NCBI GenBank assembly: GCA_937138495.1
Contig: CAKZPE010000011.1
Location: 1-64,000, forward strand
DNA: 64,000 nt
Source: an uncultured Oceanospirillaceae bacterium
GTDB taxonomy: Bacteria > Pseudomonadota > Gammaproteobacteria > Pseudomonadales > Balneatricaceae
Reading direction: 5' to 3'
In this document: one piece after another, positions 1 through 64,000 of the stretch
Layout: the number at the start of each line of letters is the position of its first letter
Position numbering within the stretch: the first letter of the stretch is position 1
Made by a program: the position numbers and the translations under genes
Notes under the pieces: generated by a model
The model's database searches: none
What the model was told of the DNA's origin: nothing
The model's input: the letters and a program-made list of their open reading frames with translations, nothing else

Positions 1-349
1 GAGGGCTTTCAGAATCAACTTCGATATCGATAGAATCAACACCGGCAAATTTCTTGAACAGCAGGGATTTACCTTCCATTACCGGCTTAGATGCCAGCGG
101 GCCCAGATCACCCAAGCCAAGAATCGCAGAACCGTTAGAGATAACTGCAACCAGGTTTCCTTTCGCCGTATACTTATACGCATTCTCCGGGTTTTCCGCG
201 ATTGCGCGGACCGGCTCAGCCACACCTGGGCTGTACGCCAGCGCCAGATCACGGGCAGAGGCAGCGGATGTCGTCAGCTCTACACTGATCTTACCCGGAC
301 GAGGAAACTCATGATAGTCGAGTGCAGCTTGTTTCATATCTTCAGACAT
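1..349 (-). CDS. maeB: NADP-dependent malic enzyme, N-terminal part (truncated by window edge)
   Basis: Reverse-strand translation [50 protein letters not shown]... is typical of the malic enzyme N-terminus. Confidence 0.9.
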
Positions 350-670
350 GGTCGCAATTCCAAGAAGTAATTTATTAGTTATAAGTAATCCGGAAATCTG
401 GAAAAATAGCCCATTACTCCGACTAACAGGGGCATTCCAGACTCCTTAGGACTTGGCATCATATAGAAATACCCGACGCCCCTCAACCAACAGAACAGTC
501 CAAAATTCTGTAAACAAAGCGACAAAAAGCATTTCCCTCGCGACCCGAACCGGCATATCTGGCATTTATAATTGTTAATTCGTTGATTTACAGGAAGAAC
601 CACTACCAGCACAGCGGATAGATAAAAATCAGCCTAACTTCAGACTTTCGTCGGTATTTTTTGCACAGCA

Positions 671-703
671 ACAAAAAAGGCGCCATAAAGGCGCCTTTTT
701 TCA
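671..703. terminator. Intrinsic terminator downstream of rpmE
   Basis: aaaaaaggcgccataaaggcgcctttttt perfect hairpin with A/T tracts. Confidence 0.8.
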
Positions 704-717
704 TATTCTGCAATCGC

Positions 718-933
718 TTACTTCTTAAGAGAGCGAGCACCGAAACGCTTGTTGAAGCGGTCAACACGGCCACCAGTGGTCGCTTCTTTCTGCTTACCGG
801 TGTAGAAAGGGTGACACTGGCTGCAAACGTCCAGGTGGATGTCTTTGCCCAGAGTTGAACGAGTCTTAACGACGTTGCCGCAAGAACAGGTAGCGTTCAT
901 CTCTACGTAATTAGGATGGATACCGTCTTTCAT
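718..933 (-). CDS. rpmE: 50S ribosomal protein L31
   Basis: [22 protein letters not shown]...[13 protein letters not shown], zinc-type L31 with CxC/CxxC. Confidence 0.97.
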
Positions 934-1164
934 GATGAAACCTCAAGTAGTTTGTAATGCCGCCACCCGATCTTTTGCCGGGCACCGCATCCGGGCTGCC
1001 GGTTAAACCGACCACCCATGGGAATAAGGCCCGCGATTATACGCATTCCTCTGCTCACCGGCAAGCGCTTATTAAAAGGCACCATCCGCCGCTGGTAAAG
1101 CCCGTGCTAACAGGATTTAATACGGCCCAGAACCGACTTCACAGCAACTTCGAAAATACCTTAA

Positions 1165-3351
1165 ATGTCATACCTGCGCCTTGCCATACCCTCCCCTCTG
1201 CGTCGCCTGTTCGACTACCTGCCTCCGGCAGACTGCGACCTCGCCACACTGATGCCGGGTATCCGGGTAAAGGTACCCTTTGCTAACCGCCAGCTGATCG
1301 GCATGCTGATTGAAGTCACTGACACGACCGACGTACCGGCCAAGAAATTAAAACCGGCGCTGGAAATTCTCGACACCACCCCGCCCCTGCCGGCCCACCT
1401 GCTAAAACTGGCACGCTGGTCTGCCAGCTACTATCAGCACCCTGTCGGTGAGGCCCTGAGTCAGGCACTGCCAGTACTGCTAAGAAAAGGCGAAGCGGAT
1501 AACTATATACCGGCGATGAAATGGCGCGCCTGCACCGGTGCCAGCACCGACAGCATCGCCAAAAATGCCAGCAAACAGCGTCAGCTGTTACAGTGGCTAC
1601 TGAACAACCCGGCCGGATTAACGCCGGAACAACTGAAAGAAGCCGGCAGCACCAAAGCCACCTTAACCAGCCTGCAGGAAAAAAGCCTCATCGAGCAGTT
1701 TACGCCGCAGCCGGACGAACAGGCCGATAACATTCTGCGTGAACCGCCTCTGACCCTGAACCCTCAGCAACAAACCGCCGTGGACTCACTCAGTGAAGAC
1801 AGCGGCTTCCGCTCGATTCTGCTTTACGGCATTACCGGCTCAGGTAAAACCGAGGTGTATTTACAGGCCATTGAAGCCCAGCTGAAACAGGGCAAACAGG
1901 CGCTGGTACTGGTGCCGGAAATCGGCCTGACACCACAAACCGTCACCCGGTTTAAAGCCCGCTTTAACGTCAGCATTGTCTCGCTGCATTCCAACCTGAC
2001 CGACAAACAGCGACTGGAAGCCTGGCAACAGGCCCGGGCCGGTGTCGCTAAAATTGTCATCGGTACCCGCTCAGCCATATTCACCCCGCTGAAGCACCCG
2101 GGCGTTATCATTATCGATGAAGAACACGACGCCTCCTTTAAACAGCAAGACGGTTTTCGCTACTCGGCAAGGGATCTGTCCGTGATGCGCGCCCACCGGG
2201 AAAACATTCCGATTATGCTGGGCAGCGCCACCCCGTCGATTGAAAGCCTTTATAACGTTCAGCAACAGCGCTACCAGTGGCTGCAACTGACCCAGCGGGC
2301 CGGGAATGCCAAACCGCCGGGATTCGAATTACTCGATATCCGCCAGGACAACCTGCAGGACGGCCTCAGCCCGGCACTGATCAAACAGATCGGCGGGCAC
2401 TTACAACAGGGCAATCAGGTACTGGTATTCATCAATCGCCGGGGCTTTGCACCGAGCCTGATGTGTCACGATTGCGGCTGGATTGCCGACTGCCGCCGCT
2501 GCGATGCCCATATGACCCTGCACCGCAGCCCGGCACACCTGCACTGCCACCACTGCGACAGCCAGCGGCCGATTCCCCGGGTATGCGACAGTTGCGGCGC
2601 CGATGAACTCAAACCCGTCGGTGCCGGTACCGAACGCACCGAAAGCGCCCTGCAACAACTCTTCCCTGAAACCCCGGTTATCCGGGTCGACCGGGATACC
2701 ACCCAGCGCAAACAGGCTCTGCAGGACATCGTTGATCAGGTAAACCTCGGTGACCCCTGCATACTGGTGGGCACCCAGATGCTCGCCAAAGGCCATCACT
2801 TCCCGAAAGTCACGCTGGTGGCCATCCTGAATGCCGACAGCGGTCTGTTCAGCGCCGACTTCCGGGGCATGGAACGTACCGCCCAGCAAATTCTGCAGGT
2901 CGCCGGCCGGGCAGGCCGGGCCGAACTGCCAGGTAAGGTGGTGATGCAAACCCACCATGCGGATCACCCCACCATTAACAGCCTGATCAACGAAGGCTAT
3001 CTGGCCTTTGCGCAGCAAGAACTGAATACCCGTAACAGTGCCAATCTGCCCCCGACCATCAACTGCATTATGATCCGGGCGGAAGCCCGTTATCAGGGGC
3101 AGGCAGAACGTTTCCTCATGCAGGTACGCCAGCAATTCGACCGTCAGGACGGCAAACCCCAATGGATTGGCCCGTTGCCATCGCCCATGGAAAAACGTGC
3201 CGGCATGTTCCGCGCCCAACTGTTATTACAAAGCCACGACCGTAAAACCCTGCACGGGCTGGTGAACCATATCGCCCTGCAACTGGAAGCCTCCGCTGAA
3301 GCACGAAAAATACGCTGGTCAGTGGATGTCGACCCCATCGAAATGTTCTGA
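1165..3351 (+). CDS. priA: Primosomal protein N' (replication restart helicase PriA)
   Basis: GITGSGKTEVYL Walker A, DEEH box, Cys zinc-binding cluster; full length 728 aa. Confidence 0.96.
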   Translation: MSYLRLAIPSPLRRLFDYLPPADCDLATLMPGIRVKVPFANRQLIGMLIEVTDTTDVPAKKLKPALEILDTTPPLPAHLLKLARWSASYYQHPVGEALSQALPVLLRKGEADNYIPAMKWRACTGASTDSIAKNASKQRQLLQWLLNNPAGLTPEQLKEAGSTKATLTSLQEKSLIEQFTPQPDEQADNILREPPLTLNPQQQTAVDSLSEDSGFRSILLYGITGSGKTEVYLQAIEAQLKQGKQALVLVPEIGLTPQTVTRFKARFNVSIVSLHSNLTDKQRLEAWQQARAGVAKIVIGTRSAIFTPLKHPGVIIIDEEHDASFKQQDGFRYSARDLSVMRAHRENIPIMLGSATPSIESLYNVQQQRYQWLQLTQRAGNAKPPGFELLDIRQDNLQDGLSPALIKQIGGHLQQGNQVLVFINRRGFAPSLMCHDCGWIADCRRCDAHMTLHRSPAHLHCHHCDSQRPIPRVCDSCGADELKPVGAGTERTESALQQLFPETPVIRVDRDTTQRKQALQDIVDQVNLGDPCILVGTQMLAKGHHFPKVTLVAILNADSGLFSADFRGMERTAQQILQVAGRAGRAELPGKVVMQTHHADHPTINSLINEGYLAFAQQELNTRNSANLPPTINCIMIRAEARYQGQAERFLMQVRQQFDRQDGKPQWIGPLPSPMEKRAGMFRAQLLLQSHDRKTLHGLVNHIALQLEASAEARKIRWSVDVDPIEMF

Positions 3352-3531
3352 CACAGGCGCAGCGCCCGGCCAGCCGGGCCTGCCTGCAACGCCCCGCAAA
3401 CACTCACCTGAAACACATGAAAAAATTCTCCTGTGCTGCCACTTAACAAACCGCCGCCGACAGGGGATAATAGCCGGCCCTAACGATATATTCGGCGTGT
3501 TCTCGCCCCAACCGGTAACAGTACATTCATC

Positions 3532-5226
3532 ATGAAACAACATATTGCGGACCTTATTAATGCTGCCCTGGACACCTTGACCGACAACGGCACTCTGCCG
3601 GCTGACGCTCAGCGACGTATCATGGTAGAAAATACCCGCGACAAGGCGCACGGTGACTTTGCGTCCAACGTTGCCATGACACTGGCCAAAGCGGCGAAAA
3701 CCAACCCACGTCAATTGTCTCAGGCAATCTGTGACGCCCTGCCTGCGTCTGAAAACATTGCCAAAACCGAAATTGCAGGCCCGGGCTTCATCAACTTCTT
3801 CCTGGCCAGCGACGCCGCCACCGCCGTGGTTGGCCGCATTCTGAAAGCCGGTAATAAATACGGCCACAGCGACGCCGGTGCCAACCGTAAAGTACAGGTT
3901 GAATTCGTCTCCGCGAACCCAACCGGCCCCCTGCACGTAGGCCACGGCCGCGGTGCAGCTGTCGGCGACAGCATCTGCCGCCTGTTAAGTGCGACCGGCT
4001 GGGACGTTACCGCCGAATTCTACTACAACGATGCCGGCGCACAGATCAACAACCTGGCCCTGTCTACCCAGGCACGCTGTAAAGGCCTTGGCCCTGAAGA
4101 TGCCAGCTGGCCGGAAGACGGTTACCGCGGTGACTACATCAAAGAACTGGCCGACAGCTACATGGCCGGTGACAGCATCGAAGCAGAAGACAAACAGGTT
4201 ACCGGCCTGAAAGATGCCGACAACCAGAACGCCATCCGTGATTTCGCCGTTGCCTACCTGCGCCGCGAACAGGATCAGGACCTGAAAGCCTTCGGCGTGA
4301 ATTTCGACGTCTACTTTCTGGAATCTTCCCTGTACAGCGAAGGCATGGTTGAACAGACCGTGCAGCAACTGATCGACTCCGGCTACACCTATGAGCAGGA
4401 CGGCGCACTGTGGCTGAAAACCACTGAATTCGGCGACGACAAAGACCGCGTTATGCGTAAAACCGACGGCGGCTACACCTACTTCGTACCGGACGTTGCC
4501 TACCACCTGAACAAGTGGAACCGTGGCTTCGAACGCGTTGTAAACGAACAGGGTGCAGACCACCACAGCACCATTACCCGGGTACGCGCAGGCGTTCAGG
4601 CAGTTAGTCAGAGCACCGGCATGGCCATCCCGGAAAAATGGCCGGACTACGTGCTGCACCAGATGGTGATGGTTATGCGTGGCGGCGAAGAAGTTAAAAT
4701 CTCCAAGCGTGCCGGCAGCTACGTCACCCTGCAGGACCTGATTGAAGAAGTGGGCCGCGACGCGACCCGTTACTTCCTGGTTGCCCGTGCCACCACATCA
4801 CAGCTGACTTTCGACATTGATCTGGCCATTTCCCAGAGCAACGACAACCCGGTGTACTACATCCAGTACGCCCACGCCCGTGTGTGCAGCGTGATCGGTA
4901 AACTGGCTGAACGCGGCTGGGAATGGAATCAGAACATGGCGGTTGATCTGGCCCTGCTGGATACCGACGCAGAGAAAGCCCTGATGAAACGTCTGGCCAC
5001 CTTCCCTGAAGTCGTACAGCGTGCCGCTGAGAACTGCGAACCGCACCAGATCGCCAACTACCTGGTAGACCTGGCCGGTGACTTCCACAGCTACTACAAC
5101 AGCAACAAAATGCTGATTGAAGACGCTGAACTGCGTAATGCCCGCATCACCCTGAGCGCGGCTTGCCGTCAGGTACTGGCCAACGGTCTGGACCTGCTGG
5201 GCGTCAGAGCACCGGAGCACATGTAA
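3532..5226 (+). CDS. argS: Arginyl-tRNA synthetase
   Basis: [28 protein letters not shown] motif; 564 aa. Confidence 0.97.
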
Positions 5227-5229
5227 CCC

Positions 5230-5958
5230 ATGGCACCGCGGGACTACGCTAAAAAGAAACCCCGGGGCAAAGCGGCTGCCAGCCGCGCCCCGCGGAAGAA
5301 AGCTGCGCCGGCTAAACCGGCCGCACAGCCTAAATCCGGCTTTCCGCTGATCAGAGTACTGCTCAGTACCGTATTCTTAGTGGGTTTCGGCTATGCCCTG
5401 TGGCAACTGACGCAGGTCTCCCCTGACCCACAGGCTGAAGCACAAAACAGCGCCAGCAGCACCCCGGCCAGAACCACCACCCCGGCCCCTAAACCGGTCG
5501 CCAAACCGGCGCCAAAACCGGCCGCTAAACCTGCACCTAAGCCCGCGCCTAAACCGGTTGCCAAAGCCAGCAAACCAAAAGCTGACAGCGCTAACACCGG
5601 GGTGCCGGTCACTGACAAAAGCAGTGAACATTACGAATTTTACGAAATGCTGCGTGACAGCGAAGTGGATACCAGCAATGCCGGTACCTATAAGTCCACG
5701 CCGAAAACCGAAAAACTGAAGAAGCGTTACATCCTGCAAGTCGGTTCATTCCGCAGTGCACAGGACGCCGAACAGATGCGCGCCAAGCTGATCATTCAGG
5801 GCTTGCCGAACGTTCATACCCGCAAAGTGACCAACAGCGATGGCAGCCTCTGGCACCAGGTACTCGCCGGCCCGTTCGACAACCGCCTGCAACTGAATAA
5901 AGCGCAGGACAAACTGGTCCGAATGAATATCGATCCGTTGCTGCGAGTCGCCAAGTAA
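5230..5958 (+). CDS. SPOR domain-containing (FtsN-like) protein
   Basis: N-terminal basic/TM segment, KPAPKP-rich linker, C-terminal SPOR domain (YILQVGSFRSAQDAEQMRAKL); follows argS. Confidence 0.85.
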   Translation: MAPRDYAKKKPRGKAAASRAPRKKAAPAKPAAQPKSGFPLIRVLLSTVFLVGFGYALWQLTQVSPDPQAEAQNSASSTPARTTTPAPKPVAKPAPKPAAKPAPKPAPKPVAKASKPKADSANTGVPVTDKSSEHYEFYEMLRDSEVDTSNAGTYKSTPKTEKLKKRYILQVGSFRSAQDAEQMRAKLIIQGLPNVHTRKVTNSDGSLWHQVLAGPFDNRLQLNKAQDKLVRMNIDPLLRVAK

Positions 5959-6110
5959 GCAGCTCCCGACACTCCGGCGAGTAAAAATAATCAGCGACTT
6001 GTCCCTGTGCGGCCAATTACCTTCTTAATTGGCCGTCACCTATTGAAATATCCCCATCCAGTCCCATATTGATAGTCAATCACGAACCGATACGGGACTA
6101 TATTTTACCC

Positions 6111-6644
6111 ATGACCACCATAGTATCAGTACGACGCGGCAACCAGGTTGTTGTTGGCGGCGACGGCCAGGTATCCCTCGGCAACACCGTAATGAAAGGG
6201 ACCGCCCGTAAAGTACGCCAGTTACCTAAGCATCAGGTAATTACCGGTTTCGCAGGCAGCACCGCAGACGCCATCACCCTGCTCGATCTGTTCGAACAGC
6301 AACTGGACAAACACCAGGGCAACATCTTTAACTCCGTGGTACATCTGGCCCGCGAATGGCGCAGCGACCGCGTACTGCGCAAGCTCGAAGCCCTTATGCT
6401 GGTTGCCAACAAAGAAAAGACTTACCTGATTTCCGGCAGCGGCGACATCATCGAACCGGAAGACGGCGTCATCGCCATCGGTTCCGGCGGCAACTTTGCC
6501 CTGGCATCGGCCCGCGCACTGGTCGACAACACCGAACTGCCCGCCCGTGACATCGTCGAAAAGAGCCTGCAAATCGCTGCAGACATCTGCGTATTCACCA
6601 ACGCCAACCTGACCATCGAACAGCTTGAAGCAGAAACTGCTTAA
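6111..6644 (+). CDS. hslV: ATP-dependent protease subunit HslV
   Basis: [28 protein letters not shown]; start at 6111 rather than ORF start 6069. Confidence 0.96.
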
Positions 6645-6665
6645 GCGACGCCGGAGCTTTTTAAA

Positions 6666-7994
6666 ATGTCTAACATGACCCCCCGCGAAATTGTTCACGA
6701 ACTGGACCGCCACATCATCGGTCAGGACGACGCCAAGCGCGCCGTTGCAATCGCCCTGCGTAACCGCTGGCGCCGGATGCAGCTGGATGCCGAGCTGCGC
6801 GTTGAAGTCACCCCGAAAAACATTCTGATGATCGGCCCGACCGGTGTCGGTAAAACCGAAATCGCCCGTCGCCTGGCCAAGCTGGCCAACGCCCCGTTCA
6901 TCAAAATTGAAGCGACCAAATTTACTGAAGTTGGCTACGTGGGCCGCGACGTTGAAACCATTATCCGCGACCTGATGGACACCGCCATCACCATGCTGCG
7001 TGAGCAGGAAATGGAAAAGGTTCGTTTCCGTGCAGAAGATGCCGCAGAAGAGCGCATTCTGGACGCCCTGCTGCCACCGGCCCGCCCGACAGGCTTCGAC
7101 CAGCCGGAAGAAAAGCAAGACAGCGCCACCCGTCAGCTGTTCCGCAAGCAACTGCGTGAAGGCAAGCTGGACGACAAAGAAATTGAAATTGAACTGAGCC
7201 AGCCGCAAATGGGCGTGGAAATCATGGCCCCTCCAGGCATGGAAGAAATGACCAACCAGCTGCAGAGCATGTTCTCTAACCTGGGCAACAACCAGGCCAA
7301 GCCGCGCCGCGTTAAAGTTAAAGAAGCCCTGAAACAGGCGATCGACGAAGAAGCCGCGAAAATGGTCAACGATGACGACCTCAAGCAAATGGCCGTTGAA
7401 GCCGTTGAGCAGAACGGTATCGTCTTCCTGGATGAAATCGACAAGGTATGTAAGCGTGAAGGCCAGGGTGCCGACGTCTCCCGTGAAGGGGTACAGCGCG
7501 ACCTGCTGCCACTGATCGAAGGCAGCACCGTGTCCACTAAATACGGCATGATCAAGACCGACCACATACTGTTCATCGCCTCCGGCGCCTTCCATCTGGC
7601 CAAACCGTCAGACCTGATTCCGGAACTGCAGGGCCGTCTGCCAATCCGTGTTGAACTGAACGCCCTGACGCCGAACGACTTCCGCCGTATCCTGACCGAG
7701 CCGAATGCGTCACTGACTGAACAGTACCGCGCGCTGCTGGCCACCGAAGGCCTGACCATCTCCTTCACGGAAGACGGTATCAGCCGCCTGGCGGAACTGG
7801 CATTCGAGATCAATGAACGGACCGAAAACATCGGGGCGCGCCGCCTGCACACCATGCTGGAACGCCTGCTGGAAGAAGTCTCTTTCACCGCTTCAGACAA
7901 AGACGGCGAGACCATTGAAATCAACCGTGCCTATGTTGACGAGCATCTGGGTGAACTGAGCCAGAACGAAGATCTGAGCCACTACATCCTGTAA
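6666..7994 (+). CDS. hslU: ATP-dependent protease ATPase subunit HslU
   Basis: [34 protein letters not shown]...[17 protein letters not shown]; 442 aa. Confidence 0.97.
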
Positions 7995-8050
7995 ACAGAC
8001 ACACTGCGACGCAGCCTGCCGGCTCAAACCGGCAGCTGCGCCGCCGGAGC

Positions 8051-8431
8051 ATGACCATGAGCAATTTCCCGCAAGATATAAAGCTGCACCAGAAATCCCG
8101 CACACTGGAACTGGTATACCCCGAACAGACCTATGAGCTGACAGCCGAATACCTGCGGGTACACTCCCCTTCGGCGGAAGTGCGCGGCCACGGCAAAGGT
8201 CAGGAAGTGCTGCAAACCGGTAAACAGTTTGTCGGCATTAAAGGCATTGAACCCAGCGGCAACTACGCCCTGAAGATCATCTACGATGACGGCCACGACA
8301 GCGGGTTATACACCTGGGACTACCTGTATGAACTGTGCACGAATCAACAGACCTACTGGGATAAATACCTGCAGGACCTCGCCGACGCCGGCGAAACCCG
8401 CAACAACAATATGATCGCCCGCGGCCTCTGA
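8051..8431 (+). CDS. DUF971 (gamma-butyrobetaine hydroxylase-like N-terminal domain) protein
   Basis: LHQKSRTLELVYPEQTYELTAEYLRVHSPSAEVRGHG...DDGHDSGLYTWDYLYEL; usual hslVU neighbour. Confidence 0.85.
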   Translation: MTMSNFPQDIKLHQKSRTLELVYPEQTYELTAEYLRVHSPSAEVRGHGKGQEVLQTGKQFVGIKGIEPSGNYALKIIYDDGHDSGLYTWDYLYELCTNQQTYWDKYLQDLADAGETRNNNMIARGL

Positions 8432-8568
8432 AGCCCTGCGATCAGCCCTCCGGTGCCGCTGCGCACCGGACATTTCCCCATCTCCTTTGACATAAACCAA
8501 GACAAGCGCAACGCAGCTCTGTAAAATCCCCACCTAATTAAGAAGCGCTTTATTCAGACAGGCCCGCC

Positions 8569-9330
8569 ATGACCGATCAGAAGAAATCCCAGGACCAGAC
8601 ACACTTTGGTTTTGAACAAGTAAATGTGGACGAAAAAGCCGACAAAGTTGCCGACGTATTTCACTCCGTCGCCAGCAAATATGACGTCATGAACGACCTC
8701 ATGTCCGGCGGCATTCACCGGATCTGGAAAAAACTGACGATCGAACAGAGTGGCGTACGCCGAGGCCATCAGGTACTGGACATCGCGGGCGGTACCGGCG
8801 ACCTGACCATGCGTTTCTCCCGTCTGGTCGGCAGTGAAGGTAAAGTCATTCTGGCCGACATTAACGACTCCATGCTGAAAGTCGGCCGCGACCGCTTAAT
8901 GGACCGTGGCATTACCGGCAACGTCGAATTTATTCAGGCGAACGCTGAAGCCCTGCCCTTCCCGGACAACAGCTTCAACTGCATCACCATTGCCTTCGGC
9001 CTGCGTAACGTCACCGACAAAGACAAAGCACTGGCATCCATGGCACGGGTACTTAAGCCAGGCGGCAAACTGATGGTGCTGGAATTCTCCAAAACCGAAA
9101 ACCCGCTGCTGACGAAAGTGTACGACACCTACTCCTTCAGCCTGCTGCCAAAAATCGGCAAGCTGATCACCGGCGACGAAGACAGCTACCGCTACCTGTC
9201 GGAATCCATCCGGATGCACCCGGATCAGGAAACCCTGAAAGACATGATGGCCAATGCAGGCCTGGTACAGTGTAAATACCAGAACATGACCGGCGGCATC
9301 GTCGCCCTGCATACCGGCATCAAGCCATAA
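8569..9330 (+). CDS. ubiE: Ubiquinone/menaquinone biosynthesis C-methyltransferase
   Basis: SAM motif [20 protein letters not shown]; 253 aa. Confidence 0.95.
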
Positions 9331-9332
9331 CA

Positions 9333-9962
9333 ATGGCCGCCGAACTGTTTAGCGCCACCCTGCTGACACTGGCAGAAGCTGCGGTTAACCCGCTGCTCTG
9401 CCGCAACCCCGACATTACCCGGCGCCTGACCCGTTTAAACGGCAAGATCATTGCCGTTGAACTCACCGACGCCAACCTGCAACTCTCTGTTCAGCCGCAC
9501 CCTGCGGGCCTGCAAATAGACCTGATGCAGCGGGACGATGCCGACGTCACCCTCAGCGGCAACTGTGGTGACTTTCTCACCCTGTTAAGCAGTAAAGATC
9601 AGCAAGACGCCATGTTCGGCAAGAGCATCCGCATCAGCGGCGACAGCGCGCTGGCAACCCGCTTCACCAACATTCTGAAAGACGCCGCACTGGACTGGGA
9701 AGGCATACTCGCCAGCATCATCGGTGACTTACCTGCCGGCCAGCTGGCTGCCTTCATACGCTACAAAGCCAACTTTTACCTGCAGGCAGGCCACAGCCTG
9801 AAGCTGAACCTGGAAGAATACCTCAAAGAAGAAATACACCTGTTACCGACCCGCCCGGAAATCGAGCATTTCCTGAATCAGGTCGGCAAGGTAAGACAGG
9901 GCACAGACCGTATCGAAGCCCGTATCGCTCAATTGCAGAGCAAGCTCGATAAACGCGGCTAA
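9333..9962 (+). CDS. ubiJ: Ubiquinone biosynthesis accessory factor UbiJ (SCP2 domain)
   Basis: SCP2-like domain, immediately downstream of ubiE. Confidence 0.85.
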   Translation: MAAELFSATLLTLAEAAVNPLLCRNPDITRRLTRLNGKIIAVELTDANLQLSVQPHPAGLQIDLMQRDDADVTLSGNCGDFLTLLSSKDQQDAMFGKSIRISGDSALATRFTNILKDAALDWEGILASIIGDLPAGQLAAFIRYKANFYLQAGHSLKLNLEEYLKEEIHLLPTRPEIEHFLNQVGKVRQGTDRIEARIAQLQSKLDKRG

Positions 9963-9978
9963 CCCTTCCGGGCAAAGC

Positions 9979-10392
9979 TCAGAACGGCTTCACCACCACA
10001 AAAATCAGAATCGGAACAAAGATCAGCAACGGCAATTCGTTGAATAAACGAAAGTAACGGCCGCTGCGGTTTAATGTGCCCGCGCGCAGCTTCTGCAAAT
10101 ACTGGCGACACCACACATGGTAACCGATCAGCAACAGCACAAAGGTCAGCTTGGCATGCAGCCAGCCCCCGCTGAACCCGTACCCCAGCCACAGCCAGAT
10201 GCCTAAGCCCAGGGTGAACACCGCCATAATGGTCATAAAGCCATACAACTTACCGGCCATGATCTCCAGCCGGGCAACATCCTGACCGGCCTCACGGCCT
10301 TCCACGTAATGCACAAAAATGCGCGGCAGGTAGAAGATTCCGGCCATCCAGCTGGTCATTGCAAGAATATGAAAGGTTTTAATCCACAACAT
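9979..10392 (-). CDS. hemJ: HemJ/CopD-like membrane protein (protoporphyrinogen oxidase-like)
   Basis: MLWIKTFHILAMTSWMAGIFYLPRIFVHYVEG, multi-TM, HemJ-like N-terminus. Confidence 0.75.
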   Translation of the reverse strand: MLWIKTFHILAMTSWMAGIFYLPRIFVHYVEGREAGQDVARLEIMAGKLYGFMTIMAVFTLGLGIWLWLGYGFSGGWLHAKLTFVLLLIGYHVWCRQYLQKLRAGTLNRSGRYFRLFNELPLLIFVPILIFVVVKPF

Positions 10393-10419
10393 TTAATATC
10401 AGTCCCGATCAGACAACAC

Positions 10420-11082
10420 TTACAAAATATGCGTTTCTACCCGCAGCAGATCCGCCAGTTCAAGCAATAATCGGTCGCCAGGGTTAATGGCACCGACACC
10501 TGCCGGTGTGCCGGTCATGACCACATCGCCGGGTAACAGGGTAAAATGGTGGCTCATATAGGCGATCAGCGCATAAATCTTATGCACCATCAGGCGGCTG
10601 TTACCGGCCTGACGCAACTCACCGTTCAACGTCAGGCTCAGGCTAATATCATCAATGTCGGTGATCGCTGCCGGCTCCACAAAGGCAGACAGCGGGCAGG
10701 AAGCATCAAACGCCTTGGCTTTCTCCCAGGGGTAGCCGCGCTCCTTCAGCTTGGTCTGCAGATCACGTAAAGTCAGATCCAGCCCAAGGCCAACACCGGC
10801 AACGGCCCCTTCCACCACAAACTTATTGGCATTCTTCAGCGGCTCACCGATGAGAATAGCAATCTCGGTTTCGTAGTGTACTTCGCCGTAATCCAGCGGG
10901 ATCTCCAGCGGTTCAGCCATATCGGCTACCGCGGTAGAAGGCTTCATAAACAACATCGGCTGGCTGGGCACCGGGTTATCCAGCTCCGCGGCATGCTCGG
11001 CATAATTGCGGCCAACACAGATCACTTTACCGACCGGCAGATCAACGGCGGTACCATCTACATACTGATGTTTATATTGCAT
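10420..11082 (-). CDS. Fumarylacetoacetate hydrolase family protein
   Basis: GKVICVGRNYAEHAAELDNPVPSQPMLFMKPSTA... GDVVMTGTPAGVGAINPGD. Confidence 0.92.
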   Translation of the reverse strand: MQYKHQYVDGTAVDLPVGKVICVGRNYAEHAAELDNPVPSQPMLFMKPSTAVADMAEPLEIPLDYGEVHYETEIAILIGEPLKNANKFVVEGAVAGVGLGLDLTLRDLQTKLKERGYPWEKAKAFDASCPLSAFVEPAAITDIDDISLSLTLNGELRQAGNSRLMVHKIYALIAYMSHHFTLLPGDVVMTGTPAGVGAINPGDRLLLELADLLRVETHIL

Positions 11083-11320
11083 CGTGAATCCCGTTCTGTT
11101 GTTTATGCGCCAAGATCATACTCCGCCCCTATACAGACCTCAACGCACAGTTAGTCATATAAGGCGCTTAGCTGACAACAAAAGCCGCGAGCAAACACCG
11201 ATAAGCTGACAGCCATTTCTGAAGCAAACAAACCGAACGCGACATAGCGGTTGCCCGGCAGTGACAACACCCCGCGGAATACCTATTATTGGCGCACATT
11301 TAATTAACAGGAATACCGCC

Positions 11321-11602
11321 ATGTTACAGGTAAACGAATATTTTGAAGGCGCCGTAAAATCTATCGGCTTTGAAAACGGTGAAGGCCAGGTAACTTCCGG
11401 TGTAATGGCCGCCGGCGAATACACCTTCGGCACCTCACAGGACGAGCTGATGAAAGTCATGAGCGGTGAACTGATTGTTAAACTGCCAGGTTCTGACGAA
11501 TGGCAGACATTCGCCTCCGGCAGCGAATTCAACGTTGCCGCGAACCAGTCTTTCGACGTAAAGGTAGCGGCCCCAACTGCCTACCTGTGCTACTACAGCT
11601 AA
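11321..11602 (+). CDS. ppnP: Pyrimidine/purine nucleoside phosphorylase PpnP (DUF1255)
   Basis: [51 protein letters not shown]; start at 11321. Confidence 0.93.
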
Positions 11603-11716
11603 GCGATTTTGGCTGAAGAACCGGCCAGCGACAACGTTGGCCGGTTTCCTTAGCAGCAAACCTGCTCAGAAATAAGAGCTAATTTGTCGGCCACTGCCGG
11701 GCTTCGTGAAGAACCC

Positions 11717-11971
11717 TTAATACTCAATACAGCCCGATGTTAAACGCTCCCGATACACAACGATAAAAGGAATACCATCAATCACAAGCTCTCTTGTGTT
11801 GTTGACTCGCCCTTGCCGCCCGGCACGGGGATGTTCAGATAATATAAGGTGAACGCTATCGATAATATTGATGACAACATCAATAGCGATCAGGGGATCA
11901 TTGTCTTCGGAAATATATGCTTCAATTTGCTCAAGATCAGTATATGCAAGATCAGTCCATTTGAGCTGCAC
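11717..11971 (-). CDS. RelE/ParE-family toxin
   Basis: VQLKWTDLAYTDLEQIEAYISEDNDPLIAIDVVINIIDSVHLILSEHPRAGRQGRVNNTRELVIDGIPFIVVYRE; proposed GTG start at 11971 inside the antitoxin 3' end. Confidence 0.88.
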   Translation of the reverse strand: MQLKWTDLAYTDLEQIEAYISEDNDPLIAIDVVINIIDSVHLILSEHPRAGRQGRVNNTRELVIDGIPFIVVYRERLTSGCIEY

Positions 11972-12200
11972 GTTTAGACTCCCAACTGGCTTTAACGTCT
12001 GCATGATCGGTAAGACGCCCTTCATCAGCAGCGTGTATACCTTTCTCCACCTCAATAACAAACCGGTCTTCACGGGCAACGTATAACTTAATCGCTTCAG
12101 CCATCAGCCATTCACGGGGCCTGTCCATTGCCTCAGCCATTTGCCCGATACGTTTTAAGGTTTCATCATCCAGTGTTACTGAAGTAGTTTTTAAAGACAC
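11952..12200 (-). CDS. CopG/RHH-family antitoxin
   Basis: MSLKTTSVTLDDETLKRIGQMAEAMDRPREWLMAEAIKLYV ribbon-helix-helix; overlaps toxin start by 20 nt. Confidence 0.88.
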   Translation of the reverse strand: MSLKTTSVTLDDETLKRIGQMAEAMDRPREWLMAEAIKLYVAREDRFVIEVEKGIHAADEGRLTDHADVKASWESKRAAQMD

Positions 12201-12303
12201 GGTGATTCTCCGGAATTCTCTGCGAACCTAAACTATAGCGAACATGACTTTCGCTGTCTGCTTAAGCGCTATTATCAGCATGCCTGGCACCCCGCCTTTG
12301 AGA

Positions 12304-12714
12304 CTAGTCAATAGTCTCTGCCTCACGGCAACGGTAAGCTTCTAAGTGCTTCTCTACCTCAATTAAATATTCATTCCAGCCACGCAGCATCGCCAGTGCC
12401 TGTATATAGGGCAGGTCATCCATCAGCACACCCTCAAAATACACCGCACTGCGGCGGTTATCCCCTTCCCTCCGGTAAATACTGTCCGGCGGTGCAGGAT
12501 CACCCGACAGATCCGTCGGCAACTCATCGCCCTTCACGGGCTTTAGAATCTGTAGCCGAACGGTATTCCCCGTGCTATGAATGATTGTATGCGCCCCACG
12601 CCGGTTCAGGCTGAAGCTGAGCATCACCAAACCGCCAAAAAAGGCCGAAAGCGCCATTAAGTGTTTGCGGGTATAGGTTGCAGCAGGCTGCTGCGGAGGT
12701 ATGAGCGGTTCCAT
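12304..12714 (-). CDS. Hypothetical protein with one predicted TM segment
   Basis: 136 aa ORF, N-terminal hydrophobic stretch LMALSAFFGGLVMLSF; divergent from the HTH regulator. Confidence 0.55.
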   Translation of the reverse strand: MEPLIPPQQPAATYTRKHLMALSAFFGGLVMLSFSLNRRGAHTIIHSTGNTVRLQILKPVKGDELPTDLSGDPAPPDSIYRREGDNRRSAVYFEGVLMDDLPYIQALAMLRGWNEYLIEVEKHLEAYRCREAETID

Positions 12715-12821
12715 TGCGGTTGAAACTCCCTGTAAGTGCCTTGTTTACGCTGAAAAAATCGTTCCGGCGTTTGTGCATCCATGCTGTTGCCTATAGAGTT
12801 GTCTTTAGAGAGAAAAACAAC

Positions 12822-12840
12822 ATGGTTAAATATTAACCAT
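12822..12840. promoter_or_regulatory. Palindromic operator candidate 1
   Basis: ATGGTTAA-ata-TTAACCAT, perfect 8-bp arms. Confidence 0.6.
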
Positions 12841-12865
12841 CTATTGCTTAGCCATCAATACCGAG

Positions 12866-12882
12866 TAGTTAATATTTAACTA
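12866..12882. promoter_or_regulatory. Palindromic operator candidate 2
   Basis: TAGTTAA-tat-TTAACTA, perfect 7-bp arms sharing GTTAA..TTAAC with operator 1, 11 bp before the HTH gene. Confidence 0.6.
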
Positions 12883-12892
12883 ATTTATTTCT

Positions 12893-13177
12893 ATGATGCG
12901 AGAGAGACTGATAGCTTTGGTTAATCATACCTGTGAAACCAAAAGCATTCATAAAGAGTTTTCTGAGAAAACTGGATTATCCAGAAGCGTGATTAAGAAC
13001 CTGTTGAACGGAGTACAACGTTTCAATGAGGATCACATCCGCCTCATCACAACTGCATTCCCCCAATATAAAATGTGGTTCGTCTTCGGCCAGACACAGC
13101 CTGAAACAGCACAAACCAGCCCAGAGCTTGAAGAGGTAGCAGGTAGCTACGGAAAAACAGAGACGGATACGCAATAG
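12893..13177 (+). CDS. HTH (XRE-like) DNA-binding regulator
   Basis: HKEFSEKTGLSRSVIKNLLNGVQRFNEDHIRLITTAFPQYKMWFVFG helix-turn-helix. Confidence 0.7.
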   Translation: MMRERLIALVNHTCETKSIHKEFSEKTGLSRSVIKNLLNGVQRFNEDHIRLITTAFPQYKMWFVFGQTQPETAQTSPELEEVAGSYGKTETDTQ

Positions 13178-13275
13178 CGTAAAGGATCAGGGAACGCTGG
13201 CTAAGATAATAATGACCAGCGGGGCGCATGCAACATATGGATAATGAAGGCTTACACTGAAATCAGGGAAAGGAT

Positions 13276-13953
13276 ATGGTTAAAAAACTACTGCATTATG
13301 TCGGCCTGTCTCTCGCCGTATCTATTGGCGTACTAATTGCTCTCCAGCTCTCTGAACCTGTATCCAAATTAATAACATCATATCTGACGACCGATTTATC
13401 GGCTGAAAAGATAACAAAATCTGAATCACAAGCTCCTATGAATATGGAACAGATCTTTGCAGAGTTTGAAAAAGACGAAAAAAGATCACTATCCGATAAA
13501 GGCCAGCAACTACAAATAAGCTGCGACGCCTGGACATCTGCTTATCAAAGCCAACAAAATACAAGATCAAAAGAGTTAATGATTGAGTACTGCCTTAGAA
13601 AGCAGACCTTCATAAGAGAAGGAAGAGACTTAGCACCTGCAATATTTCAAGACCGCTACCAATCCGCTGAGATAATTCGAGAACCTGAGTCTGAATCAGA
13701 AGCCGCAAATTACATTAAAGGAGTACTCTATCTAAGCGACCAGAACTTCTCTCAAAAACCTGAATGGCTGGAAAGAAAAGAAAGTAAAACAGGAAAGGAA
13801 ATGGAATTAGTCTGCAATACATGGCTAACTGAATACACAACTACTCGAAGTGTAAGAGCACATGAGCTTGCGTATGAAAACTGTATTAAACTTCAAAAAT
13901 ATATTTTTGGAGGACCTGTTAGAACTGCAAAATCGACACATAATAAAAAATAA
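13276..13953 (+). CDS. Hypothetical membrane-anchored protein with internally duplicated C-x2-W-x3-Y-...-C module
   Basis: N-terminal TM, then two similar ~38-aa segments (ISCDAWTSAYQ..EYCLRKQTFIREG / LVCNTWLTEYT..ENCIKLQKYIFGG). Confidence 0.7.
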   Translation: MVKKLLHYVGLSLAVSIGVLIALQLSEPVSKLITSYLTTDLSAEKITKSESQAPMNMEQIFAEFEKDEKRSLSDKGQQLQISCDAWTSAYQSQQNTRSKELMIEYCLRKQTFIREGRDLAPAIFQDRYQSAEIIREPESESEAANYIKGVLYLSDQNFSQKPEWLERKESKTGKEMELVCNTWLTEYTTTRSVRAHELAYENCIKLQKYIFGGPVRTAKSTHNKK

Positions 13954-13997
13954 AAAGCTGACTCAATATTTAAGCCAGCTCATAATTAAAATAACAA

Positions 13998-15677
13998 CTA
14001 ATGTTCTACACAAATAAATTTACATTCGTTAGCTAAATAATTATAAATTAGCTTTAATGACTTCCTCGTTGAAATTCTGTTATCGTAATACCTATTAACA
14101 CTTCTATGAGATCTATATGAACTATAAGTAATATAGATCTTCTCTTTAGCTCGCGATAAAGCAACATATATTGCACAGTTATCTTCAAATTGAGCTTTAT
14201 TATAGTTCCAGAATGCTTGATCCTCTAAACCAACAAAAAAAACAGCTTTATATTCTAAACCTTTACATTTATGGATATTCATTACTTGAACAGTATTTTC
14301 CGTTCTAAATAGTTTAACAGCCTCCTGCAAAGAGTTTGCTTGTGAGCACATTGTCCTAAAATGTACTTCTAAATTTTGGACAACCTTATTTAAATATGTA
14401 TTTGATTTATACTGTTTCCATCTTGATTTAATTTTGCTTTTCCCAAGAAAATCTATGAAGGAATATACATATTGTACGACACTATCAATTTTATCACATA
14501 TCATTAAACGTTCTTTCTGCAAGACTATATAATGAACTAGATCAATATAAAGTTTTTCTTCTCTATCATCAAAACAGTCAATTTTATTTAGAGACAAGTT
14601 AATTTCATGAAGCTTAGTAATAACCTTCGGAGTAGAATCTGTGATTGCTTCTAAGAAAAATGAGAAAAGTTGACCAACCGGCTCATTTAATAAATCTCTC
14701 AAATCAGAAACATCTAGATTGTTTATACCATTAATTGATAATTTTTCACGAACTTTTTCCGTGTAACTTGATGCGTGCTGCTTAGTTAGTATGCAAATAT
14801 CATCTAAACATACGCCATTAGCACTTAATTTAATAATTTCATCAACTATAAAATTTGCTTCGTCAAACTCACCATCAAAAAAGTTAATCGTGCAATTATC
14901 AGTAGACTCTATCGAATCACCCATAAAATCATCTTCATTTATACAACTAAGAAAAGATGACAACCTTCCTTGTATTTCTAAAGAAGCTCTGTGATTTTTT
15001 AACAAATGCATACTTTGAGCAGAAAAATCACTTAAAAACTCATTAAAAACTGTTTTCCTAGCACCTGCAAAAACCATTATACATTGATTAATATCTCCTA
15101 CAGCAATAATCTCAGTAGCTGTATTCTGAAATAATAATATTAATAACTGATATTGTTCAGGTGTAACATCTTGAAACTCATCAACAAAAACATACTCGTA
15201 TGTATGTGAAAACAATTGTCTAATATCATGTCTTGCCTCTAATATGCCAATTGCTAACCCAATGATATCACTCATTAATATTCTAATGTTTCCATGTGCT
15301 TCGCTCTGTCGAAAAACGATATCATAATTATCTACAGGTCTTATCGCTTCTGGTAAAGATGCTTTAAATCTATCTACTATACTTTTACAAAATGCATGAA
15401 AAGTAAAAGAATCAAACCGTTCTGAATCTAATCCACATCTTTTATTTATTCTTTTCTTAATGTTTGACTGAGCTTCAACTTTAGATGTAAGTGAAAGTAT
15501 TCTCTTAGGCCATAAACTTTTTTTGCACATAAACAAGTAACTAGACTTCTGTGCTAACAATTCTGTTTTTCCTGAACCTGCCCCCGCTAAAACAGCTATT
15601 GATCCAGTACTATTAATTACATCCATTAGTTCTTTAGTAGGCTCAATACCATCCGTAGGCTGCCATTCATTCATCAT
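13998..15677 (-). CDS. UvrD/Rep-family helicase, GajB-like
   Basis: Motifs AVLAGAGSGKTELLAQ (I), FTFHAFC (Ib), VFVDEFQD (II), GDINQCIMVFAGA (III), NIHKCKGLEY (V), YVALSRAKEKIYI (VI); ATGA overlap with the upstream TOPRIM gene. Confidence 0.92.
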   Translation of the reverse strand: MMNEWQPTDGIEPTKELMDVINSTGSIAVLAGAGSGKTELLAQKSSYLFMCKKSLWPKRILSLTSKVEAQSNIKKRINKRCGLDSERFDSFTFHAFCKSIVDRFKASLPEAIRPVDNYDIVFRQSEAHGNIRILMSDIIGLAIGILEARHDIRQLFSHTYEYVFVDEFQDVTPEQYQLLILLFQNTATEIIAVGDINQCIMVFAGARKTVFNEFLSDFSAQSMHLLKNHRASLEIQGRLSSFLSCINEDDFMGDSIESTDNCTINFFDGEFDEANFIVDEIIKLSANGVCLDDICILTKQHASSYTEKVREKLSINGINNLDVSDLRDLLNEPVGQLFSFFLEAITDSTPKVITKLHEINLSLNKIDCFDDREEKLYIDLVHYIVLQKERLMICDKIDSVVQYVYSFIDFLGKSKIKSRWKQYKSNTYLNKVVQNLEVHFRTMCSQANSLQEAVKLFRTENTVQVMNIHKCKGLEYKAVFFVGLEDQAFWNYNKAQFEDNCAIYVALSRAKEKIYITYSSYRSHRSVNRYYDNRISTRKSLKLIYNYLANECKFICVEH

Positions 15678-17722
15678 TCTATGACCTCATTAGTAAGTGC
15701 AATTATTACTGCAGCTAGGCGATGAACTTCAGGAGGCAGACGCTCAATGATTTCTTGATCAGTAAGATCATCTTCTATCCTTGAAAAGATGCGAACGTGT
15801 GAAGCTGGCTTACTCTTATTTGATAAAAATCGGTATCTATACCATTTAAATTTATTTAAATATTCTTCTCCAAAGTCAAAACGAATCCCACTATTGCCTT
15901 GCTTCAGAACAGCAGTTTCTAGTTCCTCAACTTTCTTATCACCTTCAACATTTACAGGCCCTCGTTCTCCATAACTAGTATCTACTTCACAGTAAAAATC
16001 AGGAAAACTAGATATCATTGAGTAATCTAAATCTATCGGAGAGGAGAAAAAAACATTACAATTCTCAAGCTCATTAACAATATTAACGACATCCCCATTA
16101 AAGTCACTATAAGACAATTTATATTCAAGAGGATTTTGATCGCTATTCCATTCCGGCATATGATCAGCGATTTCCTGATATAAGTATTTACTTTTTTTAG
16201 CTCCATACTTATTAAGCTGATTGATAATATATTTTAGTCTGCCAAAACCACCACCACTCCGATCTACATCTAAATCAAGAAGTGTAACATATGGTATTTT
16301 TATTGAATCAAGCAACCGCCAAAAATGGTTTACGTGTTTACCCCCAAGAGGCACTATAGATATAGAATATTCATCAATATTAGCGTTATATTTACTAAGT
16401 ATTTTTGGAAGCAAAACTTTTTCGCTATCACCCTCCCCAAGAACTACAAGCTTAGAAAAGTATATTTCTGGGAATGCTTTTACAGCTTCACTTATATACT
16501 TAGCTTGTTCATCTTCATCGGAGGGTAGTTCTAAAGAGGAAATATGAGAACTTTCTGTTTCAGCACACAGTCTAAAATGTCTTATTTGAAGTGGTTCTAT
16601 ACGACTAATCAATGATGATGAATGAGTAGAAACAACTGCTTGACAATAATCATTCCCCCCATACTCTTTTATTAAATTAATTATCCTACCTAAGTAGTGT
16701 GGAGACAAATGATTTTCTGGTTCCTCTAAAGAAATTAAACTAAATATTGGAATTCTTATCTTCCCAGGATCAAAATTAGTTTCAGCTTTGTTCATAATTG
16801 ACTGTCTGGTCTCTTTATCAATGTCAAACAATGCTTTTGTCAAAGAAAAATATACTAATGATTTTTGTCCATCGCTCAGGCTACTTGTTTCAACTTTTCT
16901 TCCTGCTTCATCAGGCATAAACTGGAGTTGTATTAATTTAAGAATCTCATCTATATCTGATAATGGAAAATACAACCCAGCCTCACTTAAATAACGACCT
17001 TTATAAATTTTTGACCAGTTTCTATTTATTGCTTCAGATATTTGAACTAAAGCTGGATTTCCACTTGTTAGATCATTCAGTTTTTGTGCTTTACTTTCAA
17101 ACTTTTCCTGCTCTCCTTCAGACCAACTTATAGCTTTTAACAACCTCCCCAAAATTGCTCTAGAAGAATACTTTAACTGAAGTAAAGGATCTCTATTTGC
17201 AGGAATATATGTTACCTGTATTGAATTACGAACTGCTGCTGTCAAAGGTGTTTTATCATCATCTTCAGGTGTACTCATATCACCATCAATAACCCAAATA
17301 TTTTCTTCTATATCTCCAACTGGATTATATTCATAGCTAATACTAGCTTCTAACCTTACTCTAAACATCACTTCTTTTGAATTAACCCCAGTCACTAATC
17401 CATTTATTAACACAGGAATCGAAGGATTATCATCAGTAAGTTTAATTATAAAAAAAGCATCTATGATGATATTTTTATTGTGAAACCTATCCTCAACAAA
17501 TTTAGTATAAAAATCAGAAGGATTAATTTTTCTCAATCCTATATCTATTGAAAATAACTTATTCAACGCCTCTAAAACCGTACTCTTACCCGTACCATTA
17601 TGCCCTACAAAAGCAGTAATATTTTTATCAAACTTTATTGTCTGCGGAGACTCAGTTGCAATGCTCTTAAAGCCTGAAATAACTAATTTATCTAAAATCA
17701 TTTTTTTCCCTAATGCAGTCAA
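15674..17722 (-). CDS. OLD-family AAA ATPase with TOPRIM nuclease domain, GajA-like
   Basis: Walker A FVGHNGTGKSTVLEALNKLF, SLEEPENHLSP Walker B, VVSTHSSSLI, TOPRIM VVLGEGDSEKVLLPKIL and LLDLDVDRSGGG. Confidence 0.92.
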   Translation of the reverse strand: MTALGKKMILDKLVISGFKSIATESPQTIKFDKNITAFVGHNGTGKSTVLEALNKLFSIDIGLRKINPSDFYTKFVEDRFHNKNIIIDAFFIIKLTDDNPSIPVLINGLVTGVNSKEVMFRVRLEASISYEYNPVGDIEENIWVIDGDMSTPEDDDKTPLTAAVRNSIQVTYIPANRDPLLQLKYSSRAILGRLLKAISWSEGEQEKFESKAQKLNDLTSGNPALVQISEAINRNWSKIYKGRYLSEAGLYFPLSDIDEILKLIQLQFMPDEAGRKVETSSLSDGQKSLVYFSLTKALFDIDKETRQSIMNKAETNFDPGKIRIPIFSLISLEEPENHLSPHYLGRIINLIKEYGGNDYCQAVVSTHSSSLISRIEPLQIRHFRLCAETESSHISSLELPSDEDEQAKYISEAVKAFPEIYFSKLVVLGEGDSEKVLLPKILSKYNANIDEYSISIVPLGGKHVNHFWRLLDSIKIPYVTLLDLDVDRSGGGFGRLKYIINQLNKYGAKKSKYLYQEIADHMPEWNSDQNPLEYKLSYSDFNGDVVNIVNELENCNVFFSSPIDLDYSMISSFPDFYCEVDTSYGERGPVNVEGDKKVEELETAVLKQGNSGIRFDFGEEYLNKFKWYRYRFLSNKSKPASHVRIFSRIEDDLTDQEIIERLPPEVHRLAAVIIALTNEVIE

Positions 17723-17948
17723 CTATCCAAATGTGATATATCTAATATTTATCAAGCAATTAACCACGATTAACTATCTATTTCAGTATCATCTTGGTAT
17801 CAGTTGCCCTTCTATTGACCTAGGTTTGTACAAAAAACAAACATCCATAAAGCATTCTGATCAACCCAAATATTTTTCTTATATTGGACACACTGCTGCT
17901 ACTTCCAATAGCCTTACCTATACGGCATAGAATAATGAGGATAATTTC

Positions 17949-18137
17949 ATGTCAGTAGGAAGAAGGATTCAGTGTGGGTTGTGGATGTACGGCCAGAAGG
18001 CACCCACGGTAAGCGTGTTATTCGACTCTCTATCTACAAGAAGCCCCACTAAGGCTGAGGCCATCCGGTTTGAGTCTTTCGTCATTGCTGGAAACGCATC
18101 CGGGAGCACACGGGAGGACAGGCCTCGTGAATACTGA
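17949..18137 (+). pseudogene. Decayed phage-type tyrosine integrase N-terminal (arm-binding) fragment
   Basis: Two frame changes restore MSV-RKKDSVWVVDVRPEGTHGKRVIRLSIYKKP-TKAEAIRFESFVIAGNASGSTREDRPREY*, resembling P2-like integrase N-termini. Confidence 0.65.
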
Positions 18138-18207
18138 GAAATACTGTAGAATCACTGCTGAGTGAGGTATTCGAAACAGATATAAAACCTATAGAGCTAT
18201 AACTCTA

Positions 18208-18510
18208 ATGAATAAAATGTATACAGAAATGGCTTTGTTTGCTATTCCGGCTATCTTTATAGCCTCAGAATACTTTCTTGCAGGCGTTGCTCTACTGGCG
18301 ATTATAAATGCCATATATTATTTTTCTGGAGGAAGGTATGAAGCACTAAATTTTGATAACAAAATTGCTTTTCGTGTTACTGCCATACTTTTATATAGTA
18401 GCTGCGTAGGTTTTATTGATGATGCGGTATATGAGATTTTAGCTTTCTTATTTTTTGTTCCCCTTATGTTCTTTATGTTCAAGCCAGTGGAGAAACATTT
18501 AAAACAATAG
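18208..18510 (+). CDS. Hypothetical small integral membrane protein
   Basis: 100 aa, three or more hydrophobic segments. Confidence 0.5.
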   Translation: MNKMYTEMALFAIPAIFIASEYFLAGVALLAIINAIYYFSGGRYEALNFDNKIAFRVTAILLYSSCVGFIDDAVYEILAFLFFVPLMFFMFKPVEKHLKQ

Positions 18511-18560
18511 AAGTGGAATACTATAACCATAGGTAAGCATACTCTTAGCCAGGAAGATTG

Positions 18561-18745
18561 AGGCTAGGTCTTACCGTTTGCCCAGGCAAACGAAGTCAAG
18601 TTACATCTCCACGACAAACTTGCAAAGCCGTTCCCCCTCCTCCTTATCCGGAAGATACCAACTTAGTGGAATTTACCTGCCCAACTCACTCTAAGGTTTA
18701 CAAAGAATCAACACCTTATGTAGCTTTTTCATAATATACTAATTT
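18561..18745. repeat. Dispersed repeat copy 1 (direct repeat with 21347-21535)
   Basis: Shares aggtct..cc.tttgc...gcaaac, tggaattYacctgcccaactcactctaaggtYtac, and cttatg..ttcata.tata..aattt with copy 3. Confidence 0.7.
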
Positions 18746-18880
18746 TATCCTGAGCCTCTTTCAGAAACTCAGGACAACTATAAGTAGATATATTTTAGAA
18801 AGTTACGAAAAATAGTTCTCGAAGCCACTTGCTACAACAGCATTGGAATGGAAAGGATATGGAAACCTTCAAGTTGAATG
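18745..18880. repeat. Noncoding repeat A
   Basis: agaaactcaggacaacta...agttacgaaaaatagttctcgaagcca...atggaaaggatatgg similar to repeat B. Confidence 0.6.
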
Positions 18881-18954
18881 CTTTCACTGCTATCAATACA
18901 AAAGGGGAAATTCGAGTAAACATCGAAAGTCCCACTTAGATATTTCTAAAAACT

Positions 18955-19090
18955 AGAATTTATCGTTGTTCTCTCAAAGAAACTCAAGACAGCTAAAAAA
19001 CATTAAATTTCATATAGTTAAAAAGATAGCTCTCAGAATCAATTGATCGGCAGTACTGAGATGAAAAGGATGGTAAATACTTAAATTAAT
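18955..19090. repeat. Noncoding repeat B
   Basis: agaaactcaagacagcta...agttaaaaagatagctctcagaatca...atgaaaaggatggtaa, degenerate copy of repeat A. Confidence 0.6.
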
Positions 19091-19096
19091 AAGTTG

Positions 19097-19795
19097 TTAT
19101 TTCCATATTTCCGGCTTATCAATCGGCTTCTTACCAGTTTTTACTCGATCTGGTAACTGGGCGTTTATAAGCCACTGTTCCAGAACAGAAGTAACAGACC
19201 AAGTACAACGTTCAGATAACTCTTTCGACACACGACGTCCATCACCGTTTTCTTGTATTGGAAAAACAACCCCAATCGGTAAACTTGGATAATCTTCACG
19301 TAAACAGGATAAGACCGGCGACATATCTGAATCATTCGAACATAGAACAACCTGGTCACAATTTCCTTTTACTACGTCTCGGTAAATGCATAAAGAAAGC
19401 TGTACATCTGTTAACTTTTCTTCAAGCTTCCATACCCGGATTTTTTCAAAAGAATGGGGCCTTTTAGGACTAGAAGGACAATAAGGATAGACTGATGAAG
19501 GGCTCGGTAAATGATTTCCTAAAATAATTTCAAAGCTATTTTCTGGATTTGCATATTTCAAAGCTCGTAAAAATGCGCTCTGAGCATGTGCCGAAGCCTC
19601 TCCTTTTGGATGAAAGTTTGCTTTCGTAGGTGCTGTAAATAATTTTACAGTCAATTCTGTCGGCCTAAAGCCAGAATCAACAACCGGAAAAACTTCATTA
19701 AGAAACAAGGAATAGTAATCAATCCATTTGTAACTACTAGCTTTAAGCAGTCCGTAATAAAAGTTAAATCCATCTATATATACGATTGTTTTCAT
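19097..19795 (-). CDS. NYN-domain (PIN-like) predicted ribonuclease
   Basis: MKTIVYIDGFNFYYGLLK...KLTDVQLSLCIYRDVVKGNCDQVVLCSNDSDMSPVL with NYN acidic residues (D in YIDGFN, TDV, SNDSD); start at 19795 after AAAGGG RBS. Confidence 0.85.
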   Translation of the reverse strand: MKTIVYIDGFNFYYGLLKASSYKWIDYYSLFLNEVFPVVDSGFRPTELTVKLFTAPTKANFHPKGEASAHAQSAFLRALKYANPENSFEIILGNHLPSPSSVYPYCPSSPKRPHSFEKIRVWKLEEKLTDVQLSLCIYRDVVKGNCDQVVLCSNDSDMSPVLSCLREDYPSLPIGVVFPIQENGDGRRVSKELSERCTWSVTSVLEQWLINAQLPDRVKTGKKPIDKPEIWK

Positions 19796-19810
19796 TTTCC
19801 CTTTCTCAAG

Positions 19811-19845
19811 CACAAAAAAAGCCGCCATAAGGCAGCTCTTTTCGA
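19811..19845 (-). terminator. Intrinsic terminator between RNA modules and the NYN start codon
   Basis: Reverse strand AAAAGAGCTGCC-TTAT-GGCGGCTTTTTTT. Confidence 0.75.
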
Positions 19846-20041
19846 CCGGTCCTCAGGTAAGTAGACTAACTTAATAGTGTTTACTAGAGGGCAGTAGTAT
19901 CCGGTTTGTATACGTGGGCCTCAGGGTGGTGTTCTAACTTAATAGAGCCAACTAGAGGGAAGTAGTATCCACGTACACTATCGTCAGTAGTCTAGACTAG
20001 TCCGGGTCGATTGGCCTACGCCCTGACCTCTACTGCCGACC
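19846..20041 (-). ncRNA. Candidate structured repeat RNA (two 68-nt-period modules) upstream of NYN gene
   Basis: Two 50-nt cores ATACTACTKCCCTCTAGTnnnCnCTATTAAGTTAGnnnnnnnnCCTGAGG, each enclosed by a different complementary stem; promoter-like hexamers upstream, terminator downstream. Confidence 0.6.
19851..19986. repeat. Tandem 68-bp repeat, two units (19851-19918, 19919-19986)
   Basis: cctcagg...ctaacttaatag...actagaggg.agtagtatcc at exact 68-bp spacing. Confidence 0.9.
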
Positions 20042-20047
20042 ATATTA

Positions 20048-20077
20048 GTATATAAAAGCACTACTCTTGGTAGTAAA
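20048..20077 (-). promoter_or_regulatory. Putative sigma70 promoter for the repeat RNA / NYN transcript
   Basis: Reverse strand TTTACT-18 nt-TATACT. Confidence 0.45.
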
Positions 20078-20289
20078 TTGTATCTAGCTATAGAGTTCAG
20101 CAACCGTAATTAATAATGACTAATAACCATTACTAATCAATACAATAAAGCTATGTAGTCTTAGACATTAGCCTGCGTTGTATAAGACCATCCTCTATGT
20201 ACTGCATAAGATCATTACGATCCATCCCTCTACTACGGAAGTACCCCATCAAATCAATGTATAAGCCACTTCGTTTGCAACAGCACGCG

Positions 20290-20350
20290 CGGGGCCAGGT
20301 CTTGCCTTTTGCTTGAACAAATAAGACGGAGTCGAATCTCCGCCATCACA
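20290..20350. repeat. Dispersed repeat copy 2 (short, hairpin part only)
   Basis: ggggccaggtcttgccttttgcttgaacaaataagacggagtcgaatctccgcc aligns with the 5' parts of copies 1 and 3. Confidence 0.6.
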
Positions 20351-20363
20351 CCTGTTTCACGCT

Positions 20364-20858
20364 TTACTGCCTACGCGCAGGTTCCTGATCGTGAATGTAG
20401 ATGCCATAACCATCTACAGGATGTGGAACACCTACCTGATCTAATGCGTTGGCGATTGAGCCTCTGTGATATGAACTGTGGCTAACAATATGGAACAGGA
20501 TTTCTTCAACCGATAGCTTACCGGCTTTACCGTCAGCAAAGGTGAATGCGATTGCCCTCTGCCCGGCTTCATTATTCAACGTATTGGCGTAATCCCGGTA
20601 CCACTGCCCCGATGCTATCAGCCTTTCGTTCAGCGCTTCAAAGGCGGGGACTATTTCGCTATTGGTGTGCTTATGGGGCACAGGTGAGTCGGTTAATCGT
20701 GCCTGAAATAGATCCTGCACGATCACCATGTGGTTAATCTGCTGGAGCATAAAGGCATATTCACGGGGAAAGGCTTCGCTGTCTACCTGCTCAATCGCAG
20801 CCAGGGTACGCTGGTCAGCCCATTGCTTGAACTTTATCCCTTCAACAATCATCTTCAT
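20364..20858 (-). CDS. DinB-family protein
   Basis: FKQWADQRTLAAIEQVD...LQQINHMVIVQDLFQARL...ILFHIVSHSSYHRGSIANALDQVG; DinB metal-binding His pattern. Confidence 0.85.
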   Translation of the reverse strand: MKMIVEGIKFKQWADQRTLAAIEQVDSEAFPREYAFMLQQINHMVIVQDLFQARLTDSPVPHKHTNSEIVPAFEALNERLIASGQWYRDYANTLNNEAGQRAIAFTFADGKAGKLSVEEILFHIVSHSSYHRGSIANALDQVGVPHPVDGYGIYIHDQEPARRQ

Positions 20859-20912
20859 CCTGAATACCTTATTGGCTGCTCTTAAGCGGCTGACACGAAA
20901 AACACTGATTGT

Positions 20913-21311
20913 TTATTCCAGCACCTCAGAACTGATTGCCGTATCTTCTGATTCGATAACTTTAATCTCGCCATCAATCACGCCATAGGTTGTACGGTTC
21001 AGGGAGGTATCTTTAACCGTCATTCCCATCATGCGCATAATGGCTACGGTTTTTGTCTCCAGTGTTGCTCTGTTATTGTCCTGATCTACTAACAGGGAGA
21101 CCTGCTCACTGTTCACATCGGCAGTTTCCAGAGCCTGAAACGTCATCTTCAGCAGGCCGCGGTACTCCTCATATGTCACGCTTTTACCCTGAATGGTGAT
21201 ACAGGATGTCGGATGTATGTACTTTAATAACCCTGCTTCATCTTTGTTCACTAATGCCGTCTCAGTTTCCCGGCCGATCCTTTCGATAACGTCCTTATCC
21301 ATAACGGGCAT
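20913..21311 (-). CDS. NTF2/SnoaL-like fold protein
   Basis: 132 aa, ETETALVNKDEAGLLKYIHPTSCITIQGKSVTYEEYRGLLK pattern. Confidence 0.55.
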   Translation of the reverse strand: MPVMDKDVIERIGRETETALVNKDEAGLLKYIHPTSCITIQGKSVTYEEYRGLLKMTFQALETADVNSEQVSLLVDQDNNRATLETKTVAIMRMMGMTVKDTSLNRTTYGVIDGEIKVIESEDTAISSEVLE

Positions 21312-21346
21312 TCGATCACTCCAATATGCATATTGATAAAAATATA

Positions 21347-21535
21347 AGGGGCAGGTCTGTCCTTTTGCCAGAGCAAACGGGTCAAAGTTGACCCTCCACC
21401 TACACGCTCATAAAACCATTAGCCTTTCTGAAATACCAACATAATGGAATTCACCTGCCCAACTCACTCTAAGGTCTACCAACTTTCAATAACTTATGAA
21501 GGTGATTCATACTATATTGAATTTTTTTCCACTCA
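21347..21535. repeat. Dispersed repeat copy 3
   Basis: ggggcaggtctgtccttttgccagagcaaacgggtcaaagttgacccTCC...tggaattcacctgcccaactcactctaaggtctac, homologous to copy 1. Confidence 0.7.
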
Positions 21536-21685
21536 GAACAACATCTAACAATCCAAAAGCGACACACTTATGCTAATATGCGCCCCCTGATTGATGTATT
21601 CCGTCAGCGACACTGGTTTACATAGGTTTCGGCACGAGACTGAGCAGTCAGACCCTACAATTAGACATACTACGAGCTTCGGAAG

Positions 21686-22918
21686 ATGACCCAACATACA
21701 CCTCTGGATAAAAGCAAAATCAAAATTTTGCTGTTAGAGGGCGTTCACCAGTCCGCACTGGATACGCTAAACGCGCAAGGTTACACCAACATTGAATATC
21801 TGACCGGCTCCTTACCGGAAGATGAGCTGATTGAACGTATTAAAGATGTACGTTTTATCGGTATCCGTTCCCGCACCCAGCTGACTGAAAAAGTCTTTGC
21901 TGCTGCTGAAAAACTGATCTCCGTCGGTTGCTTCTGTATCGGCACCAACCAGGTGGATCTGAATGCTGCCATCCAGCGCGGTGTGGCGGTATTCAACGCC
22001 CCTTATTCCAACACCCGTTCGGTTGCCGAGCTGGTAATTGCGCAGTCCATCCTGCTGCTTCGCGGCGTACCGGAGAAGAGCGCTAAAGCCCACCGGGGTG
22101 TATGGCAGAAGTCGGCGAAAAACTCGTATGAAATCCGGGGTAAGAAACTGGGTATTGTCGGTTACGGCAGCATCGGTTCACAGCTGAGTGTCATGGCTGA
22201 GTCACTGGGTATGGAAGTGCTGTTCTACGATACCGTGACCAAACTGCCTCTGGGTAATGCGGTACAGGTTGGCAGCATGAAAGAGCTGCTGAATACCTGT
22301 GACATTATTTCCCTGCATGTTCCGGAAACCAAAGCCACCAAGAATATGATGGGCCCTGCTCAGTTTGCTGAAATGAAGCACGGTTCAATCTTCATTAACG
22401 CGGCCCGCGGCACCGTTGTGGATATCGATGCTCTGTGTGGTGCGTTAAGTGAACAGCGCCTGCTGGGTGCAGCAATTGATGTATTCCCGGTTGAACCACG
22501 CACGAATGACGATGAGTTCATCTCGCCGTTACGTGAGTTTGATAATGTGATCCTGACGCCACACGTGGGCGGTTCTACCATGGAAGCGCAGGAGAACATT
22601 GGCTATGAAGTGGCTGAAAAGCTGATCAAGTACAGTGATAACGGTACCTCTGTCAGCTCGGTTAACTTCCCTGAGGTTGCCCTGCCGGAGCATCCGGATG
22701 TTCACCGCCTGCTGCACATTCACGAGAACAAGCCGGGTGTGCTGACAGCCATCAACGAAGTGTTTTCTGAGAACAACATCAACATCAGTGGTCAGTATCT
22801 GCAAACTAACGAAACGGTTGGTTATGTAGTGATCGAGGTGGATGCAGACTGTTCAGACATGGCACTGAATAAGCTGAAGCACGTGCCAGGCACAATTCGC
22901 TGTCGCCGTCTGGTATAA
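21686..22918 (+). CDS. serA: D-3-phosphoglycerate dehydrogenase
   Basis: 410 aa; LGIVGYGSIGSQLSVMAESLGM, C-terminal ACT domain. Confidence 0.96.
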   Translation: MTQHTPLDKSKIKILLLEGVHQSALDTLNAQGYTNIEYLTGSLPEDELIERIKDVRFIGIRSRTQLTEKVFAAAEKLISVGCFCIGTNQVDLNAAIQRGVAVFNAPYSNTRSVAELVIAQSILLLRGVPEKSAKAHRGVWQKSAKNSYEIRGKKLGIVGYGSIGSQLSVMAESLGMEVLFYDTVTKLPLGNAVQVGSMKELLNTCDIISLHVPETKATKNMMGPAQFAEMKHGSIFINAARGTVVDIDALCGALSEQRLLGAAIDVFPVEPRTNDDEFISPLREFDNVILTPHVGGSTMEAQENIGYEVAEKLIKYSDNGTSVSSVNFPEVALPEHPDVHRLLHIHENKPGVLTAINEVFSENNINISGQYLQTNETVGYVVIEVDADCSDMALNKLKHVPGTIRCRRLV

Positions 22919-22949
22919 CCGCTGTCAGAGATCACTGCCAGTTTTAAAC

Positions 22950-22980
22950 AAAAAGCACTGCTATGGCGGTGCTTTTTTAT
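22950..22980. terminator. serA terminator
   Basis: aaaaagcactgctatggcggtgctttttt. Confidence 0.75.
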
Positions 22981-23270
22981 ACCCTGCTTCCAGCTAGAAA
23001 CCTTCAGTAAACAGACACAAAACTCAAATTGGTTAGGCATATTGCCCAAGTTGACAGGTGTATGTTTTTTGCAATGGCAATTTTTTAGCCCACCACGCTA
23101 AAAACCCCGTCATTACTGCTGATAACGACATGAATGATCAATTAATGTGCAGTTTTTATTTTCACCTGACTGTATATAGATTATTCTATAAGTGGGACTA
23201 GAAAAACGTGCTGCACACAGGACATGCTGGCACAGACACACGATGATGAATCGATGGAGTGATAGGTAAG

Positions 23271-23489
23271 ATGGAAAACAAGCGTTTATGCAGTGACTGC
23301 TTCATACTGGTACGGCGCCAACTGGTAACGTTGCACGAGAATCTGGTTGAAAGAAACCACGTGTTCAATGACACCATTTATGAATGCCAGTCTTGTAAGC
23401 ACCTGATCCGGCTTTCACATGTACCACATCAGTGGAGTGTGATGGATCCTGTTGAAGAAGATATCCATCACGATATGAAGACCGCCTGA
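23271..23489 (+). CDS. Small zinc-ribbon-like hypothetical protein
   Basis: CSDC...CQSC cysteine pairs; followed by cagcctgcacagcaggctgttttttt terminator. Confidence 0.55.
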   Translation: MENKRLCSDCFILVRRQLVTLHENLVERNHVFNDTIYECQSCKHLIRLSHVPHQWSVMDPVEEDIHHDMKTA

Positions 23490-23696
23490 TCACTGAAAAC
23501 CAGCCTGCACAGCAGGCTGTTTTTTTATCTGCTGATATATTCAGCCCCCTCTCATGCGCCTTGCAGAAAGGTCAGCCAGGCTTCCCGCCAGTCCGTACAT
23601 TTAATGAGCAAAAACGGCCAGCAATGATGCCCGGCCGTTCCGCAGTAAACACCCAGAGTATCTGCACAGCTTTATCCACAGATATTCTGTATAACT

Positions 23697-24614
23697 CTAT
23701 TCCTTCGTGTGATTCATCCCGAAGTACATCACCTGTTCGTTCATGTCTTTTATCTTTTCAGGGTTCAGCACCAGACGGGATGTTTGGAGTTTATCCACAT
23801 TTGGCTGAGCATCGACCCATTCATCCGCACTGCTGAGGGTTGTCAGCACACTGCTGGCACCTTTGGTGTAATAATGGCCGGGAATCACCACCTTGGGGTT
23901 GTAACGGTCCAGTGCAGTGTCCACATCTTCATAGCTGAGAATATGCTGCGAGCCGTCGATATTCATGATCAGCACATCCACCGTCTTCAGCACATCTTCC
24001 ACATGGTCGGCAGGAATAGGCCGGTTATCCCCCCAGTGCGCAATTTTAATGCCGCCGGTTTCAATCACCTGGATGTAATTATCCATGTGCAGGAAATTCT
24101 CTTTGGCACAGAAGTCCTGACCGAATTCTTCATCAGCTTCGGTCCACTTGTACCAGCCTTTGGACGCACACATGTGCTTATCCGCCAACCCAGTGACTTT
24201 TACATCTCCCAGTTTGTATTCACCGGATAAACGCTCCAGCACCTGAATCGCATGGGGGCGATATACAGCATCATGGTCAAAGTGTGCATGGGTCGACAGC
24301 ACCAGATCGACCGGCACTTCCGGAAATTCTTCCGGGAACCAGACGCCCCAGTAGCCGGACGGGTCATTACGCCAGGGATCAATCATAATTTTCAGACCGT
24401 CCGGCGAGGTAATACGAAACGCCATATGGCCAAAAAAGTCGATGGTCACATCGCCCGGCTTAGTCGGATCTCCCCCATTTTTCTGGGCTTCAATGACATT
24501 GTTATTGTTCTCGGTGAAGGTCCACGAACGGGACTCTGCCTGTACACCGCCGGTCAGGCTACATGCCAGTAACGCGGGGGCAAAATAGCGAATCAGTTTG
24601 TTGTTTTTATTCAT
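23697..24614 (-). CDS. Secreted MBL-fold metallo-hydrolase
   Basis: Signal peptide; DFFGHMAFRI, STHAHFDHDAVYRPHAI metallo-beta-lactamase motif. Confidence 0.85.
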   Translation of the reverse strand: MNKNNKLIRYFAPALLACSLTGGVQAESRSWTFTENNNNVIEAQKNGGDPTKPGDVTIDFFGHMAFRITSPDGLKIMIDPWRNDPSGYWGVWFPEEFPEVPVDLVLSTHAHFDHDAVYRPHAIQVLERLSGEYKLGDVKVTGLADKHMCASKGWYKWTEADEEFGQDFCAKENFLHMDNYIQVIETGGIKIAHWGDNRPIPADHVEDVLKTVDVLIMNIDGSQHILSYEDVDTALDRYNPKVVIPGHYYTKGASSVLTTLSSADEWVDAQPNVDKLQTSRLVLNPEKIKDMNEQVMYFGMNHTKE

Positions 24615-24739
24615 GATTATCTCCTGCTACCGCACGCCGGGCCGAATTACCCGACGCAGGAGAAACTATCATTGAATAATTTATTCCCGCGTAGAAGCAG
24701 GGGAAAATAGGTGATAAATAAGGGGGAAGCCCCCTATAT

Positions 24740-25690
24740 TTACTGATTACCCACCAGCAAAAACTGCTTAAGGGTAACGCTTGAACGGGCCAGCCCCAGC
24801 TTTTCACGGATATTGCGCCGATGAAAATCAATGGTGCTTTTTTCCAGATGCATTTTCTGGGCAATCGCCTTGCTGGATAACCCGTTACCAATCGCTACAG
24901 CAACTTGCTGCTCTGTAGGGGTTAACCGCGCCAGTGACGTATTATAAGGGTGCCGAACCGCTCCCAGCTGCTCGCGGATACGGTTAAGATATTCTATCTG
25001 CTCAGCTGTCAGCCCGCTGCTTTCCAGCTTCCGTAACCAGGGTTGTAGCAAGTGCTCGATGCTGGCATAAATTTCAGTTTCCAGTGCCTGCTTGTCCTGC
25101 TCCCGCTGGTTGAGCAGCACCCGCATGGCAGTGTTAATTTCGTCAAGATCATTCGCCCGGGCACGTACTTCAAAGCGCTGCTGTTGCAAGGCCTGTTCCA
25201 GTGCCTGCTGCTCGGAACGCTGTTGCTGATGCTGATACAGGAATGCGAGATCACCATTCACCAACCCCTGAAATTCTTCCAGCAACCCCTGATACTGTTG
25301 TGCCTGCATGTTGTGCCGCACATCTAATACACACAGGGTGCCGAAGGCGTCGCCGTCCGGCCAGTTGAGGGGATAGCCCAGATAGAACGACAGCCCCAAC
25401 ACCATATCCGGGTTATCTTTCCATTCTTTATCCCGCTGAGCATCAGTAACAAGCAGCGGTTCCCGGGTGTCGATTACCCGGTCGCAGTAAAGGCCGCAGT
25501 TTCGGGGGTTTTCTTCGTGGGCACGGTAGGGGTTACCGGTGGTGTCACTGCTCACCAGCATTTCTATATCCCGGGGTTTAATCCGGGTGATCAGAGCAGC
25601 GGGGGTATCGGTGATACGCCCCATCAGGTCCACCAGACGCTGCCAGCGGGCCAGCATCGGTACGGGAATTTCAGGTTTTACCTGCGACAT
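24740..25690 (-). CDS. GAF domain / LuxR-type HTH transcriptional regulator
   Basis: GAF-like N-term (GDAFGTLCVLD), C-term LTPTEQQVAVAIGNGLSSKAIAQKMHLEKSTIDFHRRNIREKLGL. Confidence 0.85.
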   Translation of the reverse strand: MSQVKPEIPVPMLARWQRLVDLMGRITDTPAALITRIKPRDIEMLVSSDTTGNPYRAHEENPRNCGLYCDRVIDTREPLLVTDAQRDKEWKDNPDMVLGLSFYLGYPLNWPDGDAFGTLCVLDVRHNMQAQQYQGLLEEFQGLVNGDLAFLYQHQQQRSEQQALEQALQQQRFEVRARANDLDEINTAMRVLLNQREQDKQALETEIYASIEHLLQPWLRKLESSGLTAEQIEYLNRIREQLGAVRHPYNTSLARLTPTEQQVAVAIGNGLSSKAIAQKMHLEKSTIDFHRRNIREKLGLARSSVTLKQFLLVGNQ

Positions 25691-25839
25691 TACAAAAACC
25701 TCTGCTGTTATTTTTATCGGTTTTTATAGCGTGCGTGAGTAGCACGGTTGCTTACATACTACTAAGCAATGCCGTATTTCGAAAGAAGCCCGGTTAAACC
25801 GGGCTTCAATTAATCGTCTGAACAGCAGTCATTCACCGC

Positions 25840-26877
25840 TTAAGGACAAGGATTAGAATGCAGTTTGCCAAGTGCTTCCAGCTGCTCTGAAAGCTCTGTT
25901 GATAAACGCATATCAAAGGCATCGATGTTGGCTTCAAGCTGTAGCATTTGCGTGGCACCGATGATGGTACTGGCGACAAAGTCCCGGCTGTCCACATAGG
26001 CCAGCGCCATTTGTGCCGGATCCCAGCCATGCTGTTGCGCCAGGTTTACATAGTCACGGGTAGCGGCCACACCAGCTGGCTGAATGTAGCGGCCAAACTG
26101 CTTGTAGAGGGTCAGGCGGGCACCTTCCGGCCACTGGTCATCCAGATACTTACCGGACAGCACACCGAACCCCAGCGGGGAATACGGCAGCATAGGCACG
26201 TTTTCCCGCAGCAGGACTTCAGTCAGGCCCACTTCATCAGACCGGTTCAGCAGGCTGTAAGGGTTTTGTACACTGACCACTTTCGGCAGGCCCAGTATTT
26301 CAGCGTACTTCACAAAGCTCATCACGCCCCAGGGGGTTTCATTCGACAGGCCTATGTAACGTACCTTGCCTTCATCCACCAGCGCTTTAAGCACTTTCAG
26401 GGTTTCCAGCATAGCGGTGCCGTCGTGTTGCGGTGCGTGGGTATAGTTCAGCTGGCCAAAAAAGTTGGTGGCTCTGTCGGGCCAGTGCAGCTGATACAGG
26501 TCGATATAATCGGTCTGTAACCGTTCCAGGCTGCCTTCAATGGCTTCGCGGATATTGGCTTCATCGAAATGAATATCCGGGCGCATGAAACGGGTCATTT
26601 CCGCGGGCCCGGACACTTTTGAAGCCAGTATGACTTTATCCCGGTTGCCCCGTTGCTGCATCCAGCGGCCGATGATTGCTTCGGTCTGGCCCTGTAAGCT
26701 TTCATTCACCGGGGCGGGGTAGATTTCCGCCGTATCCACAAAGTTAACGCCACGCTCAAAGGCATAGTCCAGTTGGGCAAAGGCTTCTGCTTCGGTGTTG
26801 TCCTGGGAGTATGTCATGGTGCCCAGACATACCCGGCTGACGTTCAGATCACTGTCACCCAACAGGTTATAGCGCAT
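25840..26877 (-). CDS. Aldo/keto reductase (Tas-like)
   Basis: MRYNLLGDSDLNVSRVCLGTMTYSQDNTEAEAFAQLDYAFERGVNFVDTAEIYP; 345 aa. Confidence 0.93.
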   Translation of the reverse strand: MRYNLLGDSDLNVSRVCLGTMTYSQDNTEAEAFAQLDYAFERGVNFVDTAEIYPAPVNESLQGQTEAIIGRWMQQRGNRDKVILASKVSGPAEMTRFMRPDIHFDEANIREAIEGSLERLQTDYIDLYQLHWPDRATNFFGQLNYTHAPQHDGTAMLETLKVLKALVDEGKVRYIGLSNETPWGVMSFVKYAEILGLPKVVSVQNPYSLLNRSDEVGLTEVLLRENVPMLPYSPLGFGVLSGKYLDDQWPEGARLTLYKQFGRYIQPAGVAATRDYVNLAQQHGWDPAQMALAYVDSRDFVASTIIGATQMLQLEANIDAFDMRLSTELSEQLEALGKLHSNPCP

Positions 26878-26904
26878 GGCGTTTCCTCTTTGTTACGGCT
26901 GCGG

Positions 26905-28155
26905 TTATACCGGCAGCAGACGCACGAAATATGATTTAAGGTAATCGGTTTCCGGAATGGCCGGATGCACCGGGTGGTCACCCCCCTGATGGCCCTGATC
27001 AAAGATCTGTGCCTGACGGTCCAGCGCACGGCTTTCTGAGCGGATCATATCCACCAGACGGTCACGCTGCAGGTGCATAGAGCAGGATGCGGACACCAGA
27101 AGACCGTTCTTCGCCACCAGGCGCATCGCCAGTTGGTTCATACGGCGGTAGGCCTGTTCACCGTTACGGATGTCTTTACGCTTCTGGATGAATGCCGGCG
27201 GGTCCAGAATGACAACGTCAAACTTTTCACCTTCTTCCAGCAGCATCTTACAGCCTTCGAATGCATCGCCCTGCATAGTCGTGAAACGGTCAGCCGCTTC
27301 GTTGATACGGGCGTTTTCTTCTGCCACGTCCAGTGCGAATTCAGACGCATCCAGACAGGTTACGTGGTCAGCGCCGGCTGCCAGTGCCTGGACACCCCAG
27401 CCACCCACGTAGCTGAACAGGTCGAGTACTTTTTTACCGGCTACATGCTGCTGCATGCGGGCGCGGTTCAGGCGGTGGTCGTAGAACCAGCCCGTCTTCT
27501 GGCCAGCCATGACCGGTGCCACCAGCGGCACACCGTTTTCCATCAGCGGTGCCATTTCCGGTACGTCGCCATAAACGGTTTCGACGTAGCTTTCCAGGCC
27601 TTCCATATCACGCATCTTACCGTCGTTACGGAACAGGACGCCCTGCGGCTTGAAGACTTTCAGCAGCGCAGCCAGTATTTCATCTTTCAGCGCTTCCATA
27701 CCGGCGGTGGAGATCTGCACGACAAAAATATCATAATAGCGATCGATCACTAACCCGGAAAGGCCGTCACTGTCACCAAAGACCAAACGGTAACAGGGCT
27801 GATCGAAGCAGGCTTCACGCAAAGAAAGCGCGACTTTTAAGCGATGAACCAGCAGCGACTGATCCATTGTCTGCTTCACAGAACGGCTGATCAGCCGCGC
27901 ACAGATCAGCGTATTCGGGTTTACATATGCAATGCCCAGCGCTTTTCCGTTGGCGGTTTCAACCACCACCTGTTCACCGGCGGCGAATTGTTTCAGCGGC
28001 GTTGCCTTGGTGTTTACCTCGTTGCTGTAGATCCAGACATGGCCACCGCGCAGACGTTTATCTGCGCCACTGTTTAATCGTAATACTTGCAAAATTTTTC
28101 CACTCTCAGATAACAGCAACCGGGGTTTTCCGGCCACCTGTAACGGTATCTGCAA
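26905..28155 (-). CDS. rlmI: Class I SAM-dependent rRNA methyltransferase (RlmI-like)
   Basis: PUA domain RLRGGHVWIYSNEV, VLDLFSYVGGWGVQALAAGA, ILDPPAFIQKRKDI; N-terminal start uncertain. Confidence 0.88.
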   Translation of the reverse strand: MQIPLQVAGKPRLLLSESGKILQVLRLNSGADKRLRGGHVWIYSNEVNTKATPLKQFAAGEQVVVETANGKALGIAYVNPNTLICARLISRSVKQTMDQSLLVHRLKVALSLREACFDQPCYRLVFGDSDGLSGLVIDRYYDIFVVQISTAGMEALKDEILAALLKVFKPQGVLFRNDGKMRDMEGLESYVETVYGDVPEMAPLMENGVPLVAPVMAGQKTGWFYDHRLNRARMQQHVAGKKVLDLFSYVGGWGVQALAAGADHVTCLDASEFALDVAEENARINEAADRFTTMQGDAFEGCKMLLEEGEKFDVVILDPPAFIQKRKDIRNGEQAYRRMNQLAMRLVAKNGLLVSASCSMHLQRDRLVDMIRSESRALDRQAQIFDQGHQGGDHPVHPAIPETDYLKSYFVRLLPV

Positions 28156-28213
28156 TACCGTAAAAACAACAAAGCCCCACCATCAGGTGAGGCTCAACAC
28201 TGCACCGTCTGAA

Positions 28214-28606
28214 TTACTCTTCAGATTCGCACAGTTCAGCGTAAGCATCAGCGTCCAGCAAACCTTCCAGTTCCTGTTCAGCGCTGACACGCAGCTGGAA
28301 GAACCAGCCATCACCGTAAGGATCACTGTTGACCTGTTCAGGCTCGTCTTCCAGGCCTTCATTAATCGCAATCACTTCACCGGACAGCGGAGCATAAATA
28401 TCAGATGCGGCCTTTACAGACTCAACCACACCCATGTCGTCGCCAATGGCGAACTCAGTACCTACGTCAGGCAGCTCCACAAATACCACATCACCCAGCA
28501 GTTCCTGCGCGTGATCGGTAACGCCGATAGTGACCACCCCGTCGCCTTCATGACGAATCCACTCGTGGCTGGACACATACTTTAATTCGCTAGGGATATC
28601 ACTCAT
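28214..28606 (-). CDS. gcvH: Glycine cleavage system H protein
   Basis: [49 protein letters not shown]...[12 protein letters not shown] lipoyl-Lys motif. Confidence 0.96.
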
Positions 28607-28908
28607 TTCTCTGTTCCTAAATGAAAGTTATAAACCGGTCCTTTCCGACACTGAAAAGGCACTGCAACTTCAAACTTAATACATCGTTTTTACCGATGTC
28701 TGGCCACAGGGTAACCGGACATCATTTATTTCTAGACCATCTTTGGAGTGATGGCCAGTTGTCTCCCATCAGACCAGTGACAGGATAATAAATTCGCTTC
28801 ACAGGGCGCTTGTCTCAGATCATTCCAGACTTTATTTATGCGCTGTTTCAAACGCCGCCATTCTACCTGTCTATGCGGCCGGTTAACATAACTGTCTCGT
28901 AAAGATAC

Positions 28909-30189
28909 TCAGGTGCGCCGGGCAAAACGGGGCAAATTGCCGCTCAGGCCCATCGCCTGCTGAACAATATGGTTTTTAACCATCGGGGTCTGGTTCATCA
29001 GGCTCATTCCCACATTTCTCAACAGGCGGGGTACAGCAGCATCCGTGGCAAACAAACGCTTAAAGCCTTCCATTGAGGCCGCCATCTTCAGGTTCTCGCC
29101 CTGCCGCTGCCGCTGATAGCGGTGCAGCACATAATCGCTCTGCCAGTTTTCTCCGGCAGAACGGGCGTCAAGAATCACTTCAGCCAGCACGGCGGCATCC
29201 AGTAAGCCGAGGTTTACACCCTGCCCTGCCAGCGGATGAATGGTATGTGCGGCATCACCAATGGCGGCGAATCCTGCCTGTACATAACGGCTGGCATGGC
29301 GCTGACGCAATGGCACAGACATTCTCGGCTGCGCGGCAGTTACCTTACCCAACCGGCCTTCTATGGCCCGCTCAAGGGCCTGGCAGAACGCCTCATCATC
29401 CAGCGCCATCAGATCGGCAGCATGATCCGGCGAGGTCGACCAGACGATCGAGCAGTGCTGATCGTCTGACCCGGAGACCGGCAGAAACGCCAGTGGGCCG
29501 TCTTCAGTAAAGCGCTGCCAACAGGTGTGCTGATGCCCTTTTTCAAGATGGACGGTGGTGACAATGGCATGATGACCATAATCCCATTCCCACATGGGCA
29601 GATCCGCCAGGCGACGGGTGTTGGACATCGCCCCGTCGGCGGCAATCACCAGCCGGGCATTCAGAGCGGTGCCGTCGGCAAAACTCAAAGTACGGTAAGG
29701 GTCCGGAGTATCTGTATCGCACTCTGACAGACCGGTCAGCCGGCTGCCGGATTGCCATTCAATGGCCGGCATATTCAGGCTGGCCTGATACAGCGCTGCC
29801 AGCGTGACCCGGTTTTCCACGATATGACCCAGACAGTTTTCCTGCAATTCGTGGCAGTTGAACTGGATATTGCCACTGCCTTCGCCGTCCCAGACATCCA
29901 TACGGGTATAGGGCGTCACCCGCATTTGTTGCATGAGTGACCATGCAGACGCGTTGTTCAGAATCTGCTGTGACGCGATGGTTAACGCACTGACCCGGTT
30001 ATCAAAATGTTCACTGCGCTGTTGCTGTTCAGCATCAATCAGGCTTTGACGGTCACTGTCACGGGCTTCAATCACCCGCACACGCAGACCACTGTCTGCC
30101 AGCAGGCACGCCAGTGTCATACCGACCATACCGGCACCGACGATGGCGATATCTAGCTGTTCTGTTTGCTGTTGCTGATGTTCGCTCAC
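28909..30189 (-). CDS. ubiI: UbiH/UbiF/VisC-type FAD-dependent hydroxylase
   Basis: DIAIVGAGMVGMTLACLLADSG, FAAIGDAAHTIHPLAGQGVNLGLLD; adjacent to ubiH. Confidence 0.85.
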   Translation of the reverse strand: MSEHQQQQTEQLDIAIVGAGMVGMTLACLLADSGLRVRVIEARDSDRQSLIDAEQQQRSEHFDNRVSALTIASQQILNNASAWSLMQQMRVTPYTRMDVWDGEGSGNIQFNCHELQENCLGHIVENRVTLAALYQASLNMPAIEWQSGSRLTGLSECDTDTPDPYRTLSFADGTALNARLVIAADGAMSNTRRLADLPMWEWDYGHHAIVTTVHLEKGHQHTCWQRFTEDGPLAFLPVSGSDDQHCSIVWSTSPDHAADLMALDDEAFCQALERAIEGRLGKVTAAQPRMSVPLRQRHASRYVQAGFAAIGDAAHTIHPLAGQGVNLGLLDAAVLAEVILDARSAGENWQSDYVLHRYQRQRQGENLKMAASMEGFKRLFATDAAVPRLLRNVGMSLMNQTPMVKNHIVQQAMGLSGNLPRFARRT

Positions 30190-30198
30190 AAAAGGCCT

Positions 30199-31500
30199 CT
30201 ATGCTTTATCTGCTACAGAATTCTCTGCTACGGAAGGTTCTGCTGCCGGTCGTGCCTGCAAATCCGGTGCGGCGATATCCAGCCCCATGGCGCTGCGGGC
30301 AAATACTGTTTTCAGCAGCGGGCAGGTATCCATTATCTGCAGACCGGCACTGCGGCCCAGTGCCAGCAATGGCTGGTTATTAGAGAACAGTTTCATGGTC
30401 TGATCACTGAATCCCACGGTTTTCTGCTGATCCCCCCGTACCTGTTCCTGAAACTGTTGCAGGTCTGCCAGTTTGCCCAGCGTTTCACCCCGCTGCCGGG
30501 TCTGAATAATGTATTCCGCCAGCCGTACCGCGCCTCGCAATGCCAGGTTATAGCCCTGCCCGGCAATCGGGTGCAGCGCATGGGCGGCATTGCCCAGTAA
30601 TACCAGGCCGCTGCGTACCTGTTCTTCTGCAAAGGTCAGCTTAAGCGGATAGTGGTGCCGTTCCCCGACATGCTGAAAGTATCCCAGCCGGTAGCCAAAG
30701 GTATCCTGCAGGCGGGCCATAAAGTCGGCATCACTCAGTGCAAGTGTTTCATCCAACTGTTCGGAAGGTACCGTCCAGACTAAGGCAATACGCGGATCGC
30801 CGCCCTGATCTTCCAGTGGTAACAGTGCCATTGGCCCGTTTTCAGTAAAACGTTCGTAAGCTACGCCACTATGGGGCTGGCCCGGGGTGAGGTTGGTCAC
30901 AATGGCGTGCTGCTGATAGTCCTGCTGCTGATAGCCGATGCCCATCTGCTGACGCAGCGGCGACCGGCCGCCATCGGCCATGACCACCAGCTCGGCAGTC
31001 AATTGCGATATTTCACCATTATGTTCCAGCTGTAACTGCATCTGTTCAGCACACGGCTGTATCTCGGTCACTGTGGCCGGGCAGATAAAATCGATATTAC
31101 CGGCATCTTCCTGCTGCAGGCGGGCCAACAGCACCTGCCCCAGCCAGCGGTTTTCAACCACGTACCCCAGCGCCGGCACGTTTTCATCTGCTGCATGTAA
31201 ACGGGTTGCACCGAAACGGCCCTGATCCGAGACATGGATATCGCTGATAGCCGCCAGATGTGTCTGTAAGGTTTCCCAGATGCCCATACGTTCATAAATC
31301 ACCCGGCTGCCATAAGCCAGTGCCGTCGAGCGGGCATCATAGCTTGGCTGATACCCTTCAACGGCAGATTCAGGTAAAGCATGGGCCTCAATGATGGCTA
31401 TTTTCAGATTCAGTGTCTGACTGGCCTGAATCAGGGCCGCCGCCAGACTGGCACCGACCATGCCGCCACCAACAATGACAATGTCGTAGTGGCTGCGCAT
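30199..31500 (-). CDS. ubiH: 2-octaprenyl-6-methoxyphenol hydroxylase
   Basis: DIVIVGGGMVGASLAAALIQ, LVLLGNAAHALHPIAGQGYNLALRG; 433 aa between pepP and ubiI. Confidence 0.92.
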   Translation of the reverse strand: MRSHYDIVIVGGGMVGASLAAALIQASQTLNLKIAIIEAHALPESAVEGYQPSYDARSTALAYGSRVIYERMGIWETLQTHLAAISDIHVSDQGRFGATRLHAADENVPALGYVVENRWLGQVLLARLQQEDAGNIDFICPATVTEIQPCAEQMQLQLEHNGEISQLTAELVVMADGGRSPLRQQMGIGYQQQDYQQHAIVTNLTPGQPHSGVAYERFTENGPMALLPLEDQGGDPRIALVWTVPSEQLDETLALSDADFMARLQDTFGYRLGYFQHVGERHHYPLKLTFAEEQVRSGLVLLGNAAHALHPIAGQGYNLALRGAVRLAEYIIQTRQRGETLGKLADLQQFQEQVRGDQQKTVGFSDQTMKLFSNNQPLLALGRSAGLQIMDTCPLLKTVFARSAMGLDIAAPDLQARPAAEPSVAENSVADKA

Positions 31501-32831
31501 CAGTTATCTGCCTGCGCGGCCATCAGGGTTTCAATCTCATCAACCTGCTTAGGTACACCGGCGGACAGCACTTCACAGCCATCTTCTGTGACCACCACAT
31601 CGTCTTCGATACGGATACCGATACCCCGCCAGCGAACGTCCACATCGGTATTGTCCGGTGCGATATACAGCCCTGGCTCAACGGTCAGGACCATGCCCGG
31701 CTGCAGAGGCCGCCATTCACCGGAAAGTTTGTAATCACCTACATCATGCACATCCATCCCCAGCCAGTGGCCAAGGCGGTGCATATAAAACTCACGGTAG
31801 GCTTCGGTCTTAATCAGTTCTTCCCGCTCGCCTTTGAGAATGCCCAGTTCAATCAGGCCATCGACAAGAATCTCAACCGAAAGATCATGGGGATCCTGCC
31901 AAAGCACACCAGGCTTAATCATCTCAATGCAGGCCAGTTGCGCTTTCAGCACCAGTTCGTAAAGGGCTTTTTGTTCCGGACCGAAACGGCCGGATACCGG
32001 AAAGGTTCGGGTAATATCACTGGCGTAATAGTCCAGCTCGGCACCGGCGTCGATCAGAACCAGATCACCGTCCTTAAGTGCTGCGCTGTTTTCGACATAG
32101 TGCAGCACACAGGCGTTTTCACCACCGCCAACAATGGCCGGATACGCCGGCTGGCGGCAACCGTTCATTGCAAAATGGAAATTGAGCCGGGCTTCCAACT
32201 GATATTCAGTCGCACCGGGCTGGCAGTGCTGCATGGCTTTACAGTGCGCACCGGCGGAGATCCGGCCTGCTTCACGCATCACCGCAATTTCATTGTCAGA
32301 CTTAAACAGGCGCATTTCATGCAGTAGACCATCCAACTGCTGAGTACCGGTCGGTACCTGTTTACCCTGACGTTTGGCCATTTTCAGGCCATTACGCCAT
32401 TGTCTGATCTGTACTTCCAGTTGTGTCTTATCTGAACCAAAGAAAATCTGATCACGCCCCTGCATCAGTTCAGGTAATTGTTGATCCTGTTCTTCATTGG
32501 CAAATGCCTGATCAACCCCCAGTTCTGCCACTGCCCGCTCCGGCCCTAACCGGTAGCCGTGCCAGATTTCCATGGTTTTATCCCGCTCACGACAGAACAG
32601 AATACTTTCCGGGCTTTCACCTGGCAGCAGCACCAACAGAGCATCCGGTTCATCAAAACCAGTCAGGTAATAGAAATCACTGTCCTGACGGAACGGATAT
32701 TCAACATCCGAGTTACGGGGTTGCATGGTGGCTGCCGGTACCAGCGCGATACTCCCGGCAGGCAGGCTGCTCAGTAAACGCTGACGGCGTTCAGAAAACT
32801 CATTAAGAGGTATAGAGGTCATACGGGTCAT
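31500..32831 (-). CDS. pepP: Xaa-Pro aminopeptidase P
   Basis: EFSERRQRLLSSLPAGSIALVPAA...YASDITRTFPVSGRF...HRLGHWLGMDVHDVG. Confidence 0.95.
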   Translation of the reverse strand: MTRMTSIPLNEFSERRQRLLSSLPAGSIALVPAATMQPRNSDVEYPFRQDSDFYYLTGFDEPDALLVLLPGESPESILFCRERDKTMEIWHGYRLGPERAVAELGVDQAFANEEQDQQLPELMQGRDQIFFGSDKTQLEVQIRQWRNGLKMAKRQGKQVPTGTQQLDGLLHEMRLFKSDNEIAVMREAGRISAGAHCKAMQHCQPGATEYQLEARLNFHFAMNGCRQPAYPAIVGGGENACVLHYVENSAALKDGDLVLIDAGAELDYYASDITRTFPVSGRFGPEQKALYELVLKAQLACIEMIKPGVLWQDPHDLSVEILVDGLIELGILKGEREELIKTEAYREFYMHRLGHWLGMDVHDVGDYKLSGEWRPLQPGMVLTVEPGLYIAPDNTDVDVRWRGIGIRIEDDVVVTEDGCEVLSAGVPKQVDEIETLMAAQADN

Positions 32832-32913
32832 AGCTCGCCTCGGCAGTCATCAGAGTGCTGATTATCCGGCATCAGCAACCGCCTGAACAGCCGGTTGCTC
32901 TGAAATTTCTGAC

Positions 32914-33516
32914 TCAGTGCAGTAAAGGCTGCTCCGGATCAGATTCGCCATTATTTTCAACCGGATGGGATTCGCTGAAAAACATCAGGGTCGCCATGCG
33001 CACATATTCCTGCAGCTCCATCAGGCTGTTTTCATTGTCTTCTTCGTCTTCATCCTGATCCAGTTCAACCCAGGAGATTTGTTCCAGATCCCGCAGCGCT
33101 TCAACCTGCTCATCAGATAAACTGCTATCAGTATGCGCACCGTTCAGGCCAAACCCTACCAGGAAACCCTGACACCAGCTGCCCAGGGCAGTTACCCGTT
33201 CATTGAGGGACAGGTCATCATCCGGTAGCAGCAGACGGAAGGTAAAATCAGGGTTCTTCATCTGACTCAGCACACCTTCGTACAGGTCGACCAGCGCAAT
33301 GCGCGAACTTTCATGTTTAAGACTGCTGACATCCATCATCTCCAGCGCGGCAAACATCCAGCGTTCCTGGCTGAAATCCGCACCGGCGGTCAGATACCCG
33401 CACAGTAAGCCGTGCATTTCAGCGGCGGACACTGACATGCTGTCTTCGGCCACCAGCACATCTGCAATTTCATAGTATTCAGGAATAAAATCTTCAGGAG
33501 AATTTTCGACGCTCAT
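32914..33516 (-). CDS. UPF0149/YgfB family protein
   Basis: SAAEMHGLLCGYLTAG; WCQGFLVGFGL; upstream of pepP. Confidence 0.9.
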   Translation of the reverse strand: MSVENSPEDFIPEYYEIADVLVAEDSMSVSAAEMHGLLCGYLTAGADFSQERWMFAALEMMDVSSLKHESSRIALVDLYEGVLSQMKNPDFTFRLLLPDDDLSLNERVTALGSWCQGFLVGFGLNGAHTDSSLSDEQVEALRDLEQISWVELDQDEDEEDNENSLMELQEYVRMATLMFFSESHPVENNGESDPEQPLLH

Positions 33517-33833
33517 AAGTCTTCTCGGTCAGGCGGCGGAGGAACCCGCTTATACATAAATTACCGCGACAGAACCCTGTACAAACAATAAGATAGCCGA
33601 ACCATACTCAGAAAAAAGACAGATCAGCACAGCCGTTGCGGGTTACTCAGTACTCAATGCCACGCAGGCTATTCAAAATGACAGGAAATCTGTTGCGAAG
33701 ATGTTCTACATCCTAGCATTAACAGGTAGCATTCTCTATGCGGACACCCCGGGAAGGCAGTGAATTTGCCCCCTGCGTTGCATTCGCCTTTAAAGCTATG
33801 TTAAACAAGAGCCTTTTACCTCCGGTAACCGTT

Positions 33834-34043
33834 ATGAGCGAGCAAGATCTGCGCACCCTTGAGAGCCAAGTCGAGCAACTGATCCAGTACTGTCAGCGAC
33901 TGGAACTGGAAAACCGTCGCCTGTACCGGTCGGAAACCCAGCTGAAAGAAGAACGCAACCGTTTGCAACAGCTGCATAATGACACCCGCAAACGGGTCGA
34001 TGCGATGATCACCCGCCTGAAATCACTGGAACAGGAAGCATGA
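33834..34043 (+). CDS. ZapB-like coiled-coil protein (TIGR02449-type)
   Basis: MSEQDLRTLESQVEQLIQYCQRLELENRRLYRSETQLKEERNRL; ATGA overlap with zapA. Confidence 0.8.
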   Translation: MSEQDLRTLESQVEQLIQYCQRLELENRRLYRSETQLKEERNRLQQLHNDTRKRVDAMITRLKSLEQEA

Positions 34044-34339
34044 GTAAAGCTAAAAATATCGCGGTACAGCTACTCGACAAAGAGTACGTGATAGCCTGTC
34101 CGGAAGAAGCTGAAGCGGAACTGCAGCAAGCCGCTGCCCACCTGAACAGTAAGTTATTGGAAATTAAGTCCTCCGGCAAAATTATCGGCATGGAGCGCAT
34201 TGCCATTATGGCCGCACTGAATATTTCACATGAATATATCGCTTTCAGACAACAACAGCCGGAAAACCTGGGTGATAATATCAAACGCTTAAGTGACCGC
34301 ATTCAGGCCACTCTGGACGCCGCCAAAGAGCAGGATTAA
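34040..34339 (+). CDS. zapA: Cell division protein ZapA
   Basis: LLDKEYVIACPEEAEAELQQAAAHLNSKLLEIKSSGKIIGMERIAIMAALNISHE. Confidence 0.92.
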   Translation: MSKAKNIAVQLLDKEYVIACPEEAEAELQQAAAHLNSKLLEIKSSGKIIGMERIAIMAALNISHEYIAFRQQQPENLGDNIKRLSDRIQATLDAAKEQD

Positions 34340-34439
34340 CCCTTAAAGCTCCGACCCGATAGCTGAAAAAAACTCACTGTAAATAACACAGAAATAGTTT
34401 TTTTCAAGTCCTGACATTCGGTTATGCAGGAGTATAATG

Positions 34440-34625
34440 GCTCGCAGCTCCCCAGGGTTTCTCGGTCGATTGGTTACGTCCCTTGAGCCGATAAACACAC
34501 TTTAGGAAGCTTCTCGATTAACGGGTGTGCATGTCCGCATGACGGAAAGCCTAATGTTATTCAGAGGCTACCACCTTGAACCTTCGGGTTCAGGGCCACA
34601 ACCAACGCTATTGCCCTGGGGAGTC
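34440..34625 (+). ncRNA. ssrS: 6S RNA
   Basis: ctccccaggg...cccttgagccgata...accttgaaccttcgggttcagggccacaac...ccctggggag; located between zapA and ygfA as usual. Confidence 0.93.
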
Positions 34626-34635
34626 ATATTCACGT

Positions 34636-35247
34636 ATGAACCAGTCTGTATCCACTGCCGATTACCGCCAGAATCTGCGCCGTGAAATGCGTCGTAAGCG
34701 CCGCGGTCTTTCCGAACAGCAACACAAGCAAGCCTCTCAGGGCCTGTTACGTACCATCTGCCGCTTACCGGCATTCAAGAAAAGTAAAAACGTTGCGATT
34801 TATCTCGCCAGCGACGGCGAAATTGATGCCAAGCCGATCATTGATCTGTGCTGGTCGCTGGGTAAGAACTGCTACCTGCCGATTCTGCATCCGGTAAAGC
34901 ACAACCGTTTATGGTTCATGCCTTATACCCGCCGTACCCGGCTGCACAATAATAAATACAAGATCCTTGAGCCTGCTGAAGTAAAGCAGCCCCGCCGCCC
35001 AGCCTGGGCGATGGATCTTGTGTTGTTACCACTGGTTGCTTTCGACCCGCAGGGCGGACGTTTAGGCATGGGTGGCGGTTACTATGACCGGACCTTTTCG
35101 TTTAAACAAAAATGGCGTCAGGGTGGCGGCACTAAGATGATTGGTCTGGCCCATGACTTACAGAAGGTAGAAAAACTGGAGATTGCCAGCTGGGATATCC
35201 CGCTGGAAGGTATCGCTTCTGACAAGGCCTTTTACAGCAGTAAATAG
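34636..35247 (+). CDS. ygfA: 5-formyltetrahydrofolate cyclo-ligase
   Basis: LVLLPLVAFDPQGGRLGMGGGYYDRTF motif; start 34636. Confidence 0.93.
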   Translation: MNQSVSTADYRQNLRREMRRKRRGLSEQQHKQASQGLLRTICRLPAFKKSKNVAIYLASDGEIDAKPIIDLCWSLGKNCYLPILHPVKHNRLWFMPYTRRTRLHNNKYKILEPAEVKQPRRPAWAMDLVLLPLVAFDPQGGRLGMGGGYYDRTFSFKQKWRQGGGTKMIGLAHDLQKVEKLEIASWDIPLEGIASDKAFYSSK

Positions 35248-35341
35248 CAGAGACTAAGGGGAGTGCCGGCCGGCTGTTTTATACAGCCCCGGCATGACTC
35301 GATAACCGTTGCGGTTAACTCAATCAGGAAGGGTAAGGTCT

Positions 35342-35467
35342 TTAGCCGCTGAACACCTGACTAACGACAGATACCAGTTCGATATCACTGTTGGTTACAC
35401 CCGTAATGACTGTCCCCAATACAAATACCGCAACCAGAATCACCATAATATCTGGCCCTTTCTTCAT
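35342..35467 (-). CDS. Small (41 aa) single-TM protein
   Basis: MKKGPDIMVILVAVFVLGTVITGVTNSDIELVSVVSQVFSG. Confidence 0.6.
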   Translation of the reverse strand: MKKGPDIMVILVAVFVLGTVITGVTNSDIELVSVVSQVFSG

Positions 35468-35635
35468 GGTATTTTCGCCCTCTTTCACGTTTGGCACTAA
35501 AAAATAGCGGGTAAGTCTTCCATAACGAGAATTTTTTGCAAGCATTTCCCTGCAATTACCCAATATATAACGGCAAGTTTATACCAATATTTAGAAAAAA
35601 ATAATAACTTTAGTAAGTTAGCAGCGTTTTCTAAT

Positions 35636-36559
35636 TCATTTTAGGAGTATTTCGGTACAAAGCATTAAAATAACTGGCAAACTCAAACATGACATTACAG
35701 TCTGTAAGGATATGATTGCCGCCATCGCCTGACTGTCTCCGCCTAACTGACGTGACAGAATATAAGCCGAAGGCGCTGTCGGTAAGGCACTGAAAATTAT
35801 GAGAGTTATTGCCACTGCCCTCTCTTCGGAGAACCACCATACCACCCCCATCATTGCTACAGGCATCAGCACCAGCTTCAGCAGACAACTCAAAACCAGT
35901 ACTGCCGGAGCAATATTTATTTTTCTAAGCTGTAAGCCCGCACCGACACAGAGTACACCCAGCGGCAATGCCATTGATGCCAGTAAATCTGCAACAGATA
36001 CCAGTAATGTGGGCAACCCAAACCCACTAAGGTTCAAAAATATTCCCAGGGCACAGGCATTAATCAGGGGATTCGCCAGCAGGCTACGGAAAACATTTCG
36101 CCAGGATACATGCTCACCACCCAGCGCAAATACGCCGACGGATAAAACATTAACCGCCGGAATCATCACTGCCAGCAGGACTGCCAGCATGGCAACACCG
36201 GTATCTCCCTGAACACTGGCGATGACTGCAAATCCCACATAGGTATTGAACCGGACCGTTCCCTGAAACAGCGAGCTGAAGACTGGCCAGGGAAGCTTTA
36301 ACAACCTTTGCAAGCCCATCAGCAACACAGTAAAAACTATCGTCAGTGCCAGCATCGGCCCCGCTATATCAGCAAAATTAACGCCGGCAAAGTCTGCCTG
36401 CGACAATTTATAAACCAAAAGAACAGGGAAAAGGACAAAATAGGTCGCTTTTTCTGCTGCTTCCCAGAACGCCTTGTGTAAGAATTGGCTATGCTTCGCT
36501 GTGTACCCCAGTAATAACAAAATAAATACGGGCCAGAGAGCAATAAGAATGTCTTTCAT
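35636..36559 (-). CDS. AEC family transporter
   Basis: ~10 TM, FQGTVRFNTYVGFAVIASVQG, ALPTAPSAYILSRQLGGD. Confidence 0.9.
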   Translation of the reverse strand: MKDILIALWPVFILLLLGYTAKHSQFLHKAFWEAAEKATYFVLFPVLLVYKLSQADFAGVNFADIAGPMLALTIVFTVLLMGLQRLLKLPWPVFSSLFQGTVRFNTYVGFAVIASVQGDTGVAMLAVLLAVMIPAVNVLSVGVFALGGEHVSWRNVFRSLLANPLINACALGIFLNLSGFGLPTLLVSVADLLASMALPLGVLCVGAGLQLRKINIAPAVLVLSCLLKLVLMPVAMMGVVWWFSEERAVAITLIIFSALPTAPSAYILSRQLGGDSQAMAAIISLQTVMSCLSLPVILMLCTEILLK

Positions 36560-36717
36560 AACGGGATAGCTATCCTTAACTGAGATGTTCTGATGTTGAA
36601 GTGCATAACAACATTACGTATCAATCTTGCTGTCTTAAGGTTGCTGCGGGCCTGGCACACCCGTAACACCAGACATTGGTTAACCGCCAAGTAGTAATAA
36701 CACAGGAGCAAAGGACT

Positions 36718-37230
36718 ATGACTTCATTAGTCTTAACCGTTATCGCACAGGACAAACCCGGCTTAGTTGAACTGTTGTCCGAAACCATCGCCAACCACCA
36801 GGGTAACTGGCAGGAAAGTAGCATGTCCCGCCTGGCAGGCCAGTTTGCCGGTATTCTTATCATTGAAGTTCCACAGGATCACAGTGAATCACTCACAGCA
36901 GCGCTGAACGATCTGCAGTCCCAGGGATTAAACGTCAATGTTACAGCCAGTAAAGACGCTGCGCAGGAAGAAACCTATCAGCACGTTACCATTGAGCTGA
37001 TTGGTCACGACAAACCTGGCATCGTACGTGAGATTTCCCACGCACTTAACTCACTGAAGATCAATGTGGAAAGCCTGAGCACCGAGCTGGTCAGTGGTTC
37101 AATGTCTGCTGAAGAGCTGTTTAAGGCTGAAGCTTCTCTGCGGGTACCGACATCTGTTGAACTGGATGATCTGCAAAACGCACTGGAAGACATTGCCAAC
37201 GACCTGATGGTTGACCTCAACCTGAACTGA
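36718..37230 (+). CDS. GcvR-like tandem ACT-domain regulator
   Basis: SLVLTVIAQDKPGLVELLSETIANHQGNWQESSMSRLAGQFAGIL plus second ACT domain. Confidence 0.88.
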   Translation: MTSLVLTVIAQDKPGLVELLSETIANHQGNWQESSMSRLAGQFAGILIIEVPQDHSESLTAALNDLQSQGLNVNVTASKDAAQEETYQHVTIELIGHDKPGIVREISHALNSLKINVESLSTELVSGSMSAEELFKAEASLRVPTSVELDDLQNALEDIANDLMVDLNLN

Positions 37231-37306
37231 TTCTGATGCCCTTCGGGCATCCTGGCATACAACAGCCCTCATAATGCGGGCTGTTTTCGTTTAAGCAGAT
37301 TGTTCT

Positions 37307-39307
37307 TCAGATACTGAAGCGCTGAATAAGCCCTTGCTGCTGCTTGGCAAAATCCAGTAACTCAGTACTGCTGCCCGATGCCAGCTCAGCCCCCTGCGCA
37401 GTCTCTCCCGCCGCTTCACTGATTGTCACCAGCGTCTGACTGACCTGCGCAACGGCACTGGATTGCTGTGCAGCCGCTTCTTCAATGTGGGCGTTCAGCT
37501 CACGGATATGCGCCACAGCATCATTCATCGCCTGTAATACGTTCTGGGAGCGGTTCGCGTTAGCAACGCAATCCTGGGTTTTGTCATAACTGTCATTCAT
37601 GACTTCTCCTACCCGCTGAATGCTGTTCTGCATATTCTCAACCATGGTCTGAATATCCATCACTGAATGACGGGTCTGGCCGGCCAGCGCCCGCACCTCA
37701 TCCGCCACCACTGCAAAACCGCGGCCCTGTTCACCCGCTCTGGCAGCCTCAATCGCTGCGTTCAGCGCCAGCAGATTCGTCTTATTAGCAATGCCCTGAA
37801 TAGAGTCCAGAATTGAAGCAATCTGTTCACCAAAAGCTGACATTTCACTGCTGACGGTCATTGCCTGATCAATACCTTCTGCCTGGGTCTCGATGCTGTG
37901 CAAGGTATTATTCATTTGCTGATTAACATCGACACTGAGCTTTTCAAACTCTTTTACAGCCGTCAGCGTAGTCTGGCTGTGATTAGCCACTTCTTCCACA
38001 CTGTGTTCCATCTGCACAGCCGCAGAGGACGTTTGTTCAAGCTGTTCACTTTGCTCAGACATTGCATGGGTGGTTTGCTGACTGATAGCCGCATTCTGCT
38101 GAGCAACGTCAGACAGTCTTTGCGAGCCTTCTGAAATCTTCTGCAGGATTTCCCGCAAACTGGCAACCACCGCATTCAGGTCCTGACTCAGTTCGCCGAA
38201 CTCATCATTACGCTGATCGTCAAACTCAACCTGTAAGTCTCCTTCTCTTACCCCGTGCAGACGCGCTTTAATGGCAGATAACGGTACGTTGATGGTTTTC
38301 ATAATCCACCAGCCAATCACTGCTGCAAAAATAGCCGCACCAATAGACAATGCAATGATCAGTGCATTGCTGACAGCCACTGCTTTTTCTTCAGCATCAC
38401 GGGCATCCATCGCTGACTGGTAAGTCGTATCAATATACGTATTCACAGCGGTCTGAGTCTCAGCAAGAATGCCACGCAGAGCCTGCATGTGATCCGCCAG
38501 CGCCTGATCAGCCGCCAGTTTCTGACGGTAGAGTGCTACTAACCCTTCTTCTCCATACAACTGGGATTCCACCTGATTCAGGGTCACTTTCACACCACGG
38601 GCCAGCTTGTCAGCTTTAAACAGATCATCATAAGCCTTGCGCAACGAACCGTTACTGGCCGCCAGTGCTTCATCTAACTGTTTAATATCCTGTGAACGCT
38701 TGAACGCCACTAACTGAAAGCGATGAACCCCCAGCGCCTTACTGATTTTCTGTACCAATTTGCCAGCAGGCTTACCTTTACGGGCTATCGCAAAACGCTG
38801 TACCCAGGCATTCAGTGCATCACCCTGACTCTGGAAAGTAATGTCTGCTTCGATTGCTTTACGGCGGGCAACCAGGCTTTCCGCATGATCATCCATCACC
38901 ACCAGCGCTTCATCATTAAACCGCTGGCTAAGTGCCTGGACTTCATTCAAAGCTGCAGTCAGTTCAGGCTGGTCCGCTACCTGGCTGAACAGGCTCGCCT
39001 GTTCGGCATTAAACTTTTCAATACTCTGAGTGAAAACCTCACGTTCACGTTCCAGTCCCTCACCGTCTGTCTGGCTAAGCGCCGTGAATAAAGCTTCGTT
39101 GGCTTCCTGAAGGTAAATCATTTGCCGGTAACTGCCCGACAAATTAGGAATTACGTTGTCGGTAACATTGAAAAACTCTTGTGAAATCGAGCGACTGGCA
39201 AGAAATCCACCACTGCCGACTACGATAATAAAAACGACCATCAGCACGTAGCTGGCGGCAATTTTATGGGTGATCCTGATGTTCATCCCCAACCTCCGAA
39301 GAAACAT
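37307..39307 (-). CDS. Methyl-accepting chemotaxis protein
   Basis: Two TMs, HAMP, signalling hairpin [47 protein letters not shown]. Confidence 0.95.
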
Positions 39308-39557
39308 TAACTGCGATATACAGCTAACTGCATGTTGGCCTCTGCTGATGCGAAGCTCTTTTTATTAGTATTAATAGCGGTATCTCATGTTCGTATGAGA
39401 ATCCCCAGAAACGACCTTAATGACAGATTAAGGCAGATAACAGGCTGACGACAGGGCTGAGACACCATCATTTACTCAAGATGGGCAGCGACAGACTAAA
39501 CAAAAGTCTATAGCCTTATGAATATACGGCGCACCCATAACGCCGTATTCATCAGAC

Positions 39558-39598
39558 ATAAAAAAACCGGTGCTGATTACTCAGCACCGGTTTTCAAA
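39558..39598. terminator. argH terminator
   Basis: aaaaaaaccggtgctgattactcagcaccggttttc hairpin. Confidence 0.8.
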
Positions 39599-39611
39599 CA
39601 AAAGCAAAGAG

Positions 39612-41045
39612 TTAGCGTTGAGCCAGCAGCTGCTCAGCCCGGTCACATGCCAGACGCACCTGATTCGGCGCAGTGCCGCCAATGTGGTCACGCGCGCTGA
39701 CAGAACCGTCCAGGGTCAGCACATCAAAAACATCATCGCTGATCTCATCCGAGAACTGCTGTAACTCAGCCAGTGTCATTTCACCCAGGTCTTTACCACA
39801 CTCAATACCGTAGGCTACAGCTTTACCCACAATCTCGTGCGCATCACGGAATGGAATACCTTTACGCACAACGTAATCGGCCAGGTCCGTTGCAGTGGAG
39901 AAACCACGCAGAGCCGCTTCACGCATATTGTCGTGCTTAGCTTCAATGGCAGGCACCATGTCGGCAAATGCCCGCAGGCTGCCTTTTACAGTATCAATCG
40001 CATCAAACAGAGGCTCTTTATCTTCCTGGTTGTCTTTGTTGTAGGCCAGCGGCTGAGACTTCATAAGTGTCAGCAGTGACATCAGGTGACCATACACCCG
40101 GCCACTCTTACCGCGCACCAGTTCCGGTACATCCGGATTTTTCTTCTGCGGCATAATTGAAGAGCCTGTACAGAAGCGGTCTGGCAGGTTAATGAAGTCG
40201 AATTGTGCAGACGCCCACAATACAAGTTCTTCAGAGAAACGGGACAGGTGCATCATCAGCACACTGGAAGCAGCGCAGAATTCAATCGCAAAATCACGGT
40301 CGGATACGGAATCCAGTGAGTTTTCTGTCGGAGCAGTAAAGCCCAGCAGCTCAGTCGTCATCTGACGGTCAATCGGATACGTCGTACCGGCCAGTGCCGC
40401 AGCGCCCAGCGGCAAAATGTTAACCCGTTTGCGGCAATCAACAAAACGCTCGTAATCACGGCTTAACATTTCAAACCATGCCATCAGGTGATGCCCAAAT
40501 GTTACCGGCTGAGCTGTCTGCAGGTGAGTAAAGCCAGGCATAACTGTTGCCGCTTCCTGACGGGCCAGACCGATAATACCCTGTTGCAGACGGTTAATTT
40601 CTGCCAGAACCAGATCCACTTCATCCCGAACATACAGACGGATATCCGTTGCCACCTGATCATTACGGGAACGGCCTGTGTGTAACTTCTTACCGGTGAT
40701 ACCAATCTTACTGGTCAGGGCCGCTTCGATGTTCATATGCACATCTTCCAGCTCAACAGACCATTCAAAGTTACCCGCTTCAATGTCCTGCTGAATTTCA
40801 GCCAGGCCATTAAGAATGTCATCGCATTCAGCTTCGGTAAGTACACCAACCTTGGTCAGCATTTTCGCATGGGCGACAGAGCCCTGAATATCCTGGCGAT
40901 ACATACGCTGATCGAATTCAACCGACGCAGTAAAACGGGCTACAAATGCATCCGTCGGTTCGTTGAATCGGCCGCCCCATTGCTGGTTGGTTTTTTCTTC
41001 GCTCATACTTACCTCTATACTCAACACCAGCCACCTGATGTTCAT
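39612..41045 (-). CDS. argH: Argininosuccinate lyase
   Basis: QWGGRF..., [24 protein letters not shown]; start likely at a downstream ATG ([14 protein letters not shown]). Confidence 0.96.
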
Positions 41046-41297
41046 CCTGAATTAAGGGCCTGCATTATACATTACTCGCCCATACCCGACACATCCGCCG
41101 GACATTTTCTTAGCAATCGCCGGTAAATTCCGCACAAACTTATCCACAAGGCCGCAGACATCCGCCGGAATGGAAAAAAGCCTGATGAAGATCATATCCT
41201 ACTTCGTTTTTGAGGCTGCTCTCGCGCATCCGAATCTGATAAAATCAGTTTTTTTATTCAGTACGGGCTTAGGCCCTTTACGACAGCCCTCCAGGAT

Positions 41298-42245
41298 ATG
41301 TTCATGACAACTCCCGTTATCCGTATTGCTACCCGTCAAAGCCCGCTTGCCCTGTGGCAGGCCGAATATGTTAAAGCTGAACTGGAACGCCACCATCCCG
41401 GCATTCAGGTTGAGCTACTGGGGTTTACGACCAAAGGCGATGTCCTGCTGGACTCTCCCCTGTCAAAGATCGGTGGTAAGGGCCTGTTTGTTAAAGAACT
41501 GGAAGTCGCGATGCTGGCGAATGAAGCCGACATTGCCGTGCACTCAATGAAAGATGTCCCTATGGAGTTCCCTGAAGGGCTGGAACTGGCAGTCATCTGC
41601 CCACGGGAAAAACCCACCGATGCTTTTGTATCTAACAACTACAAAAACATTGATGAGCTGCCTCAGGGTGCGGTTGTTGGCACCTCTTCCCTGCGCCGTG
41701 AAGCCCAGCTTCGCGAACGCCGCCCGGACCTGGTCATTAAAACCCTGCGCGGCAATGTGAATACCCGCCTGCGCAAGCTGGATGAAGGCCAGTATGATGC
41801 CATCATCCTGGCAACCGCCGGCTTACTGCGTCTTGAAATGGCTGACCGGATCGCCTGTGAAATCACACCGGAAGAAAGCCTGCCCGCCGGTGGTCAGGGC
41901 GCCGTTGGCATTGAATGCCGCAGTGATGACGATACAACAAAAGCGTTACTGGCACCGTTGCATGATGCACACACAGCCAGCCGTGTAACCGCAGAACGTG
42001 CAATGAACCGTCGTCTTGAAGGAGGTTGCCAGGTACCTATTGCCTGTTACGCCACCCTGGATGACAGCAGCGATGAACTGTACCTGCGCGGCCTGGTCGC
42101 CAGCACTGATGGCACCGAAGTCCTGCGTGATGAAATCACCACCGATTCCGCCGGTGCTGAACAGGCCGGCATTGAGCTGGCAGAACGTCTGCTGGCTGCC
42201 GGTGCAGACAAAATTCTGGCAGAAGTTTACCGGGAAAATGGCTAA
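41298..42245 (+). CDS. hemC: Porphobilinogen deaminase
   Basis: [37 protein letters not shown]. Confidence 0.97.
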
Positions 42246-43044
42246 GTCTTCTTTACAGGGAATGCGTGTTCTGGTCACCCGACCAGAACACCAGAGCGCC
42301 GGTATCTGCAACGACCTGCAAGCCCGGGGAGCCACTCCTGTTTGCCTGCCTTTGCTACAGATAACACCAGTGCCTGACAGCGACGCAGAATACCCCCTTC
42401 TGAAGCAGCATATTCTGGACCTTGATCTGTATCAGCAGATCATTGTGGTTAGCCCTAACGCGGCACACTTTGCCGGGGAGCTGATCGATCAATACTGGCC
42501 ACAACTGCCAGTGGGCATTACCTGGCACGCCATTGGCCAAAAAACCGCTGATACCCTCACCGGATACGGCATTCAGGCCCGGATAAACACAGCAGGAACC
42601 GATTCAGAAGCTTTGCTGAGCGATTCAACTCTGCAAAACATAACGGAACAACGCATACTTATAATGCGCGGTGAAGGTGGCAGGACAGTTCTGGCGGACA
42701 CATTGCAAGCCCGTGGAGCACGTACTGAATACGCAGAACTTTACCGGCGCAGCTGCCCGGACTATACCTCGCAGCAGATCAACAGTACTATTTACAGTTC
42801 TCTGGACGCAGTTCTGATTACCAGCGGAGAAGCCCTGGAGAATTTTATCAGCCTGCTGGACAGGCCTCAGGAACATACCCCGCAGCTGCGCGGTCAGATA
42901 CTTTCGACCCGACTGCTGGTACCCAGCACCAGGGTAGCCAAATTAGCTACAGCTTATGGCTGTACAAATGTTTATATTGCTCAGGGAGCCGATAGCAAGG
43001 CTATGGTTCAGGCACTAATTGCGACGCTCGACGTGGAAGAATAA
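42238..43044 (+). CDS. hemD: Uroporphyrinogen-III synthase
   Basis: [34 protein letters not shown], follows hemC. Confidence 0.92.
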
Positions 43045-43046
43045 CA

Positions 43047-44300
43047 ATGAGAAAGAACGGGAAAAACAACCGCAACAACAAGGCCGACGCAGACGTCATC
43101 GAAGGCGAAATCATTGAAAAGGACACCCCCGTGGATAAGTCAGCAGAGACCCCGTCATCCGCTAAAGACAACGATAAAAAAGATACCGGCCCAGACGTAA
43201 AGCAATCAGAAAAGTCATCTGAAACGCCTGAAACAGCCAATAATAAACCCGCTAAACAGGGTTCCGGCAAATCAGGTAAGCTGGCGCTGCTACTGGCAAT
43301 CATCGCTATCATCGGTGTCGGTTACCTTTATTGGTTACAGCTGGAATCAAAGAACAGCATCACAACAAGCCAGGCTCAGGCCAGTTCCGAGCTGGACAAT
43401 AAGCTGCAAAACAACCAACAGCAGCAAAACGCTAAAGTGACCGGTTTGACTCAGCAATTACAGGCACTTGAAAGCAAAGCAAATGCTGACGCTGCCAACA
43501 TCGAAGAACTGCAAGCGCGTCTGACCCGCAGCATTCAGCAAATTACGGCTACCCAGCAAAATACCCGAAAAGACTGGATCATTGCTGAGGCAGAATACCT
43601 GCTGAGACTGGCCAATCAGCGGGTTCTGATGGAGCAGACCCCACAGGGCGCCCTGAAGCTGCTACGTTCTGCAGATAAGATCCTCAAAGAAACTGATGAC
43701 GTTACCATCTACGCTGTCCGTAAAGCTTTAGCTGCCGATATCGCAGCACTGGAAGCCGTACCTGAACTGGATACCGAAGGCCTGTTCCTGCGCCTGGGTG
43801 CACTGAACGAGCAAGTAAACAAACTGAAGCTGATTCCACTGACAGAACAACACAAGCTGCCGGAAATTGTATCTGAAGTCAGTAACGAAACGTTTACGGA
43901 AACCTGGACCGCCAACCTGCAAAAAGCCTGGGCTAAAATTGCTGACAAATTTAATCAGCTGGTTGTAATCCAGGACCGCGACGCACCGGTAGAACCTCTG
44001 CTCTCACCACAGCAAAACTTCTACCTGCAGCAAAACCTTCACCTGATGCTGGAGCAGGCTCAACTGTCACTGTTACAACGCCGCAGCGGTACCTATGAAA
44101 ACAGCCTAAGCAAGGCGGAAGGCTGGGTAGCCACCTACTTTGAAGCCACCGACAGTACCACCCAGGCGCTGATCCGCAGCCTTCAGGAAATGAAGCAAGT
44201 GAATGTTTCACCGGCAATGCCTGATATCTCCGGCTCCCTGATCGCTCTGAAAAAGTACCTTCAGGATATGCGTAAACTGAAGGAACAGGAGGCAGCATAA
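43047..44300 (+). CDS. hemX: HemX family protein
   Basis: Acidic N-term, TM, coiled coil; RKDWIIAEAEYLLRLANQRVLME. Confidence 0.92.
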   Translation: MRKNGKNNRNNKADADVIEGEIIEKDTPVDKSAETPSSAKDNDKKDTGPDVKQSEKSSETPETANNKPAKQGSGKSGKLALLLAIIAIIGVGYLYWLQLESKNSITTSQAQASSELDNKLQNNQQQQNAKVTGLTQQLQALESKANADAANIEELQARLTRSIQQITATQQNTRKDWIIAEAEYLLRLANQRVLMEQTPQGALKLLRSADKILKETDDVTIYAVRKALAADIAALEAVPELDTEGLFLRLGALNEQVNKLKLIPLTEQHKLPEIVSEVSNETFTETWTANLQKAWAKIADKFNQLVVIQDRDAPVEPLLSPQQNFYLQQNLHLMLEQAQLSLLQRRSGTYENSLSKAEGWVATYFEATDSTTQALIRSLQEMKQVNVSPAMPDISGSLIALKKYLQDMRKLKEQEAA

Positions 44301-45620
44301 ATGAAAAAGCTATTGATATTGCTGTTGATCCTGCTATTTGCCGGCGCGTGGATCGGCCAGTTAATGATTCAGGATTCAGGTTATACCCTGATTGCCTACA
44401 ACAACATCACCATTGAGATGAGTCTGTGGGTCTTTCTGATCGCACTGCTGACAGTTTTCTTCCTCCTTCACTGGGGCCTGAACCTGCTGCGTGGTTCGTT
44501 ACGTTCCGGTCAGCGTTTTCGCCTGTGGAGCAAAGGCCGTAACCAGCGCATTGCGAATACCAAAAGTCTGAAAGGTCTGATTGCCCTCTCAGAAGGTAAA
44601 TGGTGGCAGGCACAGCGGTTACTGACTCAGGCAGGCGATAAATCAGAACTGCCACTGATCAGCTATCTGGCTGCAGCCCGTGCCGCCCATGAACAGGGGG
44701 AAGATGCTGACTGTGATGAACTTCTGCACAAAGCCCGGGATGCCGCGCCACAAGCTGAAATTGCAGTAGGCATCAGCCAGGCACAGATTCTGTTGTCCCG
44801 TGGGCAATATGAGCCCTGTCTGGCTACCTTGCTGGACCTGAACAAAAAAGCACCTAAAAACACCTATGTCATGAAACTGTTGCGGGAAGTGTATATCCAG
44901 CTGAATGACTGGTCTGCACTGAGCAAACTGATTCCGGAATTACGCAAGCACAAAGCCGTAAAACCAGCCAAACTGCTGAAAACCGAACAGCGTTGTTACA
45001 GCAATATTCTTGAGCAAAGTATCAGCCAGCTACCTGTCCACGCAGATAATGAAGAAAAAGCGAAAGCTTTAGGTGTTGCCTGGCATAACATGCCTGGGCA
45101 ACTGACCAGTGATGATGTACTGGCCCGGCACTACACCAATCTGCTGGTCAGCATTGGTGCGGAAGAAAAAGCCGAAGCAACCATCCGTGAACTGCTCAAA
45201 CGTAACTGGGATGATTCCCTGATCACCCTTTACGGACGCATTGCGGGCAGTGATGCACATAAACAGCTGGAATTTGCCAAGAGCTTCCTGAATGACTATC
45301 CAATGAATGCAGATCTTCTGCTGACACTGGGCCGTTTATCCCTGCGCAATCAGCACTGGGGGAAAGCGGTCGCTTACTTCGAGCAAAGCCTGGAAGAAGA
45401 GTCCCGGCCGGAAACACTGAGCGAACTGGCGCGCCTGTTACAGCATATGGGTGAAACCGAACGCACCCTGAAACTGATCGAGAATAACTTCAGTCTGATC
45501 GGTAACGGCTTACCCCAGCTGCCAATGCCCGAGAAAGCACCTGCCAGGCCTGAACAGCCTGAAACAGTTATTTCTGACGATCATATTCATGCTAAGCCAC
45601 GCTTTAAGCCCATTAGCTAA
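44301..45620 (+). CDS. hemY: HemY TPR protein
   Basis: N-term TMs, TPR repeats; follows hemX. Confidence 0.92.
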   Translation: MKKLLILLLILLFAGAWIGQLMIQDSGYTLIAYNNITIEMSLWVFLIALLTVFFLLHWGLNLLRGSLRSGQRFRLWSKGRNQRIANTKSLKGLIALSEGKWWQAQRLLTQAGDKSELPLISYLAAARAAHEQGEDADCDELLHKARDAAPQAEIAVGISQAQILLSRGQYEPCLATLLDLNKKAPKNTYVMKLLREVYIQLNDWSALSKLIPELRKHKAVKPAKLLKTEQRCYSNILEQSISQLPVHADNEEKAKALGVAWHNMPGQLTSDDVLARHYTNLLVSIGAEEKAEATIRELLKRNWDDSLITLYGRIAGSDAHKQLEFAKSFLNDYPMNADLLLTLGRLSLRNQHWGKAVAYFEQSLEEESRPETLSELARLLQHMGETERTLKLIENNFSLIGNGLPQLPMPEKAPARPEQPETVISDDHIHAKPRFKPIS

Positions 45621-45637
45621 GCGCGATCTGAAAGCCA

Positions 45638-45668
45638 TAAAAAAAGCAGCCATCCGCTGCTTTTTTTG
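45638..45668. terminator. Convergent terminator hemY / reductase
   Basis: aaaaaaagcagccatccgctgctttttttg. Confidence 0.8.
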
Positions 45669-45682
45669 TATCTGGCAACTGA

Positions 45683-46774
45683 CTACTTACGTGGCGCGTA
45701 CGCAAACACATCAGCATGCATACAGTCACCGTCGAATCCCTGTGCTTCACAGGCATCCAGCAACGCGTAAACCATGCCTGGCGAACCACTGGTATAAATT
45801 ACCGTATCGGAAAAATCATCGCAGTCAGCCAGAATTGCATCCGGAATCAGACCGGTACGCCCCTCCCACGCCTGACCATTTTCCGGCTCACTGACCACCA
45901 GTTCATAACTGACGTTAGCATGCTCCGCTGCCCACTGCTGCGGCAATTTTTCAAGGTACAGATCTTCAGCAACCCGCACGCCCCAGTAAATACGAATAGG
46001 GTTTGATACCTGATTAGCCAGCAGATGCTCTGTAATACTTTTGATTTGGGAGAAACCGGTGCTGGCAGCGACCAGTACGATCCGGGTTTGCGGCTTAAGA
46101 CTGGACGCATCCAGGTAACAGTCACCCTTAGGCAATTCAACTTCGATACTTGGGTTATTCTGCAGATGCTCAATAATCGCAATGGATAGCTCACCTTCCG
46201 GCATCCGGCGGATATGCAATTCCAGATCACTGCCATGATCAGGCGCACTGCCGATAGAAAATGGCGCGCAACGTCCATCCGGCAGAATCAGTTCCAGATA
46301 CTGCCCTGCATGAAACTCAATGGCCATACTCGCAGTAACAGGTAAATGTAAACGCACCCGAAACACTTCATGGCTAAGCTGTTCAACACTCGCAATATCA
46401 CAAACCAGTTTTTTCACTCGAAACTCTCCAGGACCCAACAGCCCATCAATCTTCACCCTAATGTCACCCTGAGGGACCGCCGTGCAGGCATATATCCGTG
46501 CGGGCTGATGCCCGTCTTGTAAGCTTACATCCAGCTCAGGGTAACGTTGTATTATGCTTCCGGCTAACAGCTCTACGTTACAGATCTGACAGACACCGTT
46601 CAGACAACTGCGGCGCATCTTATACCCTGCACGCTCCAGCGCAAGTAAAATTGATTCGCCCGTTTCAGCTTCAACCCTGTAATGACGATCGCCGCTGTCG
46701 ATCTGTATAAGAATATCAGCCTCCGAAAATATCCAGATCCTGCCAGATGCTATCAACGCGCTGCTTAATAGCAT
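45683..46774 (-). CDS. 2Fe-2S ferredoxin/FAD/NAD(P)-binding reductase (CDP-6-deoxyglucoseen reductase-like)
   Basis: [19 protein letters not shown] [2Fe-2S] cluster; FNR-like FAD/NAD domains; 5' end uncertain. Confidence 0.88.
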
Positions 46775-48197
46775 CCGTCATAACAATTGGCTCACCCCAT
46801 TCGCGATCTGTCTCACCTTCCCACTTGTTGGTAGCATCCATTCCCATCTTAGAGCCCAGCCCGGAAACCGGCGATGCAAAATCCAGATAATCAATCGGGG
46901 TGTTATCAATCATAACGGTATCCCGCTGCGGATCCATACGGGTGGTAATCGCCCAGATAACGTCGTTCCAGTCGCGTGCATTCACATCATCATCACACAC
47001 AATGACGAACTTGGTGTACATGAACTGACGCAGGAATGACCAGACCCCAAGCATAATTCGTTTAGCATGACCCGGATATTGCTTCTTAATAGTGACCACT
47101 GCCATACGATAGGAACAGCCTTCAGGCGGCAGATAGAAATCTACAATTTCCGGGAATTGTTTCTGCAAAATCGGCACAAATACTTCATTCAGTGCCACTC
47201 CGAGAATAGCCGGTTCATCCGGCGGACGGCCGGTATAAGTGCTGTGGTAAATCGGTTTTTTACGGTGCGTAATCCGCTCCACCGTAAAGACAGGGAAACG
47301 GTCCACTTCGTTGTAGTAACCGGTGTGGTCGCCGAACGGACCTTCATCAGCCATTTCATCCGGATAGATAAAGCCTTCGAGAATAAATTCTGCACTGGCG
47401 GGTACCTGAAGGTCACTGCCAATACACTCAGTTACTTCGGTCTTACCGCCTCGCAGCAAACCGGCAAAGGCATATTCTGATAGAGAATCCGGTACCGGGG
47501 TCACAGCTCCCAGAATCGTCGCCGGATCTGCTCCTAAAGCAACAGCCACCGGGAATGGTTCACCGGGATGGGCTTTCTGCCACTCACGGAAATCCAGCGC
47601 ACCGCCACGGTGGGCCAGCCAGCGCATGATAAGCTTGTTTTTACCGATCAGTTGCTGTCGGTATATACCAAGGTTCTGACGGGGCTTTTCCGGCCCCCGG
47701 GTAATGACCAGCGGCCAGGTAACAAGCGGCCCGGCATCACCCGGCCAGCACGTCTGGATCGGCAGTTTATACAGATCAACGTCATCCCCTTCGATCACAT
47801 GAGCCTGGCAATCGGCTTTGCGAACCACCTTCGGCCCCATATTCAGCACCTGCTTATACACAGGAAGCTTGTCCCAGGCGTCCTTCATCCCTTTCGGCGG
47901 CTCAGGCTCTTTCAGCATGGCCAGCAACTTACCCACTTCGCGCAAGCTGGTAACATCTTCTTCGCCCATGCCCATCGCGACCCGCTTAGGTGTGCCAAAG
48001 AGATTCGCCAGAACCGGGTAGTCATACCCCTTAGGGTTTTCAAACAGCAGTGCAGGACCGCCTGCACGCAAGGTACGGTCACAAATTTCAGTCATTTCCA
48101 GATGAGGATCAACTTCCATCTGGATTCGCTTTAATTCACCCTGCTCTTCAAGGGTACGGATAAAGTCCCGCAGATCTTTATATTTAAGATTACTCAT
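46716..48197 (-). CDS. ubiD: 4-hydroxy-3-polyprenylbenzoate decarboxylase UbiD
   Basis: [25 protein letters not shown]...; start 48197. Confidence 0.95.
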
Positions 48198-48239
48198 AAC
48201 GGTCCGGCAATCAGGTTTTAATAACAAAGATTTAGTAAC

Positions 48240-48268
48240 AAAAAAGGGTAAGCCATAAGCTTACCCTT
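48240..48268. terminator. rho downstream hairpin
   Basis: aaaaagggtaagccataagcttaccctt. Confidence 0.7.
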
Positions 48269-48286
48269 GTGTGTTCGGAATGTTGA

Positions 48287-49546
48287 TCAGGAACGCTTCA
48301 TTGACAGGAAGAATTCGTCATTCGTTTTGAAGTCCTTGAGCTTGTCGAGAACAAACTCAATTGCTGCAGAGTCTTCCATCGGATCCAGCAGCTTACGCAG
48401 AATCCACATCCGCTGCAGTTCATCCTCATCCGTCAGCAGATCTTCGCGACGGGTGCCTGAACGGCGAATATTGAAAGCCGGGTAAACACGCTTCTCAGCA
48501 ACCTTACGGTCAAGGTGAACTTCAGAGTTACCGGTACCTTTAAATTCTTCAAAGATAACTTCGTCCATCTTGGAACCGGTATCAACCAGCGCCGTTGCAA
48601 TGATGGTCAGACTGCCGCCTTCTTCGATGTTACGTGCGGCACCGAAGAAACGCTTAGGACGTTCCAGTGCGTGTGCATCCACACCACCGGTCAGCACTTT
48701 ACCGGATGAAGGAATCACAGTGTTATACGCACGCGCAAGACGGGTAATGGAATCCAGCAGGATCACAACGTCTTTCTTATGCTCTGTCAGACGCTTAGCC
48801 TTCTCAAGTACCATTTCAGCCACCTGAACGTGACGTGATGGCGGCTCATCAAAGGTCGATGCCACAACTTCGCCACGAACCGTCCGCTGCATCTCGGTAA
48901 CTTCCTCAGGACGCTCATCGATCAGCAGAACAATCAGGTGCGTCTCAGGGTTGTTACGGGTAATAGAGTTAGCAATATTCTGCAGCATCAGTGTCTTGCC
49001 GGCCTTTGGCGGAGACACCAGCAAAGCTCGCTGACCTTTACCCATTGGGCATACAAGATCGATAACCCGTGCTGTCAGATCTTCAGTACTGCCGTTACCC
49101 AGTTCCATTTTCAGACGGTCCTGTGCGAACAGAGGCGTCAGGTTTTCAAACAGAATCTTGTTTTTGGCATTCTCAGGCTTATCAAAGTTAATCTTGTCGA
49201 CTTTCAACAGCGCAAAGTAACGTTCACCATCCTTAGGAGGACGAATCTTGCCAGAAATCGTGTCACCCGTGCGCAGGTTAAAACGACGGATCTGACTTGG
49301 AGAAACGTAAATATCATCAGGACCAGCCAGATAAGAACTATCTGCAGAGCGTAAGAAACCAAATCCATCTTGTAAAATTTCCAGCACGCCATCGCCATAA
49401 ATGTCTTCACCACCTTTCGCGTGACGCTTAAGGATGGCAAAAATAACATCTTGTTTGCGGGAGCGGCCCAGGTTATCCATTCCCATTTCTTTCGCTATAT
49501 TTAACAGCTCAGAAACGTTTTTCGTTTTCAGTTCGGTAAGATTCAT
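48287..49546 (-). CDS. rho: Transcription termination factor Rho
   Basis: [22 protein letters not shown]...[17 protein letters not shown]; start 49546. Confidence 0.97.
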
Positions 49547-49767
49547 AATGTAAGAGTAGGAGGACGTAGCCACGTTGAGAAAGAACGTTGGAGAAATCGT
49601 TCAGACTAGATTGAATTGATAATGTGAAACCGGAATCAGACAGTAACCCCAGTCATTAGAAGCCATAACTATAATCGCTTGTTTACGGTTAGTCCAGCAT
49701 TCAGCGCGCAATCTTTATACAGCACAGATAACACTGAAGCTAACCACAACAAGCGCAAAATCGATAC

Positions 49768-50091
49768 TTACAGACTTGTTTCAATAAAACCGGCCAGCTG
49801 GGACTTGGATAACGCCCCCACCTTGGTCGCTTCTACGTTACCGTCTTTGAAAATCATCAGAGTAGGGATACCGCGAATACCAAACTTCGGAGGCGTTTCG
49901 CTATTCTCATCAATGTTCAGCTTGCAGACTTTAAGCTTACCTTCGTACTCTTTTGCAATCTCTTCCAGAACTGGTGCAATCATTTTGCATGGTCCGCACC
50001 ACTCAGCCCAATAATCCACCAGAACCGGTGCTTCAGACTTGAGAACATCCTCTTCAAAGGATGCGTCGGTTACATTGATAATATCACTCAT
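49768..50091 (-). CDS. trxA: Thioredoxin
   Basis: [22 protein letters not shown]. Confidence 0.97.
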
Positions 50092-50318
50092 AAAAAAGCC
50101 TCACAGGGAGATTCTCGCCAATAATGGAGTCGATAATACCATTCAAAACAAACAAATGTGAATACTCACGCCTTCTCTCGTCGGCCACTGGCAAAATCAG
50201 CTGATCTCAGACAGCTATCCCGACGATATGATCATCTTTGCGAATGCTAAATTCTCACTTATAAAAGAGTTTTTGCTAAACTGGCTGGCAACAAAACCGT
50301 TTTTGGATACTTACCAGT

Positions 50319-51833
50319 ATGCCGCAGGATAATGCTTTAATGGCCAGTCAGGATACCCTGATGGCAGCCATTGACCTGGGATCAAACAGCTTTCACATCG
50401 TCATTGCGAAACTGGATCAGGGAGAATTACTCCCGATCGATGTTTTATCAGAAAAGGTGCAACTCGCAGCCGGCCTGAATGAAAACATGTTACTCAGTGA
50501 AGAAGCGCAGCAGCGGGGTCTTGAATGCCTGCAACGTTTTGCTGAACGTATTAAAGGCCTCCCCGCCGGCGCAGTCAGCGCGGTAGCAACAAACGCATTA
50601 CGCGAAGCAGTTAACAGCCAGGATTTTATCGTCAGGGCTGAAGCGGTGTTAGGCCGTTCGATCGAAGTAATCGCCGGCATCGAAGAAGCACGACTGATAC
50701 ACCTGGGTGTCGAACATACACTGGCCGCAGAATCCGGCTCCAGACTGATCATCGATATTGGCGGCGGCAGCACAGAGTTTATCATTGGAGAACGCTTTGA
50801 ACCTCTGGAACTGGAAAGCCTTGAAATGGGCTGTGTCAGTTTCAGCAAACGATATTTCAAAGACGGCGTTATTAGTGAGAAAAATTTCCAACTGGCTGTA
50901 TTTGGCGCTTTACGGGAGATGTTACCCATTAAGCGCCGTTATAAACGCCAGGGCTGGCAGCATTGTGTTGGCTCATCCGGAACAGTCAAAGCGATTCATC
51001 AGGCATGCCTGGCGTCCGGCTATAGCGAAAGCGCAATTACCGCAAAAGCCCTGAAACAGGTAAGAACACGATTATTAGAATTTAATCACGTCGATGAGAT
51101 CTCAATACCCGGCATTAAAGAACAGCGAAAAGCCGTCATTGCGGCCGGAATAGCAATCCTTTCTGCGGCCTTTGAGTCACTGGGCATCAAGGAAATGCAT
51201 TTATCTGGAGGCGCTTTACGGGAGGGTTTACTGTACGACATGACCGGCAGACTACACCACGAGGACGTACGCGAACGCAGTATCAATGCGCTCATGCAAC
51301 GTTATCACGTTGATCAGGAACACGCTCTGCGCGTTGAACAGACAGCCCTGATATCCCTAACCCAGGTCCGAGCTAACTGGAAGCTTCAGAATAATGAATA
51401 TCATAATATGCTCAGTTGGGCAGCCCGCAGTTACGAAACAGGACTGACAATTGCACACAGCCAGTATCACAAGCACAGTGCATATTTAGTACTAAATTCT
51501 GACCTCCCGGGATTTAGCCGACAGGAACAACGTCAGTTAGCAGCTCTTATACGCAACCATCGGCGAAAATTTAACGAGGCAGAGTTTGAACAACTCCCCG
51601 GGAGAGAAATAAACACATTCAGGCGATTATGCGTGCTTTTACGTATCTCAATCGTATTACACCGCAGCAGGAGCAAAGAGCGATTGCCAGCATTTACCTT
51701 AACAGCCACCGATGACAACATTAAGCTGCGCTTCCCCGATAACTGGCTGAACTATCACCCCCTTACACGGGCGGATCTTGAGCAGGAAGCGGAATACCTG
51801 AACAACAGCGGCTTTGTCTTGAGCATTCGCTAA
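50319..51833 (+). CDS. ppx: Exopolyphosphatase (Ppx/GppA)
   Basis: AAIDLGSNSFHIVIAKL; LIIDIGGGSTEFIIGE. Confidence 0.93.
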   Translation: MPQDNALMASQDTLMAAIDLGSNSFHIVIAKLDQGELLPIDVLSEKVQLAAGLNENMLLSEEAQQRGLECLQRFAERIKGLPAGAVSAVATNALREAVNSQDFIVRAEAVLGRSIEVIAGIEEARLIHLGVEHTLAAESGSRLIIDIGGGSTEFIIGERFEPLELESLEMGCVSFSKRYFKDGVISEKNFQLAVFGALREMLPIKRRYKRQGWQHCVGSSGTVKAIHQACLASGYSESAITAKALKQVRTRLLEFNHVDEISIPGIKEQRKAVIAAGIAILSAAFESLGIKEMHLSGGALREGLLYDMTGRLHHEDVRERSINALMQRYHVDQEHALRVEQTALISLTQVRANWKLQNNEYHNMLSWAARSYETGLTIAHSQYHKHSAYLVLNSDLPGFSRQEQRQLAALIRNHRRKFNEAEFEQLPGREINTFRRLCVLLRISIVLHRSRSKERLPAFTLTATDDNIKLRFPDNWLNYHPLTRADLEQEAEYLNNSGFVLSIR

Positions 51834-51992
51834 AGATCTCTGCAGCACGAATAACCATACAATAAATAGTGTCATTATTTGCTTTAGGTCAGCTAATTCT
51901 CAGTAAACCTCCGCAACCCCCTTCATTTCATAGATGAATATCGTAAAAGCAATTAGCCTAAGGCTGTCATCTTTTTATCTGAGTAAACATGA

Positions 51993-52358
51993 ATGGAAAA
52001 GACCAGCGAACTGATCTGGCAGGACACCCAACATCAGGAACTGTTTCGGCTGATTGACAAAATCAAGGAAGACGGAGTGGAAGCTGATATATTTGTTCGG
52101 CTTTATGACTATGCAGAGCATCATTTCAGTCTTGAAGAAGCATATATGCGGGAATCATCATATCCTGATATTGATTCGCATATAGCTGCACACAATAAGT
52201 TTCGCCAGGAGTTAACCAATATGGTAACTCAGCATCATGATTACGATGAGGCTTTACGTGAATCCCTCGCAACCTTTCTGAGTGAATGGCTTAAACGCCA
52301 TATATGGGGCATCGATAAACAATTTGAAGATTATATTCTGCGTTCTGATATCAAATAA
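51993..52358 (+). CDS. Bacteriohemerythrin
   Basis: HQELFRLIDKI...YAEHHFSLEEAYM...HIAAHNKF...WLKRHIWGIDKQFEDYI, hemerythrin His ligands. Confidence 0.88.
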   Translation: MEKTSELIWQDTQHQELFRLIDKIKEDGVEADIFVRLYDYAEHHFSLEEAYMRESSYPDIDSHIAAHNKFRQELTNMVTQHHDYDEALRESLATFLSEWLKRHIWGIDKQFEDYILRSDIK

Positions 52359-52373
52359 CAGACTTTCAGACAC

Positions 52374-52415
52374 AAAAAAGCCCGGTACTCGAAAAAGTAC
52401 CGGGCTTTTTATTGA
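52374..52415. terminator. Bidirectional terminator at rplQ end
   Basis: aaaaaagcccggtactcgaaaaagtaccgggcttttt. Confidence 0.85.
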
Positions 52416-52428
52416 TCAGAAACGAAGA

Positions 52429-52824
52429 TTAATCTTCGGAATCTTCAACCACAACAGCTGCATCAGCTGGACGGTCAACCAGTTCAACCAACGCCATAGG
52501 AGCGTTGTCACCAGCACGGAAACCGCATTTCAGAATGCGAATATAACCGCCTGGACGAGCCTCGTAGCGAGGACCCAGTTCGTTGAACAGTTTACCAACA
52601 GCTTCTTTGCTGCGGGTGCGGGCAAAAGCCAGACGACGGTTAGCAACCGTATCATTCTTTGCCAGAGTGATCAGAGGCTCAGCAACGCGGCGCAGCTCTT
52701 TAGCTTTAGGCAGCGTAGTCTTGATGAGCTCATGTTCGAACAAGGACACAGCCATGTTCTTGAACATTGCTTTACGGTGTGCACTTGTACGATTTAAGTG
52801 ACGACCTGATTTACGATGACGCAT
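52429..52824 (-). CDS. rplQ: 50S ribosomal protein L17
   Basis: [24 protein letters not shown]. Confidence 0.98.
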
Positions 52825-52864
52825 GTTTAATTCCTTGCCAAACTATTAAGGTTTGAAAACGCGA

Positions 52865-53869
52865 TTACGAAGCGACTTTATCGTCGTTACGAATGCTTGC
52901 CGGCGGCCAGTTTTCCAGGCGCATGCCCAGAGACAGACCCTTAGATGCCAGAACATCTTTAATTTCCGTCAGCGATTTCTTACCTAAGTTCGGAGTCTTA
53001 AGCAGTTCTACTTCGGTACGCTGAATCAGATCACCGATGTAGTAGATCTGTTCTGCCTTCAGACAGTTGGCGGAACGTACAGTCAGCTCCAGATCATCAA
53101 CCGGACGCAACAGGATCGGATCGATCTCTGGCTCTTCCGGCTCATCTTTAACCTGATCCTTACCACCTTCCAGATCAACAAACACAGCCAGTTGCTGCTG
53201 CAAAATAGTTGCAGCACGACGGATGCATTCTTCCGGATCGATAGTACCGTTGGATTCGATATCAATTACCAACTTGTCCAAGTCAGTGCGCTGTTCTACA
53301 CGGGCACTTTCAACAACATAAGACACCAGACGAACTGGGCTGTAAGTTGCATCAAGCTGCAGACGGCCGATAGTACGTGACTCGTCTTCGTCAGAAATAC
53401 GGGCATCAGCCGGTACATAACCACGACCACGGGCAACACGCAATTGCATGTTCAGGCTTGCGCCTTCGCTCAGGTGAGCGATAACGTGGTCAGGGTTAGC
53501 GATTTCAGCATCCTGATTCAGCTGAATATCAGCTGCAGTGACAGGGCCTGCTTCGCTCTTAGAAAGAGTCAGTGTCGCTTCGTCGCCGTTATGCAGAGCA
53601 ATAGCAACGCTTTTCAGGTTTAACAGGATTTCGATAACGTCTTCCTGAACACCTTCCAGCGTGCTGTACTCATGCAGTACACCGTCGATTTCTACTTCCT
53701 TAATTGCACAACCTGGCATAGAAGAAAGCAGAATACGACGCAACGCATTGCCTAGCGTATGGCCAAAACCGCGCTCAAGTGGCTCCAGAGTAACTTTTGC
53801 ACGAGTCGAGCTAATTTCCTGTACGTCGATATGACGTGGGCTTAGAAACTCGTTTACTGAACGCTGCAT
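52865..53869 (-). CDS. rpoA: RNA polymerase alpha subunit
   Basis: [22 protein letters not shown]; alpha-CTD. Confidence 0.98.
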
Positions 53870-53895
53870 AGTTCCACCAATTATGAAGTCAATGA

Positions 53896-54516
53896 TTACT
53901 TAGAATACAATTCGACAATCAGCTGCTCGTTGATTTCGGCAGACAGATCGCTACGCTCAGGCAGGGACTTGAAAGTACCTTCCATTTTGCCAGCATCTAC
54001 TTCTACCCACTCAACAGCGGCACGCTGAGAAGCCAGATCCAGAGCGCTCTTAATACGCAGCTGGTTCTTAGACTTTTCACGAACGGCAACAACATCACCC
54101 GCAGAAACCTGGAATGATGGAATATTAACGCTCTGACCGTTAACTGTAATCTGACGATGAGAAACTACCTGACGTGCTTCAGCACGGGTAGAACCAAAGC
54201 CCATACGATAGACAACATTGTCTAAACGCCCTTCCAGCAGTTGCAACAAGTTAGTACCAGTCGCACCAGAGCGACGGGCAGCTTCCTTGTAGTAGCTGCG
54301 GAATTGCTTTTCTAGTACGCCGTAAGTACGACGAACTTTTTGTTTTTCACGAAGCTGTAAACCGTAATCGGACAGACGACCACGACGAGCGCCGTGTACG
54401 CCTGGCACGTTTTCAGCTTTACACTTGCTGTCCAGTGCACGTACACCGCTCTTCAAGAACAGGTCGGTACCTTCACGGCGAGACAGCTTACATTTTGGTC
54501 CTATATAACGAGCCAT
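53896..54516 (-). CDS. rpsD: 30S ribosomal protein S4
   Basis: [26 protein letters not shown]. Confidence 0.98.
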
Positions 54517-54533
54517 ATCTTACTGTCTCCGGA

Positions 54534-54923
54534 TTAAACGCGACGTTTCTTAGACGGACGACAACCGTTGTGTGGAATCGGTGTCACGTCAGTGATGTTG
54601 TTAACCTTGTAACCGCAGCCGTTCAGTGCACGAACTGCAGATTCACGGCCTGGTCCAGGACCTTTAACAAAAACGTCTAAATTCTTTAGGCCATATTCTT
54701 GCGCTGCCACACCTGCACGTTCCGCAGCTACCTGAGCTGCAAACGGTGTGCTCTTACGAGAACCGCGGAAGCCGGAGCCACCCGCAGTTGCCCAGCTCAG
54801 AGTATTTCCCTGACGATCAGTAATAGTAATGATCGTATTGTTAAAAGAGGCGTGGATGTGCGCTAAGCCATCAACAACCTGCTTTTTAACTTTTTTACGT
54901 GTGCGAGTATTTGGCTTTGCCAT
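54534..54923 (-). CDS. rpsK: 30S ribosomal protein S11
   Basis: [24 protein letters not shown]. Confidence 0.98.
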
Positions 54924-54948
54924 ATTGGAAATTCCTATCGCTTACCAC

Positions 54949-55305
54949 TTACTTGCGGATTGGCTTACGTGGGCCTTTACGGGTACGCGCGTTTGTCTTA
55001 GTGCGCTGACCACGTAGAGGCAGGCTGCGACGATGACGCAGACCACGAAAACAGCCCAGATCCATCAAGCGTTTGATGTTCATGGATACTTCACGACGAA
55101 GATCGCCTTCAACCGTTAACTTGGCGATTTCGCCACGTACGTTGTCTAGCTGTTCTTCTGAAAGCTCTGCAATCTTGGTGGATTCTTGAATACCACAAGC
55201 TGAACAGATGCTTTTCGCTGTAGTGCGGCCAATTCCGAAGATGTAAGTCAATGAAATTACCGCATGCTTATTGTCAGGAATATTGACGCCTGCTATACGG
55301 GCCAT
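54949..55305 (-). CDS. rpsM: 30S ribosomal protein S13
   Basis: [26 protein letters not shown]. Confidence 0.98.
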
Positions 55306-55444
55306 TCAATTTACTCCAACTTTATTAGCATGTTACCTGTCATATCAGACAAGCACTGCAAATTCTTCTATTAATGGAAGGCGCAGGATGTTACACCTTG
55401 ATTAAAAATAAATCAAGCCCCTTACCTTCCACCCCAGACCAGGA

Positions 55445-55561
55445 TTAACCCTGGCGCTGCTTGTGTCGTGGTTCAACTTTGCAGATTACTCGCAAAGTTC
55501 CGTTACGACGTACGATCTTGCAGTTACGGCAGATTTTCTTTACAGATGCACGTACTTTCAT
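55445..55561 (-). CDS. rpmJ: 50S ribosomal protein L36
   Basis: [38 protein letters not shown], read directly (absent from ORF track). Confidence 0.97.
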
Positions 55562-55582
55562 GATCAACTCCAGTAGCAGGGG

Positions 55583-56911
55583 CTAGCGCAGCAGGCCAGC
55601 ACCACCGCCTTTAAGATTCGACTTCTTCATCAGGGATTCATACTGATGGGACATCAGATGTGACTGTACCTGCGCCATGAAATCCATGACAACAACAACC
55701 ACGATCAGTAACGATGTACCACCGAAGTAGAAAGGTATATTCCACGCAACAACCAAGAATTGAGGCATCAAGGAAACTGCAGTGATGTACAGAGCGCCAA
55801 ACAGTGTCAGACGTCCCAGCACATTGTCAATATACCGAGCGGATTGCTCCCCTGGGCGAATACCCGGGATGAATGCACCAGACTTCTTCAGATTATCAGC
55901 CACTTCCTTCGGATTGAAAACAATCGCGGTATAGAAGTAGCAGAAGAAGATAATGCATACAGAAAACAGCAGAATGTATAACGGCTGGCCCGGACCCAAC
56001 GCTAACGCAACACTCTGTAACCATTCCATGCCTTCAGTCTGGCCAAACCACTGACCAATTGATGCAGGGAACAGTAAAATACTTGACGCAAAGATCGGCG
56101 GAATAACACCGGCCATATTTACCTTCAATGGCAGGTGGCTGGACTGTGCCGCATACATACGACGACCCTGCTGACGCTTTGCATAGTTAATGGTGATGCG
56201 GCGTTGGCCACGCTCCATAAACACTACAAAACCAACAGTCGCAACAGCAAGTGCTGCGATGCCCAACAGCGCCAGGATGTTTAAGTCACCCTGACGTGCC
56301 GCTTCAAAGGACTGACCGATTGCACCTGGCAACCCGGCCACAATACCAGCAAAGATCAGGATAGAAATACCGTTACCGATACCTCTTTCTGTCACTTGCT
56401 CGCCTAACCACATCAGGAACACAGCACCGGCAACCAGTGTCACAACTGCTACAAAGTAGAAAGCCGGACCTGCGCTGAATGCAATACCCTGATTAGCCAG
56501 ACCTACCGCCATACCAAACGACTGAATGGTAGCCAGAATAACGGTACCGTATCGCGTATATTGGTTGATCTTACGGCGACCAGCCTCACCTTCTTTCTTC
56601 AACTGCTCTAACGTCGGGCTTACGACCGTCATCAACTGCATGATGATGGACGCTGAAATGTACGGCATGATACCCAAAGCAAGGATACTCATACGTTCCA
56701 GTGCGCCACCGGAGAACATGTTAAACAGGCTCAGGATAGTACCCTGATTCTGATCAAAAAGTGCTGCTAGGCGATCAGGATTGATACCAGGTACCGGAAT
56801 ATGTGCACCGATACGGTATACAACGATCGCTATCAAAACAAACAACAAGCGAGACTTAAGTTCGCCTAAGCCGTTTTGAACACCTGCTGGTACTGGTCCT
56901 TTCTTAGCCAT
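55583..56911 (-). CDS. secY: Preprotein translocase subunit SecY
   Basis: 442 aa, 10 TMs, between L15 and L36. Confidence 0.98.
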
Positions 56912-57346
56912 TTATTCCTCGACTTTTCCGCCAGCAGCTTCGATAGCAGCCTGAGCACCTTTAGTGACTTTCAGACCTTTAACGGTAACTGCTTTAGTGA
57001 TTTCACCAGACAGGATCACGCGCGCACGCTTGATGCTTTCTTTGATGATATCGGCTTTTTTCAACGCTTCCAGGTCGACCACTTCAACGCCAGCTTTAAC
57101 CAGTTCATTCAAACGGATTTCAGCAACAAAAGGCGCCTGACGTGATGTGAAACCGAACTTAGGCAGACGACGCTGTAAAGGCATCTGACCACCTTCGAAA
57201 CCTGGCTTCACTGAACCGCCTGAGCGGGATTTCTGACCTTTATGACCACGGCCACCGGTTTTACCCAGGCCAGAGCCAATACCGCGGCCAACACGCTTGC
57301 CAGCGCTCTTAGAACCTTCGGCAGGACTTAGTGTATTAAGACGCAT
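56912..57346 (-). CDS. rplO: 50S ribosomal protein L15
   Basis: [41 protein letters not shown]. Confidence 0.98.
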
Positions 57347-57356
57347 AACGGACTCC

Positions 57357-57539
57357 TTATTCGCCTTCTACACGAACCATGTAGTTTACTTTGTTGATCA
57401 TACCGCGAACGGAAGGAGTGTCTTCCACTTCAACAGTGTGACCGATACGACGCAGACCCAGACCCTTTACGCACTCGCGGTGCTTAGGCAGTTTACCGAT
57501 GGGGCTGCGAACAAGTGTAACCTTGACTGTAGATGCCAT
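57357..57539 (-). CDS. rpmD: 50S ribosomal protein L30
   Basis: [27 protein letters not shown]. Confidence 0.97.
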
Positions 57540-57545
57540 CGTTTA

Positions 57546-58046
57546 TTACCCCAGAATCTCGTCTACGGCCTTACCACGCTTCGCAGCAACATCTTCAGGA
57601 GATGTCATGCTAGCCAGGCCATTGATTGTTGCACGTACAACGTTAACCGGGTTGGTAGAGCCGTAGCACTTAGCCAGTACGTTGTGAACACCTGCAAGTT
57701 CAAGCACAGCACGCATCGCGCCACCGGCGATTACACCGGTACCTTCAGATGCAGGCTGCATGTATACCTTAGAAGCACCGTGACGGGCTTTTACAGCGTA
57801 CTGCAGGGTTGTGCCATTCAGGTCTACAGAGACCATGTTACGACGTGCTTGCTCCATTGCTTTTTGAATAGCAACAGGCACTTCACGTGCTTTACCACGA
57901 CCGAAACCAACGCGGCCATTTCCGTCACCAACAACAGTCAGGGCTGTGAAACCGAAAATACGACCACCCTTAACTACTTTGGCAACACGGTTTACCTGAA
58001 CAAGCTTCTCTTGCAGGTCACCGTCTTTCTGTTCGTGATTTGCCAT
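57546..58046 (-). CDS. rpsE: 30S ribosomal protein S5
   Basis: [32 protein letters not shown]. Confidence 0.97.
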
Positions 58047-58057
58047 TGTCAAACCCC

Positions 58058-58408
58058 TTAGAATTCCAGGCCGCCTTCACGGGCCGCTTCTGCCAACGCC
58101 TTGATACGTCCGTGGTATTGGAAACCAGAACGGTCGAAAGCAACCTTAGATACGCCAGCGTCTTTAGCACGCTGAGCGATTAATGCACCGACTTTAGAAG
58201 CCGCGTCAGCGTTACCGGTAGCACCAGAGCGCAGATCTTTTTCTACTGTAGATGCAGCAGCCAGAATCTGACCACCATCAGCAGAGATAACCTGTGCATA
58301 GATGTGACGTGGTGTACGGGTTACACACAGACGGGTAGCACCCAGCTCACGCATTTTGAAGCGAGCACGGCGAGCACGGCGAATTCGAGATATTTTCTTA
58401 TCGTTCAT
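58058..58408 (-). CDS. rplR: 50S ribosomal protein L18
   Basis: [32 protein letters not shown]. Confidence 0.97.
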
Positions 58409-58417
58409 GACCCTACC

Positions 58418-58951
58418 TTACTTCTTCTTAGCTTCTTTACGGCGTACATATTCGTCAGCATAACGAACACCTTTACCTTTATAAGGCTCTGGTGGACGGA
58501 AAGCGCGAATTTCAGCAGCAGCCTGGCCCAGTGTTTGCTTGCTGGCAGAAGTCAGAACAACAGTAGTCTGGCCTTCCATTGCAGCTGAAACACCTTCAGG
58601 CAATTCGTAATCGATTGGGTGAGAGAAACCCAGGGTCAGGTTTACGCTGTTGCCTTTAACGGCAGCACGGTAACCAACACCTTGCAGAACCAGTTTCTTA
58701 GAGAAACCTTCGCTCACACCTACAACCATGTTATTAACCAGAGAGCGTGTAGTACCGGCCAATGCATTGGCTGATTTGCTGCCGTCACGCGGCGCAAATT
58801 TCAGTACGTTTTCTTCGCTGGTTACTTCTACAGACTGGTGTACAGACAAGTCCAAGGCACCGTTCTTGCCTTTTACATTAACTTGCTGGCCATCAACTTT
58901 AGCTTCAACACCTGCAGGTAGGACAACGGGACTTTTAGCAACTCGAGACAT
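58418..58951 (-). CDS. rplF: 50S ribosomal protein L6
   Basis: [31 protein letters not shown]. Confidence 0.97.
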
Positions 58952-58962
58952 AGTTCTAGCTC

Positions 58963-59355
58963 CTAGAATACCGTGCAGATGACTTCGCCGCCGATACCGG
59001 CAGCACGTGCAGCGCGATCGCTCATCACACCTTTAGAGGTAGAGATGATAGAGATACCCAGACCGCCAGCTACTTTAGGCAGCTCGGAAGCAGCCTTATA
59101 AACACGTAGACTTGGACGGCTTACACGCTGGATAGACTCAATAACCGGCTTGCCTTCAAAGTACTTCAATTCAACAGTCATAACTGGCTTAACATCACCT
59201 TCAACGGCAAAGCCAGAGATGTAACCTTCTGATTCCAGAACAGAAGCGACAGACGCTTTCATCTTGGAAGCAGGCATGGTTACAGCTGATTTCTCAGCCA
59301 TATGACCATTACGAATACGGGTTAACATATCCGCTAGAGTGTCTTGCATACTCAT
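58963..59355 (-). CDS. rpsH: 30S ribosomal protein S8
   Basis: [22 protein letters not shown]. Confidence 0.97.
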
Positions 59356-59428
59356 GCTTAATTTTCCTTACTATTGTGCAGCGCAATGCGGTAGCAGAGT
59401 GACAATCACCCTGCCCAGACCACCGTGC

Positions 59429-59734
59429 TTACCAACTAGCTTTCTTCAAGCCCGGAACATCACCACGCATAGCAGCTTCACGCAATTTAATACGGCTTAA
59501 GCCGAATTTGCGGTAAACAGCGTGTGGACGACCAGTAACCTGACAACGACGCACCTGGCGAACCGGGTTAGCGTCACGTGGCAGCTTCTGAAGAGCTACC
59601 TGTGCTTCCCAACGCTCATCTTCAGATGAAGCTGGGTTACGGACGATTGCCTTTAACTGAGCACGTTTCTCAGCGTACTTAGCAACCATTTTTGCGCGTT
59701 TTGCTTCGCGCGCTTTCATACATTCCTTAGCCAT
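59429..59734 (-). CDS. rpsN: 30S ribosomal protein S14
   Basis: [39 protein letters not shown]. Confidence 0.97.
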
Positions 59735-59743
59735 TTTTCTACC

Positions 59744-60283
59744 CTACTTTTTGAATGGGAAGTTCAGGGCTGCCAGCAGGGCACGACCTTCATCGTTATT
59801 ACGGGCAGTGGTAGTGATAGTAATATCCATACCACGCAGTTTATCTACCTTATCAAAATCGATTTCAGGGAAGATAATCTGTTCTTTAACACCCATGCTG
59901 TAGTTACCACGACCATCAAAAGATTTCGGGTTCAGACCACGGAAGTCACGGATACGAGGAATTGAAATATCAACCAGACGGTCAAGGAATTCCCACATAC
60001 GCTCACCGCGCAGAGTTACCTTACAACCGATTGGCCAGCCTTCACGTACTTTAAAGCCGGCAATTGACTTGCGAGCTAAAGTAACAACAGGCTTCTGACC
60101 GGAGATCTGCTGCATATCTGCAACAGCATTTTCCAGCTGTTTTTTGTCACCCAGCGCTTCACCAACACCCATGTTCAGGGTGATTTTAGTCAGGCGGGGA
60201 ACAGCCATCACGTTCTCGCTTTTCAGCTCTTCTAGAAGCTGCTGCTGAACGGAATCTTTATAAAGGGCTTTTAATCTAGACAT
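59744..60283 (-). CDS. rplE: 50S ribosomal protein L5
   Basis: [43 protein letters not shown]. Confidence 0.97.
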
Positions 60284-60297
60284 GGCATCAACTCCTA

Positions 60298-60615
60298 TTA
60301 CTTAGCGATTACTTCGCCGTTGGATTTGAAGAAGCGAACTTTGTTGCCATCTTCCAGAACCTTGAAGCCAACACGATCACCTTTACCGGTTGCCGCATTG
60401 AAGATCGCAACGTTAGAAACAGCGATAGCCGCTTCTTTCTCTACGATGCCACCAGGCTTACCCATCATAGGGTTAGGCTTGGTGTGCTTCTTCACCATGT
60501 TGATGCCAGATACAATCAGGCGATCATCAGCAAGCACACGTAAAACTTTACCGCGCTTACCTTTATCTTTACCTGCAATGACGATTACTTCGTCGTCACG
60601 AATAATTTTTCGCAT
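60298..60615 (-). CDS. rplX: 50S ribosomal protein L24
   Basis: [27 protein letters not shown]. Confidence 0.97.
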
Positions 60616-60713
60616 GTTTTCCTATCCTTTCCTACTACCCTCTCATGCTCAAAAACGCCAACCCCGTTAAGAGTTAGCGTTTTCAAAAAAATCAAACCAT
60701 AGAAGTAAGATTT

Positions 60714-61082
60714 TTAAAGCACTTCAGGCGCCAGGGAAATGATTTTCATAAACTTCTCTGAGCGAAGTTCACGAGTTACTGGTCCAAAAATACGAGTACC
60801 AATTGGTGCGTCATTGGCGTTCAGCATAACCGCAGAGTTTACATCAAAGCGGATAACTGAACCGTCAGGGCGACGAACACCTTTACGGGTACGAACTACA
60901 ACAGCGTTAAGAACCTGGCCTTTTTTCACCTTACCGCGTGGAATTGCTTCCTTAACGGTAACTTTGATGATGTCACCCACACTCGCGTAACGGCGATGTG
61001 AGCCACCAAGAACCTTGATACACTGCACACGCTTGGCGCCGCTGTTATCAGCAACATCAAGCATAGTTTCTGTTTGAATCAT
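60714..61082 (-). CDS. rplN: 50S ribosomal protein L14
   Basis: [33 protein letters not shown]. Confidence 0.98.
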
Positions 61083-61184
61083 GGTCTCTACTCCAAAATT
61101 CAGACTTATTTCTTCGCTTAGCCTCTGTTTTCACAGTGGTTTCTGGCGAAAAAACAAGCCTGCCAGAAGCAAAGGTGCGTTATC

Positions 61185-61448
61185 TTACACCTTTACTGCC
61201 TGTTCTTCAATCTTAACTAGCGTCCAAGACTTACTTTTTGAATACGGACGGGATTCAGCAATAACCACTGTATCTCCCATGTTGCATTCATTCTGTTCGT
61301 CATGCGCATGCAGCTTAGTTGAACGAGTTACGAATTTACCGTAAATCGGGTGCTTCTCTTTACGCTCAACCAGAACGGTGATGGTCTTATCAGCTTTGTT
61401 GCTGACAACTTTACCGGTCACTGTACGTGTACGTTTTTCTGCAGCCAT
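61185..61448 (-). CDS. rpsQ: 30S ribosomal protein S17
   Basis: [32 protein letters not shown]. Confidence 0.97.
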
Positions 61449-61450
61449 TT

Positions 61451-61642
61451 TTAGTTACCTGCTTTCTCATTCAGTACGGTCTTAGCACGCGCGATGTCGC
61501 GACGTACCTGACCTAACATATGGTTCTGAGTCAGCTGACCAGTTGCTTTCTGCATACGCAGATTGAACTGATCCTTCAAAAGACCCAGCAGAGTTTGCTG
61601 AAGTTCTTCTGCGGATTGCTCACGCAATTCAGTTGCTTTCAT
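61451..61642 (-). CDS. rpmC: 50S ribosomal protein L29
   Basis: [31 protein letters not shown]. Confidence 0.97.
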
Positions 61643-62055
61643 CACATCACCGTCCGTTTAACAATAGTGGTTGCTACTGGTAATTTAGCAGCCGCCAGGT
61701 TGAATGCTTCAGTGGCCAGATCATCAGGTACACCGCTCATTTCGAACAGTACTTTACCTGGCTGAATCTGAGCTACCCAGTATTCAACGCTACCCTTACC
61801 CTTACCCATACGTACTTCAAGTGGCTTGCCGGTAATCGGCTTATCTGGGAACACACGGATCCAGATTTTACCACCACGCTTTACGTGACGAGTCATGGTA
61901 CGACGAGCAGCTTCGATCTGACGAGCTGTAATACGTCCGCGACCAGTGGCTTTCAGAGCAATTTCTCCGAAGCTAACAGCGCTACCACGCTGAGCCAGAC
62001 CACGGTTACGACCTTTCATTACCTTACGGAATTTCAGTCTTTTAGGTTGCAGCAT
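61642..62055 (-). CDS. rplP: 50S ribosomal protein L16
   Basis: [34 protein letters not shown]. Confidence 0.98.
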
Positions 62056-62067
62056 TGATAATTACCC

Positions 62068-62754
62068 CTACTTTGAACCTTTCTTTTTAGGCGCAGCATT
62101 CTTCTGAGCGCGCACTTCTTCAATGCCACCCAGGATCTCGCCTTTAAAGATCCAGACTTTAATACCAAGCACACCATAAGTAGTATGCGCTTCATAAGTA
62201 CCGTAATCGATATCAGCACGCAGAGTGTGCAAAGGTACACGACCTTCACGGTACCATTCAGAACGTGCAATCTCTGCACCGCCCAGACGGCCACCTACCT
62301 GAATTTTGATACCCTTAGCACCCAGTCGCATAGCATTCTGTACAGAACGCTTCATTGCGCGACGGAACATAACACGACGCTCCAGCTGGCTTGCTACGCT
62401 TTGAGCAACCAGTTTCGCATCCAGCTCTGGCTTACGGACTTCTTCGATGTTGATGTGGACAGGAACGCCCATCATTTTAGAAACAGCATTACGCAGCTTC
62501 TCTACATCTTCACCTTTTTTACCAATCACGATGCCTGGACGGGCTGTGTGAATGGTGATTTTTGCATTCTGTGCAGGACGCTCGATATCGATGCGGCTCA
62601 CAGAAGCTGCTTTCAACTGACCTTCCAGATACTCACGTACCTGAAGGTCATTCAACAGTTTACTAGCGTATTCGTTCTTGTCTGCATACCACACAGAAGT
62701 GTGATCTTTAACAATGCCCAAACGAATACCTGTTGGATTTACCTTCTGACCCAT
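62068..62754 (-). CDS. rpsC: 30S ribosomal protein S3
   Basis: [26 protein letters not shown]. Confidence 0.98.
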
Positions 62755-62765
62755 AGTGGTATCTC

Positions 62766-63098
62766 CTAGCAGTCAGCGACCTTAACGGTGATGTGGGAGG
62801 TACGTTTCAGAATACGATCTGCACGACCTTTCGCACGCGGCTTAATACGCTTCATCGTCATACCTTCGTCAACGAAGATTTCAGATACGCGTAGCTCGTC
62901 AATGTCAGCACCTTCGTTATGCTCTGCGTTAGCAATAGCAGACTCAAGTACTTTCTTGACTAAAACCGCACCTTTTTGAGGGCTGAAAGCCAGAATATCC
63001 AGGGCTTCACCCACCGCCTTTCCGCGGATTTGATCGGCAACCAAACGCGCTTTCTGAGCGGAGATATGGGCGCCTTTGTGCTTAGCGGCTACTTCCAT
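62766..63098 (-). CDS. rplV: 50S ribosomal protein L22
   Basis: [32 protein letters not shown]. Confidence 0.98.
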
Positions 63099-63114
63099 TT
63101 TCTATACTCCCGAA

Positions 63115-63390
63115 TTAGCGTTTAGCTTTCTTGTCTGCAGCATGACCCTTGTACGTACGGGTAGCAGCAAACTCGCCTAATTTATGACCAACCATGTCCT
63201 CGGTGATAAACACCGGTACGTGCTGACGGCCATTATGGACTGCAATCGTTAAGCCTACGAAGTTAGGGAACACCGTAGAGCGACGAGACCAGGTTTTGAT
63301 CGGACGACGATCATTGGCCTCAATTGCAGCCTCTACCTTTTTCAACAGGTGAAGGTCGATAAAAGGACCTTTCTTCAGTGAACGTGGCAC
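63115..63390 (-). CDS. rpsS: 30S ribosomal protein S19
   Basis: [24 protein letters not shown]. Confidence 0.98.
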
Positions 63391-63405
63391 AGCTGTATCC
63401 TCTGA

Positions 63406-64000
63406 TTATTTCGCTTGACGACGACGTACGATCAACTTATCAGTACGCTTGTTCTTACGAGTCTTAAGACCTTTAGTCGGCATACCCCATGGAGACACAG
63501 GATGACGACCACCAGAAGTACGACCTTCACCACCACCATGTGGGTGATCAACAGGGTTCATAGCAACACCACGCACTGTTGGACGCACACCGCGCCAGCG
63601 CTTAGCACCAGCCTTACCCAGAGAGCGGAGGCTGTGTTCAGAGTTGCTTACTTCACCCAGAGTCGCACAACAGTCAATTAAGACTTTACGCATTTCACCA
63701 GAACGCAGACGCAAAGTTGCATGCGCGCCTTCACGTGCCACTAACTGAGCAGAAGTACCGGCAGAACGTGCAATCTGAGCACCTTTACCTGGCTTCATTT
63801 CAATACAGTGAACAACGCTACCAACCGGAATGTTACGCAGTGGCAGGCAGTTACCTGGTTTAATGTCAGCGTCCTGACCAGAAATGACACGGCTGCCAGC
63901 TTTAACGCCCTTAGGAGCAATAATGTAGCGGCGTTCACCGTCAGCGTATTTCAGCAGGGCGATGTGCGCAGAACGGTTTGGATCGTATTCCAGACGCTCA
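63406..64000 (-). CDS. rplB: 50S ribosomal protein L2, C-terminal part (truncated by window edge)
   Basis: [32 protein letters not shown]...[30 protein letters not shown]. Confidence 0.98.

Follow-up and report, generated by a model that had tools for sequence, protein, structure and literature searches.

Layout of the locus

The minus strand of the window (the whole 64-kb stretch of DNA analysed here) carries a putative promoter, two tandem structured RNA units, an intrinsic terminator and a gene for a NYN-domain protein (Table 1). The units contain a 55-nt repeat in two copies (19848-19902 and 19916-19970) that are 78% identical and spaced 68 nt from start to start. The 240-nt leader folds better than its dinucleotide shuffles (z = -3.5; 1 of 200 shuffles as good), bearing out the tandem modules of about 68-nt period and folding potential described in the first-pass annotation. 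Folded alone, unit 1 reaches -22.8 kcal/mol and unit 2 -14.5 kcal/mol, and each adopts the class I hairpin defined below, enclosed by an extra outer stem. The outer stems of the distal (ACGUGG/CCACGU) and proximal (ACCGG/CCGGU) units differ by compensatory changes, as do the inner stems UCU/AGA and ACU/AGU, so that the two copies compensate each other. Unlike in other class I loci, about 70 nt precede the first unit; the RNA model search of the window gave no covariance-model match to the 5' part of the predicted transcript. A second copy of the RNA was not found in the source genome, which contains two ordinary NYN genes besides the one described here.

Table 1. Features of the RNA-NYN locus in the window.
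Feature	Positions	Strand	Basis or remarks
Putative -35 TTTACT, weak	20077-20072	-	Read from sequence; 4/6 to consensus
Putative -10 TATACT	20052-20047	-	Read from sequence
5' part of predicted transcript (~55 nt)	20041-19987	-	GUCGGCAGUAG...CUACUGACG hairpin; not a unit copy
RNA unit 1 (distal)	19978-19908	-	Outer stem ACGUGG/CCACGU; inner stems CCUC/GAGG, UCU/AGA
RNA unit 1 octaloop AUUAAGUU	19943-19936	-	Fold of unit 1
RNA unit 2 (proximal)	19905-19845	-	Outer stem ACCGG/CCGGU; inner stems CCUC/GAGG, AGUA/UACU, ACU/AGU
RNA unit 2 octaloop AUUAAGUU	19875-19868	-	Fold of unit 2
Intrinsic terminator AGCUGCC-UUAU-GGCGGCU-U7	19837-19814	-	Between RNA and NYN gene
Shine-Dalgarno-like AAAGGG	19804-19799	-	Read from sequence; 3 nt to ATG
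NYN (PIN-like) ribonuclease-family gene, 232 aa, HEC-09 family	19795-19097	-	Pfam, PADLOC, alignments, AlphaFold

The terminator proposed earlier is present and folds as a hairpin; by RNA folding it sits inside a 14-bp hairpin. The NYN reading frame starting at 19795 was likewise upheld, with a Pfam NYN match (E 1.1e-5) and an ATG that fits the homologs, and the suggested ribosome-binding site AAAGGG is there as a Shine-Dalgarno-like site, only 3 nt before that ATG. The promoter claim stood in part: both boxes exist, but the spacer is 19 nt rather than the 18 nt given, and the -35 box is weak. A scan for consensus promoters with spacers of 16-18 nt did not report TTTACT/TATACT; nor did it report the terminator that folding shows.

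The NYN protein

Over its whole length (residues 2-232), the protein matches the PADLOC profile HEC-09 (E 2e-21), the sole PADLOC model matched by 55 of 55 aligned family members; no Pfam domain other than NYN matched it. HEC-09 stands for a 'Hma-embedded candidate', from a group of putative single-gene defence families, some of whose members have been tested (PMC12988326). The literature searched yielded no experimental report of HEC-09 anti-phage activity. Residues D8, N11, E126, D130, D155 and D157 are invariant in the alignment of 55 relatives (30-47% identity), and this conserved acidic site is consistent with an active PIN-like nuclease. The AlphaFold model (pLDDT 95.3) has its best fold match in the PDB with the uncharacterised Vibrio protein VPA0982 (2qip; E 7.8e-6), the only match below 1e-3, and a PDB search by sequence gave no match to the protein.

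The CRISPR-associated NYN protein of Bacteroides fragilis shares the domain and is, according to the abstract of its description, a Mn2+-dependent single-stranded RNase; it trims crRNA in a type III CRISPR locus, and the abstract names no upstream RNA partner (PMC11346440). HEC-09-type NYN proteins are named 6-hydroxy-3-succinoylpyridine monooxygenase HspA/NicB in four plasmid records (H85, H100, H108 and H110). The HspA name comes from Pseudomonas putida S16, where the protein was reported to be a metabolic enzyme, a role that has been doubted (PMC6122326). On these plasmid genes the label is probably misleading, and the proteins are probably NYN nucleases.

Distribution and neighbouring genes

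Relatives occur in 414 plasmid records, many of them 4-7 kb; at least 506 of the 584 pattern-matching stretches listed from the genome collection encode relatives, and viral contigs gave 112. An alignment query was needed to find them, a single-protein scan of genome contigs having given nothing. Record titles include Pseudomonadota, Planctomycetota, Ignavibacteriota, Acidobacteriota, Latescibacterota and Bacteroidetes, and many records are MAGs. One record labelled Bacillus subtilis SK7B5 (JAHREJ010000002.1) carries a module RNA like that of Xanthomonadaceae loci and is possibly a contaminated assembly.

No conserved partner gene stands beside the module among the family loci examined, and the lack of a constant neighbour suggests that the module is self-contained. 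The minus strand of the window also encodes a Gabija pair (GajA 15674-17722, GajB 13998-15677; PADLOC E < 1e-219), located some 1.4 kb downstream of NYN; noted at first as Gabija-like, the pair is complete. Two overlapping small ORFs at 11717-12200 (minus strand) resemble, in the ORF list, a RelE/ParE-type toxin-antitoxin pair. Elsewhere the window contains a 6S RNA (34447-34625, plus strand) and an alpha-operon ribosome binding site (55273-55360, minus strand).

A covarying RNA family

Covariance models with the terminator (R1) and without it (R2) were built from 23 RNAs of other bacteria, the window being excluded. R1 matches below 40 bits in a survey of 369 genomes mostly look like terminator background, and R2 was for that reason built without the terminator. 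With E-values that are rough for both models, R1 matched unit 2 together with its terminator at 38.7 bits (E 9e-9) and unit 1 at 18.3 bits (E 0.003), and R2 matched unit 2 at 22.0 bits (E 3e-4) and unit 1 at 15.6 bits (E 0.024). Further R1 matches at 647-700 and 19776-19841 are terminator-only, and R2, searched to E 10 across the 64 kb, found nothing besides these units. Since a model holding no window sequence finds both units, they are, as judged by these matches, beyond chance, and they belong to the class I RNA. No Rfam family matched the RNA site, either in the window or in 20 homologous loci.

The class I RNA consists, in order, of ACnACUC, a CCC stem, an outer stem, an inner stem, the octaloop AUUNRRUU, the returning stems to GGG, then GAAAA and the terminator. 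RNAalifold found this structure unguided, 13 of its 21 pairs showing compensatory changes. When 23 sequences were aligned plainly with MAFFT, 39 double-change cells were counted, versus 12.6 in shuffles (0/500). For 63 distinct model-aligned RNAs, in an alignment that leans to the covariance model as the MAFFT alignment does not, the covariation score is 0.518 versus 0.189 shuffled and 0.05-0.14 when the registers are slid by 1-3 columns, with 148 compensatory cells versus 47 in shuffles (0/500) and 11 of 12 pairs compensated. The extended hairpin accounts for the covariation. A pseudoknot, part of the type III layout to which the first-pass annotation likened the locus, has no support from covariation: the candidate pairing of ACU in the 5' end with AGU in the loop changes without compensation and is broken in several sequences.

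The distal clade of the family has a different RNA, a hairpin of the form CCCC...UUUCGA...GGGG with the terminator GCGGGGCC...GGCCCUUGC, in which 14 of 17 pairs carry compensatory changes; this class lies upstream of NYN genes in several phyla (for example at loci L103, L106, L108, L111 and L143). A third upstream hairpin, such as CAUCGCUCUACUUUCUUGUAGAG, followed by a terminator, precedes NYN in six viral contigs (L136, L141, L147, L154, L157 and L159) and at L115; these contigs are Bacteroidetes-like. On the tree of 55 proteins, a rough classification of the RNAs tracks the protein clades, with 12 label changes versus 27.0 in shuffles (0/200).

The number of units varies between loci. Most homologs have one unit that directly abuts the terminator; the E. 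coli plasmid type (L021) has two to three in tandem, and the window two. The repetition that had been put forward thus exists in the window, in L021 and in L033, but it is not the conserved feature of the family. The small enterobacterial plasmids L021, L034, L275 and L276 have two to three tandem units, two sharing the GCGAUUAAGUUACGC hairpin, and their RNA region is better conserved than the nuclease gene. On a 4.6-kb E. coli plasmid (L033; CP057030.1, 577-704), an unrelated 33-nt hairpin (CCUGUGGCGUGCCGCAGG plus an A-rich linker) is present four times in tandem. A terminator and then a divergent NYN gene follow this array, an arrangement strikingly like a ToxI array.

Linkage of the RNA to the NYN gene

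R2 gave 66 matches in 98 sources (550 kb), and 66 of 66 lie immediately upstream of a HEC-09-family NYN gene. All three RNA matches above 40 bits in 369 genomes of the class (G240, G171 and G284) are directly upstream of NYN, and 2.9 million viral contigs scanned for exact patterns yielded six genuine RNAs, each with NYN directly downstream; the remaining pattern matches there are due to chance. An RNA without an adjoining NYN gene was seen neither in the 550 kb of the 98 sources nor as an orphan in the viral contigs. Across 5,426 E. coli genomes, every plasmid record with the RNA also has the gene and vice versa, in 15 of 15 records. The search of NYN homologs for a conserved upstream RNA, suggested in the first pass, was thus successful, with covariation; homologs lacking any such RNA would have spoken against the claim, and the RNA proved to be family-wide.

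Upstream regions of the relatives nearly always present, in this order, promoter-like sequence, a structured RNA of 40-60 nt, a terminator and the NYN start. A fixed rule placed an intrinsic terminator in the 100 nt before the NYN start at 146 of 180 family loci, which are partly redundant, and before 47 of 1200 other ORFs of the same loci. Only 2 of 30 ordinary NYN genes have one under the same rule, so that the terminator is not a trait of NYN genes generally. A -10-like box stands 0-12 nt, mostly 6-7 nt, before the ACnACUC motif in 39 of 52 class I loci versus 13 of 103 control windows. From this placement one would expect an RNA of about 75-80 nt that begins at the motif and stops at the terminator, and a short separate transcript is likely in class I loci. 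As for antiterminator pairing, RNAs paired with their own terminator arms (-6.08/-7.79 kcal/mol) no more strongly than with swapped ones (-6.25/-7.87 kcal/mol).

Comparison of E. coli plasmids gives 97-98% identity for the RNA stretch and 87-92% for the NYN gene, whose third codon positions differ by 21-32%; evolution is far slower in the RNA than in the gene. The more distant plasmid pair shows 69 synonymous versus 12 non-synonymous codon changes, and the NYN gene is under purifying selection. Three loci retain an intact RNA before a NYN gene broken by stops or a frameshift (L012, RNA 85.6 bits; L053, 45 bits; L009), whereas the one close relative without the RNA (L039) has a gene that lacks both its first residues and an in-frame start, an asymmetry that would be expected of a toxin, in cases that are few and may include assembly errors. 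With the same RNA preceding relatives in hundreds of bacteria and plasmids, RNA and enzyme seem to be two parts of one module.

A proposed RNA-nuclease module

Computation establishes an RNA family with its fold and its link to one NYN subfamily, the placement of promoter and terminator, an intact catalytic site and purifying selection on the gene. We favour, with a probability of about 0.6, a two-part module in which the structured RNA holds a toxin-like NYN nuclease inactive. The transcription, binding, inhibition, toxicity and trigger that we infer would run as follows. From one promoter, a short structured RNA would be made in abundance; its length would be about 75-80 nt in most relatives and about 230 nt here, where there are two units. 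Most transcripts would stop at the intrinsic terminator and rare read-through would yield NYN mRNA, the leaky terminator setting the ratio of RNA to nuclease. NYN would bind the folded unit, with its octaloop AUUNRRUU and single-stranded 5' end ACnACUC, and stay inactive, the RNA made in excess sequestering the ribonuclease. Should the RNA supply fail, for example because the plasmid is lost or a phage shuts off transcription, the nuclease, being longer-lived, would be freed and would cut RNA, leading to plasmid maintenance, abortive infection or both.

The chief rival is cis-acting autoregulation: a leader bound or cut by NYN would tune terminator read-through or the stability of its own mRNA, and NYN would serve a housekeeping or mobile-element RNA task and be no toxin. 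RNase E, which acts on its 5' UTR, is a parallel. RNA, terminator and gene are always contiguous and the RNA was never seen alone, as expected of a leader acting in cis; the one unit abutting the terminator in most relatives is placed as a cis-acting attenuator would be, which counts against the module. The metabolic role reported, and doubted, for HspA of P. putida S16 counts against a toxin (PMC6122326). Autoregulation by the leader is, however, hard to square, at least in its simplest form, with RNA and terminator arms that keep no complementarity (own pairs no stronger than swapped ones) or with the frequency of the loci on very small plasmids, and there is no conserved leader ORF: a leader peptide was rejected, an ATG being present in only 4 of 23 RNA cores. 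Several loci, moreover, have two to four units, and the tandem arrangement in the window, on E. coli plasmids and in CP057030 (4 x 33 nt) suggests that the RNA is more than a leader. On this evidence we think autoregulation in cis unlikely, while still giving it serious weight.

The RNA might instead activate or direct NYN, acting as its cofactor, guide or sensor, for example as a phage-origin decoy substrate. Any ribonucleoprotein effector would be compatible with a fixed RNA next to a nuclease of a defence family (HEC-09), but the exposed octaloop and 5' end have conserved sequences, which leaves no variable guide segment, and the precedents with the same layout are inhibitory; such a role seems quite improbable. 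A further alternative is an ordinary 5' UTR in which the repeat arose by chance and the terminator is unrelated; short two-copy repeats are often due to chance, and the promoter is weak. The independent model matches, the covariation, the family-wide conservation and the terminator enrichment refute it, and its probability is negligible.

Relation to known systems

The preferred reading, an RNA that keeps a toxin-like NYN nuclease inactive, has precedents. The type III systems ToxIN, CptIN and TenpIN (PMC5086642) are likewise operons of antitoxin RNA repeats, a leaky terminator and an endoribonuclease gene, and they occur on plasmids, phages and chromosomes. The order of RNA, Rho-independent terminator and nuclease gene is the same in the window and in the family, probably within a single transcript. 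The functional tie of RNA to NYN in a type III-like layout, as first proposed, is strongly supported, the layout being kept throughout the family and in different phyla, with covariation in the RNA; the pseudoknot and repetition as a conserved trait are not. Those systems have the ToxN/AbiQ fold and pseudoknotted repeats, whereas the present family has a NYN/PIN-like protein and an extended octaloop hairpin, often as a single unit. Because the fold is not that of ToxN and no pseudoknot is supported, we do not file the locus in the ToxIN superfamily; if the inference of an RNA antitoxin holds, the module works like a type III system.

In Clostridioides difficile, the RNA RCd22 binds and neutralises AbiF, and most transcription ends at a terminator before the gene (PMC12373285). 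AbiF/AbiD with RCd22 resembles our locus in having one promoter, a short ncRNA with repeated motifs, a Rho-independent terminator and a protein gene, on mobile elements. It differs in its Abi_2/HEPN protein, its unrelated RNA motif and its experimentally demonstrated inhibition, in place of which we have a PIN-like NYN protein and a presumed inhibition. AvcID, as summarised in its description (PMC10511110), is a type III system in which an RNA antitoxin is paired with a toxin outside the ToxN fold, a deoxycytidylate deaminase rather than a nuclease. With AbiF and AvcID, RNA antitoxins are known for other folds, so the kind of system is known and the variant is new. The closest entry by protein is PADLOC HEC-09, the same family (55/55 members), modelled as a lone protein without the upstream RNA. 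In the literature searched, which was mostly open-access, we found no paper on the RNA and none linking NYN to type III toxin-antitoxin systems; most subscription journals and preprints lie outside that scope, and an earlier description is possible.

Implications

On balance we lean toward a general form of this proposal, in which HEC-09 NYN proteins, whether encoded on small plasmids, on prophage-like contigs or in the chromosomes of several phyla, would each be paired with a cognate structured RNA antitoxin that diverged with the protein clade, forming a new and very widespread type III-like toxin-antitoxin or anti-phage family of a fold unrelated to ToxN. The finding supplies a second component for a defence candidate catalogued as a single gene and adds a strongly covarying RNA family that is absent from Rfam. 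The matching clades of RNA and NYN protein offer a ready system for the study of RNA-protein specificity, and the natural 4-5 kb E. coli plasmids allow direct testing. If the proposal is true, RNA-antitoxin systems would come to include a third nuclease fold, in addition to ToxN and HEPN.
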